From: Rhodospirillales bacterium
Lineage (GTDB): Bacteria > Pseudomonadota > Alphaproteobacteria > CACIAM-22H2
DNA length: 64,000 nt
NCBI GenBank assembly: GCA_016794025.1
Contig: JAEUKX010000078.1
Location: 124,001-188,000, forward strand
Reading direction: 5' to 3'
Shown: in pieces, positions 1-64,000 of the stretch
Layout: each line of letters starts with the position of its first letter
How positions within the stretch are numbered: the stretch's first letter is position 1
Program-made: the position numbers and the translations under genes
Notes under the pieces: generated by a model
Told to the model about the DNA's origin: nothing
What the model saw: the letters and a program-made list of their open reading frames with translations, nothing else
Databases searched by the model: none

Positions 1-231
1 GCAGATCTTTCCAATTCGGATATGCGTTTCTCCAATCTCGGCGGCGTGGCTCTGTTTGGCTCGAAGCTGGTCAACGCCGACCTGACTGGCGCCGGGCTAC
101 GCTTCCAGGATATCCGGACAGACACCGATCTCTCCGGTGCGATAATGCCGGACGGAAAGCGTTGTTCGTCGCCGTCGATCGGCGATTGCAAGAATCCGAC
201 GGCGGCGGGTACTTCGCCGCCTCGGCATTGA
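1..231 (+). CDS. Pentapeptide-repeat protein, C-terminal fragment
   Basis: The frame is open from base 1 and ends at a TGA at 229-231, so only the C-terminus is present. The visible residues show repeats of the A(D/N)LxX type (ADLSN, ANAD-like NADLTG, GAGLRFQ, TDLSGA) typical of the pentapeptide-repeat right-handed beta-helix, followed by a short non-repetitive tail containing two cysteines. The cellular role of such proteins is usually unknown. It lies 36 bp before a hybrid histidine kinase on the same strand, but nothing shows that they work together. Confidence 0.75.
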   Translation, partial: ADLSNSDMRFSNLGGVALFGSKLVNADLTGAGLRFQDIRTDTDLSGAIMPDGKRCSSPSIGDCKNPTAAGTSPPRH

Positions 232-267
232 TGCCGACCATGAAATCGTCGACGTAGCCGAGCGTCG

Positions 268-2643
268 ATGGCCAGCGAAGACCGTGGTGAGGATCCCGCG
301 ATTGAAAATGCCCGTTTGAGGCGCGAACTCGAGCGGGAGCGGGCACTCCTGCGTGCGGTGCTCGACAATATGGATGAAGGCGTGGTCGTCTCGGACGCCG
401 GTTTCAAGGTTGTCGCCTATAACCAGCGCTTTGTCGACTACTATGCCGTCCCTCCGGAGGTCACGAATGCGCCCGATCCTCATCGGGAGATGGCGCGTTT
501 CATGGTTGCGCGCGGCGCACTCGACGTGCAGGCGGCCTTCCGGACCTGGCGATCCGGCATGCAGGGTGCGACGTTCGAGGTCGCAAGGCCCGATGGCCGC
601 ATTCTGGAGGTTCACTCGAACCCCCTTCCCGAAGGCGGTTTCGTTTCGACTTATGTCGACATCACCGATCGAAAGCGAGCCCAGGCCGAACTTGTCAGCA
701 TGAGGCAGATTGCCGAGACGGCAAATGCCGCAAAGTCGAGCTTTCTTGCCGCGATGAGCCATGAAATCCGTACGCCGATGAACGGTGTTCTTGGCATGCT
801 CGAGTTGCTGCATGAGACAAAGCTCGAGCCCGACCAGATATCAATGGTCGATGTCGTTCGGGAAAGCGCTTCCTCGCTGCTCAAGATCATCGACGACATT
901 TTAGATTTTTCGAAGATCGAAGCCGGAAAGCTCGAGATTGAGAACGTTGAGGTGTCGCCTCGCAGGATCGCCGAAAGCGTGACTGAAACCCTTTCGGTTC
1001 AGGCGCGCAGGAAAGGGCTTGCGCTCCATTGCTTTGTCGACCCTGCCATCGATCGGGATTTTCTCGGTGATCCAGGGCGCCTGCGGCAGGTGCTGTTCAA
1101 TCTGGTCGGGAATGCCATCAAATTCACCGAAAGCGGTGCTGTCCGTCTTGCTGTTCGCCAATCGGAGTCAGGGCCGGAAGGTCAGCTTGATTTTGCCGTG
1201 AGTGATACCGGCATCGGTCTGAGCGACGAGGAGATCGCGCGGCTTTTCCGTCCCTTTGTCCAAGCTGACTCCTCGACGACGCGACGGTTTGGGGGGACGG
1301 GCCTGGGGCTATCGATCTCGATGCGGCTTGTCGAGCTGATGGGCGGGCGCATCACTGTCACGAGCAAGCTAGGACAAGGGTCGACATTCGGATTTTCCGT
1401 TTTTATGCCGTCGCTGCCCTTTGCTGCCGCGTTGCGACCGCTTGAGGGAAAGCGGGTAACGGTAGTCGAGCAGGACGAGTTTTCCCGTGCGGCAATGACA
1501 TCATATCTTGAGCGTGCCGGGGCATCGGTCACAAGCCATTCAGACCCACATGCCGCCCTGGATGAAATGGAACGGGCGGGCGACGAAGGCATTGCGCCAG
1601 ATGTCGTCGTCGTCCGTCACGAGTCGTCGCCAATTGACGGCATGATACTTGGCGAAACCATTCGCGGTACCCCGCAGTTGTTCGGCACCAGGATTGTTTT
1701 GGCATGCACGGCGCATAGTGCGGGGCTGCGCAAGCGGGCGGCCGAGCGCGGCATCGATGCCGTCGTGCAACTGCCACTGCGCCGCGACCTGTTTGTTCAC
1801 GCAGTCAGCGGCGAGTTCCGGCCGGCGGTACGCGATGTTGGCGCGTCACAGGCCGCTTTGCACGACGATCTTGTGCTCGTTGCAGAGGACAATCCGACCA
1901 ATCGACTGGTGGTTGCCCGCCAATTGACCAGACTTGGTTTCCGGCATGAGGTCGTCGAGGACGGTCGGGCAGCCTATGAACGCTGGCGACAAGGCGGCAT
2001 CGATCTCATCCTAACCGACTGCCACATGCCTGGGATGGATGGCTTCGAACTCGCCAGGGCAATCCGCGAACGCGAACGCAATTCCAAGGATGCGCCGACA
2101 CCCATTGTCGCACTGAGCGCGAACGCGATGGCTGGCGAGGCCGAACGTTGCCTCGCGGCGGGAATGGACGGATTTGTCGCCAAGCCGGCGACGCTTGCGA
2201 GTCTGTCGGCCGCATTGCATACAGCGCTCGGAAGGGCGTCAACGGCACCGGACGTGGAGGACGTGGCGGGCGACCGACAGGCCCCCGACGCGGATGTGGA
2301 TTTTGCGACGCTGAAGAATCTTTATGGCTCCGACAGTCGAGATCTCCGACAGGTGATCGGGCTTTACTTCGAAAACGGAGCCAAACTCGTCGACGAGATG
2401 ACGGCGGCCCTGAAAATCCGTGATCTGGATGGAGCCATGCATGCTGCCCACGCTCTCAAGGGTGCGTCCCGGACGATCGGTGCTGTAGCGGTTGGAGATG
2501 CCGCCTCATTGCTGGAGGCGGCATTGCATGCGAGAGACTGGGAAGGCGTCGAGGCACGGCTCGGCGATGTGCGTGGTGGTTTTGAGATCGCCCGAGCGAA
2601 GCTCCTGCTGGCATTGTCGCCTGCGGGCGGAGCCTTGGGCTGA
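268..2643 (+). CDS. Hybrid sensor histidine kinase/response regulator (PAS-HisKA-HATPase-REC-REC-HPT)
   Basis: A 791-residue phosphorelay kinase. Order: short coiled coil (about 10-30), PAS domain (about 28-135), HisKA with the phospho-acceptor His165 in SHEIRTPMNG, HATPase with N (NLVGNAIKF), G1 (DTGIG) and G2 (GGTGLGLSIS) boxes, a degenerate receiver (about 393-510), a canonical receiver (about 535-655, phospho-acceptor Asp584 in TDCHMPGMDG), and a C-terminal HPT domain with His728 in AHALKGAS. No membrane segment is visible, so it is probably cytoplasmic. The first receiver-like domain has VVVRHESS where the phospho-Asp should be and is probably inactive. A stand-alone receiver starts 11 bp after the stop and is the obvious output partner. 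Its signal and targets are unknown. Confidence 0.93.
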   Translation: MASEDRGEDPAIENARLRRELERERALLRAVLDNMDEGVVVSDAGFKVVAYNQRFVDYYAVPPEVTNAPDPHREMARFMVARGALDVQAAFRTWRSGMQGATFEVARPDGRILEVHSNPLPEGGFVSTYVDITDRKRAQAELVSMRQIAETANAAKSSFLAAMSHEIRTPMNGVLGMLELLHETKLEPDQISMVDVVRESASSLLKIIDDILDFSKIEAGKLEIENVEVSPRRIAESVTETLSVQARRKGLALHCFVDPAIDRDFLGDPGRLRQVLFNLVGNAIKFTESGAVRLAVRQSESGPEGQLDFAVSDTGIGLSDEEIARLFRPFVQADSSTTRRFGGTGLGLSISMRLVELMGGRITVTSKLGQGSTFGFSVFMPSLPFAAALRPLEGKRVTVVEQDEFSRAAMTSYLERAGASVTSHSDPHAALDEMERAGDEGIAPDVVVVRHESSPIDGMILGETIRGTPQLFGTRIVLACTAHSAGLRKRAAERGIDAVVQLPLRRDLFVHAVSGEFRPAVRDVGASQAALHDDLVLVAEDNPTNRLVVARQLTRLGFRHEVVEDGRAAYERWRQGGIDLILTDCHMPGMDGFELARAIRERERNSKDAPTPIVALSANAMAGEAERCLAAGMDGFVAKPATLASLSAALHTALGRASTAPDVEDVAGDRQAPDADVDFATLKNLYGSDSRDLRQVIGLYFENGAKLVDEMTAALKIRDLDGAMHAAHALKGASRTIGAVAVGDAASLLEAALHARDWEGVEARLGDVRGGFEIARAKLLLALSPAGGALG

Positions 2644-2654
2644 GGGCGAGACGG

Positions 2655-3059
2655 ATGACCCAAGAGAGATACGCAAAACTTGGTGCGTTGGTTGTGGACG
2701 ATCAGGCCGTCGTACGCGCGATGCTCCTCAAAATGCTCGAGCAATTGGGTTTCGGCTTCGTCGAGGCAGCATCGGACGGTTCAGCTGCACTCGATACGAT
2801 CCGCTCTGCCGATCGCCTTCCGAGCGTAATCGTGTGCGATATCGCCATGAAGCCAATGGACGGGCTTGCATTTCTTGCGGAGCTCAGGGCCCTCCCGGAA
2901 ATTCATAGGGCGCGCATTCCGGTCATTCTGCTGACGGCAACGGCGACTGGTGAACTGGCATTGCGAGCGCGCGAGTTGCGGGCAAACGGGTATATCGTGA
3001 AGCCGGTCACGCCCGAGGTTCTCGCCTTGCGTGTCGAGCGCGCGATTTCGGCGAGTTAG
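2655..3059 (+). CDS. Single-domain response regulator (CheY-like receiver)
   Basis: 134 residues forming one receiver domain: acidic pocket Asp15-Asp16 (VVDDQAVVR), phospho-acceptor Asp62 in VCDIAMKPMDG, a conserved Thr in the LLTATAT strand, and the Lys in YIVKPVTPE. There is no output domain, so it should act through protein contact or as a phosphorelay intermediate. It follows the hybrid kinase by 11 bp with a GGCGAGA-type ribosome site and is probably phosphorylated from that kinase's HPT domain (inference from neighbourhood). Confidence 0.9.
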   Translation: MTQERYAKLGALVVDDQAVVRAMLLKMLEQLGFGFVEAASDGSAALDTIRSADRLPSVIVCDIAMKPMDGLAFLAELRALPEIHRARIPVILLTATATGELALRARELRANGYIVKPVTPEVLALRVERAISAS

Positions 3060-3331
3060 GCTTCGACGTCGAGCGTGTGGCTTGAACCGGGGTGGCGCTT
3101 CGCCTTCGCGTCGAGCGCGTTTGCGTCTTCGTCGATCGCCGCGTCGCCATCCGTGCCTGAACGCGCCTGCCGCGAACGGCCCGTCTGGCTTGTATGTTTG
3201 ATCGCTTTCGCGGTTTGCGCGCGCACGCCTGTCGACACCGCGTTTGGGAGCGGCACTGCGAGGGGCTGTGGATGCGGCGGCGCTACATTTACCTGCGCCG
3301 GCATCGGAGGCAGGATAGGCGCGATTGGCAT
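3056..3331 (-). CDS. Small hypothetical protein (91 aa)
   Basis: I do not recognise this protein. It is proline/alanine-rich at the N-terminus and charged, low-complexity and probably disordered after residue 40, with no membrane segment. The last residues (SSHTLDVEA) resemble the short beta-like tails of other small alphaproteobacterial unknowns. It overlaps the stop of the receiver gene by 4 bp tail to tail and lies 66 bp downstream of the next minus-strand gene. No ribosome site is obvious. An opposing plus-strand frame (3075-3380) is Cys/Ala-rich and looks like a shadow. Real but unknown is slightly more likely than spurious. Confidence 0.4.
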   Translation of the reverse strand: MPIAPILPPMPAQVNVAPPHPQPLAVPLPNAVSTGVRAQTAKAIKHTSQTGRSRQARSGTDGDAAIDEDANALDAKAKRHPGSSHTLDVEA

Positions 3332-3397
3332 TCCAGAAGTCTATCAAAAGTTGCCGAATGGCGCAAAAGAAGGTCGCTAAGACATTAATTTTGCGTA

Positions 3398-4576
3398 CTA
3401 TTTTCCGACCGCGATCTCGAAATCGAGCGTCGTGACAGGGCCATCTGCAAATACTGCCTCGATATGAACGCGGCGGCCTTTGGGCGGCACCTGCATGACG
3501 CTGGTGAAGCTGCCGTCCGAATTGAAAACAGTTTGGGAGTCGGCAATGCGCAAATCCCGCAATGCGCCATCGCCACGTACCCGACCGACGATGCTGACGT
3601 AACCGGGGTCGTTGACGGTCATCCGCTTTCCAAGCCGGCCATTGTCCCAGACCGGAAAGCTCACGACGATTTCGCGAGACGTCTTCGACTGTGGGGAACC
3701 CGATCGGCCTGCCTGGACGATCTCTGCAGACCGCATGTAGCCGAGATTTCCCTGGCTATCTGCGGCAAGAACCCATCCGCTCGTTGTCGCGTCGGCGATC
3801 CTGAAGATCGGCTGTCCGCCACCTAGCTTTCGAATTGCGTCTCCTGCCGTGCTCGGCAGTGAACGAAGTGTCGTCGGGCCGGCCGTCACGCCATCAACCG
3901 CCATGCCCTTTGTCGAAATCTGAAGCGTGGAACGGCCTGAGGGGGTGGGGAGTTGCGATGGATGCTGTGCCGAAACACGCGCCAGTTCATCCTCTACCCG
4001 GCGAATTCGTTGGATCAGCACGATGTTTTCTTGCCGAAGTCGTTCGTTCTCGGGGACGGAGTAGGGGTCGTTCAGTTCGACAATCCTTGATCGTGCGGCA
4101 GTCAGTTCCTGACGCATCGAGTCGACCGCTTCCGGGAGCCTGCCATCCAGATCGAATCCGACATTCGGGTAGGACAGCCTGCCGGTAAGTTTGCCATCGG
4201 CAATCGAGACATCGACTTTGATGCGGGCGTTATTGCCATCAGGGTCCGGGATACTGCCGCTCAGTCTGTTGCCGTCGCGGGTTACCTGCGGAAACGTCAG
4301 ATCGCGAGAGAGGATGTCGATGGCGAAATTCCTGCCGTCGTAGCGGATTTCCCAGACTGCTCTCGGATTACCGACCTTCGAACGTTCCGCAAGTCCGATG
4401 ATGGGGATGGACGCGATCCCCTGATTGACCGGGGGCCCATGTTCCGAAACCAGCCAAAATCCTGCCAGCCCTGAGTCCGGCAAAGCGCTGTCGTCGGCAA
4501 CCGCCGCATGATCAAATCCGGCCGCCATCCAAAACAAGGCGGCCAGCGCAGCTACTCTGATGGGATTTCCTTGCAT
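3398..4576 (-). CDS. Exported protein of unknown function with SH3-like middle region and coiled coil
   Basis: 392 residues with an N-terminal signal peptide (VAALAALFWMAAGFDHAAVA, cleavage around residue 27). Residues 30-160 look like a beta-rich domain on the theme of a substrate-response or lipocalin-like module (GFWLVSEHG, GNRLSGSIPDPDGN). A coiled coil follows at about 160-200 (MRQELTAARSRIVEL), then an SH3-like segment (about 225-290) and a C-terminal beta-sandwich (about 305-390). It is probably periplasmic. It overlaps by 25 bp the small protein encoded just upstream on the same strand. I cannot assign a function. Confidence 0.7.
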   Translation of the reverse strand: MQGNPIRVAALAALFWMAAGFDHAAVADDSALPDSGLAGFWLVSEHGPPVNQGIASIPIIGLAERSKVGNPRAVWEIRYDGRNFAIDILSRDLTFPQVTRDGNRLSGSIPDPDGNNARIKVDVSIADGKLTGRLSYPNVGFDLDGRLPEAVDSMRQELTAARSRIVELNDPYSVPENERLRQENIVLIQRIRRVEDELARVSAQHPSQLPTPSGRSTLQISTKGMAVDGVTAGPTTLRSLPSTAGDAIRKLGGGQPIFRIADATTSGWVLAADSQGNLGYMRSAEIVQAGRSGSPQSKTSREIVVSFPVWDNGRLGKRMTVNDPGYVSIVGRVRGDGALRDLRIADSQTVFNSDGSFTSVMQVPPKGRRVHIEAVFADGPVTTLDFEIAVGK

Positions 4577-4776
4577 GCGAGAATAACGAAGCCCTGCTCT
4601 TGCGGGTATCGCGAACGAATTCGCGCCGTCGCGTCCTTCTCGTTCATCGCATCAATTTCGATGAAGTGTTGGTTTTGCCAATCGTCCTTGTAGATCTTGT
4701 GCTGCTCGCCGCGGGCGACGGCAGCGCGCACATGCTCGTTGAATATTGCAAATTCGAATTTCTTGCGCTTGAACAT
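4552..4776 (-). CDS. Conserved small alphaproteobacterial-type protein (74 aa)
   Basis: A charged cytoplasmic protein beginning MFKRKKFEFAIFNEHVR and ending ACKEIPSE. The pattern of a basic start, an aromatic HFIEIDA strand and a RIRSRYP..QGFVI end matches small conserved proteins I associate with alphaproteobacteria; no function is known to me. The frame extends upstream to 4902, but that extension is poor in protein-like features and would overlap the preceding MFS gene, so the ATG at 4776 is preferred. It overlaps the next gene by 25 bp, suggesting co-translation. Confidence 0.65.
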   Translation of the reverse strand: MFKRKKFEFAIFNEHVRAAVARGEQHKIYKDDWQNQHFIEIDAMNEKDATARIRSRYPQEQGFVILACKEIPSE

Positions 4777-4813
4777 TTCGGTTCGCTCGTGCTCTGGCCG
4801 GACGCTGGTTACA

Positions 4814-6055
4814 CTAGGTCGCGGAATTCCCCCGGAAAAACCCCGAACTCCGACCAAATATGAAACATAGCCAAGCCACTGCTTGCAACCCGATAAGAAC
4901 ATAGAGGGCGAGGGAGTGGCGATCGGCCAGCGACCCGTGATCGAGTGTCAAAACGGCGCCGACACCCCATTGGATTGCAAATGCTGCGAGGAAGACAACC
5001 AAATTGACTGTCGCATTGATACGGCCAGCCAGTTCGATGGGCAATAATTGAGTCAATGCAGCATAGCCGAGGACGGTGCCGCATCCGAGAAACCCGAATA
5101 TGGCCCACATCGCATGCGGGGGCGCGTCCCATCCAAACGCAATCGGCAACTGAAGCAGGATGAATGCGGCTGAGTATGCCGCAAACGTTCCTGACGTCCG
5201 CACACCCCGGCGGCCTAGCCAGTCTGCAAGTGCCCCCAATGCCGGATACCCGATTGCCATCGCTCCTGTGACGAGCGCGAGCCCGACGGCGACGCTGGGC
5301 CGGTCGAGAGCCGCGACGTCTCTCATCCAGGCACCCGCCCAGAGCGTCTGGTAGGCAAGATAGGTCCCGTGCGTGATGCCCGTGAGCGCCGCGATTTTCC
5401 AGAATTCCCGGGTCAGCGCGAACGAACCGACCTCCCGGAACTGCTGTGAAAGGGACACGGCATTTCTGGCTGCATGGGGCGCATCCTTGGCCCCGAACCA
5501 GATTGCGGTGGCGACAACTCCGGTTGCGGCTGCCAGGAGTGCAATCACGTCCCGCCAGTCGACCGATGCCAGCAGCCATTCCACGGGCGCGGTCGCGCTC
5601 GCTGCGCCAATTCCGCCAAATCCCATCAGCAATCCGTTGGCGAGGGGAAGTCGGCGCGTGTCCCACCAGGTCGCATTCGCCTTGAATGCAGCCATGAGGC
5701 AGGCAGAAACACCCAGACCGATAAGCGCCCGCCCGACGACAAGTTCGGAGAAACTGCCGGCTCTCGAAAAGATCACGGCGCCGACGGCGGCGGACAGCAG
5801 CAGTCCCGCCTCGGTGCGCCGCGGTCCCCACCGGTCGAGAGCAATTCCCAATGGGATCTGCGCGAGCGCGAAGGTGACGAAGTACATCGACGTCATGGCA
5901 CCAAACGCAGCAGAATCGAGCCCGAGTTCGGAGGAAACCTCGGGCGCTATTGCCGCATTCACCGCACGAAAGGCATAGGAGAGAAAGTAGCCTGCGGCAA
6001 ACGGCAAAAAGCAGCGCAAAATCCTGGCGCCAATTGAATCCCTTGACGGATTCAC
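4814..6055 (-). CDS. MFS transporter
   Basis: 413 residues with about 12 membrane segments. The loop after helix 2 carries LDRWGPRRTE, the MFS loop 2-3 signature G/D-x-x-x-D-R-x-G-R-R, and the N-terminal half has GRALIGLGVSACLM. The substrate cannot be inferred. It starts at GTG four bases after the stop of the small gene upstream (TGA-CGGC-GTG), so the two are probably translated together. The second half contains the symmetric signature ADWLGRRGVR. Confidence 0.88.
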   Translation of the reverse strand: MNPSRDSIGARILRCFLPFAAGYFLSYAFRAVNAAIAPEVSSELGLDSAAFGAMTSMYFVTFALAQIPLGIALDRWGPRRTEAGLLLSAAVGAVIFSRAGSFSELVVGRALIGLGVSACLMAAFKANATWWDTRRLPLANGLLMGFGGIGAASATAPVEWLLASVDWRDVIALLAAATGVVATAIWFGAKDAPHAARNAVSLSQQFREVGSFALTREFWKIAALTGITHGTYLAYQTLWAGAWMRDVAALDRPSVAVGLALVTGAMAIGYPALGALADWLGRRGVRTSGTFAAYSAAFILLQLPIAFGWDAPPHAMWAIFGFLGCGTVLGYAALTQLLPIELAGRINATVNLVVFLAAFAIQWGVGAVLTLDHGSLADRHSLALYVLIGLQAVAWLCFIFGRSSGFFRGNSAT

Positions 6056-6059
6056 GCCG

Positions 6060-6392
6060 TCACTCGCCGCTGAAAAGGCGGCGGCCTTTGTCAGTCAACT
6101 TGCAAACGATCCAGTCCGGCTTCGTCGGATTTGCGTACCATGGCTCGCACCAGCCGCGTTCCATGCATGCCTTGACCGTGCGTGGGTCGATCCTGCGCGC
6201 GTCAGGTGAAAAGAGCGGCAGTTTTCCGCCCGGCTGATCAAGGCCGCGCGCAAGCCATGCACGCTGCAACGCCGTCGGTTCACCTGGAGCAGGCGGCAAT
6301 CCCTTCGGACGTTGGGCTTCGCCTTTTTGCATTGGTGGTTCGTCGAACCCGGACACGCGTCTTGCCGGAAAGGGGATAGGAGCGCCGTTCAT
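6060..6392 (-). CDS. Hypothetical protein (110 aa), MarR/winged-helix-like C-terminus possible
   Basis: A soluble protein with a disordered proline-rich N-terminus (1-45) and a compact C-terminal part containing PLFSPDARRIDPRTVKACME, GWCEPWYANP and a final VCKLTDKGRRLFSG. The last segment resembles the end of a winged-helix fold (LT-x-KG-R). I do not recognise a named family. It is followed after 4 bp by the MFS gene on the same strand and probably forms an operon with it. Confidence 0.6.
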   Translation of the reverse strand: MNGAPIPFPARRVSGFDEPPMQKGEAQRPKGLPPAPGEPTALQRAWLARGLDQPGGKLPLFSPDARRIDPRTVKACMERGWCEPWYANPTKPDWIVCKLTDKGRRLFSGE

Positions 6393-6829
6393 GCGACCAT
6401 CAAATCTGTTCGGCGTAGATTCTAACCCTGAAATCGAATCGCGCCAAGTTCACCGAAGCTTTTGCGGCCTTCAATTCAGCTTCAATTCTGCTGGATAGCT
6501 TCTTCCATCACAATTGCCGATCCCGGACGCGCTTGGAGGGCCTCAACCAAAGGGCGACCTGATGACTCCGATTTGGTGGAAATTACTGGTGGTAAAGAAC
6601 GCGAGTTTAGAAAATTTCGACAATATCTTATGATACTAGAGGGTCTATGGTATGCTTTCCACCTCCATCGTATAAGTTGCAGTATGGATGGGACGCTACG
6701 CAAAACTTCGCGACAAGATTTCAAAGAAGACTACTATTGTGCGTCATATTTGTTGTGCCGAAGATACAAATGGCGCTAAGAAGTGGGCGTTGATTTTTTC
6801 CATGATTGCTCGTTGAAAGGGTAAGACAG
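6393..6829. other. 437-bp lower-GC intergenic region
   Basis: Divergent intergenic space between the minus-strand 110-aa gene and the plus-strand Cro/C1 regulator. It is clearly richer in A+T than the surroundings, especially 6590-6800. An open frame at 6462-6779 has no ribosome site, unusual composition and no recognisable motif, so I do not call it a gene. The region presumably holds both divergent promoters, but no convincing -35/-10 pair stands out. Confidence 0.5.
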
Positions 6830-7267
6830 ATGAGTGGGTCGGACATGCCGTCGCGAGTGAAGCCGAAGCGCCGCCGATCGAAGGCGGAAACCCGACGGAC
6901 AACGCCAGTCGATGTCCAGGTCGGTCGGAACGTTCGCCGGCGCCGGATCGAACTCGGCATGTCGCAGACCGCGCTGGCCCAAGCCTGCGGCATCACCTTT
7001 CAGCAGGTTCAGAAATACGAGAACGGTGCAAACCGGGTTTCGGCGTCTCGGCTTTGGCAGTTTGCGGCCGTGCTAGGCGTGCCCGTTGTCTATTTCTTTG
7101 AAGGTCTCGGGGCACCGAAGACCGAGATCAAGGGCGCCGTTCCGAGCAAGGCCGAGCGCAAGATCGACGACGAGACGGCCAAGATCGCGCGAAAGATCGC
7201 GTCGATCCAGGACGAGCGTCTGAAGAAGCGCCTCAAGACCATGTTGGCTGCGCTGGCCGCCAAGTAG
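6830..7267 (+). CDS. Cro/C1-type (XRE) helix-turn-helix transcriptional regulator
   Basis: 145 residues: a basic N-terminal tail, an HTH domain at about 28-85 (VGRNVRRRRIELGMSQTALA, then GITFQQVQKYENGANRVSAS) and a charged helical C-terminus. The arrangement, including PVVYFFEG after the HTH, is that of the PraR/PhrR-like regulators common in alphaproteobacteria. The ATG at 6830 is chosen over a TTG at 6806 because GAAAGGG lies 8-9 bases before it. The target is unknown; its own upstream AT-rich region is the natural candidate. Confidence 0.88.
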   Translation: MSGSDMPSRVKPKRRRSKAETRRTTPVDVQVGRNVRRRRIELGMSQTALAQACGITFQQVQKYENGANRVSASRLWQFAAVLGVPVVYFFEGLGAPKTEIKGAVPSKAERKIDDETAKIARKIASIQDERLKKRLKTMLAALAAK

Positions 7268-7312
7268 CGCCAGTTCTGATGCCCGGCCGCCTTCGCGATC
7301 GGGCCAGGATTC

Positions 7313-7702
7313 TCAGTCTTGATCTTGAGCGTGGTTGGCGGCTTCGCCTTCGCCAGCCGGTACAAGGCTGTCGGTGGAAATCGTCAACCCGCCTTCGAGC
7401 TGTGCGACGCGAGCCATCAGCACTTCAATCTGGAAATCCAGTTTCCGCGACGAGTCTGGAGCGAGCGGTAGGTCGAACACTTCGGCTATGAAGCGGTGCC
7501 TGTCGTACCAGTCGTTCCTGCGTAGCGCAACGCAGGTCGCAATTCTGTCGATCAACTGCGCATCGAGTTTTCGTGTGCGCCCGCCGAGCAGTCTTTCCAG
7601 CGTATCGACGTGAATATTGCACATTCGCGCGGCGTCCTTGATCGAAATGCCGCGCCGGTTCATTGCGCCACTGAGTTTATCGATCAGATTTGCTTCCGAC
7701 AT
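7313..7702 (-). CDS. Degenerate HTH-containing hypothetical protein
   Basis: 129 residues. Residues 5-60 read as a lambda-repressor-like fold (LIDKLSGAMNRRGISIKDAA, then MCNIHVDTLERLLGGRTRKL), followed by a charged region and a predicted coiled coil (KLDFQIEVLMARVAQLEGG). It is convergent with the Cro/C1 regulator, with 45 bp between their stops. A DNA-binding role is an inference from the fold pattern; there is no close family I can name. Confidence 0.6.
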   Translation of the reverse strand: MSEANLIDKLSGAMNRRGISIKDAARMCNIHVDTLERLLGGRTRKLDAQLIDRIATCVALRRNDWYDRHRFIAEVFDLPLAPDSSRKLDFQIEVLMARVAQLEGGLTISTDSLVPAGEGEAANHAQDQD

Positions 7703-8074
7703 TTACTCGGTCCCTTGTCCTCGGCGAACGAATTCCAAAGAGTCTGCACGCAAAAGTCGAAGTCTCTGTCCGTATCGATTGAGCGAATCTAGCCAGAAAC
7801 AGAAGTGCTCGTCAGCGTACAATGCATTGACCGTTTCATTTTATGTACGCGGACAATCTGCTCCTTTGTGCTCGATTTCGATCGGGTGTGTACATGAAGG
7901 AAGAATTTATTTTCGATTATATCATTGAAAAATTTACATAAATATCAATTCCGGCGAATTTCCTTGTCGACTTGTTGCGCTATCGCAGTTTTGCGGTTTC
8001 AAGGCGGTGGAATTGCTGGGGCGCGGTCCGATTGTATTGCGAAAGCCTGATGGCTTTCAGAGGAGACCGCTCAA
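7703..8074. other. 372-bp AT-rich divergent intergenic region
   Basis: It separates the minus-strand HTH gene from the plus-strand ribbon-helix-helix gene. The stretch 7895-7955 is strikingly AT-rich for this genome (aatttattttcgattatatc and aatttacataaatatcaatt). I see no credible gene. The only clear structures are the small hairpin at 8041-8058 and the ribosome site at 8061-8066, both belonging to the next gene. Confidence 0.5.
8041..8066 (+). promoter_or_regulatory. Small hairpin followed by ribosome-binding site
   Basis: GAAAGCC-TGAT-GGCTTTC (8041-8058) is a perfect 7-bp stem with a 4-base loop. It is followed two bases later by AGGAGA (8061-8066), spaced 8 bases from the ATG at 8075. 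The hairpin may set or modulate translation of the ribbon-helix-helix gene; this is inference from position. Confidence 0.5.
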
Positions 8075-8461
8075 ATGGCAATCGACAATCTTGCCCGCCC
8101 GGTACGGTTAAGGCCGCTCGCCGCCGAAGGCTCTGTGGCCGAGCCCCATCTTCAGCAGCAACTTCGGACAGCCATGCGCCCCGTCGCGCAGCCCGCCGAG
8201 GCGACTGTCGACCCGAACAACGCCGCCAAGAACGGCAAGCCCGCTTATCCTTGCATCGAGATCACTCCTCGGAGCGTCTGGATCGGGTCGCGCCGCACGT
8301 CGATCCGCCTGGAACCCGAGTTCTGGACGGCTCTCGGCGAAATTGCCCGCGAACAACGGTCCACGATTTCCGGCGTCCTGCTCGATATCGAGAGAATTCA
8401 TGGCCGCAGCCGGTTCGCATCGAAAGTGCGGGTCGCGATTCTTGCGTACTACCGTCGCTAG
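8075..8461 (+). CDS. Ribbon-helix-helix domain protein
   Basis: 128 residues. The N-terminal 65 residues are low in complexity and probably disordered; residues about 75-128 (RTSIRLEPEFWTALGEIARE, followed by RSTISGVLLDI and VRVAILAYYRR) match the RHH_4-type ribbon-helix-helix domain found in small alphaproteobacterial proteins and arylsulfate-sulfotransferase-associated regulators. A strong AGGAGA ribosome site supports the start. It could bind DNA as a dimer. There is no toxin gene next to it, so an antitoxin role is not supported. Confidence 0.75.
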   Translation: MAIDNLARPVRLRPLAAEGSVAEPHLQQQLRTAMRPVAQPAEATVDPNNAAKNGKPAYPCIEITPRSVWIGSRRTSIRLEPEFWTALGEIAREQRSTISGVLLDIERIHGRSRFASKVRVAILAYYRR

Positions 8462-8562
8462 CGCGACGGCAGCATCGCGACCAAGCTATTGGCGTCACGT
8501 AAGAATGTAATGCAACATTTCCTCTGTTGCCGCCTCAAGGTTTGGTCAGCCAATGTGGGCGG

Positions 8563-9795
8563 ATGGAGCTTTTCGATGATCCATCCGCCCGAACGCACCG
8601 ATTGGCGCGTGCCTTTTCGAATGTCGGTCACGGTTACTCGCACCTACTGACGCTGCTGTTTCCGACCGTGGTCCTTTCGCTCGACGGGGCGTGGGGCCTC
8701 AGCTACGGCGAGCTTCTGGCCTTGATGCTTGGGGGGCAGATCCTTTTCGGTGCGGCCGCCTTGCCCGCAGGATGGCTTGGCGACCGCTGGTCCGCCGTTG
8801 GTATGATGATTGTCTATTTCGTGGGAACCGGGGCGGCCGCCGTTGCCACGGGGTTTGCGCGATCGCCGGGCGAACTGGCCTTGGGGCTGGCGGTCACCGG
8901 CCTTTTCGGGTCGATCTATCATCCGGTCGGGATGGCGTGGCTCGTCCGCGTTTCCGAGCACAGGGGGCGGGCCTTGGGCGTCAACGGCGTGTACGGCGCG
9001 GTCGGGATCGCTTTGGCACCACTTGTCGCTGGCGTCCTTTCGGATTCCATCACGTGGCGCGCAGCATTCATCGTTCCCGGAGCGACGGCGGTCCTGGTTG
9101 GCGTCGCGCTGCTTGTCTGCGTCCGGACCGGGCGAGTCACGGACAGCAGGAAGGATATCAGTCCGACCGCGGATCCGGCGCGTGGGGATGCGATCCGCGC
9201 GTTCGTACTTCTGACGCTGACGATGTCGCTGGTCGGTCTGATGGGGTCGAGCTTCATGGTGATGCTGCCCAAGCTTTTCTCGGACCGCCTTGCGGGAATA
9301 ACTGAAGGCAGCGCTGTCGGCGTCGGCGCGCTGGTATCGATCGTCTATCTGTGTGCGGCGAGTGCGCAGTACTTTGGCGGCCGGCTTGCCGACCGATACT
9401 CGATGCGCAATGTCTATCTCGTTGCATTCGCAATCCAGGCGCCCGTCCTTGCCGCCACGGCGTTCGCCGAATCCTGGACGCTCCTGCTTCTGTCGATCGC
9501 GATGGTCTTCGTCAATGTCGGGTCATTGCCATCTGAAAACGGCATGCTTGCCCATTTCACTCCCGGCAAGTGGCGGGCAACGGCTTACGGGGCGAAGTTC
9601 GTGCTTGCATTGGGTGTGGGGGCGGGATGCATCCCGTTGGTTGGGCAGATCTACGATCGGACGGGCGGATTCTTCTGGCTTTTCGCGATGCTGTCCGCCT
9701 GCGCCGCGATCGTTGCGATCGTTGCGGCGTTTCTGCCCGACGACAAGTCGGGATCGCCGGTCGTGGCAAGTCCAGCTCCGCAGGCGGCCGAATAG
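8563..9795 (+). CDS. MFS transporter
   Basis: About 410 residues with 12 membrane segments. The loop 2-3 motif is GWLGDRWSAVGMM and the equivalent in the second half is GRLADRYSMRNV. GLFGSIYHPVGMAWLVRVSE resembles the fosmidomycin-resistance/NarK-like MFS subgroup, but the substrate is not determinable. The frame opens at a TTG (8527); the ATG at 8563 is preferred because the protein before it is not membrane-like. Its stop is 4 bp from the stop of the convergent metY gene. Confidence 0.87.
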   Translation: MELFDDPSARTHRLARAFSNVGHGYSHLLTLLFPTVVLSLDGAWGLSYGELLALMLGGQILFGAAALPAGWLGDRWSAVGMMIVYFVGTGAAAVATGFARSPGELALGLAVTGLFGSIYHPVGMAWLVRVSEHRGRALGVNGVYGAVGIALAPLVAGVLSDSITWRAAFIVPGATAVLVGVALLVCVRTGRVTDSRKDISPTADPARGDAIRAFVLLTLTMSLVGLMGSSFMVMLPKLFSDRLAGITEGSAVGVGALVSIVYLCAASAQYFGGRLADRYSMRNVYLVAFAIQAPVLAATAFAESWTLLLLSIAMVFVNVGSLPSENGMLAHFTPGKWRATAYGAKFVLALGVGAGCIPLVGQIYDRTGGFFWLFAMLSACAAIVAIVAAFLPDDKSGSPVVASPAPQAAE

Positions 9796-9799
9796 CAAG

Positions 9800-11092
9800 T
9801 CAACCCGGCAGGTCGCGAAGCGCTCGCTCCAGATCGCGGATGAGATCATCCGCGCTTTCAAGACCGATCGATAGACGGATCGTATCGGGGCCGGCTCCCG
9901 CTGCGACCTGCTGTTCGGCCGTCAATTGCCGATGCGTCGTTGAAGCCGGATGAATGACGAGGGACCGCGTGTCACCGATATTCGCGAGATGACTGAAGAG
10001 TTCGAGGCGTTCGACAAGAGCGACGCCGGCCGCATAACCGCCGCGCAGTCCGAAGGTGAAGACTGAGCCAGGTCCAAGCGGAAGATACTTCAAGGCAAGC
10101 TGCCGGTAGGGGCTGGACTCAAGCCCTGCGTACGAGACCCACCCGACCGCCGGGTGGCGCTCGAGAAACTCGGCAACGGCCTGTGCATTTCGGACGTGCC
10201 GCTCCATTCGCAGGTGAAGCGTCTCGATCCCGGTGATCGTCAGAAACGCGTTGAGTGGCGCCATAGTCGGGCCGAGATCGCGAAGGCCGACCGCGCGCGT
10301 CTTCATCGAATAACCGAAATCGCCGAACGTCTCTGCAAAGCGCAGTCCGTGATAGGCGGGGTCGGGTTCGGTCATGGAAGGGAATTTTCCTTTTGCGCCA
10401 AACCAATCAAAGCGGCCACTTTCCACAATGGCGCCCCCCATCGCGTTTCCGTGCCCGGACAGGAACTTCGTCGTGGAATGCACGATAACGTCGGCGCCCC
10501 AGTCGAAGGGTCGGCAAAGGAAAGGGGTTGCAAGGGTATTGTCGACGATCAGCGGAATGCTGGCGTTTCGGGCGATTTCCGCGATCGGCTCGATATCCAC
10601 GATCGAGCCCCCGGGATTCGCAAGCACCTCGCAGAATATCGCCTTCGTCCGATGGCCAATCGCATCCCTGAAATTCGCCGGATCGGACGGATCGACAAAC
10701 TTGCAGGTCCATCCGAATTTGCGGAAGGCATGTGTGAACTGCGTGACCGATCCACCGTAAAGGTGGCGACTGGCGATGAAGTCGTCGCCAGGCTCCATGA
10801 TCGAAAAGAAGGCCAGCAACTGGGCGGCGTGTCCGGAGGCGGCGCAGACGGCGGCTCGCCCGCCTTCGAGGCTCGCAAGGCGCTCCTCCAGTACGGCAAC
10901 CGTGGGATTTGTCAGCCGGGAGTAGATGTAGCCGAATGTCTGGAGATTGAAGAGAGATGCGGCGTGATCGGCGTCGTCAAAGACATAGGCAGTCGTCTGG
11001 TAGATCGGAGTAGATCGGGCACCCGTGACGGGATCCGGCGAGGCGCCCGCATGGATTGCGCGTGTTGCGAAATCGAACTTCGGATCGGCCAT
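9800..11092 (-). CDS. metY: O-acetylhomoserine sulfhydrylase (aminocarboxypropyltransferase)
   Basis: A 430-residue Cys/Met-metabolism PLP enzyme, the normal length for the family. It makes homocysteine from O-acetyl-L-homoserine and sulfide in direct-sulfhydrylation methionine synthesis. It has YSRLTNPT near residue 57, the Asp in VDNTLATP and the PLP lysine K209 in HSTTKFLSGHG. MetY-type features (RAIHAGASPDPVTGARSTPI start, long insert before the active-site lysine) separate it from cystathionine gamma-synthase. It is divergent from the MFS gene at 11169 with about 75 bp between; no SAM riboswitch is visible in that short space. Confidence 0.93.
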   Translation of the reverse strand: MADPKFDFATRAIHAGASPDPVTGARSTPIYQTTAYVFDDADHAASLFNLQTFGYIYSRLTNPTVAVLEERLASLEGGRAAVCAASGHAAQLLAFFSIMEPGDDFIASRHLYGGSVTQFTHAFRKFGWTCKFVDPSDPANFRDAIGHRTKAIFCEVLANPGGSIVDIEPIAEIARNASIPLIVDNTLATPFLCRPFDWGADVIVHSTTKFLSGHGNAMGGAIVESGRFDWFGAKGKFPSMTEPDPAYHGLRFAETFGDFGYSMKTRAVGLRDLGPTMAPLNAFLTITGIETLHLRMERHVRNAQAVAEFLERHPAVGWVSYAGLESSPYRQLALKYLPLGPGSVFTFGLRGGYAAGVALVERLELFSHLANIGDTRSLVIHPASTTHRQLTAEQQVAAGAGPDTIRLSIGLESADDLIRDLERALRDLPG

Positions 11093-11168
11093 TTACTTGC
11101 TTCCCGGTTGGCAGTGTCGGAATGTTGCACCGGACCGGGCTGATTGGAAGCCTTGATCGTGGGGCGTG

Positions 11169-12365
11169 ATGGGGGAGTGGCGGCTAGTCGGGCTTCTTGC
11201 GGTGGGGCAGCTCATCGTCTGGGGTGCCCTTTACTATGCGTTTGCGGTGATCGTCTCGCCAATGGAGGCCGAGCTTGGCTGGGCGAAGACTGAAACGAAC
11301 GGCGCATTGACCGTTGGGCTGCTGGTGGCCGGGGTTTCCGCTGTCCCCGTCGGGCAATGGATCGATCGCCACGGCGCCTATTGGCCCATGTCCTGCGGCG
11401 CGATCGCCGGCGGTTGCCTTCTCGTGGCGTGGTCGTTCGTTCAGTCGCCGTGGCAGTTCTTCGTCGTCTGGGCGGCACTCGGGACCACACTGGCGGCTAC
11501 GCTATATGAACCGGCATTTGCCGTGATCGCAGCCAACGTACGCGAATGGCGCCGTGGAATTCTTTACCTGACGTTCGTCGGCGGCCTGGCGAGCACGGTT
11601 TTCGTGCCGTTCTCGCAATGGCTTGTCGATGGTTGGGATTGGCGAGTGGCCCTTCGCGTACTGGGAGGGGTTGTCGCGCTATGTGCAGGTGGCATTCACC
11701 TGGCCGTTTTGCCGGGAACGCGCGCGCGGGGCGAAGGGGCAGCCATAGCCGACTCGCGGGCGAACCAGCCGTCCGCGCTCAGAACAGCATTCGGCAACGC
11801 GGCCTTCTGGTATATCGGAATCGCCTATTTTGGGTACAACTTTGCCGGCGCCGCCCTAGTGTTTCATCTCATTCCGCTTCTCGCGGAACGCAATGTCGAT
11901 GCAGGAACGATCGTGGCGGTCTGGGCGACCATCGGCCCGATGCAGGTTGCCGGGCGAGTGGTACTTATGGCCCTTGGGTCGCGCGCCGATGCCCGTTCGA
12001 CCGGACGGGCTGCCATAGTTCTGCTTCCGGTCTCGATTGCAGCTCTTCTGCTGACGGATGCAGACGTGGCGGTGCTGTTTTTCTTTGCGGGTCTCTATGG
12101 CGCTTCAAATGGCATGATGACAATTGTCCGCGGGACAATCGTGCCCGAACTGCTCGGGCCACGCGGATACGCCACGATCGGCGGCGCGCTGTCCCTGCCG
12201 GCGAACGTCGCACGCGCGATCGCGCCACTTGCGGCAGCGTACATCTGGTCCATCGCCGGTTACGCGGGATTGCTGTGGGTCCTGCTTGCGATTTGCATTC
12301 TGGCCGCGGCGGCCTTCTGGATCGCAAGTACGAAACGTGCGACGGACGCGAACATCGCGCGATAG
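11169..12365 (+). CDS. MFS transporter
   Basis: 398 residues with about 12 membrane helices. The loop 2-3 signature is weak (GQWIDRHGAYWP), and the mid-protein GSRADARSTGR is the degenerate second copy. The overall pattern is that of the monocarboxylate/oxalate-formate-like MFS group (ALYYAFAVIVSPMEAELGW near the N-terminus). GTG at 11166 and ATG at 11169 are adjacent possible starts. A LysR gene follows 181 bp downstream on the same strand and might control it; the substrate is unknown. Confidence 0.85.
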   Translation: MGEWRLVGLLAVGQLIVWGALYYAFAVIVSPMEAELGWAKTETNGALTVGLLVAGVSAVPVGQWIDRHGAYWPMSCGAIAGGCLLVAWSFVQSPWQFFVVWAALGTTLAATLYEPAFAVIAANVREWRRGILYLTFVGGLASTVFVPFSQWLVDGWDWRVALRVLGGVVALCAGGIHLAVLPGTRARGEGAAIADSRANQPSALRTAFGNAAFWYIGIAYFGYNFAGAALVFHLIPLLAERNVDAGTIVAVWATIGPMQVAGRVVLMALGSRADARSTGRAAIVLLPVSIAALLLTDADVAVLFFFAGLYGASNGMMTIVRGTIVPELLGPRGYATIGGALSLPANVARAIAPLAAAYIWSIAGYAGLLWVLLAICILAAAAFWIASTKRATDANIAR

Positions 12366-12510
12366 GCGTCCTGCCTCATCCGGCCGGCGTTCCATTTGTG
12401 AAATTCCACGACGTCTTTCGGTATGGAGTACATGGTGCGCTCCGTTGCTGGTGTGTACGCACAACATCCACGGATTCACCTGTGGCGATAAGCCGGCTCC
12501 ACGGACTATC

Positions 12511-12533
12511 ATTTGTTCCTTTCAGGAACAAAT
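12511..12533. promoter_or_regulatory. Perfect palindrome upstream of LysR gene (candidate operator)
   Basis: ATTTGTTCCT-TTC-AGGAACAAAT: two perfect 10-base arms around a 3-base centre, ending 13 bases before the LysR start. It contains several T-N11-A alignments as expected for LysR boxes. Autoregulation is the simplest reading. It also touches the ribosome site (AATAGGTG), so it would fold as a hairpin in mRNA. Confidence 0.6.
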
Positions 12534-12546
12534 AGGTGCCCAAAAT

Positions 12547-13440
12547 ATGGATCGGACAAGCGAGATGTCTGCCTTCGTCGAGATAGCGGACAGGAAGAGC
12601 TATTCCGCTGCGGCAAGATTCCTCCGCGTCACGCCCTCGGCGCTCTCGAAACTGGTTGCGCGGTTAGAGGGGAGGCTCGGGGTATCGTTAATCAAGCGCA
12701 CGACACGTCGGCTCTCCCTGACCCCAGAGGGCGAGGCATATCTGCGACGAGCGCGCCGGATCGTCGAGGATATCGAGAACATCGAGCGCGAAGTCGCGGG
12801 ATTTCGGGACCGGCCGCGCGGGATCCTTCGGGTCAACTGCGGACACGCGTTCGCGTTGCATCAGCTGATCCCGGCGTTGCCGGAGTTCACCAAGGCAAAT
12901 CCGGACCTGGAGATCGAGCTCTCGCTAGATGACCGGCGCGCGAATCTCGTCGAGATCGGGGCCGATGTCGCGATCCGGATCGGAGAAGTCGGCGATGATC
13001 AGCTTGTGGCCCGGCGCATCTGCATGCTGAGGCGGACGATCTGTGCGGCGCCATCCTATCTTGCGCGGCGCGGCACCCCTCGGTCTCCGGCCGATCTCCT
13101 GCGACATGACTGCATCACGCTTACCGGGTACCCGAGTCTTTCGAAGTGGCCGTTCCGATCCGGTGAAATCGAGGTGCGTGGCCCCGTTTCCGCGGACAGC
13201 GCAAGCGCGGTCCTCGAACTCGGTTTGCAAGGCATGGGGATTGTCCGGTTTTCGGATTTCGTCTTCGCGGATTTTGTCCGCGATGGCAGACTTGTGGTGG
13301 TCCTGCCGGATGATCATCTTCCGACGCCCGTCCCGGTGTCCGTTGTGTATCGACCAACCCGGCAACGGGCACCGAAAGTCTCGGCCTTCGTACGTTTCAT
13401 GCAGGGGCGTTTCGCGCATGCGCCCTGGCGCATCGATTGA
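12547..13440 (+). CDS. LysR-family transcriptional regulator
   Basis: 297 residues: N-terminal winged HTH (MSAFVEIADRKSYSAAARFL, then TPSALSKLVARLEGRLGVSL) and a periplasmic-binding-like effector domain from about residue 90. The TTRRLSLTPEG signature matches the AaeR/CrgA-like LysR branch. The open frame extends 141 codons upstream, but the HTH begins right at the ATG at 12547 and TAGGTG precedes it, so that start is used. The inducer is unknown. Unlike most LysR genes it has no divergent partner; its target may be the MFS gene upstream or something distant. Confidence 0.9.
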   Translation: MDRTSEMSAFVEIADRKSYSAAARFLRVTPSALSKLVARLEGRLGVSLIKRTTRRLSLTPEGEAYLRRARRIVEDIENIEREVAGFRDRPRGILRVNCGHAFALHQLIPALPEFTKANPDLEIELSLDDRRANLVEIGADVAIRIGEVGDDQLVARRICMLRRTICAAPSYLARRGTPRSPADLLRHDCITLTGYPSLSKWPFRSGEIEVRGPVSADSASAVLELGLQGMGIVRFSDFVFADFVRDGRLVVVLPDDHLPTPVPVSVVYRPTRQRAPKVSAFVRFMQGRFAHAPWRID

Positions 13441-13478
13441 CCTTGATCGACCCGTAAGGGACGGGCACTCTGCGGAAA

Positions 13479-14663
13479 GTGGGGGACGCCAGTTCGGTGC
13501 GCAGTTCCATCTATTCAATGATCGAGAATGACGGCGTCCCGTCCTGGCGCCGTAACGTCGTCAATGCCTTTTTCACGATGACGATCGTTCTTTGGCTCGC
13601 CGAAGGCGTGCTGCGGACCGTGCCGGCCAATGGTGGCAGGTTCGGAGGCGTGTTCGGTGAGATCGAGTGGGTCGTTTCCATCGCTTTCGTCGTGGATTGG
13701 CTGCTTCGCGTCTGGACCGCACCCGAGCGCTTTCATGCCGGGGCCATGTCCAATCTTCGTGCAAGGGTGGGGTACGTCCTCTCGCCGATGGGCATTGTCG
13801 ATCTGGCCGTCCCTTTGGCGTTTTTTCTCGGAAAGGCCTTCTCCCGATCGCATTCTCCGGCAGTCGAGTTGGTAGAACTCTGTGCCGTATTCAAATTGAC
13901 CCGGTATTTTCCGGGGCTCGATCTTGTTTTCGCAGTTCTCCGGACCGAACTTCGGCCGCTCGGGGCAGCGCTCGCGGCAATGCTGACCCTTCTCCTGCTT
14001 GCGTCGAGCTCGATGTATTACCTCGAACGCGACGCCCAGCCGGAGATGTTTGCTTCGATTCCGCATGCGATGTGGTGGGGCATTGTCACAATCGCCACGG
14101 TCGGATACGGCGACATGGCGCCAGTGACGGCGTTGGGAAAGCTGACGGCAGGCGGCGTTCTTCTTGTTGGTATCGCACTTTTCGCGGTGCCGGCAGGTAT
14201 CCTTGCGAACGGATTTGCAACCGAACTCAAGAAGCGCGAGTTCATCGTCACCTGGCGTTTGATCGCGAAACTGCCAATTTTCTCGGATCTCGATGCGGCG
14301 GTGATCGCGTCGATTGCCCGATTGCTTCAGCCGCGGGCCATGCCGAAGGACAGCGTGATCGTCCGGAAGGGCGAGCCGGGGCACGCGATGTATTTCATTC
14401 TCAATGGGCAAGCCGAGGTCCACATCGAGCCTAAAAGCGTGATGCTGGGTCCGGGGACCTACTTCGGAGAGATCGCCCTTTTGATGGATGTGCCACGAGG
14501 GGCAACGGTGGTCGCCAACACGGACTGCGAATTGCTCGAACTCGGCGCGACGGAATTCCGGCGGGTCTGCATCGAATACCCGCAGCTCAAGGCGCGCGTC
14601 GAACGGGAGGCGGCTGCCCGTCTAGGTCGAGACCGCGCGACGCAGCCTGTCAAAGGCGAATGA
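13479..14663 (+). CDS. Cyclic-nucleotide-gated potassium channel (MlotiK1-like)
   Basis: 394 residues: a six-helix voltage-sensor-like channel core with the K+ selectivity filter TVGYGD (about residue 204-209), then a C-terminal cyclic-nucleotide-binding domain (about 265-385) with the phosphate-binding cassette GEIALLMDVPRGATV, whose Arg contacts the cyclic phosphate. It has no C-linker of eukaryotic length, as in MlotiK1. S4 is poor in positive charges, so gating is likely ligand-driven rather than voltage-driven. The start is GTG at 13479; an ATG at 13518 is possible. Its stop overlaps the start of the DMT gene. Confidence 0.9.
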   Translation: MGDASSVRSSIYSMIENDGVPSWRRNVVNAFFTMTIVLWLAEGVLRTVPANGGRFGGVFGEIEWVVSIAFVVDWLLRVWTAPERFHAGAMSNLRARVGYVLSPMGIVDLAVPLAFFLGKAFSRSHSPAVELVELCAVFKLTRYFPGLDLVFAVLRTELRPLGAALAAMLTLLLLASSSMYYLERDAQPEMFASIPHAMWWGIVTIATVGYGDMAPVTALGKLTAGGVLLVGIALFAVPAGILANGFATELKKREFIVTWRLIAKLPIFSDLDAAVIASIARLLQPRAMPKDSVIVRKGEPGHAMYFILNGQAEVHIEPKSVMLGPGTYFGEIALLMDVPRGATVVANTDCELLELGATEFRRVCIEYPQLKARVEREAAARLGRDRATQPVKGE

Positions 14664-15562
14664 TGTCGCAGGTCGTTCCAACGGAGCCGGATACCCGGCG
14701 CGATAACCTGCGCGCGGCCGGATATATGACTCTGTCGACGGTCTTCTTCTCGATCAACGATGCGATCATGAAATTCCTTTCGTCGGAGATTCCCATGCTC
14801 CAGGCGATGGCAATTCGCGGGGCGATTGTCTCGATCGGCCTCGTCCTTCTTGCGTACCACTCGGGTGCGCTGAAGCGCTGGACGAGCATTGCGGATCCGG
14901 TCGTCGTCGGACGTTCCACCTTCGAAACGGTCGGGTCGTTCGCATTCATGCTGTCGTTGCCGCATATTCCGCTCGCGTCCGCGATCGCATTGAACATGGC
15001 GACCCCGCTTTGCGCGCTGCCTCTGGCGGCAATCGTCCTGCGCGAACGATACGGCTGGCGGCGGATCGCGGCGGTACTTGTCGGGTTCTTCGGGGTAATG
15101 CTCATCCTTCAGCCGTCGACCGATGGGGTCGATCCGTGGCTGCTGCTTTCGTTCACGTCGTCTCTGTTCTTTGCGATGCGGGATGTCGCGACACGGCGGA
15201 TTTCCGGCGAGATCCCGACATCGCTGGTGGCGCTGGCAATGGCCGTTGTCGTGACGGTGACAACGGGCACCGTGAGCTATCTGGACGGCTGGATCTGGAT
15301 CAGCGGGAAGCAGGCCGGGCTCCTCTGCGTCGCCGCAGTCATGGTCGGGTTTGGTTATACGCTCGTCGTCAAGGCGATGCGCCAGGGTGAAGTCAGCCTT
15401 ACGGGAGCGTTCAGGTACTCGGCGTTGTTCTGGGCAACAGCCTTCGGGTGGCTGCTCTGGCGTGAAATCCCGAATTCCACTGCATGGCTGGGGATAGCCC
15501 TCATCCTCAGCGCCGGGCTCTATGCATTGCACCGGGAGCGCGTCCGCGCCCGCCGAACATGA
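14660..15562 (+). CDS. DMT-superfamily (EamA) transporter, copy 1
   Basis: 300 residues, ten membrane helices in two EamA repeats (about 20-150 and 165-295). The start ATGATG overlaps the channel gene's TGA, and the stop overlaps the start of a second DMT gene (ATGA), so the three genes should be co-translated. The paired lines MRDVATRRI and FRYSALFWATAFGWLLWRE recur in the next gene, showing tandem duplication. The substrate is unknown; this family usually exports metabolites or amino acids. Confidence 0.87.
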   Translation: MMSQVVPTEPDTRRDNLRAAGYMTLSTVFFSINDAIMKFLSSEIPMLQAMAIRGAIVSIGLVLLAYHSGALKRWTSIADPVVVGRSTFETVGSFAFMLSLPHIPLASAIALNMATPLCALPLAAIVLRERYGWRRIAAVLVGFFGVMLILQPSTDGVDPWLLLSFTSSLFFAMRDVATRRISGEIPTSLVALAMAVVVTVTTGTVSYLDGWIWISGKQAGLLCVAAVMVGFGYTLVVKAMRQGEVSLTGAFRYSALFWATAFGWLLWREIPNSTAWLGIALILSAGLYALHRERVRARRT

Positions 15563-16446
15563 ATAACCAGAAATATCGAGCGATCGGATACATGGTTGCG
15601 TCGATGGCGCTTTTCGTCGTTTCCGACACGCTGATGAAGCTCGCTAGCGACGACGTGCCGGCGGCCCAGATGCTGGTCGTCCGAGGCGCGATCCTCGGCA
15701 CGGCAGTCCTGGTCGTGCTCTGGAGATCGGGGCTCCTCGTCCACGTCCGGGAAATCGGCCACCCCGATGCGATCCTTCGGACCCTCTGCGAGGGTGCCGG
15801 GACTGTTGCCTATATCCTGTCCCTTGCGCACATCCCGATCGCTACGGCCTTGGCGATCCACATGTCGACGCCGCTGTTTGTTCTGCCGTTTGCGGCCTGG
15901 ATACTCGGGGAACGGATCGGCGCCCTGCAGATTTCCGCCGTCACGGTCGGTTTGCTTGGTGTCATGCTGGTCCTGCAGCCGGCCGCTGCCGGGCCCGATC
16001 ACTGGGTCTTGGTCAGCGCAACTTCGGCCGTGCTGTTCGCATTGCGCGATACGATGACAAGAAGATTGCGTGCCTCCCTGCCGAGCATGCTTGTAATGGC
16101 TGCTGGCATTGCGGCCGGCATTCTCGCGGCCAGCATCGATGTTGCCGCGCGCGGATGGGAGCCGGTCAGCCGGAGTGCGTGGTTCGCCGCTGCGGGTTCG
16201 GCCGTGTTTGTCGGCTTCGGAATGCTTTTCCTGATCCGTTCGATGCGCGGGGCGGATGTCAGCATGGTCTCGCCGTTCCGGTACACGGCGATCATCTGGG
16301 CGACCGCATCAGGTTATCTGGTGTGGGGGACGCTGCCCGATTTCTGGACGATTGGCGGCGTCAGCCTGATCTGCGTCGGCGGGCTTATCGCACTCCGGTT
16401 GGCGCGGATCAACGCCAAAGACCGCGCTCCGCAAGCCAGCGATTGA
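15559..16446 (+). CDS. DMT-superfamily (EamA) transporter, copy 2
   Basis: 295 residues with ten helices, clearly related to the preceding gene (LRDTMTRRL and FRYTAIIWATASGYLVWG correspond to its copies). The ATG at 15559 overlaps the previous stop. A longer frame from 15484 exists but is basic and non-membrane, so it is rejected. The last 38 bases overlap, tail to tail, the minus-strand lipoprotein gene. The pair may function as two homodimers or one heterodimer; the sequence does not decide. Confidence 0.86.
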   Translation: MNNQKYRAIGYMVASMALFVVSDTLMKLASDDVPAAQMLVVRGAILGTAVLVVLWRSGLLVHVREIGHPDAILRTLCEGAGTVAYILSLAHIPIATALAIHMSTPLFVLPFAAWILGERIGALQISAVTVGLLGVMLVLQPAAAGPDHWVLVSATSAVLFALRDTMTRRLRASLPSMLVMAAGIAAGILAASIDVAARGWEPVSRSAWFAAAGSAVFVGFGMLFLIRSMRGADVSMVSPFRYTAIIWATASGYLVWGTLPDFWTIGGVSLICVGGLIALRLARINAKDRAPQASD

Positions 16447-17461
16447 TTGCCGCCGCGATATCGGCGTTGTTCCGGTCCATCATCATCACGTGACTGTTCC
16501 CCGTGATGCCGATCTGGGGGAGGTCGATCACAGTCACGAATCCTCCGGCCGCCCGGACCTCGTCGAAATATCGCAGCCCGCTGCCCTTGATCATTGGCCA
16601 ACGCGGGTCCTGATCGATGAAGTCGCCGTAGAGGGCGAGAACCGGCACACCCTTGATCTTCTCGATCGACGCCGTTTCGCCGACGCCCGCCGGTTCGACC
16701 GCAACAAGCGCCCTGATCTTGTCTGCTCTCGCTTCGGCAGCCCGGAAGGCAAGCTGGCCACCCTGGCCATGCGCGATGACCGCACAGGGGCAGATCCGGT
16801 CGATTGCCGCAATATAGGCGGCGAGGGCGGCATCATCGGTCGTTGTCCAGCGGGGAACGAACTGGCGTACGAACTTGTCGTAGGCATCGATCGGGAACTG
16901 GCTGCCCGGCATCAGTTCGCGCTTTGTGTAACTGCCGGCTCCATTGCCGATGCGGAAGCGCTCGAAAGGCTCGTTCTTCGCCAGGAATATCGGCGCGCCT
17001 TCGAATGTCTGGGACCAGCCTGCGCGCCCGCGTTCTACCGCATCGACGTTATAGACAGGCCAGCCGCGGCGCAGAAAATAATTCAACCAGCCTTCGCGGC
17101 CGTCTGGCGTCGTCTCGTACTCGACACCGGTCATGCCACCGCCGTGCATGAACAGGATGGGCAGGATCGAGCGGCGGCTTGCGGGCACGAAGTATTGAAC
17201 GTAGGCCTGCTCGACCGAAAACGTTCCGTTTGGATCAATGCGGACGGTAATGCCACCCGGCGACAGGGCAAGATCGCGCGTGGGTTGGCCGGATATTGTG
17301 ACGTCGCGGCCGCCGACGTGAAAGGATCCCATGTCGGCGAGCTGCAATGGGCCGTTCTCGGATCCAGACGAACTGCCGCCGCACGCTGCAACGAGCATGG
17401 TTGGAAGAAGCAGGCTCGCCAGGACCAGGGAGCGGCGGAGCATATTCCGGATGGAGATCAT
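16409..17461 (-). CDS. Lipoprotein with alpha/beta-hydrolase fold lacking the nucleophile serine
   Basis: 350 residues. A lipoprotein signal ends in VAAC with lipidation at Cys27. The body is an alpha/beta hydrolase: oxyanion-side MHGGGMTGVEY (about 105-115), AVERGRAGW (141-149), the nucleophile elbow at 229-234 reading AHGQGG, an acid strand with LYGDFID (277-283) and a late His324 in GNSHVMMMD. Relatives have A-H-S-Q-G-G at the elbow; here position 232 is Gly (codon GGC, one transition from AGC Ser). It is therefore probably inactive as a serine esterase while keeping the other triad residues. It is the last gene of a three-gene operon, overlapping its neighbour as ATGA. Confidence 0.82.
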   Translation of the reverse strand: MISIRNMLRRSLVLASLLLPTMLVAACGGSSSGSENGPLQLADMGSFHVGGRDVTISGQPTRDLALSPGGITVRIDPNGTFSVEQAYVQYFVPASRRSILPILFMHGGGMTGVEYETTPDGREGWLNYFLRRGWPVYNVDAVERGRAGWSQTFEGAPIFLAKNEPFERFRIGNGAGSYTKRELMPGSQFPIDAYDKFVRQFVPRWTTTDDAALAAYIAAIDRICPCAVIAHGQGGQLAFRAAEARADKIRALVAVEPAGVGETASIEKIKGVPVLALYGDFIDQDPRWPMIKGSGLRYFDEVRAAGGFVTVIDLPQIGITGNSHVMMMDRNNADIAAAINRWLAERGLWR

Positions 17462-17904
17462 TTCGTCTCTTCCGCTTTCGGATCGTCGAGGGAGTCGCCC
17501 CATGCCGCACGCAATTCTTCTTGCCGCTTTTCGAGTAACTGGAACTGGTCGCCTTGGCTGCGTTTGTGGATCATCCGCCCGATAGCCGGGCCGACAAAGG
17601 ACACAAGGAAGCCCAAACCAGCTGCGCAAAGCGGAATGATCCAGGCCATCGGATCGGCGGCCGGGTTCCGGACCGGATCGAGGAGCCCGACGAGAATGAC
17701 CGGGCCGGCCGCGGCGAACGTCATCGCGCCGCCGCCCAGGGAGACGAAACGCCGTCCGGATCCCTCGAGCAGCGCAACGACGGCGCAAGGCGCAAATATC
17801 CCGAAAACATAAACAAGCATGGCCGGCTTAAGAACGACCACGGCCGCGATAAGAAGTGCCGCGGCAAGGATCGCGAAGACGAACAGGAGCGTTCGGAAGC
17901 TCAT
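17458..17904 (-). CDS. Small polytopic membrane protein of unknown function
   Basis: 148 residues, four probable membrane helices (about 5-27, 28-45, 58-75 and 85-112) and a charged cytoplasmic tail (HKRSQGDQFQLLEKRQEELR and beyond) that may form a short coiled coil. No known family is recognised. It overlaps both neighbours by 4 bp (ATGA at each end), so it is translationally coupled to the pseudokinase above and the lipoprotein below. It may link them across the inner membrane (inference). Confidence 0.75.
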   Translation of the reverse strand: MSFRTLLFVFAILAAALLIAAVVVLKPAMLVYVFGIFAPCAVVALLEGSGRRFVSLGGGAMTFAAAGPVILVGLLDPVRNPAADPMAWIIPLCAAGLGFLVSFVGPAIGRMIHKRSQGDQFQLLEKRQEELRAAWGDSLDDPKAEETK

Positions 17905-19925
17905 GGACCACCTCGGCCGAGCTGGGAAAAGAGCTGGAAAAGCACCGTCACGATCGCAAGCCCGGAGAGGATGACCAGCGAAATTTCCTGGCCTTTCTCG
18001 GCTCCCATGCGCGCCGTTGCTTCGACGATCGAATCGCGCATGTTCAGGATCCGCTGGTTCGCATCGAATTCTTGCTTGGCCTGCTGGAACTCGGCGTTGT
18101 CGGCACCGAACACGACCGGATCGGTCGCGATTTCCGCAAGGCTCTGGATATCATAAGTCGCGGCGGCAGCGTCGGCCTTGGCAGCGGTCTCGGCCCGGAC
18201 ATTCGGATTGCGCAGCCGGTCGATCAGGGCGATTGCCGCCGAGTGACAGATTTTCGTCAGGTTCGGGAGCTGCTTCCCCTTCGATTCAACAACTATCTTG
18301 ACGCCAACTTTCAGGATGGCGGCGGCCCTGCGCGGGTCTTTTCCGTCGAACGAGCGAAGCGCGCCTAGATCCGCAACGGTGATCCCGCCGCGTGCGCCGA
18401 GGAAGGCGACGATATGGGCATCCGGATCGAAGCTCCCCCGACCCAGCCCCGCCTCGAACACGTCAAGGAGATCGCCCAGCGTATCGACCCACGCGCCCTG
18501 AACCTCGGGCGACAGGCACGGCGCGTCGGGATTCAGCTTGTAGAGCGCGCTCTCGAGCTTCTCGACCCCGTTCGAGACGCGGTCTTCCAGATCCATCAAT
18601 GCCTTTGCGGGCTCGTCGATCAGCCCGACCGGTGTGGCCGCCTTCGCCCACAGATGGACGATGCGGCCGGCAAACAGCTCTTCCATCTGCTGCCGCTTTT
18701 CCGGCTCGAGCATCGCCGAATACATCACGGAACCCGCTCCGGAAGGGAAGAACGCGAGGTCGCGATAGCGGATCGGCCCGAATGGATCGAGCCGGACCGC
18801 TTCCTTCGCGAGGAGGAGCTCGCGCGACGCGAGCAACTGGCCCGAGTTCCCGGTCTCGTCGATATTGAGGGAGATGGCCCTCTGCACATCATTTGCCTTG
18901 AGCCAGTTCGCAATATCGCCGCGCTCAAGTGCGTCGCCCGCAGGACCGGGGTAACGCTGGATTGCGAAGGCGAGTTCGCGGGGTTCAAGGCACTGGACGG
19001 GGCCGATCTGAAGCGGACTGCCGCGGCGCGCACTTGGCCGCTTCTGCGGAACCTGCGGCCGGCGGCCATTGGCCCAGTCCGTGATCGCCGCAAGCGACCA
19101 GCGGAGCGTCACGTCGTCATCGATCAGGGCCATGACCGGATCGAAGAGCTCGCTCGGAATTTGCGATGTGTCGACGAGCGCGCTCACGGATCCATAGGAG
19201 AGCCTGCGTGCCATCAGCCCGTCGGGGTTCTGTCCTTCACCGGGGAACTTTCCCGTCGAAAGGCAGTAGAGCGTCATCCCGAGCGCGAACATGTCGTCGA
19301 TGGAACCGCCGGTTCCTTTGCCATCGGGGGAGGCGAGCGCGCGCTCTATCGGCTCGAATGTCGCCGGCTGGTCGTAGCCGACCGGTCCGAGCAGGCAGGG
19401 CCCGAGCGTGAAGAGCTGTCCCTTCGTATCCTGGTTGAAGATGTTGTCCGGTCGGATGGAGCCGTGCGTTTCACCGCGCTCCGAAAGTTCGGTGAGCGCC
19501 GCGCAGATGGGCTTCAGGAAGTTCTGAATGAGGATTCGTGGCGCCCAGCCGCCCCACATCCGTCGCGGCGGGCTCCCGCCCACGGGCTTCTCGAAAACAA
19601 ACGCGTAGCCGTCCCTGGCGCCCGGTCGCTTCAGGATACCGGCATCCAGGAGCGTCAGCAGGCCGGAACGAGACAGGCCACGCTGGCGCTGGGCGGCGCG
19701 GATGCGCACGGACCTGTCAGGCTCGCATACGTAGGCAAGGTGCTGCCCGTCCGGAAAGCGCCGGTCGACCGCCGCATAGGCCTTGGCGCCAGGCCGATCG
19801 AAAGTGGACAGCGGCGTGCCCAGATCGACAAGAACGTGCTCGCCGAGTGCGGCACCGTTGACGACGCCCGCGGGCGCGTCCGGGCCACGAACGAAGTTCA
19901 CTCGCGGAGGGAAGGGAGCTGGCAC
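17901..19925 (-). CDS. Membrane-anchored protein-kinase-like protein (pseudokinase)
   Basis: 674 residues, GTG start. Residues about 45-300 follow the Ser/Thr-kinase layout: the catalytic loop is HGSIRPDNIF (His154) instead of H-R-D-x-K-P-x-N, the metal-binding DFG is missing (TLGPC at the expected place), and the later DDMFALGMTLYCLSTGKFPG corresponds to the helix-F region. Both catalytic aspartates are thus absent, so phosphotransfer is unlikely. Residues 300-640 are mostly helical without a named domain. A C-terminal helix (about 645-668, LVILSGLAIVTVLFQLF) anchors it, with the bulk probably in the cytoplasm. It is first in an operon with the four-helix protein and the lipoprotein. Confidence 0.8.
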   Translation of the reverse strand: MPAPFPPRVNFVRGPDAPAGVVNGAALGEHVLVDLGTPLSTFDRPGAKAYAAVDRRFPDGQHLAYVCEPDRSVRIRAAQRQRGLSRSGLLTLLDAGILKRPGARDGYAFVFEKPVGGSPPRRMWGGWAPRILIQNFLKPICAALTELSERGETHGSIRPDNIFNQDTKGQLFTLGPCLLGPVGYDQPATFEPIERALASPDGKGTGGSIDDMFALGMTLYCLSTGKFPGEGQNPDGLMARRLSYGSVSALVDTSQIPSELFDPVMALIDDDVTLRWSLAAITDWANGRRPQVPQKRPSARRGSPLQIGPVQCLEPRELAFAIQRYPGPAGDALERGDIANWLKANDVQRAISLNIDETGNSGQLLASRELLLAKEAVRLDPFGPIRYRDLAFFPSGAGSVMYSAMLEPEKRQQMEELFAGRIVHLWAKAATPVGLIDEPAKALMDLEDRVSNGVEKLESALYKLNPDAPCLSPEVQGAWVDTLGDLLDVFEAGLGRGSFDPDAHIVAFLGARGGITVADLGALRSFDGKDPRRAAAILKVGVKIVVESKGKQLPNLTKICHSAAIALIDRLRNPNVRAETAAKADAAAATYDIQSLAEIATDPVVFGADNAEFQQAKQEFDANQRILNMRDSIVEATARMGAEKGQEISLVILSGLAIVTVLFQLFSQLGRGGP

Positions 19926-19971
19926 TGTCTTTTTGGCTCGGCGCTCGTTTCGGCGCCGCCAGCGTGCGATA

Positions 19972-20005
19972 AAGCCGGGGCGGGCGCAATGGCCAGCCCC
20001 GGCTT
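19972..20005 (-). terminator. Probable rho-independent terminator of icd
   Basis: Inverted repeat AAGCCGGGGC / GCCCCGGCTT (19972-19981 and 19996-20005) with a 14-base loop. It begins 11 bases after the icd stop and is followed on the minus strand by TTTAT. The T-run is short but the 10-bp GC stem is strong. It separates icd from the pseudokinase operon. Confidence 0.65.
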
Positions 20006-20016
20006 GGCCGCAAGGC

Positions 20017-21231
20017 TCAGTTCATCGCCTTGCGAACGTTCTCGTCGATCTTGTCGAGGAACTTCGTCGTCGTCAGGAACGGTTGGTCGGGGGAGATCAA
20101 GGTCGCGAGATCCTTGGTCATGAAACCCGCTTCAACAGTCTCCACGCACACACGCTCGAGGGTCTTGGCGAAAAGGCAGACCTCCGGGGTCTTGTCGAAC
20201 TGGCCCCTGTACCAGATGCCCCGTGTCCACGCGAAGATCGAGGCGATGGGATTGGTCGACGTTTCCCGGCCCTTCTGATGCTCGCGATAGTGGCGCGTGA
20301 CTGTGCCGTGCGCGGCTTCGGATTCGATGCATTGGCCGTCCGGCGTGGTCAGGACCGATGTCATCAAGCCAAGGGACCCGTAACCCTGCGCGACCGTGTC
20401 GGACTGGACGTCGCCATCGTAGTTCTTCGTCGCCCAGAGGAAATTGCCCGGCCACTTCAGCGCCGAGGCCACCATGTCGTCGATCAGGCGGTGTTCGTAA
20501 GTAAGGCCCTTCGCCTTGAACTGGTCCTTGAACTCCTTGTCGAACACTTCCTGGAACAGGTCCTTGAAGCGGCCGTCATAGGCCTTGAGGATCGTGTTCT
20601 TCGTCGAGAGATAGACCGGGTAGCCGCGGTTGAGGCCGTAGTTGAAACACGCGCGCGCGAAGCCGCGGATCGACTCGTCGACGTTGAACATCGCCATCGC
20701 GACACCCGGACCGGGGAAGTCGAAGACCTGGTGGCGAATGTTGGTCTCGCCGTCCTTTGACGTAAAGGTGATGGACAGCTTGCCTGCCGACGGAACGACG
20801 AAATCGGTCGCACGGTACTGGTCGCCGAAGGAGTGGCGACCGATCACGATCGGCGCCGTCCAGTTCGGGACCAGACGCGGGACGTTCTTGCAGATGATGG
20901 GCTCGCGGAAGATCGTGCCGTCGAGGATGTTGCGAATCGTGCCGTTGGGAGAGCGCCACATCTGCTTGAGGCCGAACTCCTTTACGCGGGCCTCGTCCGG
21001 CGTGATCGTCGCGCACTTGACACCGACCTTGTGCAGCTTGATCGCGTTGGCGGCGTCGACGGTCACCTGATCGTCCGTCTTGTCGCGGTACTCGATCCCG
21101 AGATCGAAATACTTGAGGTCGACATCCAGATACGGCGTGATCAGCCGCTCGCGGATCAGCTTCCAGATGATTCGGGTCATCTCGTCGCCGTCGAGTTCGA
21201 CGATCGGATTGGCGACCTTGATCTTTTTCAT
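20017..21231 (-). CDS. icd: NADP-dependent isocitrate dehydrogenase (homodimeric, eukaryote-like type)
   Basis: 404 residues; oxidative decarboxylation of isocitrate to 2-oxoglutarate in the TCA cycle. The start [20 protein letters not shown] and the substrate loop [10 protein letters not shown] are typical of the subfamily II enzyme found in alphaproteobacteria and mitochondria, as are YDGDVQSD (metal aspartates) and [17 protein letters not shown] (NADP site). The length equals the family norm. It stands alone with its own terminator. A GGGGAG ribosome site precedes the ATG. Confidence 0.97.
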
Positions 21232-21367
21232 AAGCGCGGACTCCCCTGAGGCGGCGAAAATTGCCGGTCGAGGGATACGATACGCACGGCGGGAAATCCA
21301 GCCCCCAGCGCAGCCTGCCGATCATTGCGGCTCCATGCCGCGCGGCAGCGCTCAAGGCTTTGTCCGG

Positions 21368-21952
21368 CTACATCTTTTCCGTCTGGGGGGGGATTCGCGA
21401 AGGTGGAGCACCTCGGAGCGTGGGCAGCACCTTCTCGATATCGTCGACGACGGTCAGGAAGTCGCGGAACGACGGGCGTGCATATCGCTTCTCGATGATC
21501 GCGTCGATCAGGCCGATAAGATCGTCCCAGTAGCCGCCGAGATTCACGATGACGAGAGGCCGGTCATGGAGGCCCAGCTGTCGCCATGTGAGGATCTCGA
21601 ACATCTCGTCGAGGGTTCCGGGACCTCCAGGAAGCACGACAAAGGCATCGGCGCGGTCGAACATCATCTGTTTCCGGACGTGCATTGACGCAACCACGTG
21701 CAGTTCGGAAACCCGCCCGTGACCCACTTCCGCCCGCATGAGGTGCTCTGGAATGATCCCGACGACCCGGCCGCCGGCTTCGATCGCGCCGTCGGCAAGC
21801 GCACCCATCAACCCGACCCGCCCGCCGCCGTACACGACCGAGACACCTGCTGCCGCCAAGCGCCCGCCGAGATTCCGCGCTGCCTCGCGGTGCTCCGGGG
21901 CGCCATCATTTGAAGAACCGCAATAAACGCAGACGGAATGCAGTTCGGCCAT
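21368..21952 (-). CDS. LOG-family protein (cytokinin riboside 5'-monophosphate phosphoribohydrolase-like)
   Basis: 194 residues with a Rossmann-like LOG/TIGR00730 fold: start VCVYCGSSNDG, GGGRVGLMGALADGA, and the signature PGGPGTLDEMFEILTW, which forms the active site releasing adenine-type bases from nucleoside monophosphates. The open frame continues upstream to 22144, but homology begins at the ATG at 21952. In non-plant-associated bacteria the true substrate is usually unclear (general nucleotide hydrolysis). It is divergent from the cytochrome c' gene. Confidence 0.92.
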   Translation of the reverse strand: MAELHSVCVYCGSSNDGAPEHREAARNLGGRLAAAGVSVVYGGGRVGLMGALADGAIEAGGRVVGIIPEHLMRAEVGHGRVSELHVVASMHVRKQMMFDRADAFVVLPGGPGTLDEMFEILTWRQLGLHDRPLVIVNLGGYWDDLIGLIDAIIEKRYARPSFRDFLTVVDDIEKVLPTLRGAPPSRIPPQTEKM

Positions 21953-22046
21953 CGATCGTTTCCTATGCTCAAATAGTGTGTTCAGATGGGGATTATTGTT
22001 GAGATTCTTGCGGCATTGTCGGCGCGAATGCTTAAATCCTTGCATG

Positions 22047-22086
22047 GCGCCCGACAAGAGCGACTGCGTTTTGCAGTCAGGGGCGC
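22047..22086. promoter_or_regulatory. Composite inverted repeat upstream of cytochrome c' gene
   Basis: Inner stem GACTGC-GTTTT-GCAGTC (22062-22078) nested in an outer stem GCGCCC / GGGCGC (22047-22052 and 22081-22086). It lies 34-73 bases before the cytochrome start. It could be a 5' leader structure or an operator; no FNR-type box is seen. Confidence 0.4.
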
Positions 22087-22119
22087 TATAGCAGGCAAGG
22101 CAAAGAGGGAAAACAATCC

Positions 22120-22587
22120 ATGAAAGCCATTGTCCGCCGGGCACTTTTCGTTGCCGGCATGGGACTAGTTGTCATCGGCGCGAGTGTCGGCGCGAATGCG
22201 CAGGCACCGGCCGAGATTGCACAGCGCCAGGAGTTGATGAAGGCCAATGGCGGGGCCATGCGGACGTTGACGCCGATGGTGCGGGGAGAGGCGCCCTGGA
22301 ACGCACAGGCCGCCGGCCAGGCAGCAGCGAAGCTTCAGGAAGATGCTGTTCGCGCCAAGGCGTTGTTCCCCGCCGGGACTGGGCCGGACAAAGGGCAGAC
22401 CGCTGCGCTGCCGGCAATCTGGGAGCGCAAGGCGGAGTTCGACGGTATGTTCGACAAGCAGGCTCAGGCTGCCGCAAACCTCGTCCGGCTCGCGTCTGCG
22501 AACGACGAAGCCGGCTTCAAAGCGGCGTTCCCCGCCGTCGGACAGACCTGCGGCGGCTGCCATACGCCTTTCCGCAAGCCGAATTGA
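22120..22587 (+). CDS. Cytochrome c' / c556-type class II c-type cytochrome
   Basis: 155 residues: a signal peptide (cleavage after ANA-QA, about residue 28), a helical body and the single heme site CGGCH near the C-terminus (Cys144, Cys147, His148), the hallmark of class II cytochromes c folding as four-helix bundles. It is periplasmic; relatives act in electron transfer or bind NO. A diheme cytochrome begins 11 bp after the stop, so the two are likely co-transcribed. Confidence 0.92.
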   Translation: MKAIVRRALFVAGMGLVVIGASVGANAQAPAEIAQRQELMKANGGAMRTLTPMVRGEAPWNAQAAGQAAAKLQEDAVRAKALFPAGTGPDKGQTAALPAIWERKAEFDGMFDKQAQAAANLVRLASANDEAGFKAAFPAVGQTCGGCHTPFRKPN

Positions 22588-22598
22588 ACAAGTTGCCC

Positions 22599-23498
22599 AT
22601 GAACGGCGCCCGCAAGGTACATCTGGTACGCCTTGCGGGCGTCATCATGTTTGTTGCCGGCGCGGCGTCGTCTGCCAGCGCGCAAAGCGGCGATGCGAAG
22701 CGCGGCGAGTATCTGTTTGCGGCCGGCGGCTGTGCCGGCTGCCACACGGACGAGAAGAACGGCGGGCAGCTTATTGCCGGCGGCCGGGAACTCAAGACAC
22801 CATTCGGCAGCTTTTTCGGCCCGAACATCACGGCTGATCCAAAATTCGGGATCGGCTCGTGGACCGATGCTGAATTCATCCGCGCCTTGCGCGAGGGGCG
22901 CCGGCCGGATGGAGCCCATTATTTTCCCGTATTTCCCTATACGTCATTCACGTGGATGACCGACCGGGACATGGTCGACCTGAAGGCGTTCATTTTCTCG
23001 CTTCCCAAATCCGAGCGGCCGAGCCGACCGCACGAGATCGCGTTTCCGTTTTCGTTGCGGTTCCTCCAGTTCGGATGGAAGGCGCTCTTCTTTCGGGAAG
23101 GTCCGTTCCAACCGGATCCAGCTAAGAGCACGCAAGTGAATCGCGGCACATATCTCGTCGAGGCCCTCGGCCATTGTGCGGAGTGCCATTCCCCGCGGAA
23201 TATTCTCGGCGGAATTCCAGGGTCCATGCGATTTGCTGGTGATCCCAAGGCGCCCGGTGGCGGGAAGGTCCCGAATATCACGCCGGATCGCGACACGGGG
23301 ATCGGCAAATGGTCTGATGGCGACATCGACGAACTTCTCGCCTCCGGGATGACGCCCGATGGCGATTCCGTCGGCGGCGAGATGGGCGAGGTCGTCCGGA
23401 ACTCGACTTCAAAGCTGACGCCGGAGGATCGCAAAGCGATGCTCGCGTACCTGCGGCAGCTCGTCCCGGTCTCACATAAGGTTCGCGGCGGCTCCTGA
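22599..23498 (+). CDS. Diheme c-type cytochrome (periplasmic)
   Basis: 299 residues; signal peptide (KVHLVRLAGVIMFVAGAASSASA). Two class I heme sites, CAGCH (45-49) and CAECH (193-197), with likely Met ligands in the following loops. The organisation resembles the small diheme subunits of membrane alcohol/aldehyde dehydrogenases and the thiosulfate or gluconate dehydrogenase cytochromes. No dehydrogenase is adjacent, so the electron donor is unknown. The ATG at 22599 is used rather than a TTG at 22584 because it gives a compact signal peptide. Confidence 0.88.
   Translation: MNGARKVHLVRLAGVIMFVAGAASSASAQSGDAKRGEYLFAAGGCAGCHTDEKNGGQLIAGGRELKTPFGSFFGPNITADPKFGIGSWTDAEFIRALREGRRPDGAHYFPVFPYTSFTWMTDRDMVDLKAFIFSLPKSERPSRPHEIAFPFSLRFLQFGWKALFFREGPFQPDPAKSTQVNRGTYLVEALGHCAECHSPRNILGGIPGSMRFAGDPKAPGGGKVPNITPDRDTGIGKWSDGDIDELLASGMTPDGDSVGGEMGEVVRNSTSKLTPEDRKAMLAYLRQLVPVSHKVRGGS
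22607..22641 (+). promoter_or_regulatory. Strong hairpin within the start of the diheme cytochrome gene
   Basis: CGCCCGCAAGG / CCTTGCGGGCG (arms 22607-22617 and 22631-22641, 13-base loop) is a perfect 11-bp stem. It covers codons 3-15 of the cytochrome and lies 20 bases after the upstream stop. There is no U-run, so it is not a standard terminator. It may attenuate or delay translation, or protect the upstream mRNA. Confidence 0.5.
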
Positions 23499-23576
23499 CC
23501 CTACCGATTGCGGATGTGCGGTGTCGGGCATAGTCTGCAAAGACCAACCCGCATTTTCCCCGAGTCGTCTGGTCTT

Positions 23577-24590
23577 ATGAACCGAAACACGCTGCTCGCT
23601 CTTGTCGGCGCGATCCTGCTGATCGTTGCAAGCGTTGTTGCGCTCCGGAACTGGCAGTCTGATGCGCCAAAACAGGCCGTCCAGGCTCCGGCGCAGGCGG
23701 GCGCGTCTTCCGGCGGACCGGTCTCAGCGCCTGTCCAGCCGCCGGCCTTGCCGAGCGCGGCGGCGCCCCAGCCAAGCACCATCCGGCCAAGCTTCGATGT
23801 CGTTCGGGTCAGCCCGTCAGGCGATGCCGTGATTGCCGGCCGCGCGGCACCGAATGCCGAAGTGCTCATTCTCGACGGTGATAAGGAAGTTGGAAAGGTC
23901 GTTGCGGACGGGCGCGGGGAATGGGTGTTCGTCACGGTCGAGCCGCTTTCGCCCGGCGCGCATGATCTCCGCCTTCGCTCGCGCGGCGCCGATGGCGACC
24001 TGACATCCGAGCGAAGCGTTGCCATCGTCGTTCCGCCCCGCGGTACGATTTCTCCCGGCGGTGGACCGCTCGCGGCACTTCTTCCGACGGAACCCGGACG
24101 CGCCCCAAGCGTCGTGCAGGTTCCCGGTCAACCCGTGCCGGGTCAGAAGGTCGGGATCGACGCAGTCGACTATGGCGAGAAGGGGGACGATCTGACGGTC
24201 GCCGGGCATGCCACGCCCGGCGCGTCGGTTCACGTCTACGTCGACAACAAGCTCGCGGCGACCGTCACGGTGCGGCCAGACGGACGCTGGGACACGAAGC
24301 TCGGAGATCTTCGGCCCGGTGGGTACATGCTGCGCGCGGACGAGGTCGGGCCGGATGGGCGTGTCGTGGCCCGTGCCGAGACACGTTTCCAGCGCGACAT
24401 CATCACGCCGCCGCCGCCGGGCCAGCAGGTGGTCGTTGTCCAGCCTGGCAATTCGCTCTGGCGGATTGCCCGTCGCGTCTACGGGGAGGGGCTGCGGTAC
24501 ACCGTGATCTACGACGCGAACAAGGGGCAAATCGGCGATCCCGACCTGATTTTTCCAGGTCAGGTCTTCACAATGCCGAAATCGAATTAA
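23577..24590 (+). CDS. LysM-domain protein with Ig-like repeats, membrane-anchored
   Basis: 337 residues: one N-terminal membrane helix (about 5-23), a long Ala/Pro-rich linker to residue 65, two beta-rich Ig/bacterial-adhesion-like segments (about 65-145 and 185-265, with the repeated pattern AxPxAxVxVxxD), and a C-terminal LysM domain (about 283-335, VQPGNSLWRIARRVYGEG) that should bind peptidoglycan. It matches the LysM proteins of alphaproteobacteria that tether envelope and wall. The frame opens at 23508, but the hydrophobic start fits the ATG at 23577. Confidence 0.87.
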   Translation: MNRNTLLALVGAILLIVASVVALRNWQSDAPKQAVQAPAQAGASSGGPVSAPVQPPALPSAAAPQPSTIRPSFDVVRVSPSGDAVIAGRAAPNAEVLILDGDKEVGKVVADGRGEWVFVTVEPLSPGAHDLRLRSRGADGDLTSERSVAIVVPPRGTISPGGGPLAALLPTEPGRAPSVVQVPGQPVPGQKVGIDAVDYGEKGDDLTVAGHATPGASVHVYVDNKLAATVTVRPDGRWDTKLGDLRPGGYMLRADEVGPDGRVVARAETRFQRDIITPPPPGQQVVVVQPGNSLWRIARRVYGEGLRYTVIYDANKGQIGDPDLIFPGQVFTMPKSN

Positions 24591-24653
24591 CCGGCTTCTG
24601 TGGCGCAAATCCGGCTAACCGGATAAACTCGCCAGACGTTCTCCGGAATAACT

Positions 24654-24670
24654 TTAGGAAAGTTTCCTAA
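24654..24670. promoter_or_regulatory. Perfect palindrome directly before psd
   Basis: TTAGGAAA-G-TTTCCTAA, two perfect 8-base arms, ends 4 bases before the psd ATG and includes the only purine-rich ribosome-site candidate (AGGAAAG). It could be a repressor site or an mRNA hairpin that hides the ribosome site. A second hairpin (ATCCGG-CTAA-CCGGAT, 24609-24624) lies just upstream. Confidence 0.55.
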
Positions 24671-24674
24671 TACA

Positions 24675-25370
24675 ATGACAGATATGTGGAAATCTGTCTC
24701 GGCGCCAATGCACCGGGCTGGCGTTCCGTTTGTGGTTGCGGGCGTCGTCGTGACGTTTCTTGCCGCCTTTGTCTGGGCACCGTTAGCGGCAGTATTCGCG
24801 CTGGTGACCGCCTGGATGATCTATTTCTTCCGAGACCCGGACAGGGTCATTCCGGTCCGCGAAGGGCTCGTCGTCAGTCCGGCCGACGGGATGGTTCAGC
24901 TTATTGTTCCTGCGGCGCCGCCACCGGAGCTGGAGATGGGGGACCGCCCCCTCACGCGCGTTTCGGTGTTTCTCAACGTGTTCAATGTCCACGTGAACCG
25001 GGTGCCGATCGGCGGGCGGATCGTACGGGCGCGGTACCGGCCCGGCCTGTTTCTCAACGCCGCTCTCGACAAGGCGTCCGACGACAACGAACGGATGTCG
25101 ATCTGCGTCCGGACGGACGCCGGACAGCAGGTCGCCTTCGTCCAGATCGCTGGCCTTGTCGCGCGGCGGATCCTCTGCGACGTCCGGGATGACGAAACAG
25201 TGATGACCGGCCAGCGCTACGGGTTGATCCGTTTCGGCAGCCGTTGCGACATCTACCTGCCTGAAGGAGTTTCGCCGCTCGTTTGCGTCGGCCAGACGAC
25301 GGTCGGAGGCGAGACCGTCATTGCGGATCTCGGCTCTGCAGAAAGCGCCCGGATCGGGGAGACGCGCTGA
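24675..25370 (+). CDS. psd: Phosphatidylserine decarboxylase proenzyme
   Basis: 231 residues, the short alphaproteobacterial/archaeal type. It self-cleaves between Gly188 and Ser189 in RFGSRCDIYLP to form the pyruvoyl cofactor, then converts phosphatidylserine to phosphatidylethanolamine at the inner membrane. The N-terminal hydrophobic segments (about 18-50) and FNVHVNRVP (substrate/catalytic His region) are typical. It is followed by pssA with a one-base stop/start overlap (TGATG), so the two last steps of phosphatidylethanolamine synthesis are co-translated. Confidence 0.96.
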   Translation: MTDMWKSVSAPMHRAGVPFVVAGVVVTFLAAFVWAPLAAVFALVTAWMIYFFRDPDRVIPVREGLVVSPADGMVQLIVPAAPPPELEMGDRPLTRVSVFLNVFNVHVNRVPIGGRIVRARYRPGLFLNAALDKASDDNERMSICVRTDAGQQVAFVQIAGLVARRILCDVRDDETVMTGQRYGLIRFGSRCDIYLPEGVSPLVCVGQTTVGGETVIADLGSAESARIGETR

Positions 25371-26233
25371 TGTTCGACCGGATGCGCCGCCGTCGGCAGC
25401 GCGAACGCGCGAAGGCGATTGGTGGCGGGCACATGAACCGGCTCATTCCCAATGCGATCACCGTTGGTGCGCTATGTGCCGGCCTGTCCGGCATTCGTTT
25501 CGCTATCGACGCGCGATGGGAAATGGCTGTTGGCGCGATAATCGTCGCGGCCATTCTTGACGGGCTCGACGGGCGCATGGCCCGCCTGCTGAACGGCACA
25601 TCGAAATTCGGCGCGGAACTCGATTCACTTTCGGATTTCGTCAGTTTCGGCGCGGCTCCAGCGCTGATCGTCTATCTCTGGACGCTGAACGCTTGGGGCA
25701 GCGTCGGCTGGGTGATCGCGCTCGGATTTGCAGTTTGCTGCGCGCTTCGTCTCGCTCGCTTCAATACGGCGCTTTCCGATCCGAATCCGCCGCGCTGGTC
25801 GTCACATTTCTTCATGGGCGTGCCGGCGCCCGCCGGCGCGAGCCTGGCGCTCCTGCCGATGATCCTCACGTTCGAGGCCGGTTCGGGGTGGGGCGACCGG
25901 CCGATCGTCGGTGCCGTCGTGCTTGCCGGCGTCGCAACCCTCATGGTCAGCCGCATCCCGACTTTTTCGGGCAAGAAGCTCCACATTCCGCGCGGCTGGA
26001 TGGTGCCGACTCTGGCGGCCGTCGGCGTCTTCTTCGCGATGTTGGCGAGTGCGCCGTGGGCGACGCTCCTCGTGCTCGGGATCGCCTATATGCTTGCAAT
26101 TCCGGTATCGTTCGTCGTCCAGCGACGCATGCGCGCGGCCGAAACAGCTGCTCCGGCAGAGGCGGGGGCCCAGCCGTCCGGGAAGCCGATATTGAGCGTT
26201 GTCGGTGAGCGTGGCGCCGCCGATGGGGCTTGA
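25370..26233 (+). CDS. pssA: CDP-diacylglycerol-serine O-phosphatidyltransferase
   Basis: 287 residues, polytopic. The CDP-alcohol phosphotransferase motif DG-x2-AR-x8-G-x3-D-x3-D is present in DGRMARLLNGTSKFGAELDS plus LSD (about residues 66-91). It makes phosphatidylserine from CDP-diacylglycerol and serine, the substrate of the upstream psd product. About eight membrane helices are predicted, and a disordered C-terminal tail follows. The ATG at 25370 overlaps the psd stop. Confidence 0.95.
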   Translation: MFDRMRRRRQRERAKAIGGGHMNRLIPNAITVGALCAGLSGIRFAIDARWEMAVGAIIVAAILDGLDGRMARLLNGTSKFGAELDSLSDFVSFGAAPALIVYLWTLNAWGSVGWVIALGFAVCCALRLARFNTALSDPNPPRWSSHFFMGVPAPAGASLALLPMILTFEAGSGWGDRPIVGAVVLAGVATLMVSRIPTFSGKKLHIPRGWMVPTLAAVGVFFAMLASAPWATLLVLGIAYMLAIPVSFVVQRRMRAAETAAPAEAGAQPSGKPILSVVGERGAADGA

Positions 26234-26319
26234 TTGCCGCAAGCGGCGGGCCCATTCTGTTCCATAGGCGGTCGGCGAATCGCGGCAACATATTGGTCCG
26301 AATTCAGAATTCGGAAGAC

Positions 26320-26341
26320 TTACCAAGCGTTAACCATTAAT
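26320..26341 (+). promoter_or_regulatory. CtrA-like bipartite site upstream of motA
   Basis: TTAC-CAAGCG-TTAACCATTAAT resembles the alphaproteobacterial CtrA pattern TTAA-N6/7-TTAAC with its TTAACCAT half-site. It ends 54 bases before the motA start. A near-identical sequence lies before the 67-aa gene at 29507-29710. CtrA control of motility genes is established in several alphaproteobacteria; binding here is inference. Confidence 0.5.
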
Positions 26342-26395
26342 CGCTAGCGTAGCGGATCGGCGACTGGCCTTCAGTGTCCCAAGGAGGGACTGCGG

Positions 26396-27262
26396 ATGTT
26401 CGCGATCATCGGGTTGTTGCTCGTGCTTTTCTGCGTGTTTGGCGGATACATCATCGCCGGCGGCAAGATCGGCATCATCCTGAAGGCGCTGCCGTTCGAG
26501 TTCCTTATCATCGGCGGATCGGCCGCCGGTTCGTTCCTCGTCGGCAATTCGGGCTCGGTCGTCAGTCACGCGCTTAAGGATTTCGGCCGCGTCTTCAGCG
26601 GTCCGAAATACAAGCGCGAAGACTATATCGACCTGCTCTGCCTGATCTTCACGATTCTGAAGCTCGCTCGCTCCAAGGGAACGCTCGCGGTCGAACCGCA
26701 CATCGAGAAGCCGGATGAGTCGAACATCTTCATGGCCTATCCGAAGGTGCTCGCGAACAAGTATGCGATCGCGCTGATCTGCGATCACATGCGCATGCTT
26801 TCGATGGGTGTCGAGGACGCGCACCAGCTCGAGGAGATCTTCAATAAGGAACTCGAGAAGCATCATCATGAGGTGATGCGCGGCGGCAACGCGCTGGCAA
26901 CTACCGCCGATGCCTGTCCGGCGCTCGGCATCGTCGCGGCCGTCATGGGCGTGATCAAAACCATGTCCTCGATCGACCAGCCGCCCATCATCCTCGGTGG
27001 CCTGATCGGCTCGGCGCTGGTCGGAACATTCCTCGGCGTGCTCCTTTCCTACGGAATTATTGGTCCGATGGCCGGCCGCCTGAAGCAGGTCTACGAGGAC
27101 GAATTCAAGTTCTACGAGATCATCCGGGATACGTTCGTCGCCCATCTTCAGGGCAACGCACCTCAGATTTCGACCGAGATCGGCCGCAAGAATGTGCCGT
27201 CCGACCTGCAGCCGACTTTCTACGAGCTGGAAGAGGCAATCGCTTCCAAGCCGGCCGCGTGA
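26396..27262 (+). CDS. motA: Flagellar motor stator protein MotA
   Basis: 288 residues, the MotA/ExbB family proton-channel subunit of the flagellar stator. N-terminal hydrophobic pair (residues 3-50, VFGGYIIAGGKIGIILKALP), a large cytoplasmic loop (50-165) and two later helices (ALGIVAAVMGVIKTM and GTFLGVLLSYGIIGP) with the conserved prolines. A perfect AAGGAGG ribosome site sits 8 bases before ATG. Unusually, motB is not next; the stop overlaps the start of a GT41 glycosyltransferase as GTGA. Confidence 0.96.
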   Translation: MFAIIGLLLVLFCVFGGYIIAGGKIGIILKALPFEFLIIGGSAAGSFLVGNSGSVVSHALKDFGRVFSGPKYKREDYIDLLCLIFTILKLARSKGTLAVEPHIEKPDESNIFMAYPKVLANKYAIALICDHMRMLSMGVEDAHQLEEIFNKELEKHHHEVMRGGNALATTADACPALGIVAAVMGVIKTMSSIDQPPIILGGLIGSALVGTFLGVLLSYGIIGPMAGRLKQVYEDEFKFYEIIRDTFVAHLQGNAPQISTEIGRKNVPSDLQPTFYELEEAIASKPAA

Positions 27263-29127
27263 CGGATCAGGTCGCCGCGGCGATTGCGGAGATTGCCCGA
27301 TACGCGAACGCGGGCACCTGGCGGGAGGCGCTGGCGCATGCGCGCGCGCTCGATCAGGGGAGCGCCGCCTCGAACCATCCCGACGCAAAGCTTGTCTGCG
27401 CACAGGTCTATTTGGCGACCGGCTTCGTGGGCGAGGCAAAACGTGCCGCCAACGAGGCCGTTGAGCTTGCCGGCGATCTGCCAGGGCCTTATCTGGTCCG
27501 GGCCCGGGCGGCGGCGACAAATGGCGAAGGCGATGCAGCGCTGGCCGATCTCGACGCCTGTATCTCGCGTGCGCCCGCCTCTCCTGACGCGCGGCTTCTG
27601 AAAATCGAGATACTGCATCGCCTCGGGCGGTTCGAGCAGGTCCGGCAAGCGCTGGATGAAGCGCGGCGGGCCGGTTTCGACACCCCTGAATTCGCGCGCC
27701 ACCGTTCGGTCAACGCCATGGCATTCGGCGAGATCACGCTTGCGGAAGCGGAAGCACGTCGCGCGATCGAAGGAGCCGGCGATATTGCGGCTGCGCATCA
27801 ATGGCTTGGCACTGTTCTATTGCAGGATGGTCGGGTAACGGAGGCGCGGTCCGAGTTCGCCGCCGCGATCAGGCTATCCCCGGATGACGAGAAGGCCTGG
27901 ACCGACGATCTCTTCGCCGCCAACTATGATCCGGCTTTATCGGTCGGAGCGCTGAAGACGCTTTACGTCCAATGGGCGGACAAGTTCGCCAAGCCGCCTG
28001 ACGCGCCGAGCATGCCAGCTCCATCCATCGGCGGCCGGCGTCTCAGGGTAGGATATCTGTCGCAGGACTTGCGGACCCACTCGATCCGCCAATTCCTGCG
28101 GCCACTCCTGACGAATCACGACGGCGGCAGAGTCGAGACGTTTGCCTATAGCGCGACAACCGAGCCGGATCCCGAGACGGATCGTTTCAAGCCGCTCTTT
28201 TCCAGTTGGCGGGATGCCTCGAATTTGGACGATGCGGCTCTGGCGGAGCAAATTCGTGCCGACGGCATTGATGTGCTGGTCGATCTTGCCGGCCACACCG
28301 CCGGCTCGCGCCTGAAGGTGTTCTCACGCAAGCCGGCGCCAGTGCAGGCCACCTGGCTTGGCTATGGCGGGACAACCGGCGTTCCGGAAATCGACTGGTA
28401 CATCGGCGACTCGCGGATGCTTCCGCCGGGCGTTGAAGACGCGATCACAGAAGGTCCATGGCGGCTGCCGCGGCCATGCTTTGCCTATGAACCGCCGACA
28501 TCGATGCCGCTGCCCGGACCATTGCCGGCCCTGCGGCGGGGATACGTGACTTTCGCGAGCTTCTCGCGGCTTGTCCGCATCAACGATGACGTCGTCGCGG
28601 CATGGTCGAGGATCCTGGACCGGGTCCCCAATTCCAGGCTGTTCCTGAACGCACTCGCTTTCGTCGATGACGGTGCGCGAAAGAGGATGGAAGCACGGTT
28701 TGCCGCAAACGGAATCTCGGCAGACCGTCTCGAACTGCGCTATACGCGGCCGCAACCGGCAACGTGGCTTGCTTATCGCGACGTCGACATCGCACTCGAC
28801 CCGTTCCCTCACAACGGCGGCGTGACGAGCTTCGAGGCGCTGTGGATGGGGGCTCCGCTGGTGTCGAAGCGGGACCGGCCGCCGCTGGGACGATATGGCG
28901 ACTGCCTGCTGGACGCGCTCGAAATGGACGATTGGTGCGTCGACACGGTCGAGAGCTATATCGAGCGTGCCGTCAGGGCCGCGGCCGACGTCAGCCAACT
29001 CGCCGAGATCAGGGCGGGATTGCGTGACAGGATGCGCTCGAGCGCGCTATGCGACGGGCCGGGACTTGCGCGCGCGATGGAAGTGGCCTTCGCCGAAATG
29101 CGGGAACGGGCCTCGGTCAGCGCTTAG
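27259..29127 (+). CDS. TPR-containing O-linked N-acetylglucosaminyltransferase-like protein (GT41, SPINDLY type)
   Basis: 622 residues. Residues 1-225 form tetratricopeptide-like helical repeats; about 255-610 is the two-lobed OGT/SPY catalytic domain, with LRVGYLSQDLRTHSIRQFL, VDLAGHTAGSRLKVFSRKPA, QATWLGYGGTTG, a mid-domain FASFSRLVRIND and the donor-site LDPFPHNGGVTSFEALWMG. Such enzymes transfer a sugar (GlcNAc, fucose or other) to Ser/Thr of cytoplasmic proteins. GTG start overlapping motA suggests a flagellar or motor-linked target, which is inference. It is tail to tail (11 bp overlap) with the 92-aa gene. Confidence 0.9.
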   Translation: MTDQVAAAIAEIARYANAGTWREALAHARALDQGSAASNHPDAKLVCAQVYLATGFVGEAKRAANEAVELAGDLPGPYLVRARAAATNGEGDAALADLDACISRAPASPDARLLKIEILHRLGRFEQVRQALDEARRAGFDTPEFARHRSVNAMAFGEITLAEAEARRAIEGAGDIAAAHQWLGTVLLQDGRVTEARSEFAAAIRLSPDDEKAWTDDLFAANYDPALSVGALKTLYVQWADKFAKPPDAPSMPAPSIGGRRLRVGYLSQDLRTHSIRQFLRPLLTNHDGGRVETFAYSATTEPDPETDRFKPLFSSWRDASNLDDAALAEQIRADGIDVLVDLAGHTAGSRLKVFSRKPAPVQATWLGYGGTTGVPEIDWYIGDSRMLPPGVEDAITEGPWRLPRPCFAYEPPTSMPLPGPLPALRRGYVTFASFSRLVRINDDVVAAWSRILDRVPNSRLFLNALAFVDDGARKRMEARFAANGISADRLELRYTRPQPATWLAYRDVDIALDPFPHNGGVTSFEALWMGAPLVSKRDRPPLGRYGDCLLDALEMDDWCVDTVESYIERAVRAAADVSQLAEIRAGLRDRMRSSALCDGPGLARAMEVAFAEMRERASVSA

Positions 29128-29395
29128 AGCCGGGCGAAATCCGCTTGGCCGCCACTGTCTGACCGGGCAACCATTTCTTGACTGTCTGCGGCTTTGCGGC
29201 GCGCTTGCCGACGGTCGCCTCCTCCAGCTTGTCGGCAAGGCTCCTGTAGTTGTCCATGGTCAGCGCCAGAAGGTCCTTTTCCGCGATTCCCATGGCGATT
29301 GCGGAATCCCCCTTCATCTGCGCCTGCCGGAGCAGATAGACCATGAGCTTCGCCTCGTCGGCGGTGATCTTGAGCGTATAGACCGGTCCGGCCAT
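29117..29395 (-). CDS. Hypothetical protein (92 aa)
   Basis: A soluble, helical protein: AGPVYTLKITADEAKLMVYL then RQAQMKGDSAIAMGIAEKD and a basic C-terminal tail (KRAAKPQTVKKWLPGQ). No family is recognised. GAGGA lies just before the ATG. It faces the GT41 gene tail to tail, and the related-looking short gene at 29507-29710 lies upstream on the same strand. Confidence 0.6.
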   Translation of the reverse strand: MAGPVYTLKITADEAKLMVYLLRQAQMKGDSAIAMGIAEKDLLALTMDNYRSLADKLEEATVGKRAAKPQTVKKWLPGQTVAAKRISPGSKR

Positions 29396-29426
29396 AGGAT
29401 CCTCGACACGCTTGGGGGGAGACTCG

Positions 29427-29510
29427 ATGAAGGTCGAATCCTATCACGCCAGCGGACATCCAGCCCGCCGACGCGAAACGGCCCAATGTTGCAGTGTGAC
29501 CGGCTTTTAG
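29427..29510 (+). CDS. Candidate 27-aa small ORF
   Basis: ATG-initiated frame (MKVESYHASGHPARRRETAQ, then CCSVTGF) preceded at 5-6 bases by an unusually strong GGGGGGAG ribosome site. It runs against the 3' end of the 67-aa minus-strand gene. There is no homology evidence; the strong ribosome site is the only reason to list it. Confidence 0.2.
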   Translation: MKVESYHASGHPARRRETAQCCSVTGF

Positions 29511-29710
29511 GCGGAGATATTGATGTTGTTTCCGCGGCCATTGATCGCGGCCAGCGAATTTCCGGCGATCTGGTTGCCTTCGGAAACCTGCTTCAGCACG
29601 CGCTGCTTGGTCTGGTCCGCAAAATCGACCGTAACCCGGTTCAGGGAGTCGTTCTTTGCGTTGCGGAAGTCGAGGATCGGCTTCGTCGCTTGGGCGATCG
29701 TCAGTGCCAT
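29507..29710 (-). CDS. Small hypothetical protein (67 aa) with CtrA-like upstream site
   Basis: 67 residues, helical in the first half (ALTIAQATKPILDFRNAKND) and rich in Asn/Gly/Ile at the end (SLAAINGRGNNINISA). No known family. CGGAGAA is a good ribosome site before the ATG at 29710. Forty bases upstream lies a sequence almost identical to the motif before motA, suggesting co-regulation with motility genes; a flagellum-related role is inference only. Confidence 0.65.
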   Translation of the reverse strand: MALTIAQATKPILDFRNAKNDSLNRVTVDFADQTKQRVLKQVSEGNQIAGNSLAAINGRGNNINISA

Positions 29711-29749
29711 CGGGATTCTCCGAGGTTCGAATTCACTGTGCGCAGTATA

Positions 29750-29771
29750 AATAATGGTTACTTATGCGTAA
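29750..29771 (-). promoter_or_regulatory. CtrA-like bipartite site upstream of the 67-aa gene
   Basis: On the minus strand: TTAC-GCATAA-GTAACCATTATT. Compared with the motA site, 14 of the 16 non-spacer positions are identical and the spacer is the same length. It ends 39 bases before the 67-aa start codon, and could also serve the divergent rodA side. Confidence 0.45.
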
Positions 29772-29894
29772 AGAACCATGCGGACGCCGATTTTCAGGAA
29801 CATTGGCCTATCCTGAACGTCGAATGGCTGTCCGCCGCGGTGCGGTATATCCTCGCCGGCGACCCTTGAATCGGGATGGCGGACCCAATCTGGA

Positions 29895-31043
29895 ATGGCC
29901 CTGGGGCTTTCATCGCAGCGCGCACGGCCGGGCGTTTTCGGGCGCCTTAAGGAAATCCCGTGGCTGCTGGTGCTGCTGGTCGTGCTGCTCACGGCGGTGA
30001 GTTGCGCGATGCTCTATTCGGCAGCCGGCGGAGACTGGGAGCCGTGGGCCCAGCGCCAGGCGCTGTTCATCGGGATCGGGCTGGTCGCGATGCTGACCGC
30101 GGCCCTTATCGACCTGCGGGACTGGTTCCGCATCGCCTATGCGGCCTACGTCATCGGGGTCGTGCTTCTCGTCGGCGTGGAGATCGCGGGCGTCGTGGGC
30201 ATGGGCGCGCGGCGCTGGCTCGATCTGGGCGTGGTGCGGGTCCAGCCGTCGGAATTCGTGAAGATCGGCGTGATCCTCGTCGTCGCCCGCTATTTCCACA
30301 GCATGCCGCAAGAGCGGATGTCGAACCCGCTTTTCCTGATCTGGCCGGCCATCCTCGTGATGCTGCCGGCAGCACTCGTGCTCGTGCAGCCCAAGCTCGG
30401 CTCGGCGCTGCTGATCGGCTTCACGGGGCTGGTCGTCTTCTATGCGGCAGGCGTGCGGCTCTGGAAATTCGGCGTGCTGTTCGCCGGCGTGGGGGCGGCA
30501 GTTCCCGTGGCATGGAGCTTCCTGCACGACTACCAGAAGCGCCGCGTGCTGACCTTCATGAACCCGGAGAGCGATCCGCTCGGCTCGGGCTACCACATCA
30601 TCCAGTCCCGCATCGCGCTGGGTTCCGGCGGGATCTGGGGCAAGGGGTTCGCGCAGGGCTCGCAGAGCCAGCTGCAGTTCCTGCCGGAGAAGCAGACCGA
30701 TTTCATCTTCGCCGTCCTGGCCGAGGAATTCGGCCTCGTCGGCTCGCTGTCGCTGCTGGCCGCCTACGCGATCGTGCTGATGTTCCTGCTTGCGATCGCC
30801 GCGCGCGCGCGCAGCACCTTCGCGCGGCTGGTCGCCATCGGCGTGGCGGCGATGTTCTTCGCCAACGTGTTCGTGAATGTCGCGATGGTCGCGGGGCTGC
30901 TGCCGGTCGTCGGCGAACCGCTGCCGCTGCTTTCGCTGGGCGGCTCCGCGATGATCGCGAGTCTTGCGGCGATGGGCATCGCGATGAGCTGCTTCGTCGG
31001 ACGCGACCGGATCATCTCGCGTTCGGGCGACGACACGATCTAG
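29895..31043 (+). CDS. rodA: Rod-shape-determining protein RodA (SEDS peptidoglycan glycosyltransferase)
   Basis: 382 residues with about ten membrane helices. Conserved SEDS features: GARRWLDLGVVRVQPSEFVK (about 107-126), QPKLGSALL (catalytic-loop Asp of E. coli RodA is replaced by Lys-Leu context here; the family Asp is best checked by alignment), RRVLTFMNPESDPLGSGYH, and PEKQTDFIFAVLAEEFG. It polymerises lateral-wall glycan with PBP2. The rest of the mre/mrd cluster is not in the window. A VOC-fold gene follows 20 bp downstream. Confidence 0.94.
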   Translation: MALGLSSQRARPGVFGRLKEIPWLLVLLVVLLTAVSCAMLYSAAGGDWEPWAQRQALFIGIGLVAMLTAALIDLRDWFRIAYAAYVIGVVLLVGVEIAGVVGMGARRWLDLGVVRVQPSEFVKIGVILVVARYFHSMPQERMSNPLFLIWPAILVMLPAALVLVQPKLGSALLIGFTGLVVFYAAGVRLWKFGVLFAGVGAAVPVAWSFLHDYQKRRVLTFMNPESDPLGSGYHIIQSRIALGSGGIWGKGFAQGSQSQLQFLPEKQTDFIFAVLAEEFGLVGSLSLLAAYAIVLMFLLAIAARARSTFARLVAIGVAAMFFANVFVNVAMVAGLLPVVGEPLPLLSLGGSAMIASLAAMGIAMSCFVGRDRIISRSGDDTI

Positions 31044-31063
31044 CCGGAGAGGGGCGGGCTGCG

Positions 31064-31456
31064 ATGAACGTCACGGGCATGAACCACTTCACGATCCTTG
31101 CGCGCGACATCGACGAGACGCGCGATTTCTATACGCGCGTGCTGGGACTGAAGGAAGGCTACCGGCCGGATCTGGGCTTTCCCGGCATCTGGTTCTACGT
31201 GGGCGAGCAGTGGGTGCTTCACGTGGTGGCCGGGCGGCGCCTGCCGGACCCGCCCGCGGGCGTGATCGACCACATGGCCTTCGGCGCCACGGGCCTTGAG
31301 GCGACGCTGTCCCGCCTGAAGGCCGAAGGGATCGTGTACAGGCTTTCCCGTCAGACGGGCACGCGCGTTTGGCAGATCTTCTTCAACGACCCCAACGGCG
31401 CGAAGGTGGAACTCGACTTCGATCCCGAAGAAAATCCGGGCGCCCATGCGGCATGA
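31064..31456 (+). CDS. VOC-family (glyoxalase/dioxygenase-fold) protein
   Basis: 130 residues with two beta-alpha-beta-beta-beta modules: GMNHFTILARDIDETRDFY and a second half with DHMAFGATGLEATLSRLKAE, ending in FFNDPNGAKVELDF. His8, His70 and Glu (KVELDF) are plausible metal ligands, as in glyoxalase I-like enzymes. The reaction is unknown. GGAGAGGGG provides a strong ribosome site; it is probably co-transcribed with rodA. Confidence 0.87.
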   Translation: MNVTGMNHFTILARDIDETRDFYTRVLGLKEGYRPDLGFPGIWFYVGEQWVLHVVAGRRLPDPPAGVIDHMAFGATGLEATLSRLKAEGIVYRLSRQTGTRVWQIFFNDPNGAKVELDFDPEENPGAHAA

Positions 31457-31460
31457 AGTG

Positions 31461-31493
31461 AAATAGGCGACAACAGGTTACGGTAACCTATTT
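31461..31493. terminator. Inverted repeats between convergent genes (candidate bidirectional terminator)
   Basis: Two overlapping pairings are possible: AGGTTAC-G-GTAACCT (31475-31489) and AAATAGG / CCTATTT (31461-31467 and 31487-31493). It lies between the VOC gene (+) and the methyltransferase (-) stops and has AT-rich flanks, but no long T-run. Confidence 0.35.
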
Positions 31494-31610
31494 AAGCATC
31501 TGAAATGGAACGAAGGTCTCCTGCATTGAAATTCCGGTGACGTTGTTTTTCCGGACCTGAAGCACGCCGAGATTGTGGCGTATCGATCCGGCCCCGTCAA
31601 GAAAAACGGC

Positions 31611-32435
31611 CTAGTCCGGTCGCCGCGCCAAGGCCTCGACGACGCCGAGACGCCCCTCGTCGAGACTGCGGAAGACGTTGTCCTGGTAGAGCCACATGCG
31701 CTCGCCCATCCAGACATGGGTGAAGAGCGCCGGCCGCCCCTTCGCCGCCATCTTCGCGCGCATTGCCGAAAGCGTGTCGCGAACATGTGCGGTGGCATCG
31801 ACAAGGGAAAGGATCTCGAAGCCGGCGGCGAGCAGGTTCTGCCGGAGCTCTCCCGGGGCGGCAAGGAAGCTCTGGCTCGCGTCGCCCGCCCAGGGGACGG
31901 GAAAGTGCGGCGGCCCGGCCGGACCGGCGGTCAGGTTCGAGAGCGCCAGCACGCCGCCCGGCTTCAGCACGCGGAAAGCCTCGCGGTACATCGCCGGCTT
32001 GTCCGCGACGTTCATCTCGACGTTCTGGGAATAGGCGCGATCGAAGCTGCCCCCGGTGAAGGGCAGGGCGAGCGCGCTGCCCTCGACGATCTGCACGCGG
32101 TCCGCAAGGCCGGTCGCCGCAACGAGCTCGCGTGCGGCCGCGCAGAATGCCGGCATCAGGTCGATGCCGGTCACGCGGCACCCGGACATCGCGGCGATCC
32201 AGCGCGCTGGCCCGCCGATGCCGCAGCCGATGTCGAGCACGTGGTCACCCGGCCCGGGCGCAAGAAGCGCCATCAGCTCGCGCGTCGCCACGACGCCGCG
32301 ATTGTGGAAATGATCGAGCGGGGCAAGCGCTTCGGGCGTGATTGCGCTGTCCGCGCCCTTTTCCGCGCGCAGCGCCGCAACGATGCCCGCGGCGATGCCG
32401 CCTGCGGCGTAGTGACTGTCGAGACTGTCGCCCAT
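31611..32435 (-). CDS. Class I SAM-dependent methyltransferase (gamma-tocopherol/sarcosine-methyltransferase-like)
   Basis: 274 residues. SAM motif I VLDIGCGIGGPARWIA, motif post-I VTGIDLMP, a motif II-like SFDRAYSQNVEMNVADK and a motif III VLKPGGVLALSNLTAG. The internal NVEMNVADK and late MWLYQDNVFRSL recall glycine/sarcosine or phosphoethanolamine-type methyltransferases, but the substrate is not fixed. ATG at 32435 is used; an ATG six codons upstream is equally possible. It starts about 60 bp after the stop of the sensor kinase. Confidence 0.82.
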   Translation of the reverse strand: MGDSLDSHYAAGGIAAGIVAALRAEKGADSAITPEALAPLDHFHNRGVVATRELMALLAPGPGDHVLDIGCGIGGPARWIAAMSGCRVTGIDLMPAFCAAARELVAATGLADRVQIVEGSALALPFTGGSFDRAYSQNVEMNVADKPAMYREAFRVLKPGGVLALSNLTAGPAGPPHFPVPWAGDASQSFLAAPGELRQNLLAAGFEILSLVDATAHVRDTLSAMRAKMAAKGRPALFTHVWMGERMWLYQDNVFRSLDEGRLGVVEALARRPD

Positions 32436-32496
32436 CCGCGCAGAATGGAGCATGGCCGGGCAATCCGCGCCAGCCCCCTCGCTCCTGCGCCACGCT

Positions 32497-34224
32497 TCAG
32501 GCCGCCGTGCGGAAGCCCTGTACGATTTCGCTGGGCAGGGAAATCTCGAACACGCTTCCCTTGCCCATGACGCTTTCCACGCGGATCGTGCCGCCAAGGT
32601 GCCAGACGAGCTGGCGCGTCAGCGAAAGGCCCAGCCCCGTGCCGCCGGCTCGCGTCACATGCGCGCTTTCCTTGCGCCAGAAAGGCTCGAAGATGTGCGC
32701 GATGTCCTCTTCCGGGATGCCGTCGCCCTCGTCGGAGATCGCGATGCGGTAAGCCGCGGCGGACGTGCGCTCCCATGCGATGCTGACCACGCCGTTGGCA
32801 TTGCAGAACTTGGTGGCGTTGCCGACGAGATTGACCAGGATCTGGCGCAGCGCGCCCGTATCGCAGGTGGCCGACAGCGGGATGCGGGGCGGACTCTCGA
32901 CGATCCGGACGCCGCGCGCTTCGGCCATCGGGCGCATCATCTCGACGACGTCGCGGATGATTGCCGCCGGATCGACGGGCTCGATGCGCAGCTCGAGCCG
33001 GCGCGCCTCGATCGCCGCGATATCGAGCAACTGGTTGACCACGCCAAGGAGGTGACGACCGGCGGTCAGCACGTCGCCGACATAGGTCCGGTAGCGCTCG
33101 TGGATCGGGCCGTAGACCTGGAGCACGATGAACTCCGAGAAGCCGATGATCGCGTTGAGCGGCGTGCGCAGCTCGTGGCTGACATTGGCCAGGAACTCGC
33201 GCTTTGCGGTGTTCGCGGCCTCGGCTTCGGTCAGTGCGGCACGCAGGCGTTCGGCCTCGCGCGCACCCTGTTCGGTGTACCAGCCGACAAGCCCTGCCAT
33301 GGCAAGCGCCAGAAGCGTGGCGACGGCGGCGATGCCGTAGATCAGGGGCCGCCCGGCCGCAATCTGCGCCTCGACATCGTCGGCGGTGAAATGCGCGTAG
33401 ACGAACAGCGGCGAACGCTCGACCCGCCGGAACGCGATGACCAGCGGCCGCCCGGCCAGGTCATTGCGCCCGCGGATGATGCCGGAATCGCGCGGGTGGC
33501 CGGGCGATGTCGAGAAATAGTTCAGGTCCACCTTGGCGTCGACATAGCCCTGCGGCGGATTGCGGTAGAGGATGTAGCCGTCGTCGCGCACGATCCCGAT
33601 GATCCCCGGCGCAGTCACGAAGATGTTGGCGAACAGCTCGTTCAGCGGACCAAGCGGGATGAAGGTCACGACATATCCGATGCCGAAGACGTTCGGCTGT
33701 GCGCGCTTGGCAAGCGGAATGGCGGCGATGCCGTCGCTGCGCGTGACGACCTGACGGCCGATATGGATGAATTCGACGGGACGATCGTCGAGCGCGCGGA
33801 TATATTCGCGGTCGGAAACATTGATGCCCGTCGTGCCGTAGTTTCCGTAAGAGATGGAATCGCCGTTGAGATCGAACAGCCGGACGCTCAGCGGAAAGCT
33901 GTAATGGCGCTGCAGGTTGTCGACGAGCCCCGACAGGCTCCCGATATCCGAGTAGGCATTCTGGTCGACGAGCCAGCGGTCCACGGAATCGACGTGGTTC
34001 TTGGCCGATTCCACCGTCCGCCCGACATGCGCGGAGAGCAGGCCCTGTGCGCCGAGAAGTTCTGTCTCCGCCTGCGCATAGGCGCGCGCCCTGTCGGTTT
34101 CGAGGCGCCACATGACCGCGCCCCAGATTCCGCTCACCACGACGAACGTGAAAGCGACAACCGCAAGCTCGAGGGCGGACAGGCGCCGCGCCCGCCGGAA
34201 CAACAGGGTGGGGGAGACCCGCAT
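32497..34224 (-). CDS. Membrane sensor histidine kinase with periplasmic Cache-type domain
   Basis: 575 residues: TM1 (about 18-38), a periplasmic dCache-like sensor (40-290, with NVSDREYIRAL and YVVTFIPLGPL), TM2 (295-316), HisKA with His350 in EFLANVSHELRTPLNAI, and HATPase with NLVGNATKF, DEGDGIP and GGTGLGLSLT. No receiver or HAMP is obvious. No response regulator is adjacent, so it is an orphan kinase. It sits between cfa (upstream) and a methyltransferase (downstream) on the same strand; a shared 14-base motif occurs before both cfa and this gene. Confidence 0.92.
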   Translation of the reverse strand: MRVSPTLLFRRARRLSALELAVVAFTFVVVSGIWGAVMWRLETDRARAYAQAETELLGAQGLLSAHVGRTVESAKNHVDSVDRWLVDQNAYSDIGSLSGLVDNLQRHYSFPLSVRLFDLNGDSISYGNYGTTGINVSDREYIRALDDRPVEFIHIGRQVVTRSDGIAAIPLAKRAQPNVFGIGYVVTFIPLGPLNELFANIFVTAPGIIGIVRDDGYILYRNPPQGYVDAKVDLNYFSTSPGHPRDSGIIRGRNDLAGRPLVIAFRRVERSPLFVYAHFTADDVEAQIAAGRPLIYGIAAVATLLALAMAGLVGWYTEQGAREAERLRAALTEAEAANTAKREFLANVSHELRTPLNAIIGFSEFIVLQVYGPIHERYRTYVGDVLTAGRHLLGVVNQLLDIAAIEARRLELRIEPVDPAAIIRDVVEMMRPMAEARGVRIVESPPRIPLSATCDTGALRQILVNLVGNATKFCNANGVVSIAWERTSAAAYRIAISDEGDGIPEEDIAHIFEPFWRKESAHVTRAGGTGLGLSLTRQLVWHLGGTIRVESVMGKGSVFEISLPSEIVQGFRTAA

Positions 34225-34291
34225 CCCGGACTTGATACATTTGTAAGGTTAAGAGTTCGTAGCGGCGACTTTCGAGCCGCGAAAAAATCAA

Positions 34292-34305
34292 ATAAGTATC
34301 TGTTT
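34292..34305 (-). repeat. Shared 14-base motif, copy before sensor kinase
   Basis: AAACAGATACTTAT on the minus strand, 68-81 bases upstream of the kinase start, inside an AT-rich island (34280-34310). The identical 14-mer lies upstream of cfa at 35679-35692. Confidence 0.5.
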
Positions 34306-34322
34306 TATTAACGGTTTTCCTC

Positions 34323-35558
34323 TCATGCGGACTCGCGCCGACGCGGATGGCCGGCTGCTGCCAGACGGCGCTCCTCGTCCACCATGTAATCGCGCGTCAG
34401 CGGAACAGTATCGATTTCCCGCGACATCTGGAGCTGGAACACCATGAGTCCGTCGAAGCGGAAGCTCATCTCGCAGGCCGCAAGGTAGAATTCCCACATG
34501 CGGCGGAAGCGCTCGTCGTACGTCCCGGCGAGCCGGGGCCAGTTGGCGATGAAGCGGGCGCGCCAGTGCCGCAGCGTCTCGGCATAGTGAACGCGCAGGA
34601 TCTCGACATCCGTCGTCCAGAGCCCGGACCGCTCGACCGACGGAAGGACCTGCGAGAGCGCCGGGGAGTAGCCGCCGGGAAAGATGTAGCGCCGGATCCA
34701 GGGGTTGGTCACACCCGGCCCGTCGACCCGCCCGATGGAATGCAGGAGCGCCACGCCTTTCGGCGCGAGCAGGTCACGGACCCTGCGGAAGAACGTGTCG
34801 TACTGCGGCACGCCGACATGCTCGAACATCCCGACCGATACGATGCGGTCGAACGTCCCTTCGAGTTCGCGATAGTCGGAAAGCGTGAACTGCACGCGGT
34901 CGGCGAGGCCGGCCGCGCGGGCCCGCTGCCGGGCGATTTCCAGCTGCTCGTTCGACAGCGTGATCCCGTGCACGAGGACGTCGTAGCTGCGCGCAAGTTC
35001 GATGGCCATGCCGCCCCAGCCGCAGCCGATATCGAGAACGCGCATGCCCGGCTGCAGCAGGAGCTTTGCGGCAATGTGGCGCTTCTTGGCGATCTGGGCT
35101 TCCTCGAGGCTCGCCTGGGGTGACTTGAAATAGGCGCACGAATACTGCCGGTCCGCGTCGAGGAAGTTCTCGAACAGGGCTGCCGACAGGTCGTAATGGT
35201 GGGCGACGTTGCGCCGCGAGCGGTCGAGCGGATTGCTTTGTGTCAGCAGCCGCACGAAGCCGCCAAGGGCATCGAACAGTCGCCTGCGCGGCTGTGCCGC
35301 GAGATTGAGTCCGGCGAGCGCAAGGAAGTCGTAGATATCGCCGCTCTCGACGGTCAGCGCACCATCCATGTACGCCTCGCCGACATTGAGGCCCGGATTG
35401 CGCGCGATGCGCGTGTAATAGATCGGGTCGGAAATCCGGATCGTCACGGTCGGGCCGGGGAGGGCGCCTGCGAACAGATGTGCATGGCCCGCGGCGTCGA
35501 CGACCGTCAGCGTTCCGACGCGAATGAAAGATTTCAGAAAGCGCTCGAGAATCAGCAT
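34323..35558 (-). CDS. cfa: Cyclopropane-fatty-acyl-phospholipid synthase
   Basis: 411 residues, normal length. It transfers a methylene from SAM to unsaturated acyl chains of membrane phospholipids. The N-terminal lipid-binding part is followed by VAHHYDLSAALFENFL, the SAM motif VLDIGCGWGGMAIELA, ITLSNEQLEIARQRA, and DRIVSVGMFEHVG with its catalytic-region acidic/His pair. Tail residues include the typical REIDTVPLTRDYM. Candidate promoter: TTGGAA-N17-TTAAAT on the minus strand (35670 to 35642). Confidence 0.93.
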   Translation of the reverse strand: MLILERFLKSFIRVGTLTVVDAAGHAHLFAGALPGPTVTIRISDPIYYTRIARNPGLNVGEAYMDGALTVESGDIYDFLALAGLNLAAQPRRRLFDALGGFVRLLTQSNPLDRSRRNVAHHYDLSAALFENFLDADRQYSCAYFKSPQASLEEAQIAKKRHIAAKLLLQPGMRVLDIGCGWGGMAIELARSYDVLVHGITLSNEQLEIARQRARAAGLADRVQFTLSDYRELEGTFDRIVSVGMFEHVGVPQYDTFFRRVRDLLAPKGVALLHSIGRVDGPGVTNPWIRRYIFPGGYSPALSQVLPSVERSGLWTTDVEILRVHYAETLRHWRARFIANWPRLAGTYDERFRRMWEFYLAACEMSFRFDGLMVFQLQMSREIDTVPLTRDYMVDEERRLAAAGHPRRRESA

Positions 35559-35641
35559 CGCCGGCTCCCGTCACATCATCGTCCCGGAGGGTCCGGCAGC
35601 TGGCCGTCTTCAAACGGTTGCGCTCGGAACCACGACGGATC

Positions 35642-35670
35642 ATTTAAGCGTGCTATTTGATGGATTCCAA
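35642..35670 (-). promoter_or_regulatory. Candidate sigma-70-type promoter of cfa
   Basis: Minus-strand TTGGAA (35665-35670), 17-base spacer, TTAAAT (35642-35647), about 84 bases upstream of the cfa ATG. Each hexamer matches consensus at four of six positions. The 14-base repeat lies immediately upstream, at an activator-like distance. Confidence 0.35.
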
Positions 35671-35678
35671 GAATGCAT

Positions 35679-35692
35679 ATAAGTATCTGTTT
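35679..35692 (-). repeat. Shared 14-base motif, copy before cfa
   Basis: AAACAGATACTTAT on the minus strand, identical to 34292-34305, located 121-134 bases upstream of the cfa start and just above the proposed -35 element. A looser match (CAGATGCTTA) occurs at 31493-31502. Confidence 0.5.
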
Positions 35693-35844
35693 ATGAATTG
35701 ATTTTCGGAAAATTCTGCAGGGCCTGCGGATTTTCGCGGCATTTCGGTCCTGACGGTCCGCGGGCGCGGGCGGACGCGCCGCAGCCGGTGGTAAGCGCAT
35801 GTTAGGATGGACGACAGAGGATTCGGGGAAGCGGGCGCGGTTCA

Positions 35845-38493
35845 ATGGGCGGGAGTTTCGATCTTGGCCGGTTGGCCGCGGCCACGGCGCTGGCGAATGC
35901 CCTGGCCGCCGGCGACACGTCATCCCTGTCCGCGCTTTTTGAGCTTCGTCGGTCGCTTGCAAGGGCGCTGCTCGACGGTTCCGCTTCGGCGGAGGCGGTG
36001 GCGGCCAGCCCCGGTGCGATCGACCTTGCAAGGGCCGGGCTGACTCGCTTTCCGGCGGACGTGGCGGACGCCGAACTGAGGGCTGAGTGCCTGCGGCGGT
36101 TTGCCGAAACCGCGGGTCTGCTGGCGACGGCCATCATGGTCGAACCTGTCAATCTTCCGGCCGTTCCCGATCTCGGCCCGCTGTCGCGCGACCTCCGCGC
36201 GCTTGTGGGAACCCTGCTGCTGACCGCCCCGGCGCTTTTCAACGAGCCGGGCGAGGGCGACCGCTACGCCGCGCGCATCGAGGCGATCGTGGAAGCTTTC
36301 CATCGCGTCGTCGTCGGAACGCCGGAGGATCCCGGCAAACTCGCGCTGGGCCTGCTGTTCGCGCAACGCGCGAACCTGCTCATGGCGTACTTCTCGACGC
36401 GCAATCTCCGTCGGCTCTTCCGCCTGCGCGGCGAGATCGTGGAGACGATGCTTGTCGGCGCGCGGCGCCAGTCCGCCTTTGCGTTCGGCACCCGCAGACC
36501 GGGGCCGCTTCGCGTCGGTCTCGTGACCCATGCGCTCCAGCCATTCACGGAGACCTATCTCGCCGTCTCGCAGTTCGAGGCGAAGGCGCCGGAAATCGAG
36601 CTGACCGTCTACACGATCGAGCCTGCGCCTGGCCCGATCGAGGAACTTGCGCGCGCGCGCGCGAACCGCGTCGTCCGGTTGCCGGCGGACCTCGGCGAAC
36701 AGCTGCGCGCGATCCGCGCCGACGATCTCGACGCGATGGCGATTCACACGAACGTGTCGGCGATCGTCAATCCCGTGGCGATCCTGTCGGCCTGCCGGCT
36801 CGCGCGCGTCCAGATCGCCTCGAGCGCCACGCCTTCGACGACGGGATTCGCGGTGGTCGACGCGTTCCTTTCCGGCACCGGGAACGAGCCGGGAAGCGAT
36901 CCGCAGTCGGACTATTCGGAACACCTGCACCGCATGCCGGGCTATGTGAACTACTACGCGTTCCAGCATGACCGTTCGCAGGCGAGCCTGATGCCGACGC
37001 GCGCGGCCCTGGGCCTCGCCGAGGATGCCGTCGTATATTTCTCGGGGGCAAACTTCTTCAAGCTCGGGCCGGAGGTGACGGCGCTGTGGGCGCGCCTTCT
37101 GGCCGCAGTCCCGCAGGCCCAGCTCCTCATCATGCCGTTCGCGCCGAGTTGGTCGTCCTCCTACCTGTCGCGCCCGTTTTTCGAGCGCATGGCGGCACAG
37201 TTCGCGGCGGCGGGCGTCGGCGCGGACCGCTGGCGTGTCGCCCAGCCGGTCCCCACGCGGGGCGACCTGCACCGCATCGCCGCACTCGCCGACATCTACC
37301 TCGACGCGCACCCGTTCTCCGGCGCCTGTTCGCTCATCGATCCGCTGACGGTCGGTCTGCCGATCGTGACTCTGGCGGGGACGCGGTTCCGCGGGCATGT
37401 CGGCGCCGCAATGCTGGAAGGTGCGGGCCTCGGCGATTTCGTGGCGCACGGCGAGGCCGACTATCTGGCGAAGGCGGCCGCGCTTGCCGGTGATGCTGCA
37501 GCACGTCATGCAGCTGCCGCAAGGGTCCGCAAGGCCATGCAGCCCGTGCTGCCGTATTTCGACGTCGCGACCGCGGGCCGGAAATTTGCGGATGCCTGTG
37601 CGGCACTGGTGGAAGCCCGCGCGGCGCAGTTTTCGGCGCTGCGCGCCCGCCCCGCCGGGGCGCTGTCCGCCACCATCGGGAAACTGGCGGGCCTGCTTGC
37701 CGGCACACCTTTGTTCCGGGCCTTGAGCGACATCGAGATCCTGCGCCTGCTCGTCGTGCCGTTCCTTCGCGACATGTGCCCGTCGGGCCACGGCATCGAC
37801 GTCGGCGCATGCGTGGGCGAGATGTCGGCGGACCTGCTCGAAGCGGGATGGACGCTCGACCTGTTCGAGCCCGACGCGGCCTGTCTGCCGTCGCTGCAGC
37901 AGCTGGCGGCCCGGTTCGGCGGCCGTGCACGCCATCACGCCGTTCTGGTCGGCGAGACGTCGGGGGAGGCCGCGTTCTTCCGTTCCGACATGGGCCTGTC
38001 CGGCCGGTCGCCGTCGAGCTTCGGGGCGACGAGCGAAATGGTGCGCGTTCCCAGCGTGCGGCTCGATGAATTCGTGTCGCGACAGGGGATCGACCGCGTC
38101 GACTGGCTCAAGGTGGACTGCGAAGGTTACGATTTCGATGCGCTGGAGAGCCACGACTTCGCCGCCCGTCCGCCGCGCCTCGTCCTTGTCGAGTACACGA
38201 CGGCGCACGCCCGGCAATCCGCGGAACGCGTCGCCGCCGTGATCGAGAAGATGCGCGCCCACGGGTATGGCGCCCTCGTGTTCGCCTATGAAGATGCCGG
38301 AAATTTCCGCCGCCGGGTGTGGGACTATTGGTGCATCGGACTGACGGCGGGCGAACTGCCGGTGTGCGCGGCCGGCCATTCGCAGGGCAACATCCTTTTC
38401 CATCGGGCCGACGACACGGAATTTCTCGCGCATGTCGCGGCGACCCTTGCGGACATGCTGCCCGGCAGTTCGCGCGCAGCGGTGCTCGGATGA
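35845..38493 (+). CDS. GT41-like glycosyltransferase fused to FkbM-type methyltransferase
   Basis: 882 residues. Residues 1-205 are helical without clear TPR motifs. About 215-580 follow the OGT catalytic lobe: RVGLVTHALQPFTETYLAVS, SSATPSTTGFAVVDAF, a mid-domain FSGANFFKLGPEV, and donor-lobe LDAHPFSGACSLIDPLTVGL then PIVTLAGTRFRGHVG. Residues 640-880 are an FkbM methyltransferase: GIDVGACVGEMSADLLEAGW, LFEPDAACLP and VDWLKVDCEGYDFDALES. Single-chain sugar transfer plus O-methylation is implied. ATGA overlap with the next gene couples it to a nucleotide-sugar SDR. Confidence 0.85.
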   Translation: MGGSFDLGRLAAATALANALAAGDTSSLSALFELRRSLARALLDGSASAEAVAASPGAIDLARAGLTRFPADVADAELRAECLRRFAETAGLLATAIMVEPVNLPAVPDLGPLSRDLRALVGTLLLTAPALFNEPGEGDRYAARIEAIVEAFHRVVVGTPEDPGKLALGLLFAQRANLLMAYFSTRNLRRLFRLRGEIVETMLVGARRQSAFAFGTRRPGPLRVGLVTHALQPFTETYLAVSQFEAKAPEIELTVYTIEPAPGPIEELARARANRVVRLPADLGEQLRAIRADDLDAMAIHTNVSAIVNPVAILSACRLARVQIASSATPSTTGFAVVDAFLSGTGNEPGSDPQSDYSEHLHRMPGYVNYYAFQHDRSQASLMPTRAALGLAEDAVVYFSGANFFKLGPEVTALWARLLAAVPQAQLLIMPFAPSWSSSYLSRPFFERMAAQFAAAGVGADRWRVAQPVPTRGDLHRIAALADIYLDAHPFSGACSLIDPLTVGLPIVTLAGTRFRGHVGAAMLEGAGLGDFVAHGEADYLAKAAALAGDAAARHAAAARVRKAMQPVLPYFDVATAGRKFADACAALVEARAAQFSALRARPAGALSATIGKLAGLLAGTPLFRALSDIEILRLLVVPFLRDMCPSGHGIDVGACVGEMSADLLEAGWTLDLFEPDAACLPSLQQLAARFGGRARHHAVLVGETSGEAAFFRSDMGLSGRSPSSFGATSEMVRVPSVRLDEFVSRQGIDRVDWLKVDCEGYDFDALESHDFAARPPRLVLVEYTTAHARQSAERVAAVIEKMRAHGYGALVFAYEDAGNFRRRVWDYWCIGLTAGELPVCAAGHSQGNILFHRADDTEFLAHVAATLADMLPGSSRAAVLG

Positions 38494-39440
38494 ACCGTTC
38501 GTGCGCATTGATTACGGGTGCCGCCGGCCAGGACGGCCGACTGCTGTCGCGCCGGCTTGTCGCGGCGGGCCATCGCGTCGTCGGGCTCGTCCGGCAGCCG
38601 GCGCCGATGCCCGAGGCGGGCGTCGAACTGCTAGCCTGCGATGTCGGGGATTGCGCGGCGCTTACGGCCGCGCTCGAGCGCTTCCGGCCCGACCGCATCT
38701 TCCATCTCGCCGCCCGGCATCATTCCAGCGATGGCGACGCAGGCGACGCCGCGCTGCTTTCGCGCGAGATGGTGCGGGTGAACTTCCACGCGGCGGCAAC
38801 GATCTTCGACTGGATCGCCACGCGCGCGCGATCCGCGCGCGTCATCTTCGCAGGTTCGAGCCAGATGTATCCGGCGGCGGGCGAAGGCGATTGCCGCATC
38901 GACGAGGCGACGGCCGCCGTGCCGCGCACGTTTTATGGCACGACGAAGGCGTGGGTGCGCGACCTTGCGCGACATGGGCGCGAGCGGCTCGGGCTGCATG
39001 CCGGCTTCGCGATCCTGTTCAACCATGAAAGTGAACTTCGCGGGCCGGGTTTCGTGACGCGCAAGATCGTCGAAGCGGCGGCGAGCGGTGCCGCGCTCGA
39101 ACTGGCGGATATCGGCGCGCGGGCCGACTGGTCGGCTGCGGCCGACATCGTCGAGGCGCTTGCGCGCATGGCCGACGCGCCGACGCCGGGCGAATACGTT
39201 CTCGGCTCGGGCGCGGCGCATTCGGTGCGCGACTGGGTGGATATCGCCTATGCCCGCACGGGCGCGGATCGCGCGAAGGTCGTTGCGCGCGAGGACCGCC
39301 GGGCGGGCGCGCTGGTGGCCGACCGCACGCGCGCGGAACGCGAGCTGGGCTGGCGGCCGCGCACGGATTTCCGCACGCTCGTCGAGGGGATGGCGGACGC
39401 CGCGCTCAGAGAATTTCGATCTCGGGGAACGGCACGATGA
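38490..39440 (+). CDS. NAD(P)-dependent nucleotide-sugar epimerase/dehydratase (GDP-mannose 4,6-dehydratase-like SDR)
   Basis: 316 residues, extended SDR. The N-terminal ITGAAGQDGRLLSRRL carries the GQDG form of the nucleotide-binding loop characteristic of GDP-mannose 4,6-dehydratases; HLAARHHSS, the Ser in AGSSQMY and the Tyr-x3-Lys pair in TFYGTTKAW complete the active site. The C-terminus REDRRAGALVADRTRAEREL (GWRP) binds the sugar nucleotide and signals a GMD/GMER-type substrate. It probably supplies or modifies the sugar for the fused transferase. It overlaps the convergent C-methyltransferase by 35 bp. Confidence 0.87.
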   Translation: MNRSCALITGAAGQDGRLLSRRLVAAGHRVVGLVRQPAPMPEAGVELLACDVGDCAALTAALERFRPDRIFHLAARHHSSDGDAGDAALLSREMVRVNFHAAATIFDWIATRARSARVIFAGSSQMYPAAGEGDCRIDEATAAVPRTFYGTTKAWVRDLARHGRERLGLHAGFAILFNHESELRGPGFVTRKIVEAAASGAALELADIGARADWSAAADIVEALARMADAPTPGEYVLGSGAAHSVRDWVDIAYARTGADRAKVVAREDRRAGALVADRTRAERELGWRPRTDFRTLVEGMADAALREFRSRGTAR

Positions 39441-40644
39441 ACTTTCCGCCGCGCTGGCGATAGGCTTCCTCGCGGCGCAGGATCCCGTCCTTGAAATGCC
39501 AGGGCAGCAGCAGGATGAAGTCCGGGTTCATCGCCTTGGCTTCCGTTTCCGAGATGATCGGGATGTGCGTGCCGGGCGTGACGCAGCCGAACTTGGTCTC
39601 GTTCACCTCGGCGATGGCCGCGATCTGGCGCGGGCCGAGGCCGCAGAACTGGAGAATCACGTTGCCCTTGGTCGAGGCGCCGTAGCCTACGATCTTCTTG
39701 CCTGCGTCGGCGAGCCGCGAGATCAGGCGCACGAGGTCCTGGCGGTGGCGGTAGACGCGATCCTCGAACTGCCGGTAGGGCAGCGGCGTGCCGAGGCTCA
39801 TGCGGTCTTCCTGCTCGAGCATCCAGTCGACGATCAGGCTGTTCGGCGTCCACTTCGAATCCTTGCGCGCCGCCGTGACCGCGAAACTGCCGCCGTTGAC
39901 GGCATTCTGCTCGACATCCACGACATGCATGCCGACGGCGTCGAGGATCTTCGCGACGACGCCAAGTGAATAGTATTCGAGGTGCTCGTGGCAGATCGTG
40001 TCGTACGAGCACATGCGCAGCATCGAGGGCATGTAGCTCTGTTCGAAATGCCAGAGGCCGTCCTTGTCGAGAACGCGTTCGACCTCGCGCGCGAAGCCGA
40101 CCGGGCTTTCCACGTCGTAGAACATCGCGATCGACGTGACGATCTTGGCGGGTGCCGCACCGGTCGCCTTGATGCGCGCGGCCGAGAAGAAGTCGGGGAC
40201 GAGTTCGATCCCAGCCTCGTAGTACCGGGCGAACTTGGCGCCCGTCGGATCGATGCCGATCCGGCGCAGCCCCGCGGTCTCGTAGCCTTTCAGGCCGGTG
40301 CCGTCGTTCGAGCCGATGTCGATGACTGTGTCGCCTGCGGCAAGGCCCGCGAACTTCTCGAGATTGACGAACTTGCGCTTGAGGTGGGCGACCATCGAGG
40401 CGTTGAGACCCGACCGGTAGCCGTAGTTGTCGCCGTACATCTCGCCGGCGTCGTAGCTGTGGCCCAGCTGGAGGAGGCCGCTGTCCGGGCACCAGACCAG
40501 TTCGAGCGGGCCCTCGGTGACCTTCTCGGCGGGCGAGGCGGGAAAGACGCCGGTCAGCGCCTGGCGGCCGAGACTCAGGACCGGAACCAGGTTTGGCGAG
40601 CCGGAAAGGCGGCAGGCTTCGAGCTTCCTGAACTTGGCGGCCAT
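39406..40644 (-). CDS. Sugar C-methyltransferase-like protein (NovU/TylC3 family layout)
   Basis: 412 residues in the three-part layout of NDP-hexose C-methyltransferases: N-terminal metal-binding-like region (CRLSGSPNLVPVLSLGRQAL and LVWCPDSGLLQLGHSYD), central SAM fold (VIDIGSNDGTGLKGYE, IGIDPTG, HEHLEYYSLG with the conserved His-Glu-His) and a C-terminal Rossmann-like domain (IVGYGASTKGNVILQF). Only one Cys of each expected CxxC pair remains, as in a subfamily I have seen with the same CxLxGS start. It probably methylates a nucleotide-linked or polymer sugar. Confidence 0.87.
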   Translation of the reverse strand: MAAKFRKLEACRLSGSPNLVPVLSLGRQALTGVFPASPAEKVTEGPLELVWCPDSGLLQLGHSYDAGEMYGDNYGYRSGLNASMVAHLKRKFVNLEKFAGLAAGDTVIDIGSNDGTGLKGYETAGLRRIGIDPTGAKFARYYEAGIELVPDFFSAARIKATGAAPAKIVTSIAMFYDVESPVGFAREVERVLDKDGLWHFEQSYMPSMLRMCSYDTICHEHLEYYSLGVVAKILDAVGMHVVDVEQNAVNGGSFAVTAARKDSKWTPNSLIVDWMLEQEDRMSLGTPLPYRQFEDRVYRHRQDLVRLISRLADAGKKIVGYGASTKGNVILQFCGLGPRQIAAIAEVNETKFGCVTPGTHIPIISETEAKAMNPDFILLLPWHFKDGILRREEAYRQRGGKFIVPFPEIEIL

Positions 40645-40674
40645 CGGGCGACTCCGGGAACGGACGGCGACGGT

Positions 40675-41526
40675 TCAGCTTACTCCGGGTGTCGCGGAGT
40701 CCGCGAGAAGTGCTGCCGCGTAGCGCGAAAGCAGCCCGCCATCCGTGCGCCTGTCGAATTCCTGCAGCAGGAGGGCGACCAGATCGTGCGAGGCATAGAT
40801 GTCGTGCATGATCCGCGCGTAGGCGAGGATCTGCGCGTCCGACAGCCGGTCCAGCCGGTCGATGGCGCGCACGTACACGGCCGCTTCGGCAAAAAGGAGC
40901 TGGCTGCCGGGGCCGAAGGGCCCGCTGCCGAAGACCAGCGGCTTGAGCTGGCGGCTGAACGGCGCCACGAGGCGGTGGAACATCATGCCTTCGCCGCGCA
41001 GGAACACGTCGATGTCGCCGAACAGGGCCTGGCCCTCGTACATCTCGACGAACTCGACCTCGGTGTGCACGACGAGGCACGATTCCAGCCGCTTCCGCGC
41101 GCCGCGCAGCACATCGAGTTCGGCGCCCTGCACGTCGATCTTCAGGAAGTCGCACGCCTCGATCATGTCGAGATCGTCGAGGCGCCGCGTCTCGACCTCG
41201 CTCGTGCCCACGACGGGCAGCGGCAGGTTGTGGAACAGCGACAGCAGCCGCTCGTTCGGGCGGTAGAGCGAGGACGTCAGCGGATTGGCGCAGAGATGGA
41301 ACGTGCGGCGCGTGCCGTCGCCGATGAAGTAGGGCAGGAACTTGTGGTGCGCGGGGGCGGCGGCATTGCGCGCGGCGCATGCCTCGGCGTTCGGCTCGAA
41401 CCCGACGACGCGCACGGCCGGATCGGCGGCAAGGGCCGCGTAAGAATCGGTGCCCTCGCCCATGGAGGCGGCACCGACATCCACGACGGCGAGCGGGGTT
41501 TCCCGGATTTTTGAGAATCGGAACAT
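40675..41526 (-). CDS. FkbM-family methyltransferase
   Basis: 283 residues: SAM site VVDVGAASMGEGTDSY and VVGFEPNAEAC, then a middle part with SSLYRPNERLLSLF and the FkbM motif CDFLKIDVQGAELDVLRGA (about 125-143). The family methylates sugar hydroxyls or similar groups. The open frame extends to 41745 through the tRNA gene, so the ATG at 41526 is the credible start. It lies upstream of, and is probably co-transcribed with, the C-methyltransferase (30 bp gap). Confidence 0.88.
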   Translation of the reverse strand: MFRFSKIRETPLAVVDVGAASMGEGTDSYAALAADPAVRVVGFEPNAEACAARNAAAPAHHKFLPYFIGDGTRRTFHLCANPLTSSLYRPNERLLSLFHNLPLPVVGTSEVETRRLDDLDMIEACDFLKIDVQGAELDVLRGARKRLESCLVVHTEVEFVEMYEGQALFGDIDVFLRGEGMMFHRLVAPFSRQLKPLVFGSGPFGPGSQLLFAEAAVYVRAIDRLDRLSDAQILAYARIMHDIYASHDLVALLLQEFDRRTDGGLLSRYAAALLADSATPGVS

Positions 41527-41615
41527 GCGTCGCCGGCAAGCATACCGTTGAAGCTGCGCGCGTGCATGGCGCCAGTTCTTGTCGTCGCAAGGTCCGATTC
41601 GGTGGTTTTGGCGGT

Positions 41616-41689
41616 TGGCTGGGGGACTAGGATTCGAACCTAGACTAGCTGAGTCAGAGTCAGCGGTCCTACCGTTAGACGATCCCCCA
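41616..41689 (-). tRNA. tRNA-Gln (anticodon CTG)
   Basis: Minus-strand 74-mer. Acceptor stem TGGGGGA / TCCCCCA, D arm TCGTCTAACGGTAGGAC, anticodon stem-loop GCTGA-CTCTGAC-TCAGC with anticodon CTG, T arm with GGTTCGAATCC, discriminator G and an encoded CCA. All helices pair. It sits between an FkbM gene and ppx/gppA with no integrase nearby. Confidence 0.97.
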
Positions 41690-41864
41690 GCAGGGCCATC
41701 CGCGCAGGCGGGGGACCGTATATCGCCGTTCGGCGTTTGCGTCAATTCGGGTCAGCCGGTTGATTGCGCGCAGGCCGCGTGGGGTCTAATGTGTTCGGCG
41801 AATGACGTTTTTTGCCGTCCGTGGCGCCGGATCGGGCGACGCGGCGGCGAAGGGGAGTTTCGGC

Positions 41865-42874
41865 GTGGCTTACGCAGGTGCGCGCTCGCGCGACGACCGC
41901 CCGGCCGCCCATGGGCGGGCAGACGGCGGATTGTATGCCGCCCTTGATCTCGGCACGAACAACTGCAGGCTTCTGGTCGCGCGACCGTCCAATGGCGGGT
42001 TCCGTGTCGTCGACGCCTTCTCGCGCATCGTCCGGCTCGGTGAGGGGCTGACCCGCGCCGGCCGGCTCGGCGAGGCCGCCATGGCGCGCGCGATCGAGGC
42101 GCTGCATGTCTGTGCGGCCAAGCTGCGGCGGCGCGAGGAGGTGCAGTTCCGCGGCGTGGCGACCGAGGCGTGCCGGCGGGCGGAGAACGGCATGGCGTTC
42201 CTGTCGCGCGTGCGCGAGGAGACGGGTCTGATGCTCGAGCCCATTGCGCCGGCCGAGGAGGCCACGCTGGCGCTGGCCGGCTGCGCCCCGCTGCTCGACA
42301 CCACGCATCCGCGCGCCATCGTGTTCGACATCGGCGGGGGCAGCACGGAGGTGATGTGGCTCTCGCAGACCAGCGACGGCTGGGACCTCGTCGACTTCGT
42401 GTCGATGCCGTGGGGCGTGGTGCCGGTTTCCGAGCGGTTCGGGCCCGGCGTCGTGGCACCGGAAGCCTACGAGGCGGTCGTATCGGAGGTCTGCGCCTCG
42501 CTCGCGGCACTCGACGAGCGCCATTCGATCGCCGGGCACGTCGCGGCGGGCAATGTCGACATGCTCGGCACGTCGGGCACGGTCACGACGCTTTCGGGCC
42601 TGGCCATGGGCCTTGCGCGCTACCAGCGCGAACGCGTGGACGGTTCGTGGCTTGAGTCCGAGGCCGTGCGCCGCCATTCGGCGGCGCTTGCCGCACAGGA
42701 TTTCGAGGCGCGCGCGGCGCATCCATGCATCGGGCGCGAGCGCGCGGACCTTGTCGTTGCAGGCTGCGCCGTGCTCGAGGGGATCTGCCGGCGTTGGCCG
42801 ATCGCGCGCCTGCGCGTGGCGGACAGGGGCCTGCGCGAGGGCATCCTTCTGGGCCTCATGCGCGCGGAGGCCCC

Positions 42875-42878
<4 letters not shown>
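41865..42878 (+). CDS. Ppx/GppA-family exopolyphosphatase / pppGpp phosphatase
   Basis: About 337 residues, ASKHA fold: AALDLGTNNCRLLVA (phosphate loop 1), FRGVATEACRRAENG, IVFDIGGGSTEVMWL (phosphate loop 2) and LGTSGTVTTLSGLA. It hydrolyses polyphosphate or guanosine pentaphosphate; the short form lacks the C-terminal HD domain, as is usual in alphaproteobacteria. GTG at 41865 has AGGGGAG 7 bases before it and is preferred to an ATG at 41802 that has no ribosome site. Stop overlaps rlmE start (ATGA). Confidence 0.92.
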
Positions 42879-46408
<3,530 letters not shown>

Positions 46409-46418
46409 GTTTGGATCG

Positions 46419-47009
46419 ATGTCTGTCACGCTGATGAAGGCCACGATCGCGCATGCCAGGGGGATCGCGCGGGTCTATGTGGATGCATGGCGGACGACCT
46501 ATGCGGGCCTGCTGCCGGCCCGCGCGCTCACGGGCATGTCGTACGACCGGCAGACGATCGAATGGGCGCACCTGATCCGGCAGAAGGGCCTGCACAGCCC
46601 GATCTTCGTGGCAATCGACGGGCGCGGGACCGTGGCGGGCATTACCAGTTTCGGCCGCGCGCGGATCGACGACCTGCCGGCCGCCGCCGACTTTGCCGGT
46701 GGCAACGGGGCGACCGGCGAGATTTTCACACTCTACGTCCATCCCGACAGCCAGGACCGCGGCATCGGCCGCGTATTGATGGAGACGGCCTTCGCCGGAT
46801 TGCGCGAGAAGGGGCTGTCGCGCGCCTATGTCTGGGTGCTCGAAAGCAACCCGGCCCGCTATTTCTACGAACGCATGGGCGGGCGCTACGTCGCCGACCG
46901 TACCGAAGACCTGTGGGGAATCGGCGTAGGCCAGTGCGCCTATGCATGGCCGGATGTCGCCGCCGCCCAAGCCCGGCTGGGCCTTGTTCGCCCGTCGCGA
47001 TTCGGATAA
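46419..47009 (+). CDS. GNAT-family N-acetyltransferase
   Basis: 196 residues; the acetyl-CoA loop reads DRGIGRVLMETAF (Q/R-x-x-G-x-G/A), preceded by the strand EIFTLYVHPDSQ and followed by YVWVLESNPARYFYERMGGRY. The substrate is unknown; the RimI-like features and location between rRNA modification and GMP synthesis genes give no firm clue. The ATG at 46419 is favoured over an upstream in-frame ATG that would overlap rsmB. Confidence 0.9.
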   Translation: MSVTLMKATIAHARGIARVYVDAWRTTYAGLLPARALTGMSYDRQTIEWAHLIRQKGLHSPIFVAIDGRGTVAGITSFGRARIDDLPAAADFAGGNGATGEIFTLYVHPDSQDRGIGRVLMETAFAGLREKGLSRAYVWVLESNPARYFYERMGGRYVADRTEDLWGIGVGQCAYAWPDVAAAQARLGLVRPSRFG

Positions 47010-47028
47010 TGAACCCGCTTCCTACGCC

Positions 47029-47045
47029 GGAGAGGTAACGCCTTG
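47029..47045 (+). promoter_or_regulatory. Ribosome site deciding a TTG start for guaA
   Basis: GGAGAGG (47029-47035), seven-base spacer, then TTG at 47043. No ATG or GTG fits the N-terminus of the family, so initiation at TTG is well supported. Confidence 0.75.
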
Positions 47046-48590
47046 TCGCAGAAAGTCCTCATCCTCGATTTCGGCAGCCAGGTCACCCAGCTCATCGCAC
47101 GGCGTGTGCGCGAAAGCGGCGTCTACTGCGAGATCCAGCCCTTCAACGCGCCAGAGGAACGGCTCAAGGCCTTCGATCCCGGCGCGATCATCCTTTCCGG
47201 TGGCCCGGCCTCGGTCACCGAGAGCCACACGCCGCGCGCGCCGCAATACGTGTTCGAGGCGGGTGTGCCGGTGCTCGGCATCTGCTACGGCCAGCAGACC
47301 ATGTGCGCGCAGCTCGGCGGCAAGGTCGAAAGCGGCCACCACCGCGAATTCGGCCGCTCCTTCATCGACGTGTTCCAGGAATGCACGCTTTTCGAGGGGC
47401 TCTGGCCCAAGGGCAGCCGCGAGCAGGTGTGGATGAGCCACGGCGACCGCGTGGTGGCGATCCCGCCGGGCTTCCGCGTCGTCGCCACGAGCGAGGGCGC
47501 GCCCTTCGCCGCCATCGCCGACGATGCCCGGCGCTTTTACGGCGTGCAGTTCCATCCCGAGGTCGTGCACACCCCGCATGGTGCTGCACTGCTGCGCAAC
47601 TTCACGCAGCACGTCGCCGGCCTGAAGGGCACGTGGACGATGGCCGCCTTCCGCCAGCACGCGATCGAGAAGATCCGCAAGCAGGTGGGGAAGGGCAAGG
47701 TCATCTGCGGGCTATCCGGCGGCGTCGATTCCTCGGTGGCCGCGGTACTCATCCACGAGGCGATCGGCGACCAGCTGACCTGCATCCTCGTTGACCACGG
47801 CCTGATGCGGCAGGGCGAGGCGGATCAGGTCGTGGAGCTTTTCCGCGGCCATTACAACATCCCGCTCGTCCACCGCAACGCGCAGCAGGATTTCCTCGGC
47901 AAGCTCGCTGGCGTGACAGATCCGGAGCGCAAGCGAAAGATCATCGGTGCAACCTTCATCGACGTGTTCGAGGAAGAGGCGAAGAAGATCGGCGGCGCCG
48001 ATTTCCTCGCCCAGGGCACGCTCTATCCCGACGTGATCGAGAGCGTCTCGTTCACGGGCGGCCCGTCCGTCACGATCAAATCGCACCACAATGTGGGCGG
48101 CCTGCCCGAGCGCATGCGCATGAAGCTCGTGGAGCCGCTGCGCGAACTTTTCAAGGACGAGGTGCGGGCCCTCGGTCGCGAACTGGGCCTGCCCGAGACG
48201 CTCGTCGGCCGCCACCCGTTCCCCGGTCCCGGTCTTGCGATCCGCATCCCTGGCGACATCACGGGCGAGAAGCTCGAGATACTGCGCAAGGCCGACGCGA
48301 TCTATCTCGAGGAGATCCGCAACGCGGGCCTCTACGACGCGATCTGGCAGGCCTTCGCCGTGCTGCTGCCCGTCAAGACCGTGGGCGTGATGGGCGATGC
48401 GCGCTCGTACGACTATGTGTGCGCGCTGCGCGCCGTGACGTCGACCGACGGCATGACGGCGGATTCCTATCCGTTCGAGCACGCCTTCCTCGCCAATGTG
48501 TGCACGCGCATCATCAACGAGGTGCGCGGCATCAACCGGGTGGTCTACGACGTGACGTCCAAGCCGCCCGGCACGATCGAGTGGGAGTGA
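47043..48590 (+). CDS. guaA: GMP synthase (glutamine-hydrolysing)
   Basis: 515 residues. The N-terminal class I glutamine amidotransferase has Cys81 in [10 protein letters not shown] and His-Glu in FHPEVVHT; the middle ATP-pyrophosphatase has the P-loop [12 protein letters not shown]; the C-terminal dimerisation domain ends in PPGTIEWE. It aminates XMP made by GuaB. TTG start with a strong ribosome site. No terminator is obvious in the following 200 bp. Confidence 0.97.
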
Positions 48591-48797
48591 CGGGGGCGAA
48601 ATAACGGACGGGTCGGGCGCATGAGTTCGCGCGATTACCGGGCCGGTGTCGCGATAGTTTGATCAACGACATTCGACAGCGGCGACAGCCGCATGGCGGT
48701 GTCGGGTCGTCGTTGGCTATTGATCCATATCATGGCGCGCAATTGCGGCGGATGCGTCAATTCCGGCTGGTTTCTCGCGTTTTTGCAGGGGTCCAGC

Positions 48798-49853
48798 ATG
48801 GGTGCGACCGCCATGGGCATGCAGGTGGGCCGAGAGCGGCCGGCGGTCTGGCTTGGCGCTGCCGCAGCGGCGCTCGCGTTCTGGGCCTTTCTATATAGCC
48901 AGCTTGTGCCGTTCTCCGAATGGGCGGTCGGCCTGCTGCCGCTGGAGCAGGGCGGCCAGGCACGCGAGGCGGTGAAGTTCTTCATCTACGACACGCCGAA
49001 GGTGCTGCTCCTGCTGACGCTGGTCGTCTTCGTCATGGGCGTCATCAGGTCCTTCTTCTCCCCGGAAAGGACTCGTGCGCTGCTGACGGGGCGGCGAGAG
49101 GGCGTGGGCAATGTCGCGGCAGCGGGACTTGGCATCGTGACGCCTTTCTGCTCCTGCTCGGCCGTTCCGCTCTTCATCGGCTTCGTCTCGGCGGGCGTGC
49201 CGCTCGGCGTGACCTTCTCGTTCCTGATCGCCGCACCGATGGTCAACGAGGTTGCGCTCGGTCTCCTGTTCGCGCTGCTCGGATGGAAGGTGGCGCTGAC
49301 TTACCTTTCGTTCGGGCTCGGCGTCGCGATCATGGCCGGTTGGGTGATCGGCCGGCTCAATCTCGAGCCCTGGCTGGAGGAATGGGTACGCAACGTCCGC
49401 GCGAGCGCAGCTGCCCTGCCGGACAAGACCATCACGATCGTCGACAGGATCGAGGCGGGACTGGAGGCGGTGAAGGACATCGTCGGCCGGGTCTGGCTCT
49501 GGATCATCGCAGGCATCGCGGCCGGGGCCTTCATTCACGGCTATGCGCCGGCGGATCTTCTCGCCTCGGTCATGGGCAGGGACGCCTGGTGGTCGGTGCC
49601 GGCGGCAGTGCTCATCGGAATTCCGATGTACTCGAACGCCGCCGGGATCATTCCGGTCGTCGAAGCGCTGATCGGCAAGGGCGCGGCGCTTGGCACGGTG
49701 CTCGCCTTCATGATGAGCGTGATCGCGCTTTCGCTGCCGGAGATGATCATTCTGCGCAAGGTTCTCAGCCTCAGGCTGATTGCCGTCTTCGCCGCCGTCG
49801 TCGGCTCGGGCATCCTTGCAGTCGGCTTTCTTTTCAATCTGCTGTTTGCATAG
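48798..49853 (+). CDS. ArsP/SO_0444-type permease (DUF318 family)
   Basis: 351 residues, about eight to ten helices. The family signature TPFCSCSAVPLFIGF (Cys118, Cys120) and PLGVTFSFLIAAPMVNEVAL are intact, with the mirror segment LIGIPMYSNAAGIIPVVEAL. Members with this motif include methylarsenite efflux permeases and copper/selenium-linked transporters. The ATG at 48798 has AGGGG before it; the longer frame from 48693 is not membrane-like. A small thioredoxin and an OsmC protein follow in the same operon. Confidence 0.88.
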   Translation: MGATAMGMQVGRERPAVWLGAAAAALAFWAFLYSQLVPFSEWAVGLLPLEQGGQAREAVKFFIYDTPKVLLLLTLVVFVMGVIRSFFSPERTRALLTGRREGVGNVAAAGLGIVTPFCSCSAVPLFIGFVSAGVPLGVTFSFLIAAPMVNEVALGLLFALLGWKVALTYLSFGLGVAIMAGWVIGRLNLEPWLEEWVRNVRASAAALPDKTITIVDRIEAGLEAVKDIVGRVWLWIIAGIAAGAFIHGYAPADLLASVMGRDAWWSVPAAVLIGIPMYSNAAGIIPVVEALIGKGAALGTVLAFMMSVIALSLPEMIILRKVLSLRLIAVFAAVVGSGILAVGFLFNLLFA

Positions 49854-49867
49854 ACGGGAGACATGCC

Positions 49868-50104
49868 GTGAAAAACGTGAAAGTGCTGGGGCCCGGGTGC
49901 AAGCGCTGCGAGGCGACCGCGCAGATGGTGCGAGACGCGGCAGCCAAGCTCGGCGTCCCGGTGGAGGTCGAGAAGGTGACGGACTATTCAGCCATCGCCG
50001 GGTACGGCATCGCCTCGACGCCCGGCATCGTCGTCGACGGCAAGGTGGTCCACGCCGGCGGCTTGCCGAAGGCGGAGGACCTGTCCCGATGGCTGGCGGC
50101 GTGA
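49868..50104 (+). CDS. Small redox-active thioredoxin-fold protein (TM0996/MTH895 type)
   Basis: 78 residues, GTG start with GGGAGA seven bases before it. VKVLGPGCKRCEATAQMV carries the CxxC active site, and STPGIVVDGKVVHAGG holds the cis-Pro and substrate groove. These mini-thioredoxins are habitually encoded beside DUF318 permeases, as here, and may reduce the permease's Cys-Ser-Cys site or its substrate (inference from neighbourhood). Confidence 0.92.
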   Translation: MKNVKVLGPGCKRCEATAQMVRDAAAKLGVPVEVEKVTDYSAIAGYGIASTPGIVVDGKVVHAGGLPKAEDLSRWLAA

Positions 50105-50508
50105 TGCTGGAGTATCGCGTCGCGGCGCGCCGGATCGATGCCCATGGCTCGGAAGCCACCGCCAAGGACGCAACGTTGACGATGGATACCGACATCGCCA
50201 ACCGCCGGGATGCCTTCAATCCCGCCGAGCTTTTTCTCGCGTCGATCGCGGCCTGCATGATCAAAGGCATCGAGCGCGTCACGCCGATGATCGGATTTGT
50301 TTTCCGGGGCGTCGAGGTGAAGCTGCATGGCGTGCGGCAGGACAGTCCGCCTCTGATGGTGTCGATCGACTACGAACTGATTGTCGACACGGACGAAAGC
50401 GACCAGCGGCTGGAACTGCTGCACACCAACGTGCGCAAGTATGGAACGATTTCCAACACCGTGGCGGCAGCGACACGGCTGGAAGGCGTCATCCGTCGGA
50501 AGTCGTGA
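50104..50508 (+). CDS. OsmC/Ohr-family protein
   Basis: 134 residues with the OsmC alpha/beta fold: NPAELFLASIAACMIKGIER contains the resolving Cys, but the first reactive Cys usually found about 60 residues earlier is not evident. It may therefore be a YhfA-like member rather than a full peroxidase. The ATG at 50104 overlaps the thioredoxin stop. Its 3' end overlaps the convergent LysR gene by 20 bp. Confidence 0.87.
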   Translation: MLEYRVAARRIDAHGSEATAKDATLTMDTDIANRRDAFNPAELFLASIAACMIKGIERVTPMIGFVFRGVEVKLHGVRQDSPPLMVSIDYELIVDTDESDQRLELLHTNVRKYGTISNTVAAATRLEGVIRRKS

Positions 50509-51421
50509 CGGCGCGGCCGGGGCCGGTCAATTCCGATCGCAGCCTTGCTGCCGCAAAGTCCAAGAACGCGCGCATCTTCGTCGGCAGGGCGCCGCGTGCG
50601 GCGTGGACCAGATGGACGGGCAGGGGTGCTGGCTCATGCCGGGCCAGCACGATGCGCAATTTCCCCGCGCGCACGGCTTCGGCGCATTGATAGTGCAGCA
50701 GGCGGACGGCGCCGACGCCGCGCGCCGCCGCCCAAACGGCGGCTTCCGCGGTCGTCACCGCAAGACGCGGCTTGATCGAGATTTCCGCGGGGCGGCGGGT
50801 ACCGGGCTTCTGGAACGTCCAGGTTGCCAGTCGCGATGGTGTGGTGAAGCTCACGCAGGGGATCTTTGCGAGATCGGCAGGAGTCTTTGGCACCCCATGC
50901 CGGACAAGAAGGGACGGGCTTGCGCACACGACCGTGCGCATCGACCCAATGCGCGTTGCGACCATCGTGCTGTCAGGCAGCGCGCCGATGCGAACCGCAA
51001 GATCCACATGGTCGTCGACGAGGTCGAGATTTCTGTCCGAAAGCACGAGCCGGACGTCGATTTCCGGATAGGCCGCCAGGAAATCCGCGACGACCGGCAG
51101 GACGTGCAGCCGGCCGAACAGGATCGGCGCGGTCAGGACAAGGTCGCCGCGCGGCGTCCCGAACTCGCCGGCGGCCTTGCGCTCGGCCTCCTCCACTGCC
51201 TCGAGGATGCGGCGCGTCGCGCCAAGGTAGGCGATGCCTGCCTCCGTCGGCGCGAGGCGGCGTGTCGTGCGCACGAGGAGGCGCGCGCCCAGATGTGCCT
51301 CAAGGTCGGCCACCTTGCGGCTGACCGTCGCGAGCGGCAGGCGCATTTCGCGCGCGGCGGCGGAGAAACTGCCGCGGTCAGCAACCTGTGCGAGGATCGA
51401 CATCGCTTCGAGACGGTCCAT
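50489..51421 (-). CDS. LysR-family transcriptional regulator
   Basis: 310 residues: winged HTH (MSILAQVADRGSFSAAAREM, then LPLATVSRKVADLEAHLG) and effector domain with the LVRTTRRLAPTEAG signature of the CrgA/AaeR branch. The frame continues upstream to 51706, but the HTH starts at the ATG at 51421. It is divergent from the AhpD-like/PNPOx pair (114 bp between starts), which is the likely target. Effector unknown. Confidence 0.9.
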   Translation of the reverse strand: MDRLEAMSILAQVADRGSFSAAAREMRLPLATVSRKVADLEAHLGARLLVRTTRRLAPTEAGIAYLGATRRILEAVEEAERKAAGEFGTPRGDLVLTAPILFGRLHVLPVVADFLAAYPEIDVRLVLSDRNLDLVDDHVDLAVRIGALPDSTMVATRIGSMRTVVCASPSLLVRHGVPKTPADLAKIPCVSFTTPSRLATWTFQKPGTRRPAEISIKPRLAVTTAEAAVWAAARGVGAVRLLHYQCAEAVRAGKLRIVLARHEPAPLPVHLVHAARGALPTKMRAFLDFAAARLRSELTGPGRAVTTSDG

Positions 51422-51534
51422 GATAATCCCGTTTTTTGAGAGAATAATTCCATAAAATACATGATTATCCTGTTCGCGCGAATGTCCTAATTCCCCTGGC
51501 ACCGGCCGATCCCGGCCGCGCAAGGAGAAGAGAG

Positions 51535-52074
51535 ATGTCCCGTATTGCCGTTCCCGCCCGCGAAGCCGTCCCCGAAGCTGCGCGCCCGTTGCTCGATGCG
51601 GTCGAAAAGAAGCTGGGCGCCGTGCCCAACCTGTTCCGCCTGATGGCGACGAGCCCGGCCGTGCTGGACGGGTATCTCGCGAAGTCGGCGGCATTGTCGA
51701 AGACACTGGATGCGAAGCTACGCGAGCGGATCGCGCTGGCCGTGGCCGCCATCAACGGGTGCGACTACTGCATGTCGGCCCACACGTATCTTGCGACCAA
51801 TCTCGCGAAACTGCCGGCCGACGAGATTGCGCGCAATCGCGCGGGCGGCTCGGGCGAACCGAAGGCCGATGCGGCAGTTCGCTTCGCCGCCAAGGTCGCG
51901 CGCGAACGCGGGCATGTGAGCGATGCCGAGCTTTCGCAGGTGCGTCTGGCCGGCTGGAGCGATGCGCAGATCGTCGAGATCGTGGCCGTCGTTGCTGAGA
52001 ACGTGTTCACGAACTTCCTCAACGAGGTCGCGAAGACGGACATCGATTTCCCGGTTGTCCGCGCGGCGGCCTGA
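51535..52074 (+). CDS. AhpD-like carboxymuconolactone-decarboxylase-family alkylhydroperoxidase
   Basis: 179 residues, helical. NGCDYCMSAHTYLA has the catalytic CxxC plus the following His found in AhpD. Proteins of this uncharacterised peroxidase-related group are often divergent from LysR regulators. GGAGAAGAGAG precedes the ATG. It likely detoxifies organic peroxides using thiols; this is family knowledge, not shown here. Confidence 0.92.
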   Translation: MSRIAVPAREAVPEAARPLLDAVEKKLGAVPNLFRLMATSPAVLDGYLAKSAALSKTLDAKLRERIALAVAAINGCDYCMSAHTYLATNLAKLPADEIARNRAGGSGEPKADAAVRFAAKVARERGHVSDAELSQVRLAGWSDAQIVEIVAVVAENVFTNFLNEVAKTDIDFPVVRAAA

Positions 52075-52131
52075 AAAGGGAGGGGGAGGTCCGCGCGGCG
52101 GGCTTCCCCCATACCCGGATACGGAGGTTTC

Positions 52132-52755
52132 ATGGCTTACGGATTTCTCGGCATCGCGACTACGCCCAACGTGCGCGCCGTGCAGGCCGAAATGGGCAGC
52201 GCCGAACGGTACGCGGAATTCGGCGGCGACCGGCAGTTCGACCGCTTCACCGAGAACGAGGCGGCCTTCATTGCCGCGCGCGACAGTCTGTTCCTTGCCA
52301 GCGTGTCGGAAACGGGCTGGCCGTATGTCCAGCATCGCGGCGGGCCGCCGGGGTTCCTCAAGGTGCTCGGCGAGCGCACGCTTGCGTTTGCCGACTATCG
52401 CGGCAACCGGCAGTACATCAGCGTGGGCAACGTGCGCGGCAACGATCGCGTCGCGATGATCCTCGTCGACTACGCTGCGCGCGCACGCCTGAAGGTCTAT
52501 GCGCATGCCTCGGAAGTGGCGCTCGACGCGGATCCGGAACTCGCGGCGCGTGTCGTCGATGCGGGCTACAAGGCCAGACCCGAACGGATTGTCCGCCTGC
52601 AGCTGGCCGCGTTCGACTGGAATTGCCCGCAGCATATCGTGCCGCGCTTCACCGAGGCCGAGATCGCCGAGGCCTTCGCCCCCGTCAACGGGCGGCTGGA
52701 AGCGCTCGAAAAGGAGAATTCCGAGCTGCGCGCCAGGCTGTCGGGCCGTTCGTGA
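52132..52755 (+). CDS. Pyridoxamine 5'-phosphate oxidase-fold flavoprotein
   Basis: 207 residues. A split beta-barrel FMN-binding core (residues 40-165) with FIAARDSLFLASVSETGWPY, QHRGGPPGFLKVL and a C-terminal coiled coil (RLEALEKENSELRARL). This group is not the vitamin B6 enzyme; it is a flavin-binding family without a fixed reaction. It follows the AhpD-like gene by 57 bp and belongs to the same LysR divergon. Confidence 0.88.
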   Translation: MAYGFLGIATTPNVRAVQAEMGSAERYAEFGGDRQFDRFTENEAAFIAARDSLFLASVSETGWPYVQHRGGPPGFLKVLGERTLAFADYRGNRQYISVGNVRGNDRVAMILVDYAARARLKVYAHASEVALDADPELAARVVDAGYKARPERIVRLQLAAFDWNCPQHIVPRFTEAEIAEAFAPVNGRLEALEKENSELRARLSGRS

Positions 52756-52833
52756 CAAATCGCCAGTAGCGTTTCCGGCCCGTTTTCAGTAGGTTTCCGG
52801 CGTTCAGGATCATCCCGGAGTACCCCAGAAGAC

Positions 52834-53406
52834 ATGCCCCCTTTCAATCCCGGCCCGACAAAGACGATCGAAGCGGTCGTGAAGTGGTTCAATACGACGA
52901 AGGGTTTCGGCTTCATCGCCCCGACCGACGGTTCGCCCGACGTGTTCCTGCACGCTGCGGCGCTTGAGCAGGCCGGCCTGCCCCCGCCGGGCGAGGGCGC
53001 CAAGATCAAGTGCGACGTCGGCCCCGGCAAGAAGGGTCCTCAGGTCGTGCGGGTGCACGAGGTGGACGGCCGTGCCGGTACGGGCGGCGGTGGCGGCGGT
53101 GGTGGCGGCGGCGGTCCGCGCGGTCCGCGTCCGCCGCGCTTCGACCGGGGCGGCGGCGGCGGTGGCGGGTTCCGCGACGAGGTCGACATGGCGGGTGCGC
53201 AGGATGTCGAAGGCACCGTCAAGTGGTACTCGCCCGAGAAGGGGTACGGCTTCGTTTCGACCAGCGACGGCGGCAAGGACGTGTTCGTGAACGCGGCCTG
53301 CCTGCGCCGGTCGGGCGTTCCGTCGGTCGACAGCGACCAGGCCGTGCGCACGTCCTACGTGACGACGCCGCGCGGCCGAGAGGCACGCTACATCCGCCTG
53401 CTTTGA
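52834..53406 (+). CDS. Two-domain cold-shock protein
   Basis: 190 residues: two CspA-type beta-barrels (about 10-75 and 122-188) joined by a long Gly/Arg/Pro linker (80-115) containing runs of glycine. RNP-like motifs KGFGFIAPTDG and KGYGFVSTSDGGKDVFV are intact, with aromatic residues for single-stranded nucleic acid binding. This architecture is typical of alphaproteobacteria. It presumably chaperones RNA; growth-phase or cold control is plausible but not shown. Confidence 0.94.
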   Translation: MPPFNPGPTKTIEAVVKWFNTTKGFGFIAPTDGSPDVFLHAAALEQAGLPPPGEGAKIKCDVGPGKKGPQVVRVHEVDGRAGTGGGGGGGGGGGPRGPRPPRFDRGGGGGGGFRDEVDMAGAQDVEGTVKWYSPEKGYGFVSTSDGGKDVFVNAACLRRSGVPSVDSDQAVRTSYVTTPRGREARYIRLL

Positions 53407-53431
53407 CAAGCCGGCCGTCGCTGTGGTCATC

Positions 53432-53454
53432 CTTGGGGGGCCTGTCCCCCCGAG
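53432..53454 (+). promoter_or_regulatory. G/C hairpin between cold-shock gene and next small gene
   Basis: CTTGGGGGG-CCTGT-CCCCCCGAG: a nine-pair stem (one G-U), loop of five. It ends 10 bases before the next ATG and overlaps the purine-rich GAGAG ribosome site. There is no U-run, so it is better read as an mRNA structure controlling the downstream start or stabilising the upstream 3' end. Confidence 0.5.
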
Positions 53455-53464
53455 AGACCGCGCA

Positions 53465-53680
53465 ATGACCGTCTACACGCGACGCCTGAGCGACAAGATC
53501 CTGCTGGCCTTCGAGCAGGCCTGCGAGACGGGGGCACTGGACTGCGCCGAGCAGCTCCTGAAGGCGCTGGAAATGTCGCTGACGACCATGGGGGGGCCGG
53601 GGGCGGTGGACCGGCGCTTGAACATGGAGCCCTATGTCCATGCTTTCGAGCGCCTTCAGGCCCTGAAGAACGCCGTATAA
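53465..53680 (+). CDS. Conserved small hypothetical protein (71 aa)
   Basis: Helical, soluble: RRLSDKILLAFEQACETGAL then ALDCAEQLLKALEMSL and a C-terminal helix. Its two Cys near 19 and 27 are not an obvious metal site. Similar 70-residue proteins are widespread in alphaproteobacteria next to cspA-like or bamB genes; no function is known to me. It is probably co-transcribed with the cold-shock gene. Confidence 0.75.
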   Translation: MTVYTRRLSDKILLAFEQACETGALDCAEQLLKALEMSLTTMGGPGAVDRRLNMEPYVHAFERLQALKNAV

Positions 53681-53709
53681 TCGGCTGATTTACAACGACA
53701 ATGGTGGCT

Positions 53710-53750
53710 GTTCCGCGGGGCACGCGCGATTTGCGCCGGGCGCGCGGAAC
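53710..53750 (+). terminator. Hairpin after the 71-aa gene (possible terminator)
   Basis: GTTCCGCG / CGCGGAAC (53710-53717 and 53743-53750), with GC-rich internal sequence that can extend the stem, followed by GGTTAGTTTG. It lies between the 71-aa gene and the yfgM-bamB-der group. The following T content is modest. Confidence 0.4.
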
Positions 53751-53798
53751 GGTTAGTTTGTCGCTCCTTTCCGAACACCGGATTCCGATCGAGGCACC

Positions 53799-54437
53799 GT
53801 GGCCGACGTATTTGACGAAGTCGACGAGGAGCTCAGGCGCGCAAATGCGCTGAAGCTCTGGAAGAAGTATTCGCCCTTCATCATCGGCGGTGCCGTTGCC
53901 ATCGTCGTGGCGACGGCCGGATGGGTGATGTGGCAGGACCACCAGCGCAAGCGGCTGGAGACCGAGGCGCTGCAGTTCATGACCGCAAGCGATCTCGCCA
54001 CGACCGACGTGGAGCGCGCGCTCGTCGAGCTGCGCGCCGTGGCGCGCGACGCAAGCCCAGGATATTCGGCTCTTGCGCGTCTCAAGGAGGCGGCGCTGAC
54101 GCTGGACCGCGATCGCGCGAAGGGCCTCGAGCTCTATCGCCAGATCGCGGCCGATACGAAGGTCGATGCGGGCCTTCGCGATGCGGCCGCGACCGTCGCC
54201 GCGCTGCTGTCCGTCGACAGCGCGCCGGCCGATGACGTCTCGAAGTCGATCGCCTCGCTCGGCGGTCCGAGCGGCCCGTGGCGGCACGTTGCGCGCGAGG
54301 CGGAAGCGCTCGCGCGCCTGCGCGCCGGCGACAGGACCGAGGCGCTGAAGATCTACCGTTCGATCGCCGACGATCTCGGCGCGCCGGCGGCCCTGCGCCA
54401 GCGCGCGGCCGAGGTTGCGGACGCGTTGGGCAGCTGA
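53799..54437 (+). CDS. YfgM-like TPR protein, membrane-anchored
   Basis: 212 residues, GTG start. A short cytoplasmic N-terminus (MADVFDEVDEELRRANALKL) leads into one membrane helix (about 27-46), then a periplasmic helical TPR-like domain. YfgM associates with the Sec translocon and envelope chaperones in enterobacteria; the conserved order yfgM-bamB-der supports the assignment. The stop overlaps the bamB start by one base. Confidence 0.88.
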   Translation: MADVFDEVDEELRRANALKLWKKYSPFIIGGAVAIVVATAGWVMWQDHQRKRLETEALQFMTASDLATTDVERALVELRAVARDASPGYSALARLKEAALTLDRDRAKGLELYRQIAADTKVDAGLRDAAATVAALLSVDSAPADDVSKSIASLGGPSGPWRHVAREAEALARLRAGDRTEALKIYRSIADDLGAPAALRQRAAEVADALGS

Positions 54438-55750
54438 TGCGCGCGCGTCCGGCGGTCGGACTTGCGGCAGCGCTCCTGCTGGCCGGCTGCGGGCTCTTCC
54501 AGGGCGCGTCCAAGCCGCCGCTTCCGGGCGAGCGGCATTCGGTGCTCGTGTCCGAGCGCCGCGTCGAGGTCGACGAGAAGCTCAAGGGCACAACGGTCAA
54601 GCTCCCCGAAGCGGCGGACCGCGCGCAGTGGCCGCTGCCGCAGGGCATGCCCGGGGCGGTCGAGGGGAATGTCCGCGTCGAGGGCTTCAAGTCAGCGTGG
54701 CGGACCTCCATCGGGGCCGGAAATGGCCGCGGCGGCCGCGTCAGCGGCACGCCGGTTCTGGCCGACGGGCGGCTTTTCGCGGTCGATGCGGCGGCGCGAC
54801 TGACGGCGCTCGATGCGCAGACCGGCAGCCGGCTCTGGTCGTTCGACGGCGAGCCGGAGGATGACCGTTCGGGCGGCGGGTCGGGCGGCGGCGCGGCGGT
54901 CGATGGCGGCACCGTCTATTTCGCGACCGGCTACGGGCAGCTTGTGGCGCTGGATGCCAAGCAGGGCAAGGAACTCTGGCGCTTCCAGCTGACGGCGCCC
55001 GCGCGCGCAGGACCCGCCGTGGCCAACGGCCGCGTCTTCGTGACGACGATCGACAACCAGACGCACGCCATCGACGCGACAACCGGCAAGCGCGTCTGGC
55101 AGCACACCGCGATCCAGGAGTCCGCCGGCTTCGTCGGCGCGGCAAGCCCCGTCATCGAGGGCACGACCCTGCTGGTCGGCTATTCGTCGGGCGAGATCTT
55201 CGCGCTGCGGGCCGAAACGGGCCGGGTACTGTGGTCGGACACGCTTTCGGGCGTGATCCGCACGGGCGAAATCTCGGCCATGGCGGACATCCGCGGCCGG
55301 CCGGCGGTCGACCGCGGCCTTGCGTTCGTCTCGACGCAATCGGGCCGCACGGTTGCCATCGACGTGCGCACCGGCACGCGCGTGTGGGAACAGGAGATCG
55401 GCTCGTTCGGCCAGCCCTGGGTCGCCGGCGACTACGTGTTCGTGACGGGTGTCGATGGCGATGTGGCCTGCCTTCTGCGCCGCGACGGCCGTGCGGTCTG
55501 GGTGACCTCGCTTGGCGCTTATCGCGACGAGAAGCGCAAGCGCGGACGGATCGTGTGGACCGGACCGATCGTCGCGGGCGGGAAGGTCTTCGTGGCCAAC
55601 AGCGAGGGAGAAGGCGCAATCCTCGATGCCGCGACGGGTGCCATCGAGCAGCGTCCGTCGCTGTCGGGCGCGGTCGAGGTTGCACCCATTGCAGTCAACC
55701 GGACGGTCTACCTGCTGACCGACGACGGCGACGTTGCGGCACTCCGCTGA
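54437..55750 (+). CDS. bamB: Outer-membrane assembly lipoprotein BamB (PQQ-like beta-propeller)
   Basis: 437 residues. Lipoprotein signal ending LLLAGC (Cys18), then an eight-bladed propeller with repeats such as LTALDAQTGSRLW, LVALDAKQGKELW and TVAIDVRTGTRVW. BamB is the periplasmic scaffold of the BAM complex that inserts outer-membrane proteins. It is followed after 10 bp by der, the usual pairing. Confidence 0.93.
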   Translation: MRARPAVGLAAALLLAGCGLFQGASKPPLPGERHSVLVSERRVEVDEKLKGTTVKLPEAADRAQWPLPQGMPGAVEGNVRVEGFKSAWRTSIGAGNGRGGRVSGTPVLADGRLFAVDAAARLTALDAQTGSRLWSFDGEPEDDRSGGGSGGGAAVDGGTVYFATGYGQLVALDAKQGKELWRFQLTAPARAGPAVANGRVFVTTIDNQTHAIDATTGKRVWQHTAIQESAGFVGAASPVIEGTTLLVGYSSGEIFALRAETGRVLWSDTLSGVIRTGEISAMADIRGRPAVDRGLAFVSTQSGRTVAIDVRTGTRVWEQEIGSFGQPWVAGDYVFVTGVDGDVACLLRRDGRAVWVTSLGAYRDEKRKRGRIVWTGPIVAGGKVFVANSEGEGAILDAATGAIEQRPSLSGAVEVAPIAVNRTVYLLTDDGDVAALR

Positions 55751-55760
55751 GGGTACGGGC

Positions 55761-57131
55761 ATGACATGGCGCGTGGCGATCGTCGGCCGTCCCAATGTGG
55801 GCAAGTCGACCCTGTTCAACAGGCTCATCGGGCGGCGGCGCGCGCTCGTGGACGATACGCCGGGCGTCACGCGCGACCGGCGCGAAGGCGAGGGGCGGCT
55901 CGGCGACCTGCGCTTTGCCGTCTACGACACGGCCGGGCTGGAGGAAGCGCCGGCCAAGTCGATAGCCGCTCGGATGACCGAGCAGAGCCAGCGGGCCGTC
56001 GCGGATTCCGACCTGGCGCTATTCGTCGTCGACGCGCGCGAAGGCCTGACCCCGCACGACACCCATTTCGCCAACTGGCTGCGCCGGACCGGCAAGCCTG
56101 TCATCGTCGTCGCCAACAAGGCGGAAAGTGCGGCGCGAACCGGTTTTGGCGTCGCCGAGGCGGCGGGGTTGGGGCTCGGCGAGCCGATCGCGGTTTCGGC
56201 CGAGCACGGCGAGGGATTCGCGGATCTCCACGCGGCGCTCAAGGCGCATGCGCCGCCGGAGGCCATCGAGAACGACGATGACGAGCCCGAGGCACCCGTC
56301 GAGGGGACGAAGCCCGATATTCGCGTGGCGCTGATCGGCCGGCCGAATGTCGGCAAGTCGACACTGATCAACCGTCTGCTCGGCGACGAGCGGATGCTCA
56401 CGAGCCCGGAGCCCGGCACCACGCGAGATGCGATCTCCACGCCGTTCGAGTGGCAGGGGCAGCGCTTCCGCCTGATCGACACGGCGGGCCTGCGGCGCAA
56501 GGCGCGCATCGACGATCCGCTCGAGAAGATGTCGGCCGGCGATACGATCCGCAACGTGCGCGAGGCGCATGTTTGCGTGCTGGTGCTGGACGCGACGCAG
56601 ATGCTGGAAAACCAGGACCTGCAGATCGCGCGGCTCGCGGCCGAGGAAGGTCGCGCGATCGTCGTGTGCGCCAACAAGTGGGACCTGATCGACGATCCGC
56701 AGGCCGCACTGCGCAAGCTGCGCGACCGGATGGAGATCTCGATGCCCCAGATCAAGGGCGTCATCTTCGTGACGGTCTCGGCGCTGCAGGGCCGCAAGCT
56801 CGACGAGCTGATGGCGGCGATCGTGACCATGCACGAGCGCTGGAACGCCGATCTGCCCACGCCCAAGCTCAACCGCTGGCTCGAAGGCGTCGTCCAGGCC
56901 CATCCGCCGCCGATCGTGCAGGGCAAGCGGCCGCGGCCGCGCTTCATGCGCCAGGTCGGACAGCGTCCGCCGACCTTCGCCATCTTCGGCAACAAGCTGG
57001 TCTCGCTGCCCGACGACTACCAGCGCTATCTCGTCAATTCGCTGCGCGAAACATTCGGGCTTCAGGGCGTCGTCGTCCGCCTGCAGCTGCGCGCGTCGAC
57101 CAACCCTTACGACGACCGCAAGCGGCGCTGA
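55761..57131 (+). CDS. der: Ribosome-biogenesis GTPase Der (EngA)
   Basis: 456 residues with two tandem G domains: VGRPNVGKSTLFNRLIG, then NKAES in the first and IGRPNVGKSTLINRLLG, DTAGLRRKARI and NKWDLID in the second, plus a C-terminal KH-like domain (about 365-456) with the basic end. It is required for late 50S maturation. The first-domain G4 motif is NKAE rather than NKxD, as in several homologues. Confidence 0.96.
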   Translation: MTWRVAIVGRPNVGKSTLFNRLIGRRRALVDDTPGVTRDRREGEGRLGDLRFAVYDTAGLEEAPAKSIAARMTEQSQRAVADSDLALFVVDAREGLTPHDTHFANWLRRTGKPVIVVANKAESAARTGFGVAEAAGLGLGEPIAVSAEHGEGFADLHAALKAHAPPEAIENDDDEPEAPVEGTKPDIRVALIGRPNVGKSTLINRLLGDERMLTSPEPGTTRDAISTPFEWQGQRFRLIDTAGLRRKARIDDPLEKMSAGDTIRNVREAHVCVLVLDATQMLENQDLQIARLAAEEGRAIVVCANKWDLIDDPQAALRKLRDRMEISMPQIKGVIFVTVSALQGRKLDELMAAIVTMHERWNADLPTPKLNRWLEGVVQAHPPPIVQGKRPRPRFMRQVGQRPPTFAIFGNKLVSLPDDYQRYLVNSLRETFGLQGVVVRLQLRASTNPYDDRKRR

Positions 57132-57159
57132 CGCGCCTCTTGCGGCCTCCGGAAGCGTC

Positions 57160-57666
57160 CTATTTGCGGCCCATGAAGTCGCGCTTGCCGATCTCCACGC
57201 CGTTGTGGCGCAGGATCGCGTAGGCCGACGTCACGTGGAAATAGAAGTTCGGCATCGCGAAACCGAGCAGATAGTCCACGCCCTTGAATTTCATGGGCTG
57301 ACCACCGACGGTGATCTCGATGTCGCGGCTCTCGCTGCCGTCGATCTGCGCCGTCGTGAAGCCCTTGACGTATTCGACCGTGCGGGCGATGCGTGCCTTG
57401 AGCTGGTCAAACGTCGTCTCGTTGTCGTCCCACTTCGGCACCTCGATGCCGGCGAGCCGTGCGGCGGGGCCCTTGGCGAAATCGCACGCGATCTGAACCT
57501 GCCGGGTCAGCGCGAACATGTCGGGCGCCAGCCGCGCCTGCAGCAGGACGGTCGGATCGATCTTCTTGGCGGCGGCAAAGGCCGCGCCCTTGTCGAGCAC
57601 GCCCGACAGCGCCTCAAGCATGTGGACGTAGACCGGAATGGAGGCCCGGTGCATCGAAATCGTCAT
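57160..57666 (-). CDS. DUF1993-family protein
   Basis: 168 residues. MTISMHRASIPVYVHMLEAL followed by QARLAPDMFALTRQVQIACD and MPNFYFHVTSAYAILRHNGV matches the DUF1993 helical-bundle family, related to DinB-like metal-binding folds, with His-rich positions. Function unknown. It ends 28 bp from the der stop, convergent. The ATG at 57666 is placed where family homology starts. Confidence 0.9.
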   Translation of the reverse strand: MTISMHRASIPVYVHMLEALSGVLDKGAAFAAAKKIDPTVLLQARLAPDMFALTRQVQIACDFAKGPAARLAGIEVPKWDDNETTFDQLKARIARTVEYVKGFTTAQIDGSESRDIEITVGGQPMKFKGVDYLLGFAMPNFYFHVTSAYAILRHNGVEIGKRDFMGRK

Positions 57667-57752
57667 CTTGTCGTTCTCCGGCGGTTCTGAAGGAAGGCGG
57701 ATCGAACCACTCGGCCCCGTTACTCGGCAAGTGGATTTCGCGTTACAGGCGT

Positions 57753-58097
57753 TCAGGGATACTGCACGAGCGAATGCACGTGCCCGTCCGGATCGGCGAT
57801 CTTGGCCGTGCGGCCGCCCCAAGGCTCGGTCCGCGGCGGGCTCACGATGCGGACATCCGCGGCGACAAGCTCCGCAAGCGCCGCTTCGAGGCTGGCGACG
57901 GTGAACGCAAGCTCGATCCCGGTCGCCGGCGCATCCGACCGGAAAAGGATCAGCTTGGCCTGCCCCGTGTCGTAGATCGCAAGATCCTCGCCGTCGGCAA
58001 TGGCCGCAAGTTTCAGCACGCCGCCGTAGAAGCGCCGCGCCGCCCCGATGTCGCGGACCGGCAGGAGGATCTGCTCGATCGGGCCGACGACCGCCAT
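57753..58097 (-). CDS. VOC-family (glyoxalase-fold) protein
   Basis: 114 residues: VGPIEQILLPVRDIGAARRF and a second half ending AKIADPDGHVHSLVQYP, the usual paired beta-alpha modules. The first metal-position His is replaced by Gln/Leu context, so catalysis is uncertain. The start shares one base with the SDR stop (TGATG), indicating translational coupling. Confidence 0.85.
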   Translation of the reverse strand: MAVVGPIEQILLPVRDIGAARRFYGGVLKLAAIADGEDLAIYDTGQAKLILFRSDAPATGIELAFTVASLEAALAELVAADVRIVSPPRTEPWGGRTAKIADPDGHVHSLVQYP

Positions 58098-58807
58098 CAG
58101 GCTGCCTCCACGATCTCGCCGTTGCGCGTGCAGGATGGCAACGCGAGATCGACGAAGCTCTGGGTGATCTGCTCGGGCTGGCGGAGCTTCGACTGGTCCT
58201 CGCCGGGGAAGGCCGCTTTGCGCATGCGCGTGGCGACGGCACCGGGCGACAGGAGGTTGACGCGGACCGGCGTGGTCGCAAGTTCCTCGGCCCACGTCCG
58301 GACCATCATCTCGAGTGCGGCCTTGGTTGTGGCATAGGCGCCCCAGTAGGCGCGAACGCGCCGTGCGGCGCCGGACGTCACGAAGATCGCGCGGCCGGCA
58401 TCGGATAGGCGCAGTGCCGGCTCGAGCGTGCGCATGAGCCGCCAGTTCGCATGGACGTTCACGGTCATCGCGTCCTGCCAGCCTTTGGCATCGTGATGCG
58501 TGACCGGCCCCAATGTCCCGAGGTCGCCCGCGTTTCCAACGAGGATGTCGACCTTGCCGAAGCGCTCGTAGAGCGACGGGCCAAGCGCATCCAGCCGGTC
58601 GAGTTCGAGCATGTCGACGGGCACGAGCGTGGCCGACCCGCCGCCGCGCACGATTTCGTCGTCGAGTTCCTCGAGCGCACCCACTGTCCGGGCAAGCGCC
58701 ACCACGTGTGCGCCTTCGGCGGCAAAGCGCAGCGCCACGGCCCGCCCGATCCCGCGCGAGGCGCCCGTGACCACCGCGATGCGGCCCTGCAACAGCTTGG
58801 TTGACAT
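58097..58807 (-). CDS. Short-chain dehydrogenase/reductase
   Basis: 236 residues, classical SDR: VVTGASRGIGRAVAL cofactor loop, NAGD(LG) in the fourth strand, Ser in VTSGAAR, and YATTK (Tyr-x3-Lys) catalytic pair, followed by the LLSPGAVATRM loop. The substrate is not evident. Gene order purF-DUF2937-like-SDR is common in Rhodospirillales-type genomes. It overlaps both neighbours by one base. Confidence 0.92.
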   Translation of the reverse strand: MSTKLLQGRIAVVTGASRGIGRAVALRFAAEGAHVVALARTVGALEELDDEIVRGGGSATLVPVDMLELDRLDALGPSLYERFGKVDILVGNAGDLGTLGPVTHHDAKGWQDAMTVNVHANWRLMRTLEPALRLSDAGRAIFVTSGAARRVRAYWGAYATTKAALEMMVRTWAEELATTPVRVNLLSPGAVATRMRKAAFPGEDQSKLRQPEQITQSFVDLALPSCTRNGEIVEAA

Positions 58808-59271
58808 CAGTAACTCTCCATTCGACGTCGGGACCGGAACAGAAGCGCCCGCACGATCCGGGCAAGGATGGCAGCGATTATCAGGCCCAAGACTGCGGCC
58901 GCGGCGGCGTAGACCAGTCCTTCGACGGTCAGCGGCAGGCTTGGCCGGTAGTTCGTGGAAACGATGCGCCAGACTATCTCGGCATCGAAGTTCGCGAAAA
59001 ACCCGCGCAGCCGGGCGAAGCCGTCTTGGCCTAGCTCGTCCACTGCCTGACGGATCCGGGGCAGGGCCGCCTCGAGGCGCGCGATCGATCCGGCATCGGG
59101 CGTATCGGATTTCCGCAGATCGCCCAGAAGCCGCACGGTCTCGACCATCTTCTGGTCGAGCCGCTGGCGGAATATCTCCATGACTGCGGGAAACTGGAAT
59201 CCGGCGAGCGCGAAAGCCACCGCGAACAGCGAATCCCAGAGACGCCGGATGCCGGCGGCGAGCGCGCTCAC
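58807..59271 (-). CDS. DUF2937-like inner-membrane protein
   Basis: 154 residues. GTG start overlapping the purF stop as GTGA. An N-terminal helix (ALAGFQFPAVMEIF) and a C-terminal helix (LVYAAAAAVLGLIIAAILAR) flank a periplasmic helical stretch with coiled-coil character (about 35-110). The GFQFP motif and layout match DUF2937. Function unknown. Confidence 0.82.
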   Translation of the reverse strand: MSALAAGIRRLWDSLFAVAFALAGFQFPAVMEIFRQRLDQKMVETVRLLGDLRKSDTPDAGSIARLEAALPRIRQAVDELGQDGFARLRGFFANFDAEIVWRIVSTNYRPSLPLTVEGLVYAAAAAVLGLIIAAILARIVRALLFRSRRRMESY

Positions 59272-60731
59272 GCGATCTCGAGCAGGCTTGCCTGCGCGGG
59301 CTTTCCGCCGCGCTCGTCGAGGTCGGTCAGGCGCGTCGGATAGTCGCCCGTGAAGCAGGCATCGCAAAAGCGCGGCGCCTTGGCATCGCGGCCCTGTTCG
59401 CCCATCGCGCGGTAGAGACCGTCCATCGAGATGAACGCGAGGCTGTCCACGCCGATGAGGCGCGCCATCTCCGGCACATCATGGCGCGCGGCAAGAAGCT
59501 GGCTGCGTTCGGGCGTGTCGATTCCGTAGAAGCAGGAATGCGTCGTGGGCGGGGAGGAGATGCGCATGTGCACCTCGCGCGCGCCCGCGGCACGCACCAT
59601 TTCGACGATCTTCTTCGACGTGGTCCCGCGCACGATCGAATCGTCCACGAGGATGACACGCTTGCCGGCCAGTCCGGCCCGATTGGCGTTGTGCTTCAGC
59701 TTCACGCCCAGATGCCGGATCTGGTCGGTCGGCTCGATGAACGTGCGGCCGACATAGTGGTTGCGGATGATGCCGAGGTCGAAGGGAATGCCGCTTTCCT
59801 GCGCGTAGCCGAGTGCGGCCGGCACGCCGCTGTCGGGAACCGGCACGACCAGATCGGCAGGCAGGCCGCTTTCGCGTGCGAGCTCGGCGCCGATGCGCTT
59901 GCGCGCCTCGTAGACGGAAATTCCCTCCGCCACGCTGTCGGGCCGCGCAAAGTAGATGTACTCGAACACGCAGAACCGCTTCGGCTCGCTCCGGAAGGGC
60001 TTCATCGAACGGATGCCCGTCGGGTCGATGACGATCATCTCGCCGGCTTCGACGTCGCGCACGTATTCGGCACCGATGATGTCGAGCGCGCAGGTCTCGG
60101 ACGTCACGATCCAGCTGTCGTCGAGCCTGCCGAGCACCAGCGGGCGTACGCCGCGCGGGTCGCGCACCGCGACGACCGCATCGCGCGCGATGCAGGTCAG
60201 CGAATACGCGCCCTCGACCTGATTGAGGGCCGCGATGAGGCGCGTGACGAAATCGCCCTGCGCCTGCGCCATGAGATGGATGATGACCTCGGTATCGGTC
60301 GTCGACTGGAAGATCGAGCCGCGCTTGACGAGGTTCTTGCGCAGGGTGTCGGCGTTCGTCAGGTTGCCGTTGTGGCCCAGCGCGAAGCCGCCGAACTCGA
60401 ACTCGGCGAACAGCGGCTGGATGTTTCGCAGGATCGTGCCGCCGCTTGTCGAATAGCGCACGTGCCCGATGGCCGCTTCGCCCTTCAGCGAGGCGATCAC
60501 CTTCTGGTCGCCGAAATTGTCGCCGACGAGGCCCACCGCGCGGTGGGTGTGGAACTGCCGGCCGTCGTTTGTGACGATGCCGGCGGCTTCCTGCCCGCGA
60601 TGCTGGAGGGCATGCAGCCCGAGGGCGGCGAGCGCGCCGGCATCCGAATGGCCGAAGATGCCGAAGACGCCGCACTCCTCGCGCAGCTTGTCGTCGTCGA
60701 ACGGATTGGTCGAGGTCGGCAAGCGGTCCAT
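59268..60731 (-). CDS. purF: Amidophosphoribosyltransferase
   Basis: 487 residues; commits PRPP to purine synthesis using glutamine. A short propeptide precedes Cys20 (REE-CGVFGIFG), the N-terminal nucleophile. The PRPP loop is VILVDDSIVRGTTSKKI. Cys residues in SCFYG and FCDACFTGDYP indicate the Bacillus-type 4Fe-4S enzyme with a regulatory cluster. It is co-directional with cvpA upstream, the classic cvpA-purF pair. Confidence 0.97.
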   Translation of the reverse strand: MDRLPTSTNPFDDDKLREECGVFGIFGHSDAGALAALGLHALQHRGQEAAGIVTNDGRQFHTHRAVGLVGDNFGDQKVIASLKGEAAIGHVRYSTSGGTILRNIQPLFAEFEFGGFALGHNGNLTNADTLRKNLVKRGSIFQSTTDTEVIIHLMAQAQGDFVTRLIAALNQVEGAYSLTCIARDAVVAVRDPRGVRPLVLGRLDDSWIVTSETCALDIIGAEYVRDVEAGEMIVIDPTGIRSMKPFRSEPKRFCVFEYIYFARPDSVAEGISVYEARKRIGAELARESGLPADLVVPVPDSGVPAALGYAQESGIPFDLGIIRNHYVGRTFIEPTDQIRHLGVKLKHNANRAGLAGKRVILVDDSIVRGTTSKKIVEMVRAAGAREVHMRISSPPTTHSCFYGIDTPERSQLLAARHDVPEMARLIGVDSLAFISMDGLYRAMGEQGRDAKAPRFCDACFTGDYPTRLTDLDERGGKPAQASLLEIA

Positions 60732-60779
60732 GAAACCCCCAATGCGGCCCCTCGGACGGGACCGGCGCGGTGCGGCGGA

Positions 60780-61454
60780 CTAGCGGGTGGGTGCGGACGG
60801 GCGAACGCGGTCGATGAGCTGTTCGAGGCCTTGCACCTCGTCGCGTTTATAGCCCGTTTCGTTCGGCTGTGAAGGGGGATTCGGCTGCAGTTTTTCGAGT
60901 GCCTTGAGCGCCTCGGCACCCCGTTGGGCCTGGTCCCCGGCCGTCCGGACCTGCCCGCGGAATTCGGGCGGGGCCAGGCCCACCAGGAACTCCGCCATAC
61001 GCTCCACGAGGGGTCGCGTCCGGGCCTCGAAAATCCAGTCCGGGCGCTTTTCCTCGGGGATCGCCCAGGCCAGCGCCAGCCAGGCAAGTCCCAGCAGCAC
61101 GAAACCCCGGAAAATGCCGAAAACGAACCCGAGGGACCGGTCGATCGCCGAAAGGCTGGCCGACCGGCGCACGAGCGCCGACGTCCCATGGGCAATCATC
61201 GCGAACACGATGAGGCTTACCACGAAAAGGGCGACCCCGGCGGCCGCGTCGGCCAGCAGCTGGCTGTCGATCAGGGCGCGGAAATAGGGCCTTGCCATCG
61301 CAAAGCCCCATAGCGTGACCAGGGCCGCGCCGGCCCAGGCCGCAAGGCTCAGCACTTCCTTGACGAAACCCCGCAGCAGCGCAATGAGCGCCGAGACGAG
61401 CACGACGACAGCAACGGCGCCGTCAAAGGCGTTGATCGGGAGCGAATCGAGCAT
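60780..61454 (-). CDS. cvpA: CvpA-family membrane protein
   Basis: 224 residues with four helices (about 10-30, 35-52, 68-88 and 110-132) and a long charged C-terminal tail. The N-terminal INAFDGAVAVVVLVSALIAL (LRGFVKEV) is the CvpA signature. Members affect envelope homeostasis and colicin V export. It lies 48 bp upstream of purF and 22 bp downstream of radA. Confidence 0.92.
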   Translation of the reverse strand: MLDSLPINAFDGAVAVVVLVSALIALLRGFVKEVLSLAAWAGAALVTLWGFAMARPYFRALIDSQLLADAAAGVALFVVSLIVFAMIAHGTSALVRRSASLSAIDRSLGFVFGIFRGFVLLGLAWLALAWAIPEEKRPDWIFEARTRPLVERMAEFLVGLAPPEFRGQVRTAGDQAQRGAEALKALEKLQPNPPSQPNETGYKRDEVQGLEQLIDRVRPSAPTR

Positions 61455-61476
61455 TCCGGGACCGGAGGATACCAGC

Positions 61477-62865
61477 TTATCCGGGGCGGGCCATGCGCCG
61501 TGGCGCGGGATTTCCGAGTGCTTCGACAAGATCGCCGAGCAGTCGCAGCTCACGCACCTCGATACCTGTGGTCGGCGTGCCACGCTTGCCCCGTGGCGGG
61601 CAGAAAGCGCGGCTGAACCCCAGCTTTGCCGCCTCCTTGAGCCGGGCCTCGGTCTGTCCGACCGCGCGTATCTCGCCGGAAAGGCCGATCTCCCCGAAAA
61701 CGACCGCCTCGCCGGGAACGGGCGTGTCGGTCAGGGCGGAGACGAGGGCCGCCGCGACCGCAAGATCGGCTGCGGGCTCGGCAATGCGCAATCCGCCAGC
61801 GACGTTGAGATAGACGTCCGCCCCCCCGAAAGCGAGCCCGCAGCGCGTCTCCAGTACGGCCAGCACCATGGCCAGGCGGCCCGAATCCCACCCGATGACC
61901 GCGCGGCGCGGTGTCCCGTAGGCGCTTGGCGCCACGAGGGCCTGGATCTCGACGAGGACCGGCCGTGTGCCCTCCATGCCGGCGAAGACGGCGGCACCCG
62001 AGACCTCGCCGCGCCGCTCTGCCAGAAACAGCGCCGACGGATTGGGAACCTCCGTCAGGCCCCGGTCGGTCATCTCGAACACGCCGATCTCGTCGGTCGG
62101 CCCGAAGCGGTTCTTGACCGCGCGCAGGATGCGGAACTGGTGGCCGCGCTCGCCCTCGAAATAGAGCACCGTGTCGACCATGTGCTCGAGCACGCGCGGG
62201 CCCGCGATCGTGCCTTCCTTCGTCACATGGCCTACGAGGATGACGGCCACGCCGCGCCGCTTGGCGAGCCGGATGAGTTCGGCAGCGGACGCGCGGACCT
62301 GCGCGACGGTTCCGGGCGCGCTGTCGAGCTGGTCGATGTACATCGTCTGGATCGAATCGATGACCGCAAGATCGGGCGCGTCACTGGCGTCGAGCGTGGC
62401 GAGGATGTCGCGCACGTTCGTCGCCGACGCGAGCGACACATTTGCCTTGGCAAGGTCGAGACGCGTGGCGCGCATGCGGATCTGGTCGACGGCCTCTTCG
62501 CCGGAGATGTAGGCCACGCGCGAATTGCGGGAGAGGGAAGCGGCCGCCTGAAGCAGGAGTGTCGATTTGCCGATGCCCGGATCGCCGCCCACGAGGACGG
62601 CCGAACCCTTGACGAGCCCGCCGCCAAGCACGCGGTCGAGTTCGGCAATGCCGGTCTTGCGGCGCGGGGCCTGTTCGCTTTGCCCGTCGAGGCCGACGAA
62701 CGAGACGCGCTTGCCGCCCTTCGCCGAAACGCCCTTCGGTGCCGTATCCGGCACGGCTTCCTCGACGATTGTGTTCCACGCGCCGCAGGCATCGCACTTG
62801 CCCGACCAGCGCGGATGGACCGCGCCGCATTCCTGGCAGACGAAGCGCGAGGCGGCCTTCGCCAC
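61477..62865 (-). CDS. radA: DNA repair protein RadA
   Basis: 462 residues. N-terminal zinc finger (CQEC-x8-10-CDAC), a RecA-like ATPase with GGDPGIGKSTLLLQ, the RadA KNRFG motif in RAVKNRFGPTDEIG, and a Lon-like C-terminal domain (VYLNVAGGLRIAEPAADLAV). It promotes branch migration in recombination. The start is GTG at 62865, 5 bases after the mlaF stop. Confidence 0.95.
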   Translation of the reverse strand: MAKAASRFVCQECGAVHPRWSGKCDACGAWNTIVEEAVPDTAPKGVSAKGGKRVSFVGLDGQSEQAPRRKTGIAELDRVLGGGLVKGSAVLVGGDPGIGKSTLLLQAAASLSRNSRVAYISGEEAVDQIRMRATRLDLAKANVSLASATNVRDILATLDASDAPDLAVIDSIQTMYIDQLDSAPGTVAQVRASAAELIRLAKRRGVAVILVGHVTKEGTIAGPRVLEHMVDTVLYFEGERGHQFRILRAVKNRFGPTDEIGVFEMTDRGLTEVPNPSALFLAERRGEVSGAAVFAGMEGTRPVLVEIQALVAPSAYGTPRRAVIGWDSGRLAMVLAVLETRCGLAFGGADVYLNVAGGLRIAEPAADLAVAAALVSALTDTPVPGEAVVFGEIGLSGEIRAVGQTEARLKEAAKLGFSRAFCPPRGKRGTPTTGIEVRELRLLGDLVEALGNPAPRRMARPG

Positions 62866-62870
62866 GGAGA

Positions 62871-63644
62871 CTAGACCGGGATCTGCATGCGGATCGGACC
62901 TTCCGCGCGTCCGTGGATGAACTGGTCGACATAGGGATTGCCCGAGCGGTCGATCTCGGCGACCGGGCCCTGCCAGATGATCCGGCCCTCGTAGAGCATG
63001 GCGATGCGGTGCGCGATCTTGCGCGCGCTCGCCATGTCGTGCGTGATCGAAAGCGCGCTGGCACCGAGGCGATGGACGCAGTCCACGATCAGGTCGTTGA
63101 TCACGTCGGACATGATCGGATCGAGGCCGGTCGTGGGCTCGTCGAAGAAGATGATTTCGGGCTGGGTGGCGATGGCGCGCGCAAGGCCGACGCGCTTGCG
63201 CATGCCGCCAGACAGTTCGGACGGCCGAAGCTCGCCGACCTGTGCCGGCAGACCGACCTGGGCGAGCTTCTCGACCGCAATGGGTTTCGCCTCGCCTTTC
63301 GACTTGCCCTGCGCGGACATCAGCCCGAAGGCCACGTTCTCCCAGACGCTGAGGGAGTCGAACAGGGCCGCGGACTGGAACAGCATCCCGAACTTGCGGT
63401 TGACCAGTTCGCGTTCGCGCGTGGACAGGCCGATCACTTCCTGGCCGTCGATCTTGATCGAGCCTTCTTCCGGATCGAGCAGGCCAAGGATGCACTTGAG
63501 CAGGACGGACTTGCCCGTGCCCGACCCGCCGATGATGACGACGGATTCCGCATCGCCGATGTCGAGGTCGAGGCCGTTCAGCACGACCTTGGGCCCGAAT
63601 CGCTTCTTGAGGCCGCGGATCTGGATCTTCGGGATGTCGCCCAT
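62871..63644 (-). CDS. mlaF: ABC transporter ATPase, Mla phospholipid-transport type
   Basis: 257 residues: Walker A GGSGTGKSVLLK, Q-loop MLFQSAALFDSL, signature LSGGMRKRVGLARA, Walker B IIFFDEPTTGLDP and the H-loop His in SITHDM. The Ttg2A/MlaF form of the Q-loop and the neighbouring MlaE permease fit retrograde phospholipid transport at the inner membrane. It lies 13 bases downstream of mlaE. Confidence 0.92.
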   Translation of the reverse strand: MGDIPKIQIRGLKKRFGPKVVLNGLDLDIGDAESVVIIGGSGTGKSVLLKCILGLLDPEEGSIKIDGQEVIGLSTRERELVNRKFGMLFQSAALFDSLSVWENVAFGLMSAQGKSKGEAKPIAVEKLAQVGLPAQVGELRPSELSGGMRKRVGLARAIATQPEIIFFDEPTTGLDPIMSDVINDLIVDCVHRLGASALSITHDMASARKIAHRIAMLYEGRIIWQGPVAEIDRSGNPYVDQFIHGRAEGPIRMQIPV

Positions 63645-63657
63645 GCGTCCCTTCCGC

Positions 63658-64000
63658 CTAGCGTGTCGCGAAGAAGATTTCGGTGATCGCGTAGTTGAAG
63701 ATCAGGATCAGGATCGAGGCGGAAACGACCGCATTCGTCGTCGCCCGGCCCACGCCCTGCGCGCCGCCGTCGGAGTTGTAACCGTGGTAGCAGCCCATCA
63801 GCGTGATGATGAAGCCGAAGACCGCCGCCTTCACGAGCCCGGAGAAGACGTCCATGAACTCGAGGAAGTCGAAGGTCTGCTTCAGGTATACCGCCGCGTT
63901 GAACTCGAGCTTGTAGACGCCCACGATGTAGCCGCCAAAGACGCCGATGATGTCGGCGACGACCACGAGCATCGGCAGCGTGACGGCCCCGGCGATGAGC
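63658..64000 (-). CDS. mlaE: MlaE-type ABC permease (5' part beyond window)
   Basis: Only the C-terminal 113 residues are present; the frame runs off the right edge. Helices include AGAVTLPMLVVVADIIGVFG and a late VVSASILILIFNYAITEIFF. GCYHGYNSDGGAQGVGRATT is the conserved MlaE signature. With mlaF it forms the inner-membrane core of the Mla complex. Confidence 0.92.
   Translation of the reverse strand, partial: LIAGAVTLPMLVVVADIIGVFGGYIVGVYKLEFNAAVYLKQTFDFLEFMDVFSGLVKAAVFGFIITLMGCYHGYNSDGGAQGVGRATTNAVVSASILILIFNYAITEIFFATR

Follow-up and report, generated by a model that had tools for sequence, protein, structure and literature searches.

A predicted pseudokinase and its membrane partner in Alphaproteobacteria, and an esterase-family lipoprotein joined to them in a Tagaea-like genus

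Three genes on the minus strand of a 64,000-nucleotide stretch of alphaproteobacterial DNA (hereafter the window) encode a kinase-like protein (K), a small membrane protein (M) and a lipoprotein of hydrolase fold (H). The original prediction was that the three form one unit, in which two enzyme-like proteins without their central catalytic residues relay or scaffold a signal across the envelope. The question raised by the locus is therefore which of these genes belong together, and what proteins of this kind might do for the cell.

The 4-bp overlaps read at both junctions (K/M, 17901-17904; M/H, 17458-17461) were confirmed by the coordinates (Table 1). Ten genomes of the genus to which the window belongs all keep K, M and H as genes, which rules out a chance set of open reading frames. 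The order icd-K-M-H was seen in genomes of the genus wherever the contig reaches far enough. The size of the overlap varies among relatives, K-M spacing ranging from -4 to +4 and M-H spacing from about -32 to +47, the start codons being uncertain. Scans for promoters and terminators gave no clear excess over shuffled sequences, and a hairpin 3' of icd was not significant (z -1.6).

The window comes from genome G000, a draft alphaproteobacterial assembly of 115 contigs that is 87% complete. Among the named relatives closest to it is Tagaea sp. CACIAM 22H2, and genus names differ among deposits from this Tagaea-like group. Downstream of H and convergent with it lie two tandem EamA/DMT-type transporter genes (14660-16446, plus strand), one or two of which are kept as neighbours in the genus (cluster c3). 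The gene at 13479-14663 (plus strand) appears to encode a potassium channel of voltage-gated type (TIATVGYGDM) with a fused cyclic-nucleotide-binding domain; most genus members seen have a homologue close to the operon (cluster c18).

Table 1. Features of the K, M and H genes and their products, in window coordinates unless a locus is named
Feature	Residues	Position	Strand	Description
K		19925-17901	-	GTG start; 674 aa; predicted pseudokinase
M		17904-17458	-	148 aa; predicted four-helix membrane protein
H		17461-16409	-	350 aa; esterase-713 family lipoprotein
icd		20017-21231	-	isocitrate dehydrogenase; conserved upstream neighbour of K, outside the K-M pair
K, kinase fold	~25-298			profile search, Foldseek, AlphaFold2
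K, catalytic-loop equivalent HGSIRPDN	H154-N161	19443-19466	-	HRDxKPxN expected; Ser156 at the Asp position
K, DFG equivalent TLG	173-175	19401-19409	-	family alignment
K, unnamed helical domain	~300-602			AlphaFold2 and family alignment
K, long single helix	603-671			AlphaFold2 model; carries the C-terminal membrane anchor
K, C-terminal hydrophobic anchor	~650-669	17919-17978	-	sequence; within helix 603-671 of the model
H, lipobox LVAAC-G-G	Cys27	17381-17383	-	+2 residue Gly; read from sequence
H, nucleophile position	Gly232	16766-16768	-	codon GGC; elbow AHGQG; aligned to esterase 713 Ser
H, acid residue	Glu256	16694-16696	-	kept in all aligned family members
H, catalytic-type His	His324	16490-16492	-	kept in all aligned family members
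M genes away from K in G036		L198:7059-7496, L199:7297-7875, L200:7378-7899

The kinase-like protein and its membrane partner

The N-terminal ~270 residues of K match PDB kinase profiles (E 8e-11, hmmsearch), and a Pkinase match was obtained for 58 of 63 members of the K family (E up to 0.1). The AlphaFold2 model (pLDDT 90.3) matched PknA/PknB in Foldseek (E 3e-8), with TM scores of ~0.66-0.75 (by target) against the best bacterial kinases. K is thus predicted, from sequence profiles and the model, to adopt a two-lobed protein kinase-like fold. As had been claimed for the window protein, K has neither the HRD nor the DFG aspartate of an active Ser/Thr kinase, and the same was found across all 37 aligned homologues, some as distant as ~20% identity: the HRD Asp position is occupied by S, A or G in 37/37 and the DFG Asp is missing in 37/37, so that an intact kinase site was found in none. 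The structural residues N161, G175, D211 and R275 are invariant in the same set. In an alignment to PknB that was read by eye, the alpha-C Glu position of K is Ala, and neither the beta3 Lys nor the alpha-C Glu could be recognised. These alignments indicate that K is a pseudokinase by family and not by accident. Some Azospirillum records annotate K as a serine/threonine protein kinase. N161 and Arg158 are kept, so K may bind nucleotide, a point that counts against the reading we favour below.

C-terminal to the kinase-like part, K is predicted to carry a helical domain followed by the long helix that bears its membrane anchor. Conservation here is strong: among the 63 K sequences E458, Y462, C470, S472, D502 and D609 are invariant and H504 is nearly so. 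The conserved residues of this part (residues 300-640; 18006-19028, minus strand) may mark an active site or a metal site. Scans of the domain against Pfam and NCBIfam gave scattered weak matches only, and a profile search of PDB sequences yielded no accepted relative; designed armadillo proteins were rejected since no stretch passed (one had two short ones), and the remaining matches were dismissed with E above 1.

The AlphaFold2 model of M (pLDDT 92.8) has helices at residues 3-25, 28-46, 53-75 and 85-140. Sequence and models agree here with the expected C-terminal anchor of K and four helices of M. M ends in a long C-terminal helix with a conserved Trp-Gly motif (W135/G136, nearly invariant), and this tail is predicted to be cytoplasmic by the positive-inside rule. 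Pfam and NCBIfam scans of M returned only scattered weak matches and no Pfam family, and a fold search against the PDB gave no match below E 2.

In a scan with one genome per species, M was the next gene after K at 79 of 79 informative loci, an 80th having been left out because a contig end cuts it, and M adjoins K at nearly all loci of our first locus set too. The link between a pseudokinase and a membrane protein proposed for the window therefore holds far more widely than was proposed. K was found in 83 of 240 genomes of the class Alphaproteobacteria, about one third, and all 83 have M; an M match without K occurred in five of the 240, three of these matches being weak and two lying in incomplete genomes. 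Usually the pair sits in the order hisZ-purA-K-M, often followed by rpoH and rluD, and genomes of the window's genus carry several K-M pairs each. The most telling support for the pair comes from three genomes (G240, G192 and G053) in which K and M are unlinked and both have been kept. G240 is 99% complete and its separated K and M genes are both mid-contig, while G192 has K next to purA and M next to the gene of an RpoH-type sigma factor. The evolutionarily kept unit is the K-M pair.

Outside the class, a phylum sample of 249 genomes (alphaproteobacteria among them) gave one distant kinase domain only. This protein (L201:4988-7627; E 4e-29 to the K profile) is not part of a K-M pair and adjoins other signalling-type genes. 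One genome, G036, has one detected K and four M genes; since three of the latter lie apart from any K, M may also have roles without K. A covariation test between K and M, with 100 pairs and an effective number of 49, had too little power: the highest-scoring pairs within K showed no clear structural pattern, so the scores between the two proteins are meaningless.

A lineage-restricted lipoprotein with a changing nucleophile position

H matches esterase 713 (1qlw) over residues 36-344 (E 2e-49) and 4q34 with E 1.7e-34, and its Pfam Abhydrolase_6 match is above the cut-off. By these matches H can be assigned to the esterase-713 family. It has a signal peptide with a lipobox Cys, as expected of a bacterial lipoprotein, and the ACGG at the lipobox is conserved in nine called and aligned orthologues. 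Gly at the +2 position of a lipobox predicts sorting to the outer membrane, a rule that derives from enterobacteria and is less tested in this class.

H of the window keeps His324 and Glu256, and the Ser of an active esterase 713 is replaced by Gly232. The proposed loss of the nucleophile thus stands for the window and fails for the locus at large: Ala (GCG) occupies the position in G002-G005, and Ser is present in five same-locus orthologues (G008, G010, G001, G006 and G009), among them the window's closest relative, G008. All ten more distant relatives of H have Ser. An intact nucleophile at this position is therefore found among H orthologues and, as described above, intact sites are found in no K homologue. 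A Cys-Pro-Cys motif (H residues 224-226; 16784-16792, minus strand) is conserved in the genus orthologues and is absent from most of the more distant relatives. As an alternative nucleophile it was rejected: it sits in a strand, six to eight residues upstream of the elbow.

H is joined to K-M in 10 of 11 genomes of the Tagaea-like genus, at the icd-type copy wherever the contig shows this. Outside the genus H was absent from all K-M loci examined, and the other K-M pairs of the same genus genomes are without it. Comparison of these loci indicates that H is a recent addition. With H lacking at these other loci, in the genus as well as beyond it, the three-gene unit of the original prediction does not hold in general; adjacency across alphaproteobacteria holds for K and M, and extends to H only in the Tagaea-like genus.

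G008 is the sister of the window in both trees (96/96 on K, 93/93 on H), which makes two losses of the Ser the simplest reading. A single loss, which groups the window with the Ala clade, was rejected on the K tree (p-AU 0.027); it was not rejected on the H tree alone (p-AU 0.094), which counts against our preferred reading. Ala-clade H is still held by purifying selection, like that of the Ser clade: dN/dS of H was 0.070-0.094 among G002-G004 and ~0.18-0.19 in comparisons with G005, relative to 0.065 in the Ser pair G006-G009 and to 0.08-0.11 for K in the same Ala-clade species. Between the window and G008, dN/dS was 0.15 for H and 0.13 for K. The protein branch of window H is long (0.39, versus 0.004 for its sister G008). 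This could mean relaxed constraint and also counts against our reading; it is no clear proof of relaxation because the synonymous distance is high and the counts are near saturation. Gly232 is known from one draft assembly, and it is the four Ala-clade genomes that carry the argument.

Proposed role, rival readings and known systems

We somewhat favour the reading that K-M is a membrane-anchored, non-catalytic scaffold and that H, a recent addition in the envelope, kept a binding role after catalysis was lost. In Alphaproteobacteria K and M would together make up a single module, anchored in the membrane and non-phosphorylating, with the two proteins binding each other at the inner membrane through the terminal helix of K and the helices of M, and the kinase-like domain would be a platform for docking or scaffolding, like those of EssB/YukC and MviN. 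Among the paralogous K-M copies of the Tagaea-like genus, the one beside icd would have gained an esterase-713 lipoprotein. The Ser would then have been lost in the window (to Gly) and in a sister clade (to Ala), while the fold, the His, the Glu, the glycine-rich loop and the constraint stayed. In SulE, a related esterase, a Ser-to-Ala change leaves ~0.001% activity (PMC10356948), and the Gly and Ala forms of H are for this reason expected to be inactive. Expected inactivity together with continued constraint points to binding; most likely H, at least in the Gly and Ala species, binds a ligand or partner in the envelope without hydrolysing it. H is likely co-expressed with K-M. That H signals directly to K by way of M is no more than possible. 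We find doubtful the fuller proposal of a so far nameless complex, formed by K-M at the membrane for signalling or scaffolding, into which the Tagaea esterase feeds as a non-catalytic envelope receptor.

A trans-envelope relay along the lines of the original prediction, with H sensing a periplasmic ligand, M transmitting through the inner membrane and K relaying in the cytoplasm, would fit the tight icd-K-M-H order that is stable over the genus, and all close H orthologues found adjoin K-M. It was not borne out and we rate it as quite improbable: H is absent from K-M in every other lineage and from the further pairs of the genus genomes, its Gly at +2 would by prediction send it to the outer membrane, and the M-H spacing is variable. 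It is also unlikely, if a little less so, that H is a passenger gene downstream of K-M, co-transcribed without shared function and decaying in the window and the Ala clade. Its restriction to one lineage, the most probably double loss of the nucleophile and the long window branch are what such a passenger might be expected to show. Decay would, however, raise dN/dS and bring frameshifts, and it is therefore disfavoured by an open frame intact in ten species, by the His and Glu kept in all and by a dN/dS of 0.07-0.09 among the three closest Ala-clade species.

Least probable of all, in our judgement, is some other enzymatic activity of K, either through a kinase-like domain with a different transfer reaction (as in SidJ and SelO) or through its C-terminal domain. 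This would be compatible with the invariance of N161 and R158 in the kinase-like part and, within the C-terminal domain, with that of Glu458, Tyr462, Cys470, Ser472 and Asp502 and the near-invariance of His504; against it stand the absent HRD and DFG aspartates, a beta3 Lys and alpha-C Glu that are not recognisable and a C-terminal domain without an enzyme relative in Pfam or PDB sequences.

On the scaffold reading, the cell keeps two enzyme folds of which probably neither works as an enzyme (K in general, H in two lineages). K-M occurs in about one third of the sampled alphaproteobacterial genomes, including those of growable Azospirillum species, in a family without a name, and offers a tractable bacterial case for the role of a dead kinase. 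H provides a natural Ser/Ala/Gly series at one locus, in which catalysis versus binding under selection is directly testable.

Like esterase 713 (1qlw) and SulE, H matches over its full mature length and has the conserved His and Glu; unlike them it has Gly or Ala for the Ser in some species, and it is a lipoprotein whose gene is linked to those of the pseudokinase and M. In neuroligins and GID1, both pseudo-hydrolase receptors, a hydrolase fold has lost a catalytic residue and acts by binding. They are eukaryotic and offer a functional analogy only.

As had been supposed, no catalogued system of this composition was found, and no paper on the K family or the K-M pair turned up in the literature searched, which left out most subscription journals. 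A 2025 review recognises seven bacterial pseudokinase families, ActPs1-3, GLW, CP1, DYD and DLHK (PMC12599244). GLW pseudokinases are, like K, proteobacterial, with all motifs degraded and a transmembrane segment after the kinase domain (PMC12599244); K is not one of them, having HxxIRPxN and not GLW at the HRD position across its family. Nor is it a DLHK pseudokinase, since these keep the HRD Asp and have no transmembrane segment, the reverse of K. The TLG of K resembles the xLG at the DFG position of one Leptospira CP1 example; the CP1 family itself is defined by its clade in the bacterial kinase tree. MviN (ActPs3) of Mycobacterium is, like K, a membrane-linked pseudokinase, but there the domain lies within a large transmembrane protein that peptidoglycan synthesis requires, and the group is actinobacterial (PMC12599244). 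EssB/YukC, the membrane pseudokinase of the type VIIb secretion system, shares with K the degradation of all catalytic motifs and a single membrane segment, and it acts as a scaffold (PMC12599244). Pfam and NCBIfam scans gave no EssB-type match to K, which differs in its extra domain of ~300 aa, in an anchor at the very C-terminus and in its partner M. Like EssB/YukC, K is probably a scaffold, a pseudokinase that carries a domain without a name and has an obligate partner in the membrane.

Follow-up and report, generated by a model that had tools for sequence, protein, structure and literature searches.

Sugar transfer and methylation have been found together in single polypeptide chains before. 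The strongest precedent is A064R of the chlorovirus PBCV-1: its second domain adds a rhamnose, and its third domain then methylates this sugar at O-2, as was shown biochemically (PMC9614988). Closest within family GT41 are the glycosyltransferases (GTs) of enterobacterial flagellin islands, nearly all of which also hold methyltransferase domains (194 strains; PMC4875605). According to the same source these domains belong to cd02440, FkbM proteins are counted separately, and the genes lie in flagellin loci. The same economy is seen in a large Klebsiella O7 protein, in which a methyltransferase-kinase stands at the N-terminus and GT modules at the C-terminus (PMC11231755).

The best studied relatives of the GT described here are other GT41 enzymes. 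SPINDLY, the plant protein O-fucosyltransferase (7y4i, 8dtf), is inactivated by H495A and by H495F while D491A remains active, and its authors proposed that the α-phosphate of the donor acts as the base (PMC9715652), a role likewise proposed for NGT (PMC10507012). The guanine contact made by SPINDLY K689 is abolished by Ala (PMC10027727), and the SPINDLY authors tied the bulk of Y744 to donor choice. In the bacterial enzyme FlmG, flagellin binding depends on the TPR domain (PMC7591256).

The protein described here, P0001, is encoded in a 64,000-nucleotide stretch of a Rhodospirillales genome (the window) and joins a GT41-like domain to an FkbM methyltransferase domain. The reaction proposed for it resembles that of A064R, where one chain adds sugars and a C-terminal domain O-methylates the last one. 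Unlike those of P0001, the GT domains of A064R lie outside GT41 (D1 has a GT-A fold and D2 is called a new family); A064R acts on an N-glycan, and the review describing it makes no mention of FkbM. P0001 also differs from FlmG, since it has no TPRs and is not near flagellin genes. A preliminary description of the locus had called the protein an unusual one-protein capping machine; the fusion is real, but the principle has precedent in A064R and in the enterobacterial enzymes. What is new is the joining of GT41 and FkbM on a GT41 clade that lacks the active-site His, an arrangement that is real, conserved and somewhat unusual. Neither a GT41-FkbM fusion nor such a clade was found named in the passages and listings of open-licence papers that were searched. 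Of the two, the clade is perhaps of greater interest than the fusion.

The fusion gene and its conservation

The gene and its parts are located as follows.

35845..38493 (+), stop included: GT41-like/FkbM fusion gene, P0001, 882 amino acids, a single uninterrupted ATG frame
35845..36474 (+): N-terminal all-helical domain, residues 1-210, predicted by AlphaFold; no TPR detected
36487..37644 (+): GT41-like GT-B domain, residues 215-600; PF13844 at 378-566
36544..36546 (+): codon for Phe234, at the position of SPINDLY H495 (profile alignment, column counts)
37060..37062 (+): codon for Lys406, equivalent to SPINDLY K665 (hOGT K842) (profile alignment, column counts)
37780..38490 (+): FkbM methyltransferase domain, residues 646-882; PF05050 at 652-808

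The coordinates, strand and length given in the preliminary description were correct, as was its account of a single chain ending in about 240 residues of FkbM methyltransferase. The domain search of both halves that it had proposed gave matches above the curated Pfam cut-offs, with 55.1 bits for PF13844 (cut-off 25) and 67.6 bits for PF05050 (cut-off 22.7). The NCBIfam FkbM model TIGR01444 scored 64 bits against a cut-off of 37.7. The best PF13844 stretch spans only positions 351-529 of the 543 in the model; similarity covers both GT-B lobes, extending over residues 215-565 for XcOGT and bacterial TPR-containing GT41s, including those of the FlmG type, and over profile positions 62-451 for SPINDLY. 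Searched against the PDB with phmmer, the GT part matched SPINDLY (1.5e-21) and XcOGT (3.5e-18), and the FkbM part had no match. The top 19-residue Kyte-Doolittle mean was 1.54, and a membrane span was not evident.

The minus-strand open reading frame at 35920-38508, opposite the fusion gene, is a shadow of the high GC content. The domain matches, the full-length orthologs in four assemblies and the purifying selection indicate that the plus frame is the real gene, and the four assemblies together with the dN/dS values rule out a chance frame or an artefact. These values, calculated between the orthologs of ALPHA1 and G006, were 0.090 for the N-terminus, 0.097 for the GT part and 0.035 for the FkbM part, so that both halves are under purifying selection. 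A scan of the region for promoters and terminators found sites no more numerous than in shuffled sequences.

Full-length orthologs were found in 4 of the 23 genomes of the order, counting its own, all of one genus, with 63-73% identity to P0001; a search of 61 relatives returned the same four. They include the MAGs RI_332 (WGNX01000007.1) and ALPHA1 (JAIUNH010000055.1) and genome G006, and the fusion is unbroken in all four orthologs. A Reichenbachiella locus matches only 32 residues of P0001, and there was no match in E. coli genomes. Phage and plasmid origins were considered and rejected: no phage record matched and none of 93 pattern matches was confirmed as a viral contig, and of the 72,556 plasmid records the 78 that matched by tblastn included none covering 80% of the protein.

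The survey of fusions suggested in the preliminary description gave these orthologs but no further example. PF05050 matches were listed in the 23 genomes of the order, and a profile search for GT41 and FkbM in the same frame found no other such fusion in the 19 long-frame regions fetched, a subset of the long frames listed, from which fusions in shorter frames or in other taxa would escape. In one of the loci inspected, L022, Pfam gives only FkbM and PglD_N, with no GT4. Fusions of other kinds were seen: three congeners (L119, L121, L123) carry an FkbM domain fused behind a CDP-alcohol phosphatidyltransferase domain, and a 901-amino-acid frame (L018, G010:C181) holds a GT41 domain and a GT4-type domain.

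The motifs DVGA, FEPD and LKxDCEG, which we take to be the SAM-site motifs of the FkbM domain, are invariant in the alignment of the four orthologs. Their invariance makes it likely that the FkbM half is active as a methyltransferase. FkbM enzymes can be sugar O-methyltransferases.

The N-terminal part is a domain of its own. The preliminary description had assigned the first 600 residues to an OGT-type transferase without obvious TPRs. The lack of TPRs was borne out, as residues 1-215 of P0001 and of two orthologs had no Pfam match, TPRs included, even at E<=10. The extent was not: similarity begins near residue 215 with XcOGT, near 290 with SPINDLY and near 125-129 within the protein's own clade, and residues 1 to about 210 form a separate helical domain. 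AlphaFold predicted ten helices for residues 1-215 (pLDDT 82.3, pTM 0.80). Foldseek gave no match to this model at E<=0.001, and VIA-align returned designed helical repeats and ARM/HEAT-like chains with a best Z of 9.5, a value in the range where that program is uninformative for helical models, so that missing HMW1C or TPR rows prove nothing. The full-length model, built from three sequences, had a pLDDT of 40.7 and was left out of the fold searches.

The glycosyltransferase half and its clade

The sequence comparisons place the GT half in a divergent, TPR-less GT41 clade rather than among standard OGTs. A profile of five clade sequences (A3) matched SPINDLY best among solved structures (1.9e-41), followed by OGTs (~1e-33) and XcOGT (1.5e-32). 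The HMW1C-like NGTs, GT41 enzymes with an all-α N-terminal domain, may resemble P0001 in having a helical non-TPR N-terminus before GT-B, but their match was much weaker (~2e-11) and covered just ~85 C-terminal positions; NF049992, the NCBIfam model for HMW1C-like NGTs, gave P0001 16.1 bits against a cut-off of 1000. Tree building from 84 rows set 16 clade rows (14 labelled, one more from family f88 and one duplicate) apart from the other 68, on a branch with an SH-aLRT of 100. Canonical GT41 relatives are abundant in the genomes carrying the fusion.

Across 385 genomes of the class, A3 found further members in at least three f88 and at least three f135 genomes, counts that are lower bounds since the class and phylum searches scored four (GT part) or seven (FkbM part) candidates per genome. 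The f88 members are frames of 642-669 amino acids, and each of three f135 genomes (L107, L108, L109) has short and long clade paralogs in tandem. In f88 the clade gene lies beside an SDR gene and is divergently transcribed, and the long f135 copy continues at its C-terminus for a further ~230-250 amino acids that have no Pfam match.

The best plasmid matches to the GT half came from Azospirillum B510 (37%) and Acaryochloris 'Moss Beach' (34%) over ~430 amino acids, with E-values of 2e-51 and 1e-53, the next record being at 1e-14. Both proteins (WP_012978700 and WP_235111739) belong to the same clade as P0001 and, unlike it, have no FkbM domain: the Azospirillum protein is fused to GT4-type modules. 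The Acaryochloris frame (L028:4474-10149) encodes 1892 amino acids and reads TIGR03032/DUF4915, clade GT41-like domain, TPRs and then another GT41, this one canonical. On the Azospirillum plasmid (L113, pAB510f 205000-245000) the clade gene clusters with a type I secretion adaptor, an ABC transporter, a very long gene for a calcium-binding protein, a GDP-L-fucose synthase and TPR proteins, and this is possibly a cluster for the glycosylation of a secreted protein.

The active site was compared by column counts over 15 clade and 66 other GT41 sequences, three duplicate rows having been dropped; the 66 were picked for matching P0001 or A3, so that they do not sample GT41 at random. The numbering agreed with that of the SPINDLY papers, with D491, H495, S496, V497 and K665 placed as expected. 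At the H495 position (H558 of hOGT) P0001 has Phe234; the clade has Phe in four sequences (all of them fusions), Arg in ten and His in one, from Acaryochloris, compared with His in 64 of the 66 others. The V497 position is Glu in 12 clade members, P0001 among them, and Asn in three, while the others have Val (42), Ile (10), Asn (2) or a mixture of further residues. An inserted Trp (W436 in P0001) is present in 15/15 clade sequences and is a gap in 66/66 others. The changed loop of the clade has Phe or Arg, next a Glu or Asn, and the inserted Trp further on.

The donor-phosphate Lys (K665, K406 in P0001) is found in all 15 clade sequences and in 65 of the 66 others, and the ribose contact E752 corresponds to D499, with an acidic residue (D/E) in 13 of the 15. 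The refuting case named in the preliminary description, a loss of the residues needed for sugar-nucleotide binding, therefore applies only in part, the donor Lys and the ribose acid being kept. Y744 is matched by the also bulky F491, where HMW1C-like NGTs have Phe as well, and a donor smaller than GlcNAc is therefore plausible. The stacking His H728 corresponds to L475. The guanine-contact K689 is Met in P0001 and never Lys in the clade (Lys in 30/66 others). A GDP-fucose-type donor was considered in view of SPINDLY and of the GMD-like SDR encoded next to the fusion gene, and it would have to bind where the guanine-contact Lys is missing. P0001 therefore shares with SPINDLY the donor Lys, the ribose acid and the bulky residue, and differs from it in having no TPRs, in the Phe, Glu and Met at positions 495, 497 and 689, and in the extra FkbM domain.

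These differences do not agree with the label OGT-type used in the preliminary description: Phe and Glu stand at the H495 and V497 positions, and the Phe, a substitution that is catalytically dead in SPINDLY, argues against a plain SPINDLY/OGT mechanism. The GT41-like domain could, then, have lost transfer altogether and act as a scaffold that binds glycans or nucleotide sugars and feeds FkbM, as the Phe in 4/4 orthologs would suggest, SPINDLY being inactivated by either Ala or Phe at this site. We consider this quite unlikely, as the donor Lys and the ribose acid are kept, dN/dS of the GT part is low, and the Arg of the clade with the conserved Glu or Asn beside it and the Trp insert in 15/15 give the site a remodelled rather than decayed look. 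A new loop so strongly conserved is hard to square with decay of the GT site. Furthermore, the α-phosphate of the donor has been proposed as the base for SPINDLY and NGT alike, and an enzyme with a different loop may therefore do without the His. A bolder reading, which we regard as somewhat doubtful, is that the clade would be an active, mechanistically distinct GT41 branch with a rebuilt His loop, and the FkbM fusion in this genus a self-capping O-methylating GT that would, in a single binding event, label its acceptors with a methylated deoxyhexose.

Neighbouring genes and the proposed reaction

The genes downstream of the fusion gene are the following.

38490..39440 (+): GMD-like SDR; start overlapping the fusion stop (ATGA); presumed catalytic Glu replaced by Gln
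39406..40644 (-): sugar 3-C-methyltransferase-like protein, adjacent to the SDR gene and convergent with it
40675..41577 (-): second methyltransferase of the FkbM family; approximate start (that of the ORF caller is upstream of the tRNA)
41616-41689: tRNA-Gln (CTG), with ppx on one side and the second FkbM gene on the other; read through from the ORF-caller FkbM start

The SDR gene lies directly downstream of the fusion gene in 4/4 loci. In three of them (the window, L025 and L003) its start and the fusion stop share an ATGA; in RI_332 (L024) the two are a few bases apart. The coupling to a GMD-like SDR announced in the preliminary description was thus found, and GDP-mannose 4,6-dehydratase is the closest enzyme by sequence (1rpn, 1.5e-35), but the score against the GMD equivalog model TIGR01472 was 131 bits, with a cut-off of 415, and the Glu is lost. 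The STSEM of 1rpn aligns with GSSQM, and all four SDRs read AGSSQMY; the Glu of Thr-x-Glu (STSE) is presumably the catalytic dehydratase residue of GMD. Tyr-x-x-x-Lys is retained. The change of Glu to Gln in 4/4 and the score far below the GMD cut-off suggest that the SDR is probably not a 4,6-dehydratase; it may be an epimerase or reductase acting on a nucleotide sugar.

The other congeners inspected do not have the pair at the chromosomal place it occupies in the window. It is absent from the Ppx-RlmE-GuaB block in L061 (G009), L062 (G004), L063 (G006), L064 (G002) and L065 (G005), and in G006 it is on another contig than that block. In G006, ALPHA1 and RI_332 it is near altronate-dehydratase-like and FAD-oxidoreductase-like genes, named by eye from ORF starts. 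The protein of 39406..40644 is closest among solved structures to D-mycarose 3-C-methyltransferase (4rv9, 7.1e-61), and its gene accompanies the pair elsewhere only in RI_332 (G007).

Flagellin glycosylation was considered: the genus is rich in flagellin and GT41 genes, yet no flagellin match was found on the contigs of P0001 and its orthologs in the four genomes (two of these contigs are under 18 kb). Other GT41 genes of the genus have flagellar neighbours. At 26396-29127 of the window a MotA-like gene, named by eye, overlaps a TPR-GT41 gene (27259-29127, GTG start) by 4 nt; the order is repeated in L061 (G009) and L063 (G006), which ties this GT41 to a flagellar stator gene. A 92-amino-acid frame at 29117-29395 (-), 77-82% identical in L061-L064, lies beside the TPR-GT41 gene or an FtsW-like gene. 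The genus abounds in GT41 genes: 25 matched in G000, where the flagellin gene at C48:20766 (L066) has several of them as flanking neighbours.

We propose, at a probability of roughly 40%, that P0001 is a soluble single-chain enzyme that would carry out two steps on a glycan, transfer of a sugar and then its O-methylation. The coupled SDR would help to make or remodel the nucleotide sugar, the N-terminal helical domain would probably present the acceptor in place of TPRs, and the GT41-like GT-B domain would transfer one hexose or deoxyhexose. The FkbM domain would then O-methylate the added sugar or its neighbour and so cap it, both steps taking place in the cytosol. This proposal is supported by the two domains above their cut-offs, the unbroken fusion with purifying selection on both halves, the profile match to SPINDLY and OGTs, the kept Lys406 and D499, the bulky F491, the invariant FkbM motifs, the overlap with the SDR gene and the A064R precedent. 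Phe234 in place of the active-site His speaks against it, as do the Met and Leu at the K689 and H728 positions, which leave the choice of nucleotide undecided, and the lack of a conserved acceptor gene beside P0001.

The SDR, which by homology acts on nucleotide sugars, and the adjacent NDP-sugar-type C-methyltransferase in the window and in G007 would also fit an FkbM domain that methylates the nucleotide sugar or a precursor before transfer, in a chain that would be a unit of biosynthesis and transfer rather than of capping. This order is improbable in our view, and in A064R transfer precedes methylation. The acceptor, in turn, could be a glycan or lipid-linked saccharide of a surface polysaccharide instead of a protein with the Ser/Thr sites that the preliminary description had in view, extended by the GT41-like domain and methylated by FkbM. 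We regard this as unlikely, albeit less so than methylation before transfer. The 3-C-methyltransferase-like and second FkbM neighbours, the absence of TPRs, the lack of a neighbouring protein acceptor, the Azospirillum clade member that shares its chain with GT4 modules and the glycan acceptor of A064R are consistent with it. On the other hand, no Wzx, Wzy or ABC exporter and no other polysaccharide genes were recognised beside the fusion from the ORF starts in L060, L067 and L025. To our knowledge, the GT41 enzymes characterised so far all act on proteins.

To return to the proposed two-step enzyme, should its two halves prove active, a sugar would be added and methylated by a single soluble protein without TPRs. 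The clade to which its GT half belongs is a natural test of the debated question whether GT41 chemistry needs the enzyme His or uses the α-phosphate of the donor as the base, and a native Phe where SPINDLY dies, beside a new conserved Glu or Asn, offers a direct comparison.
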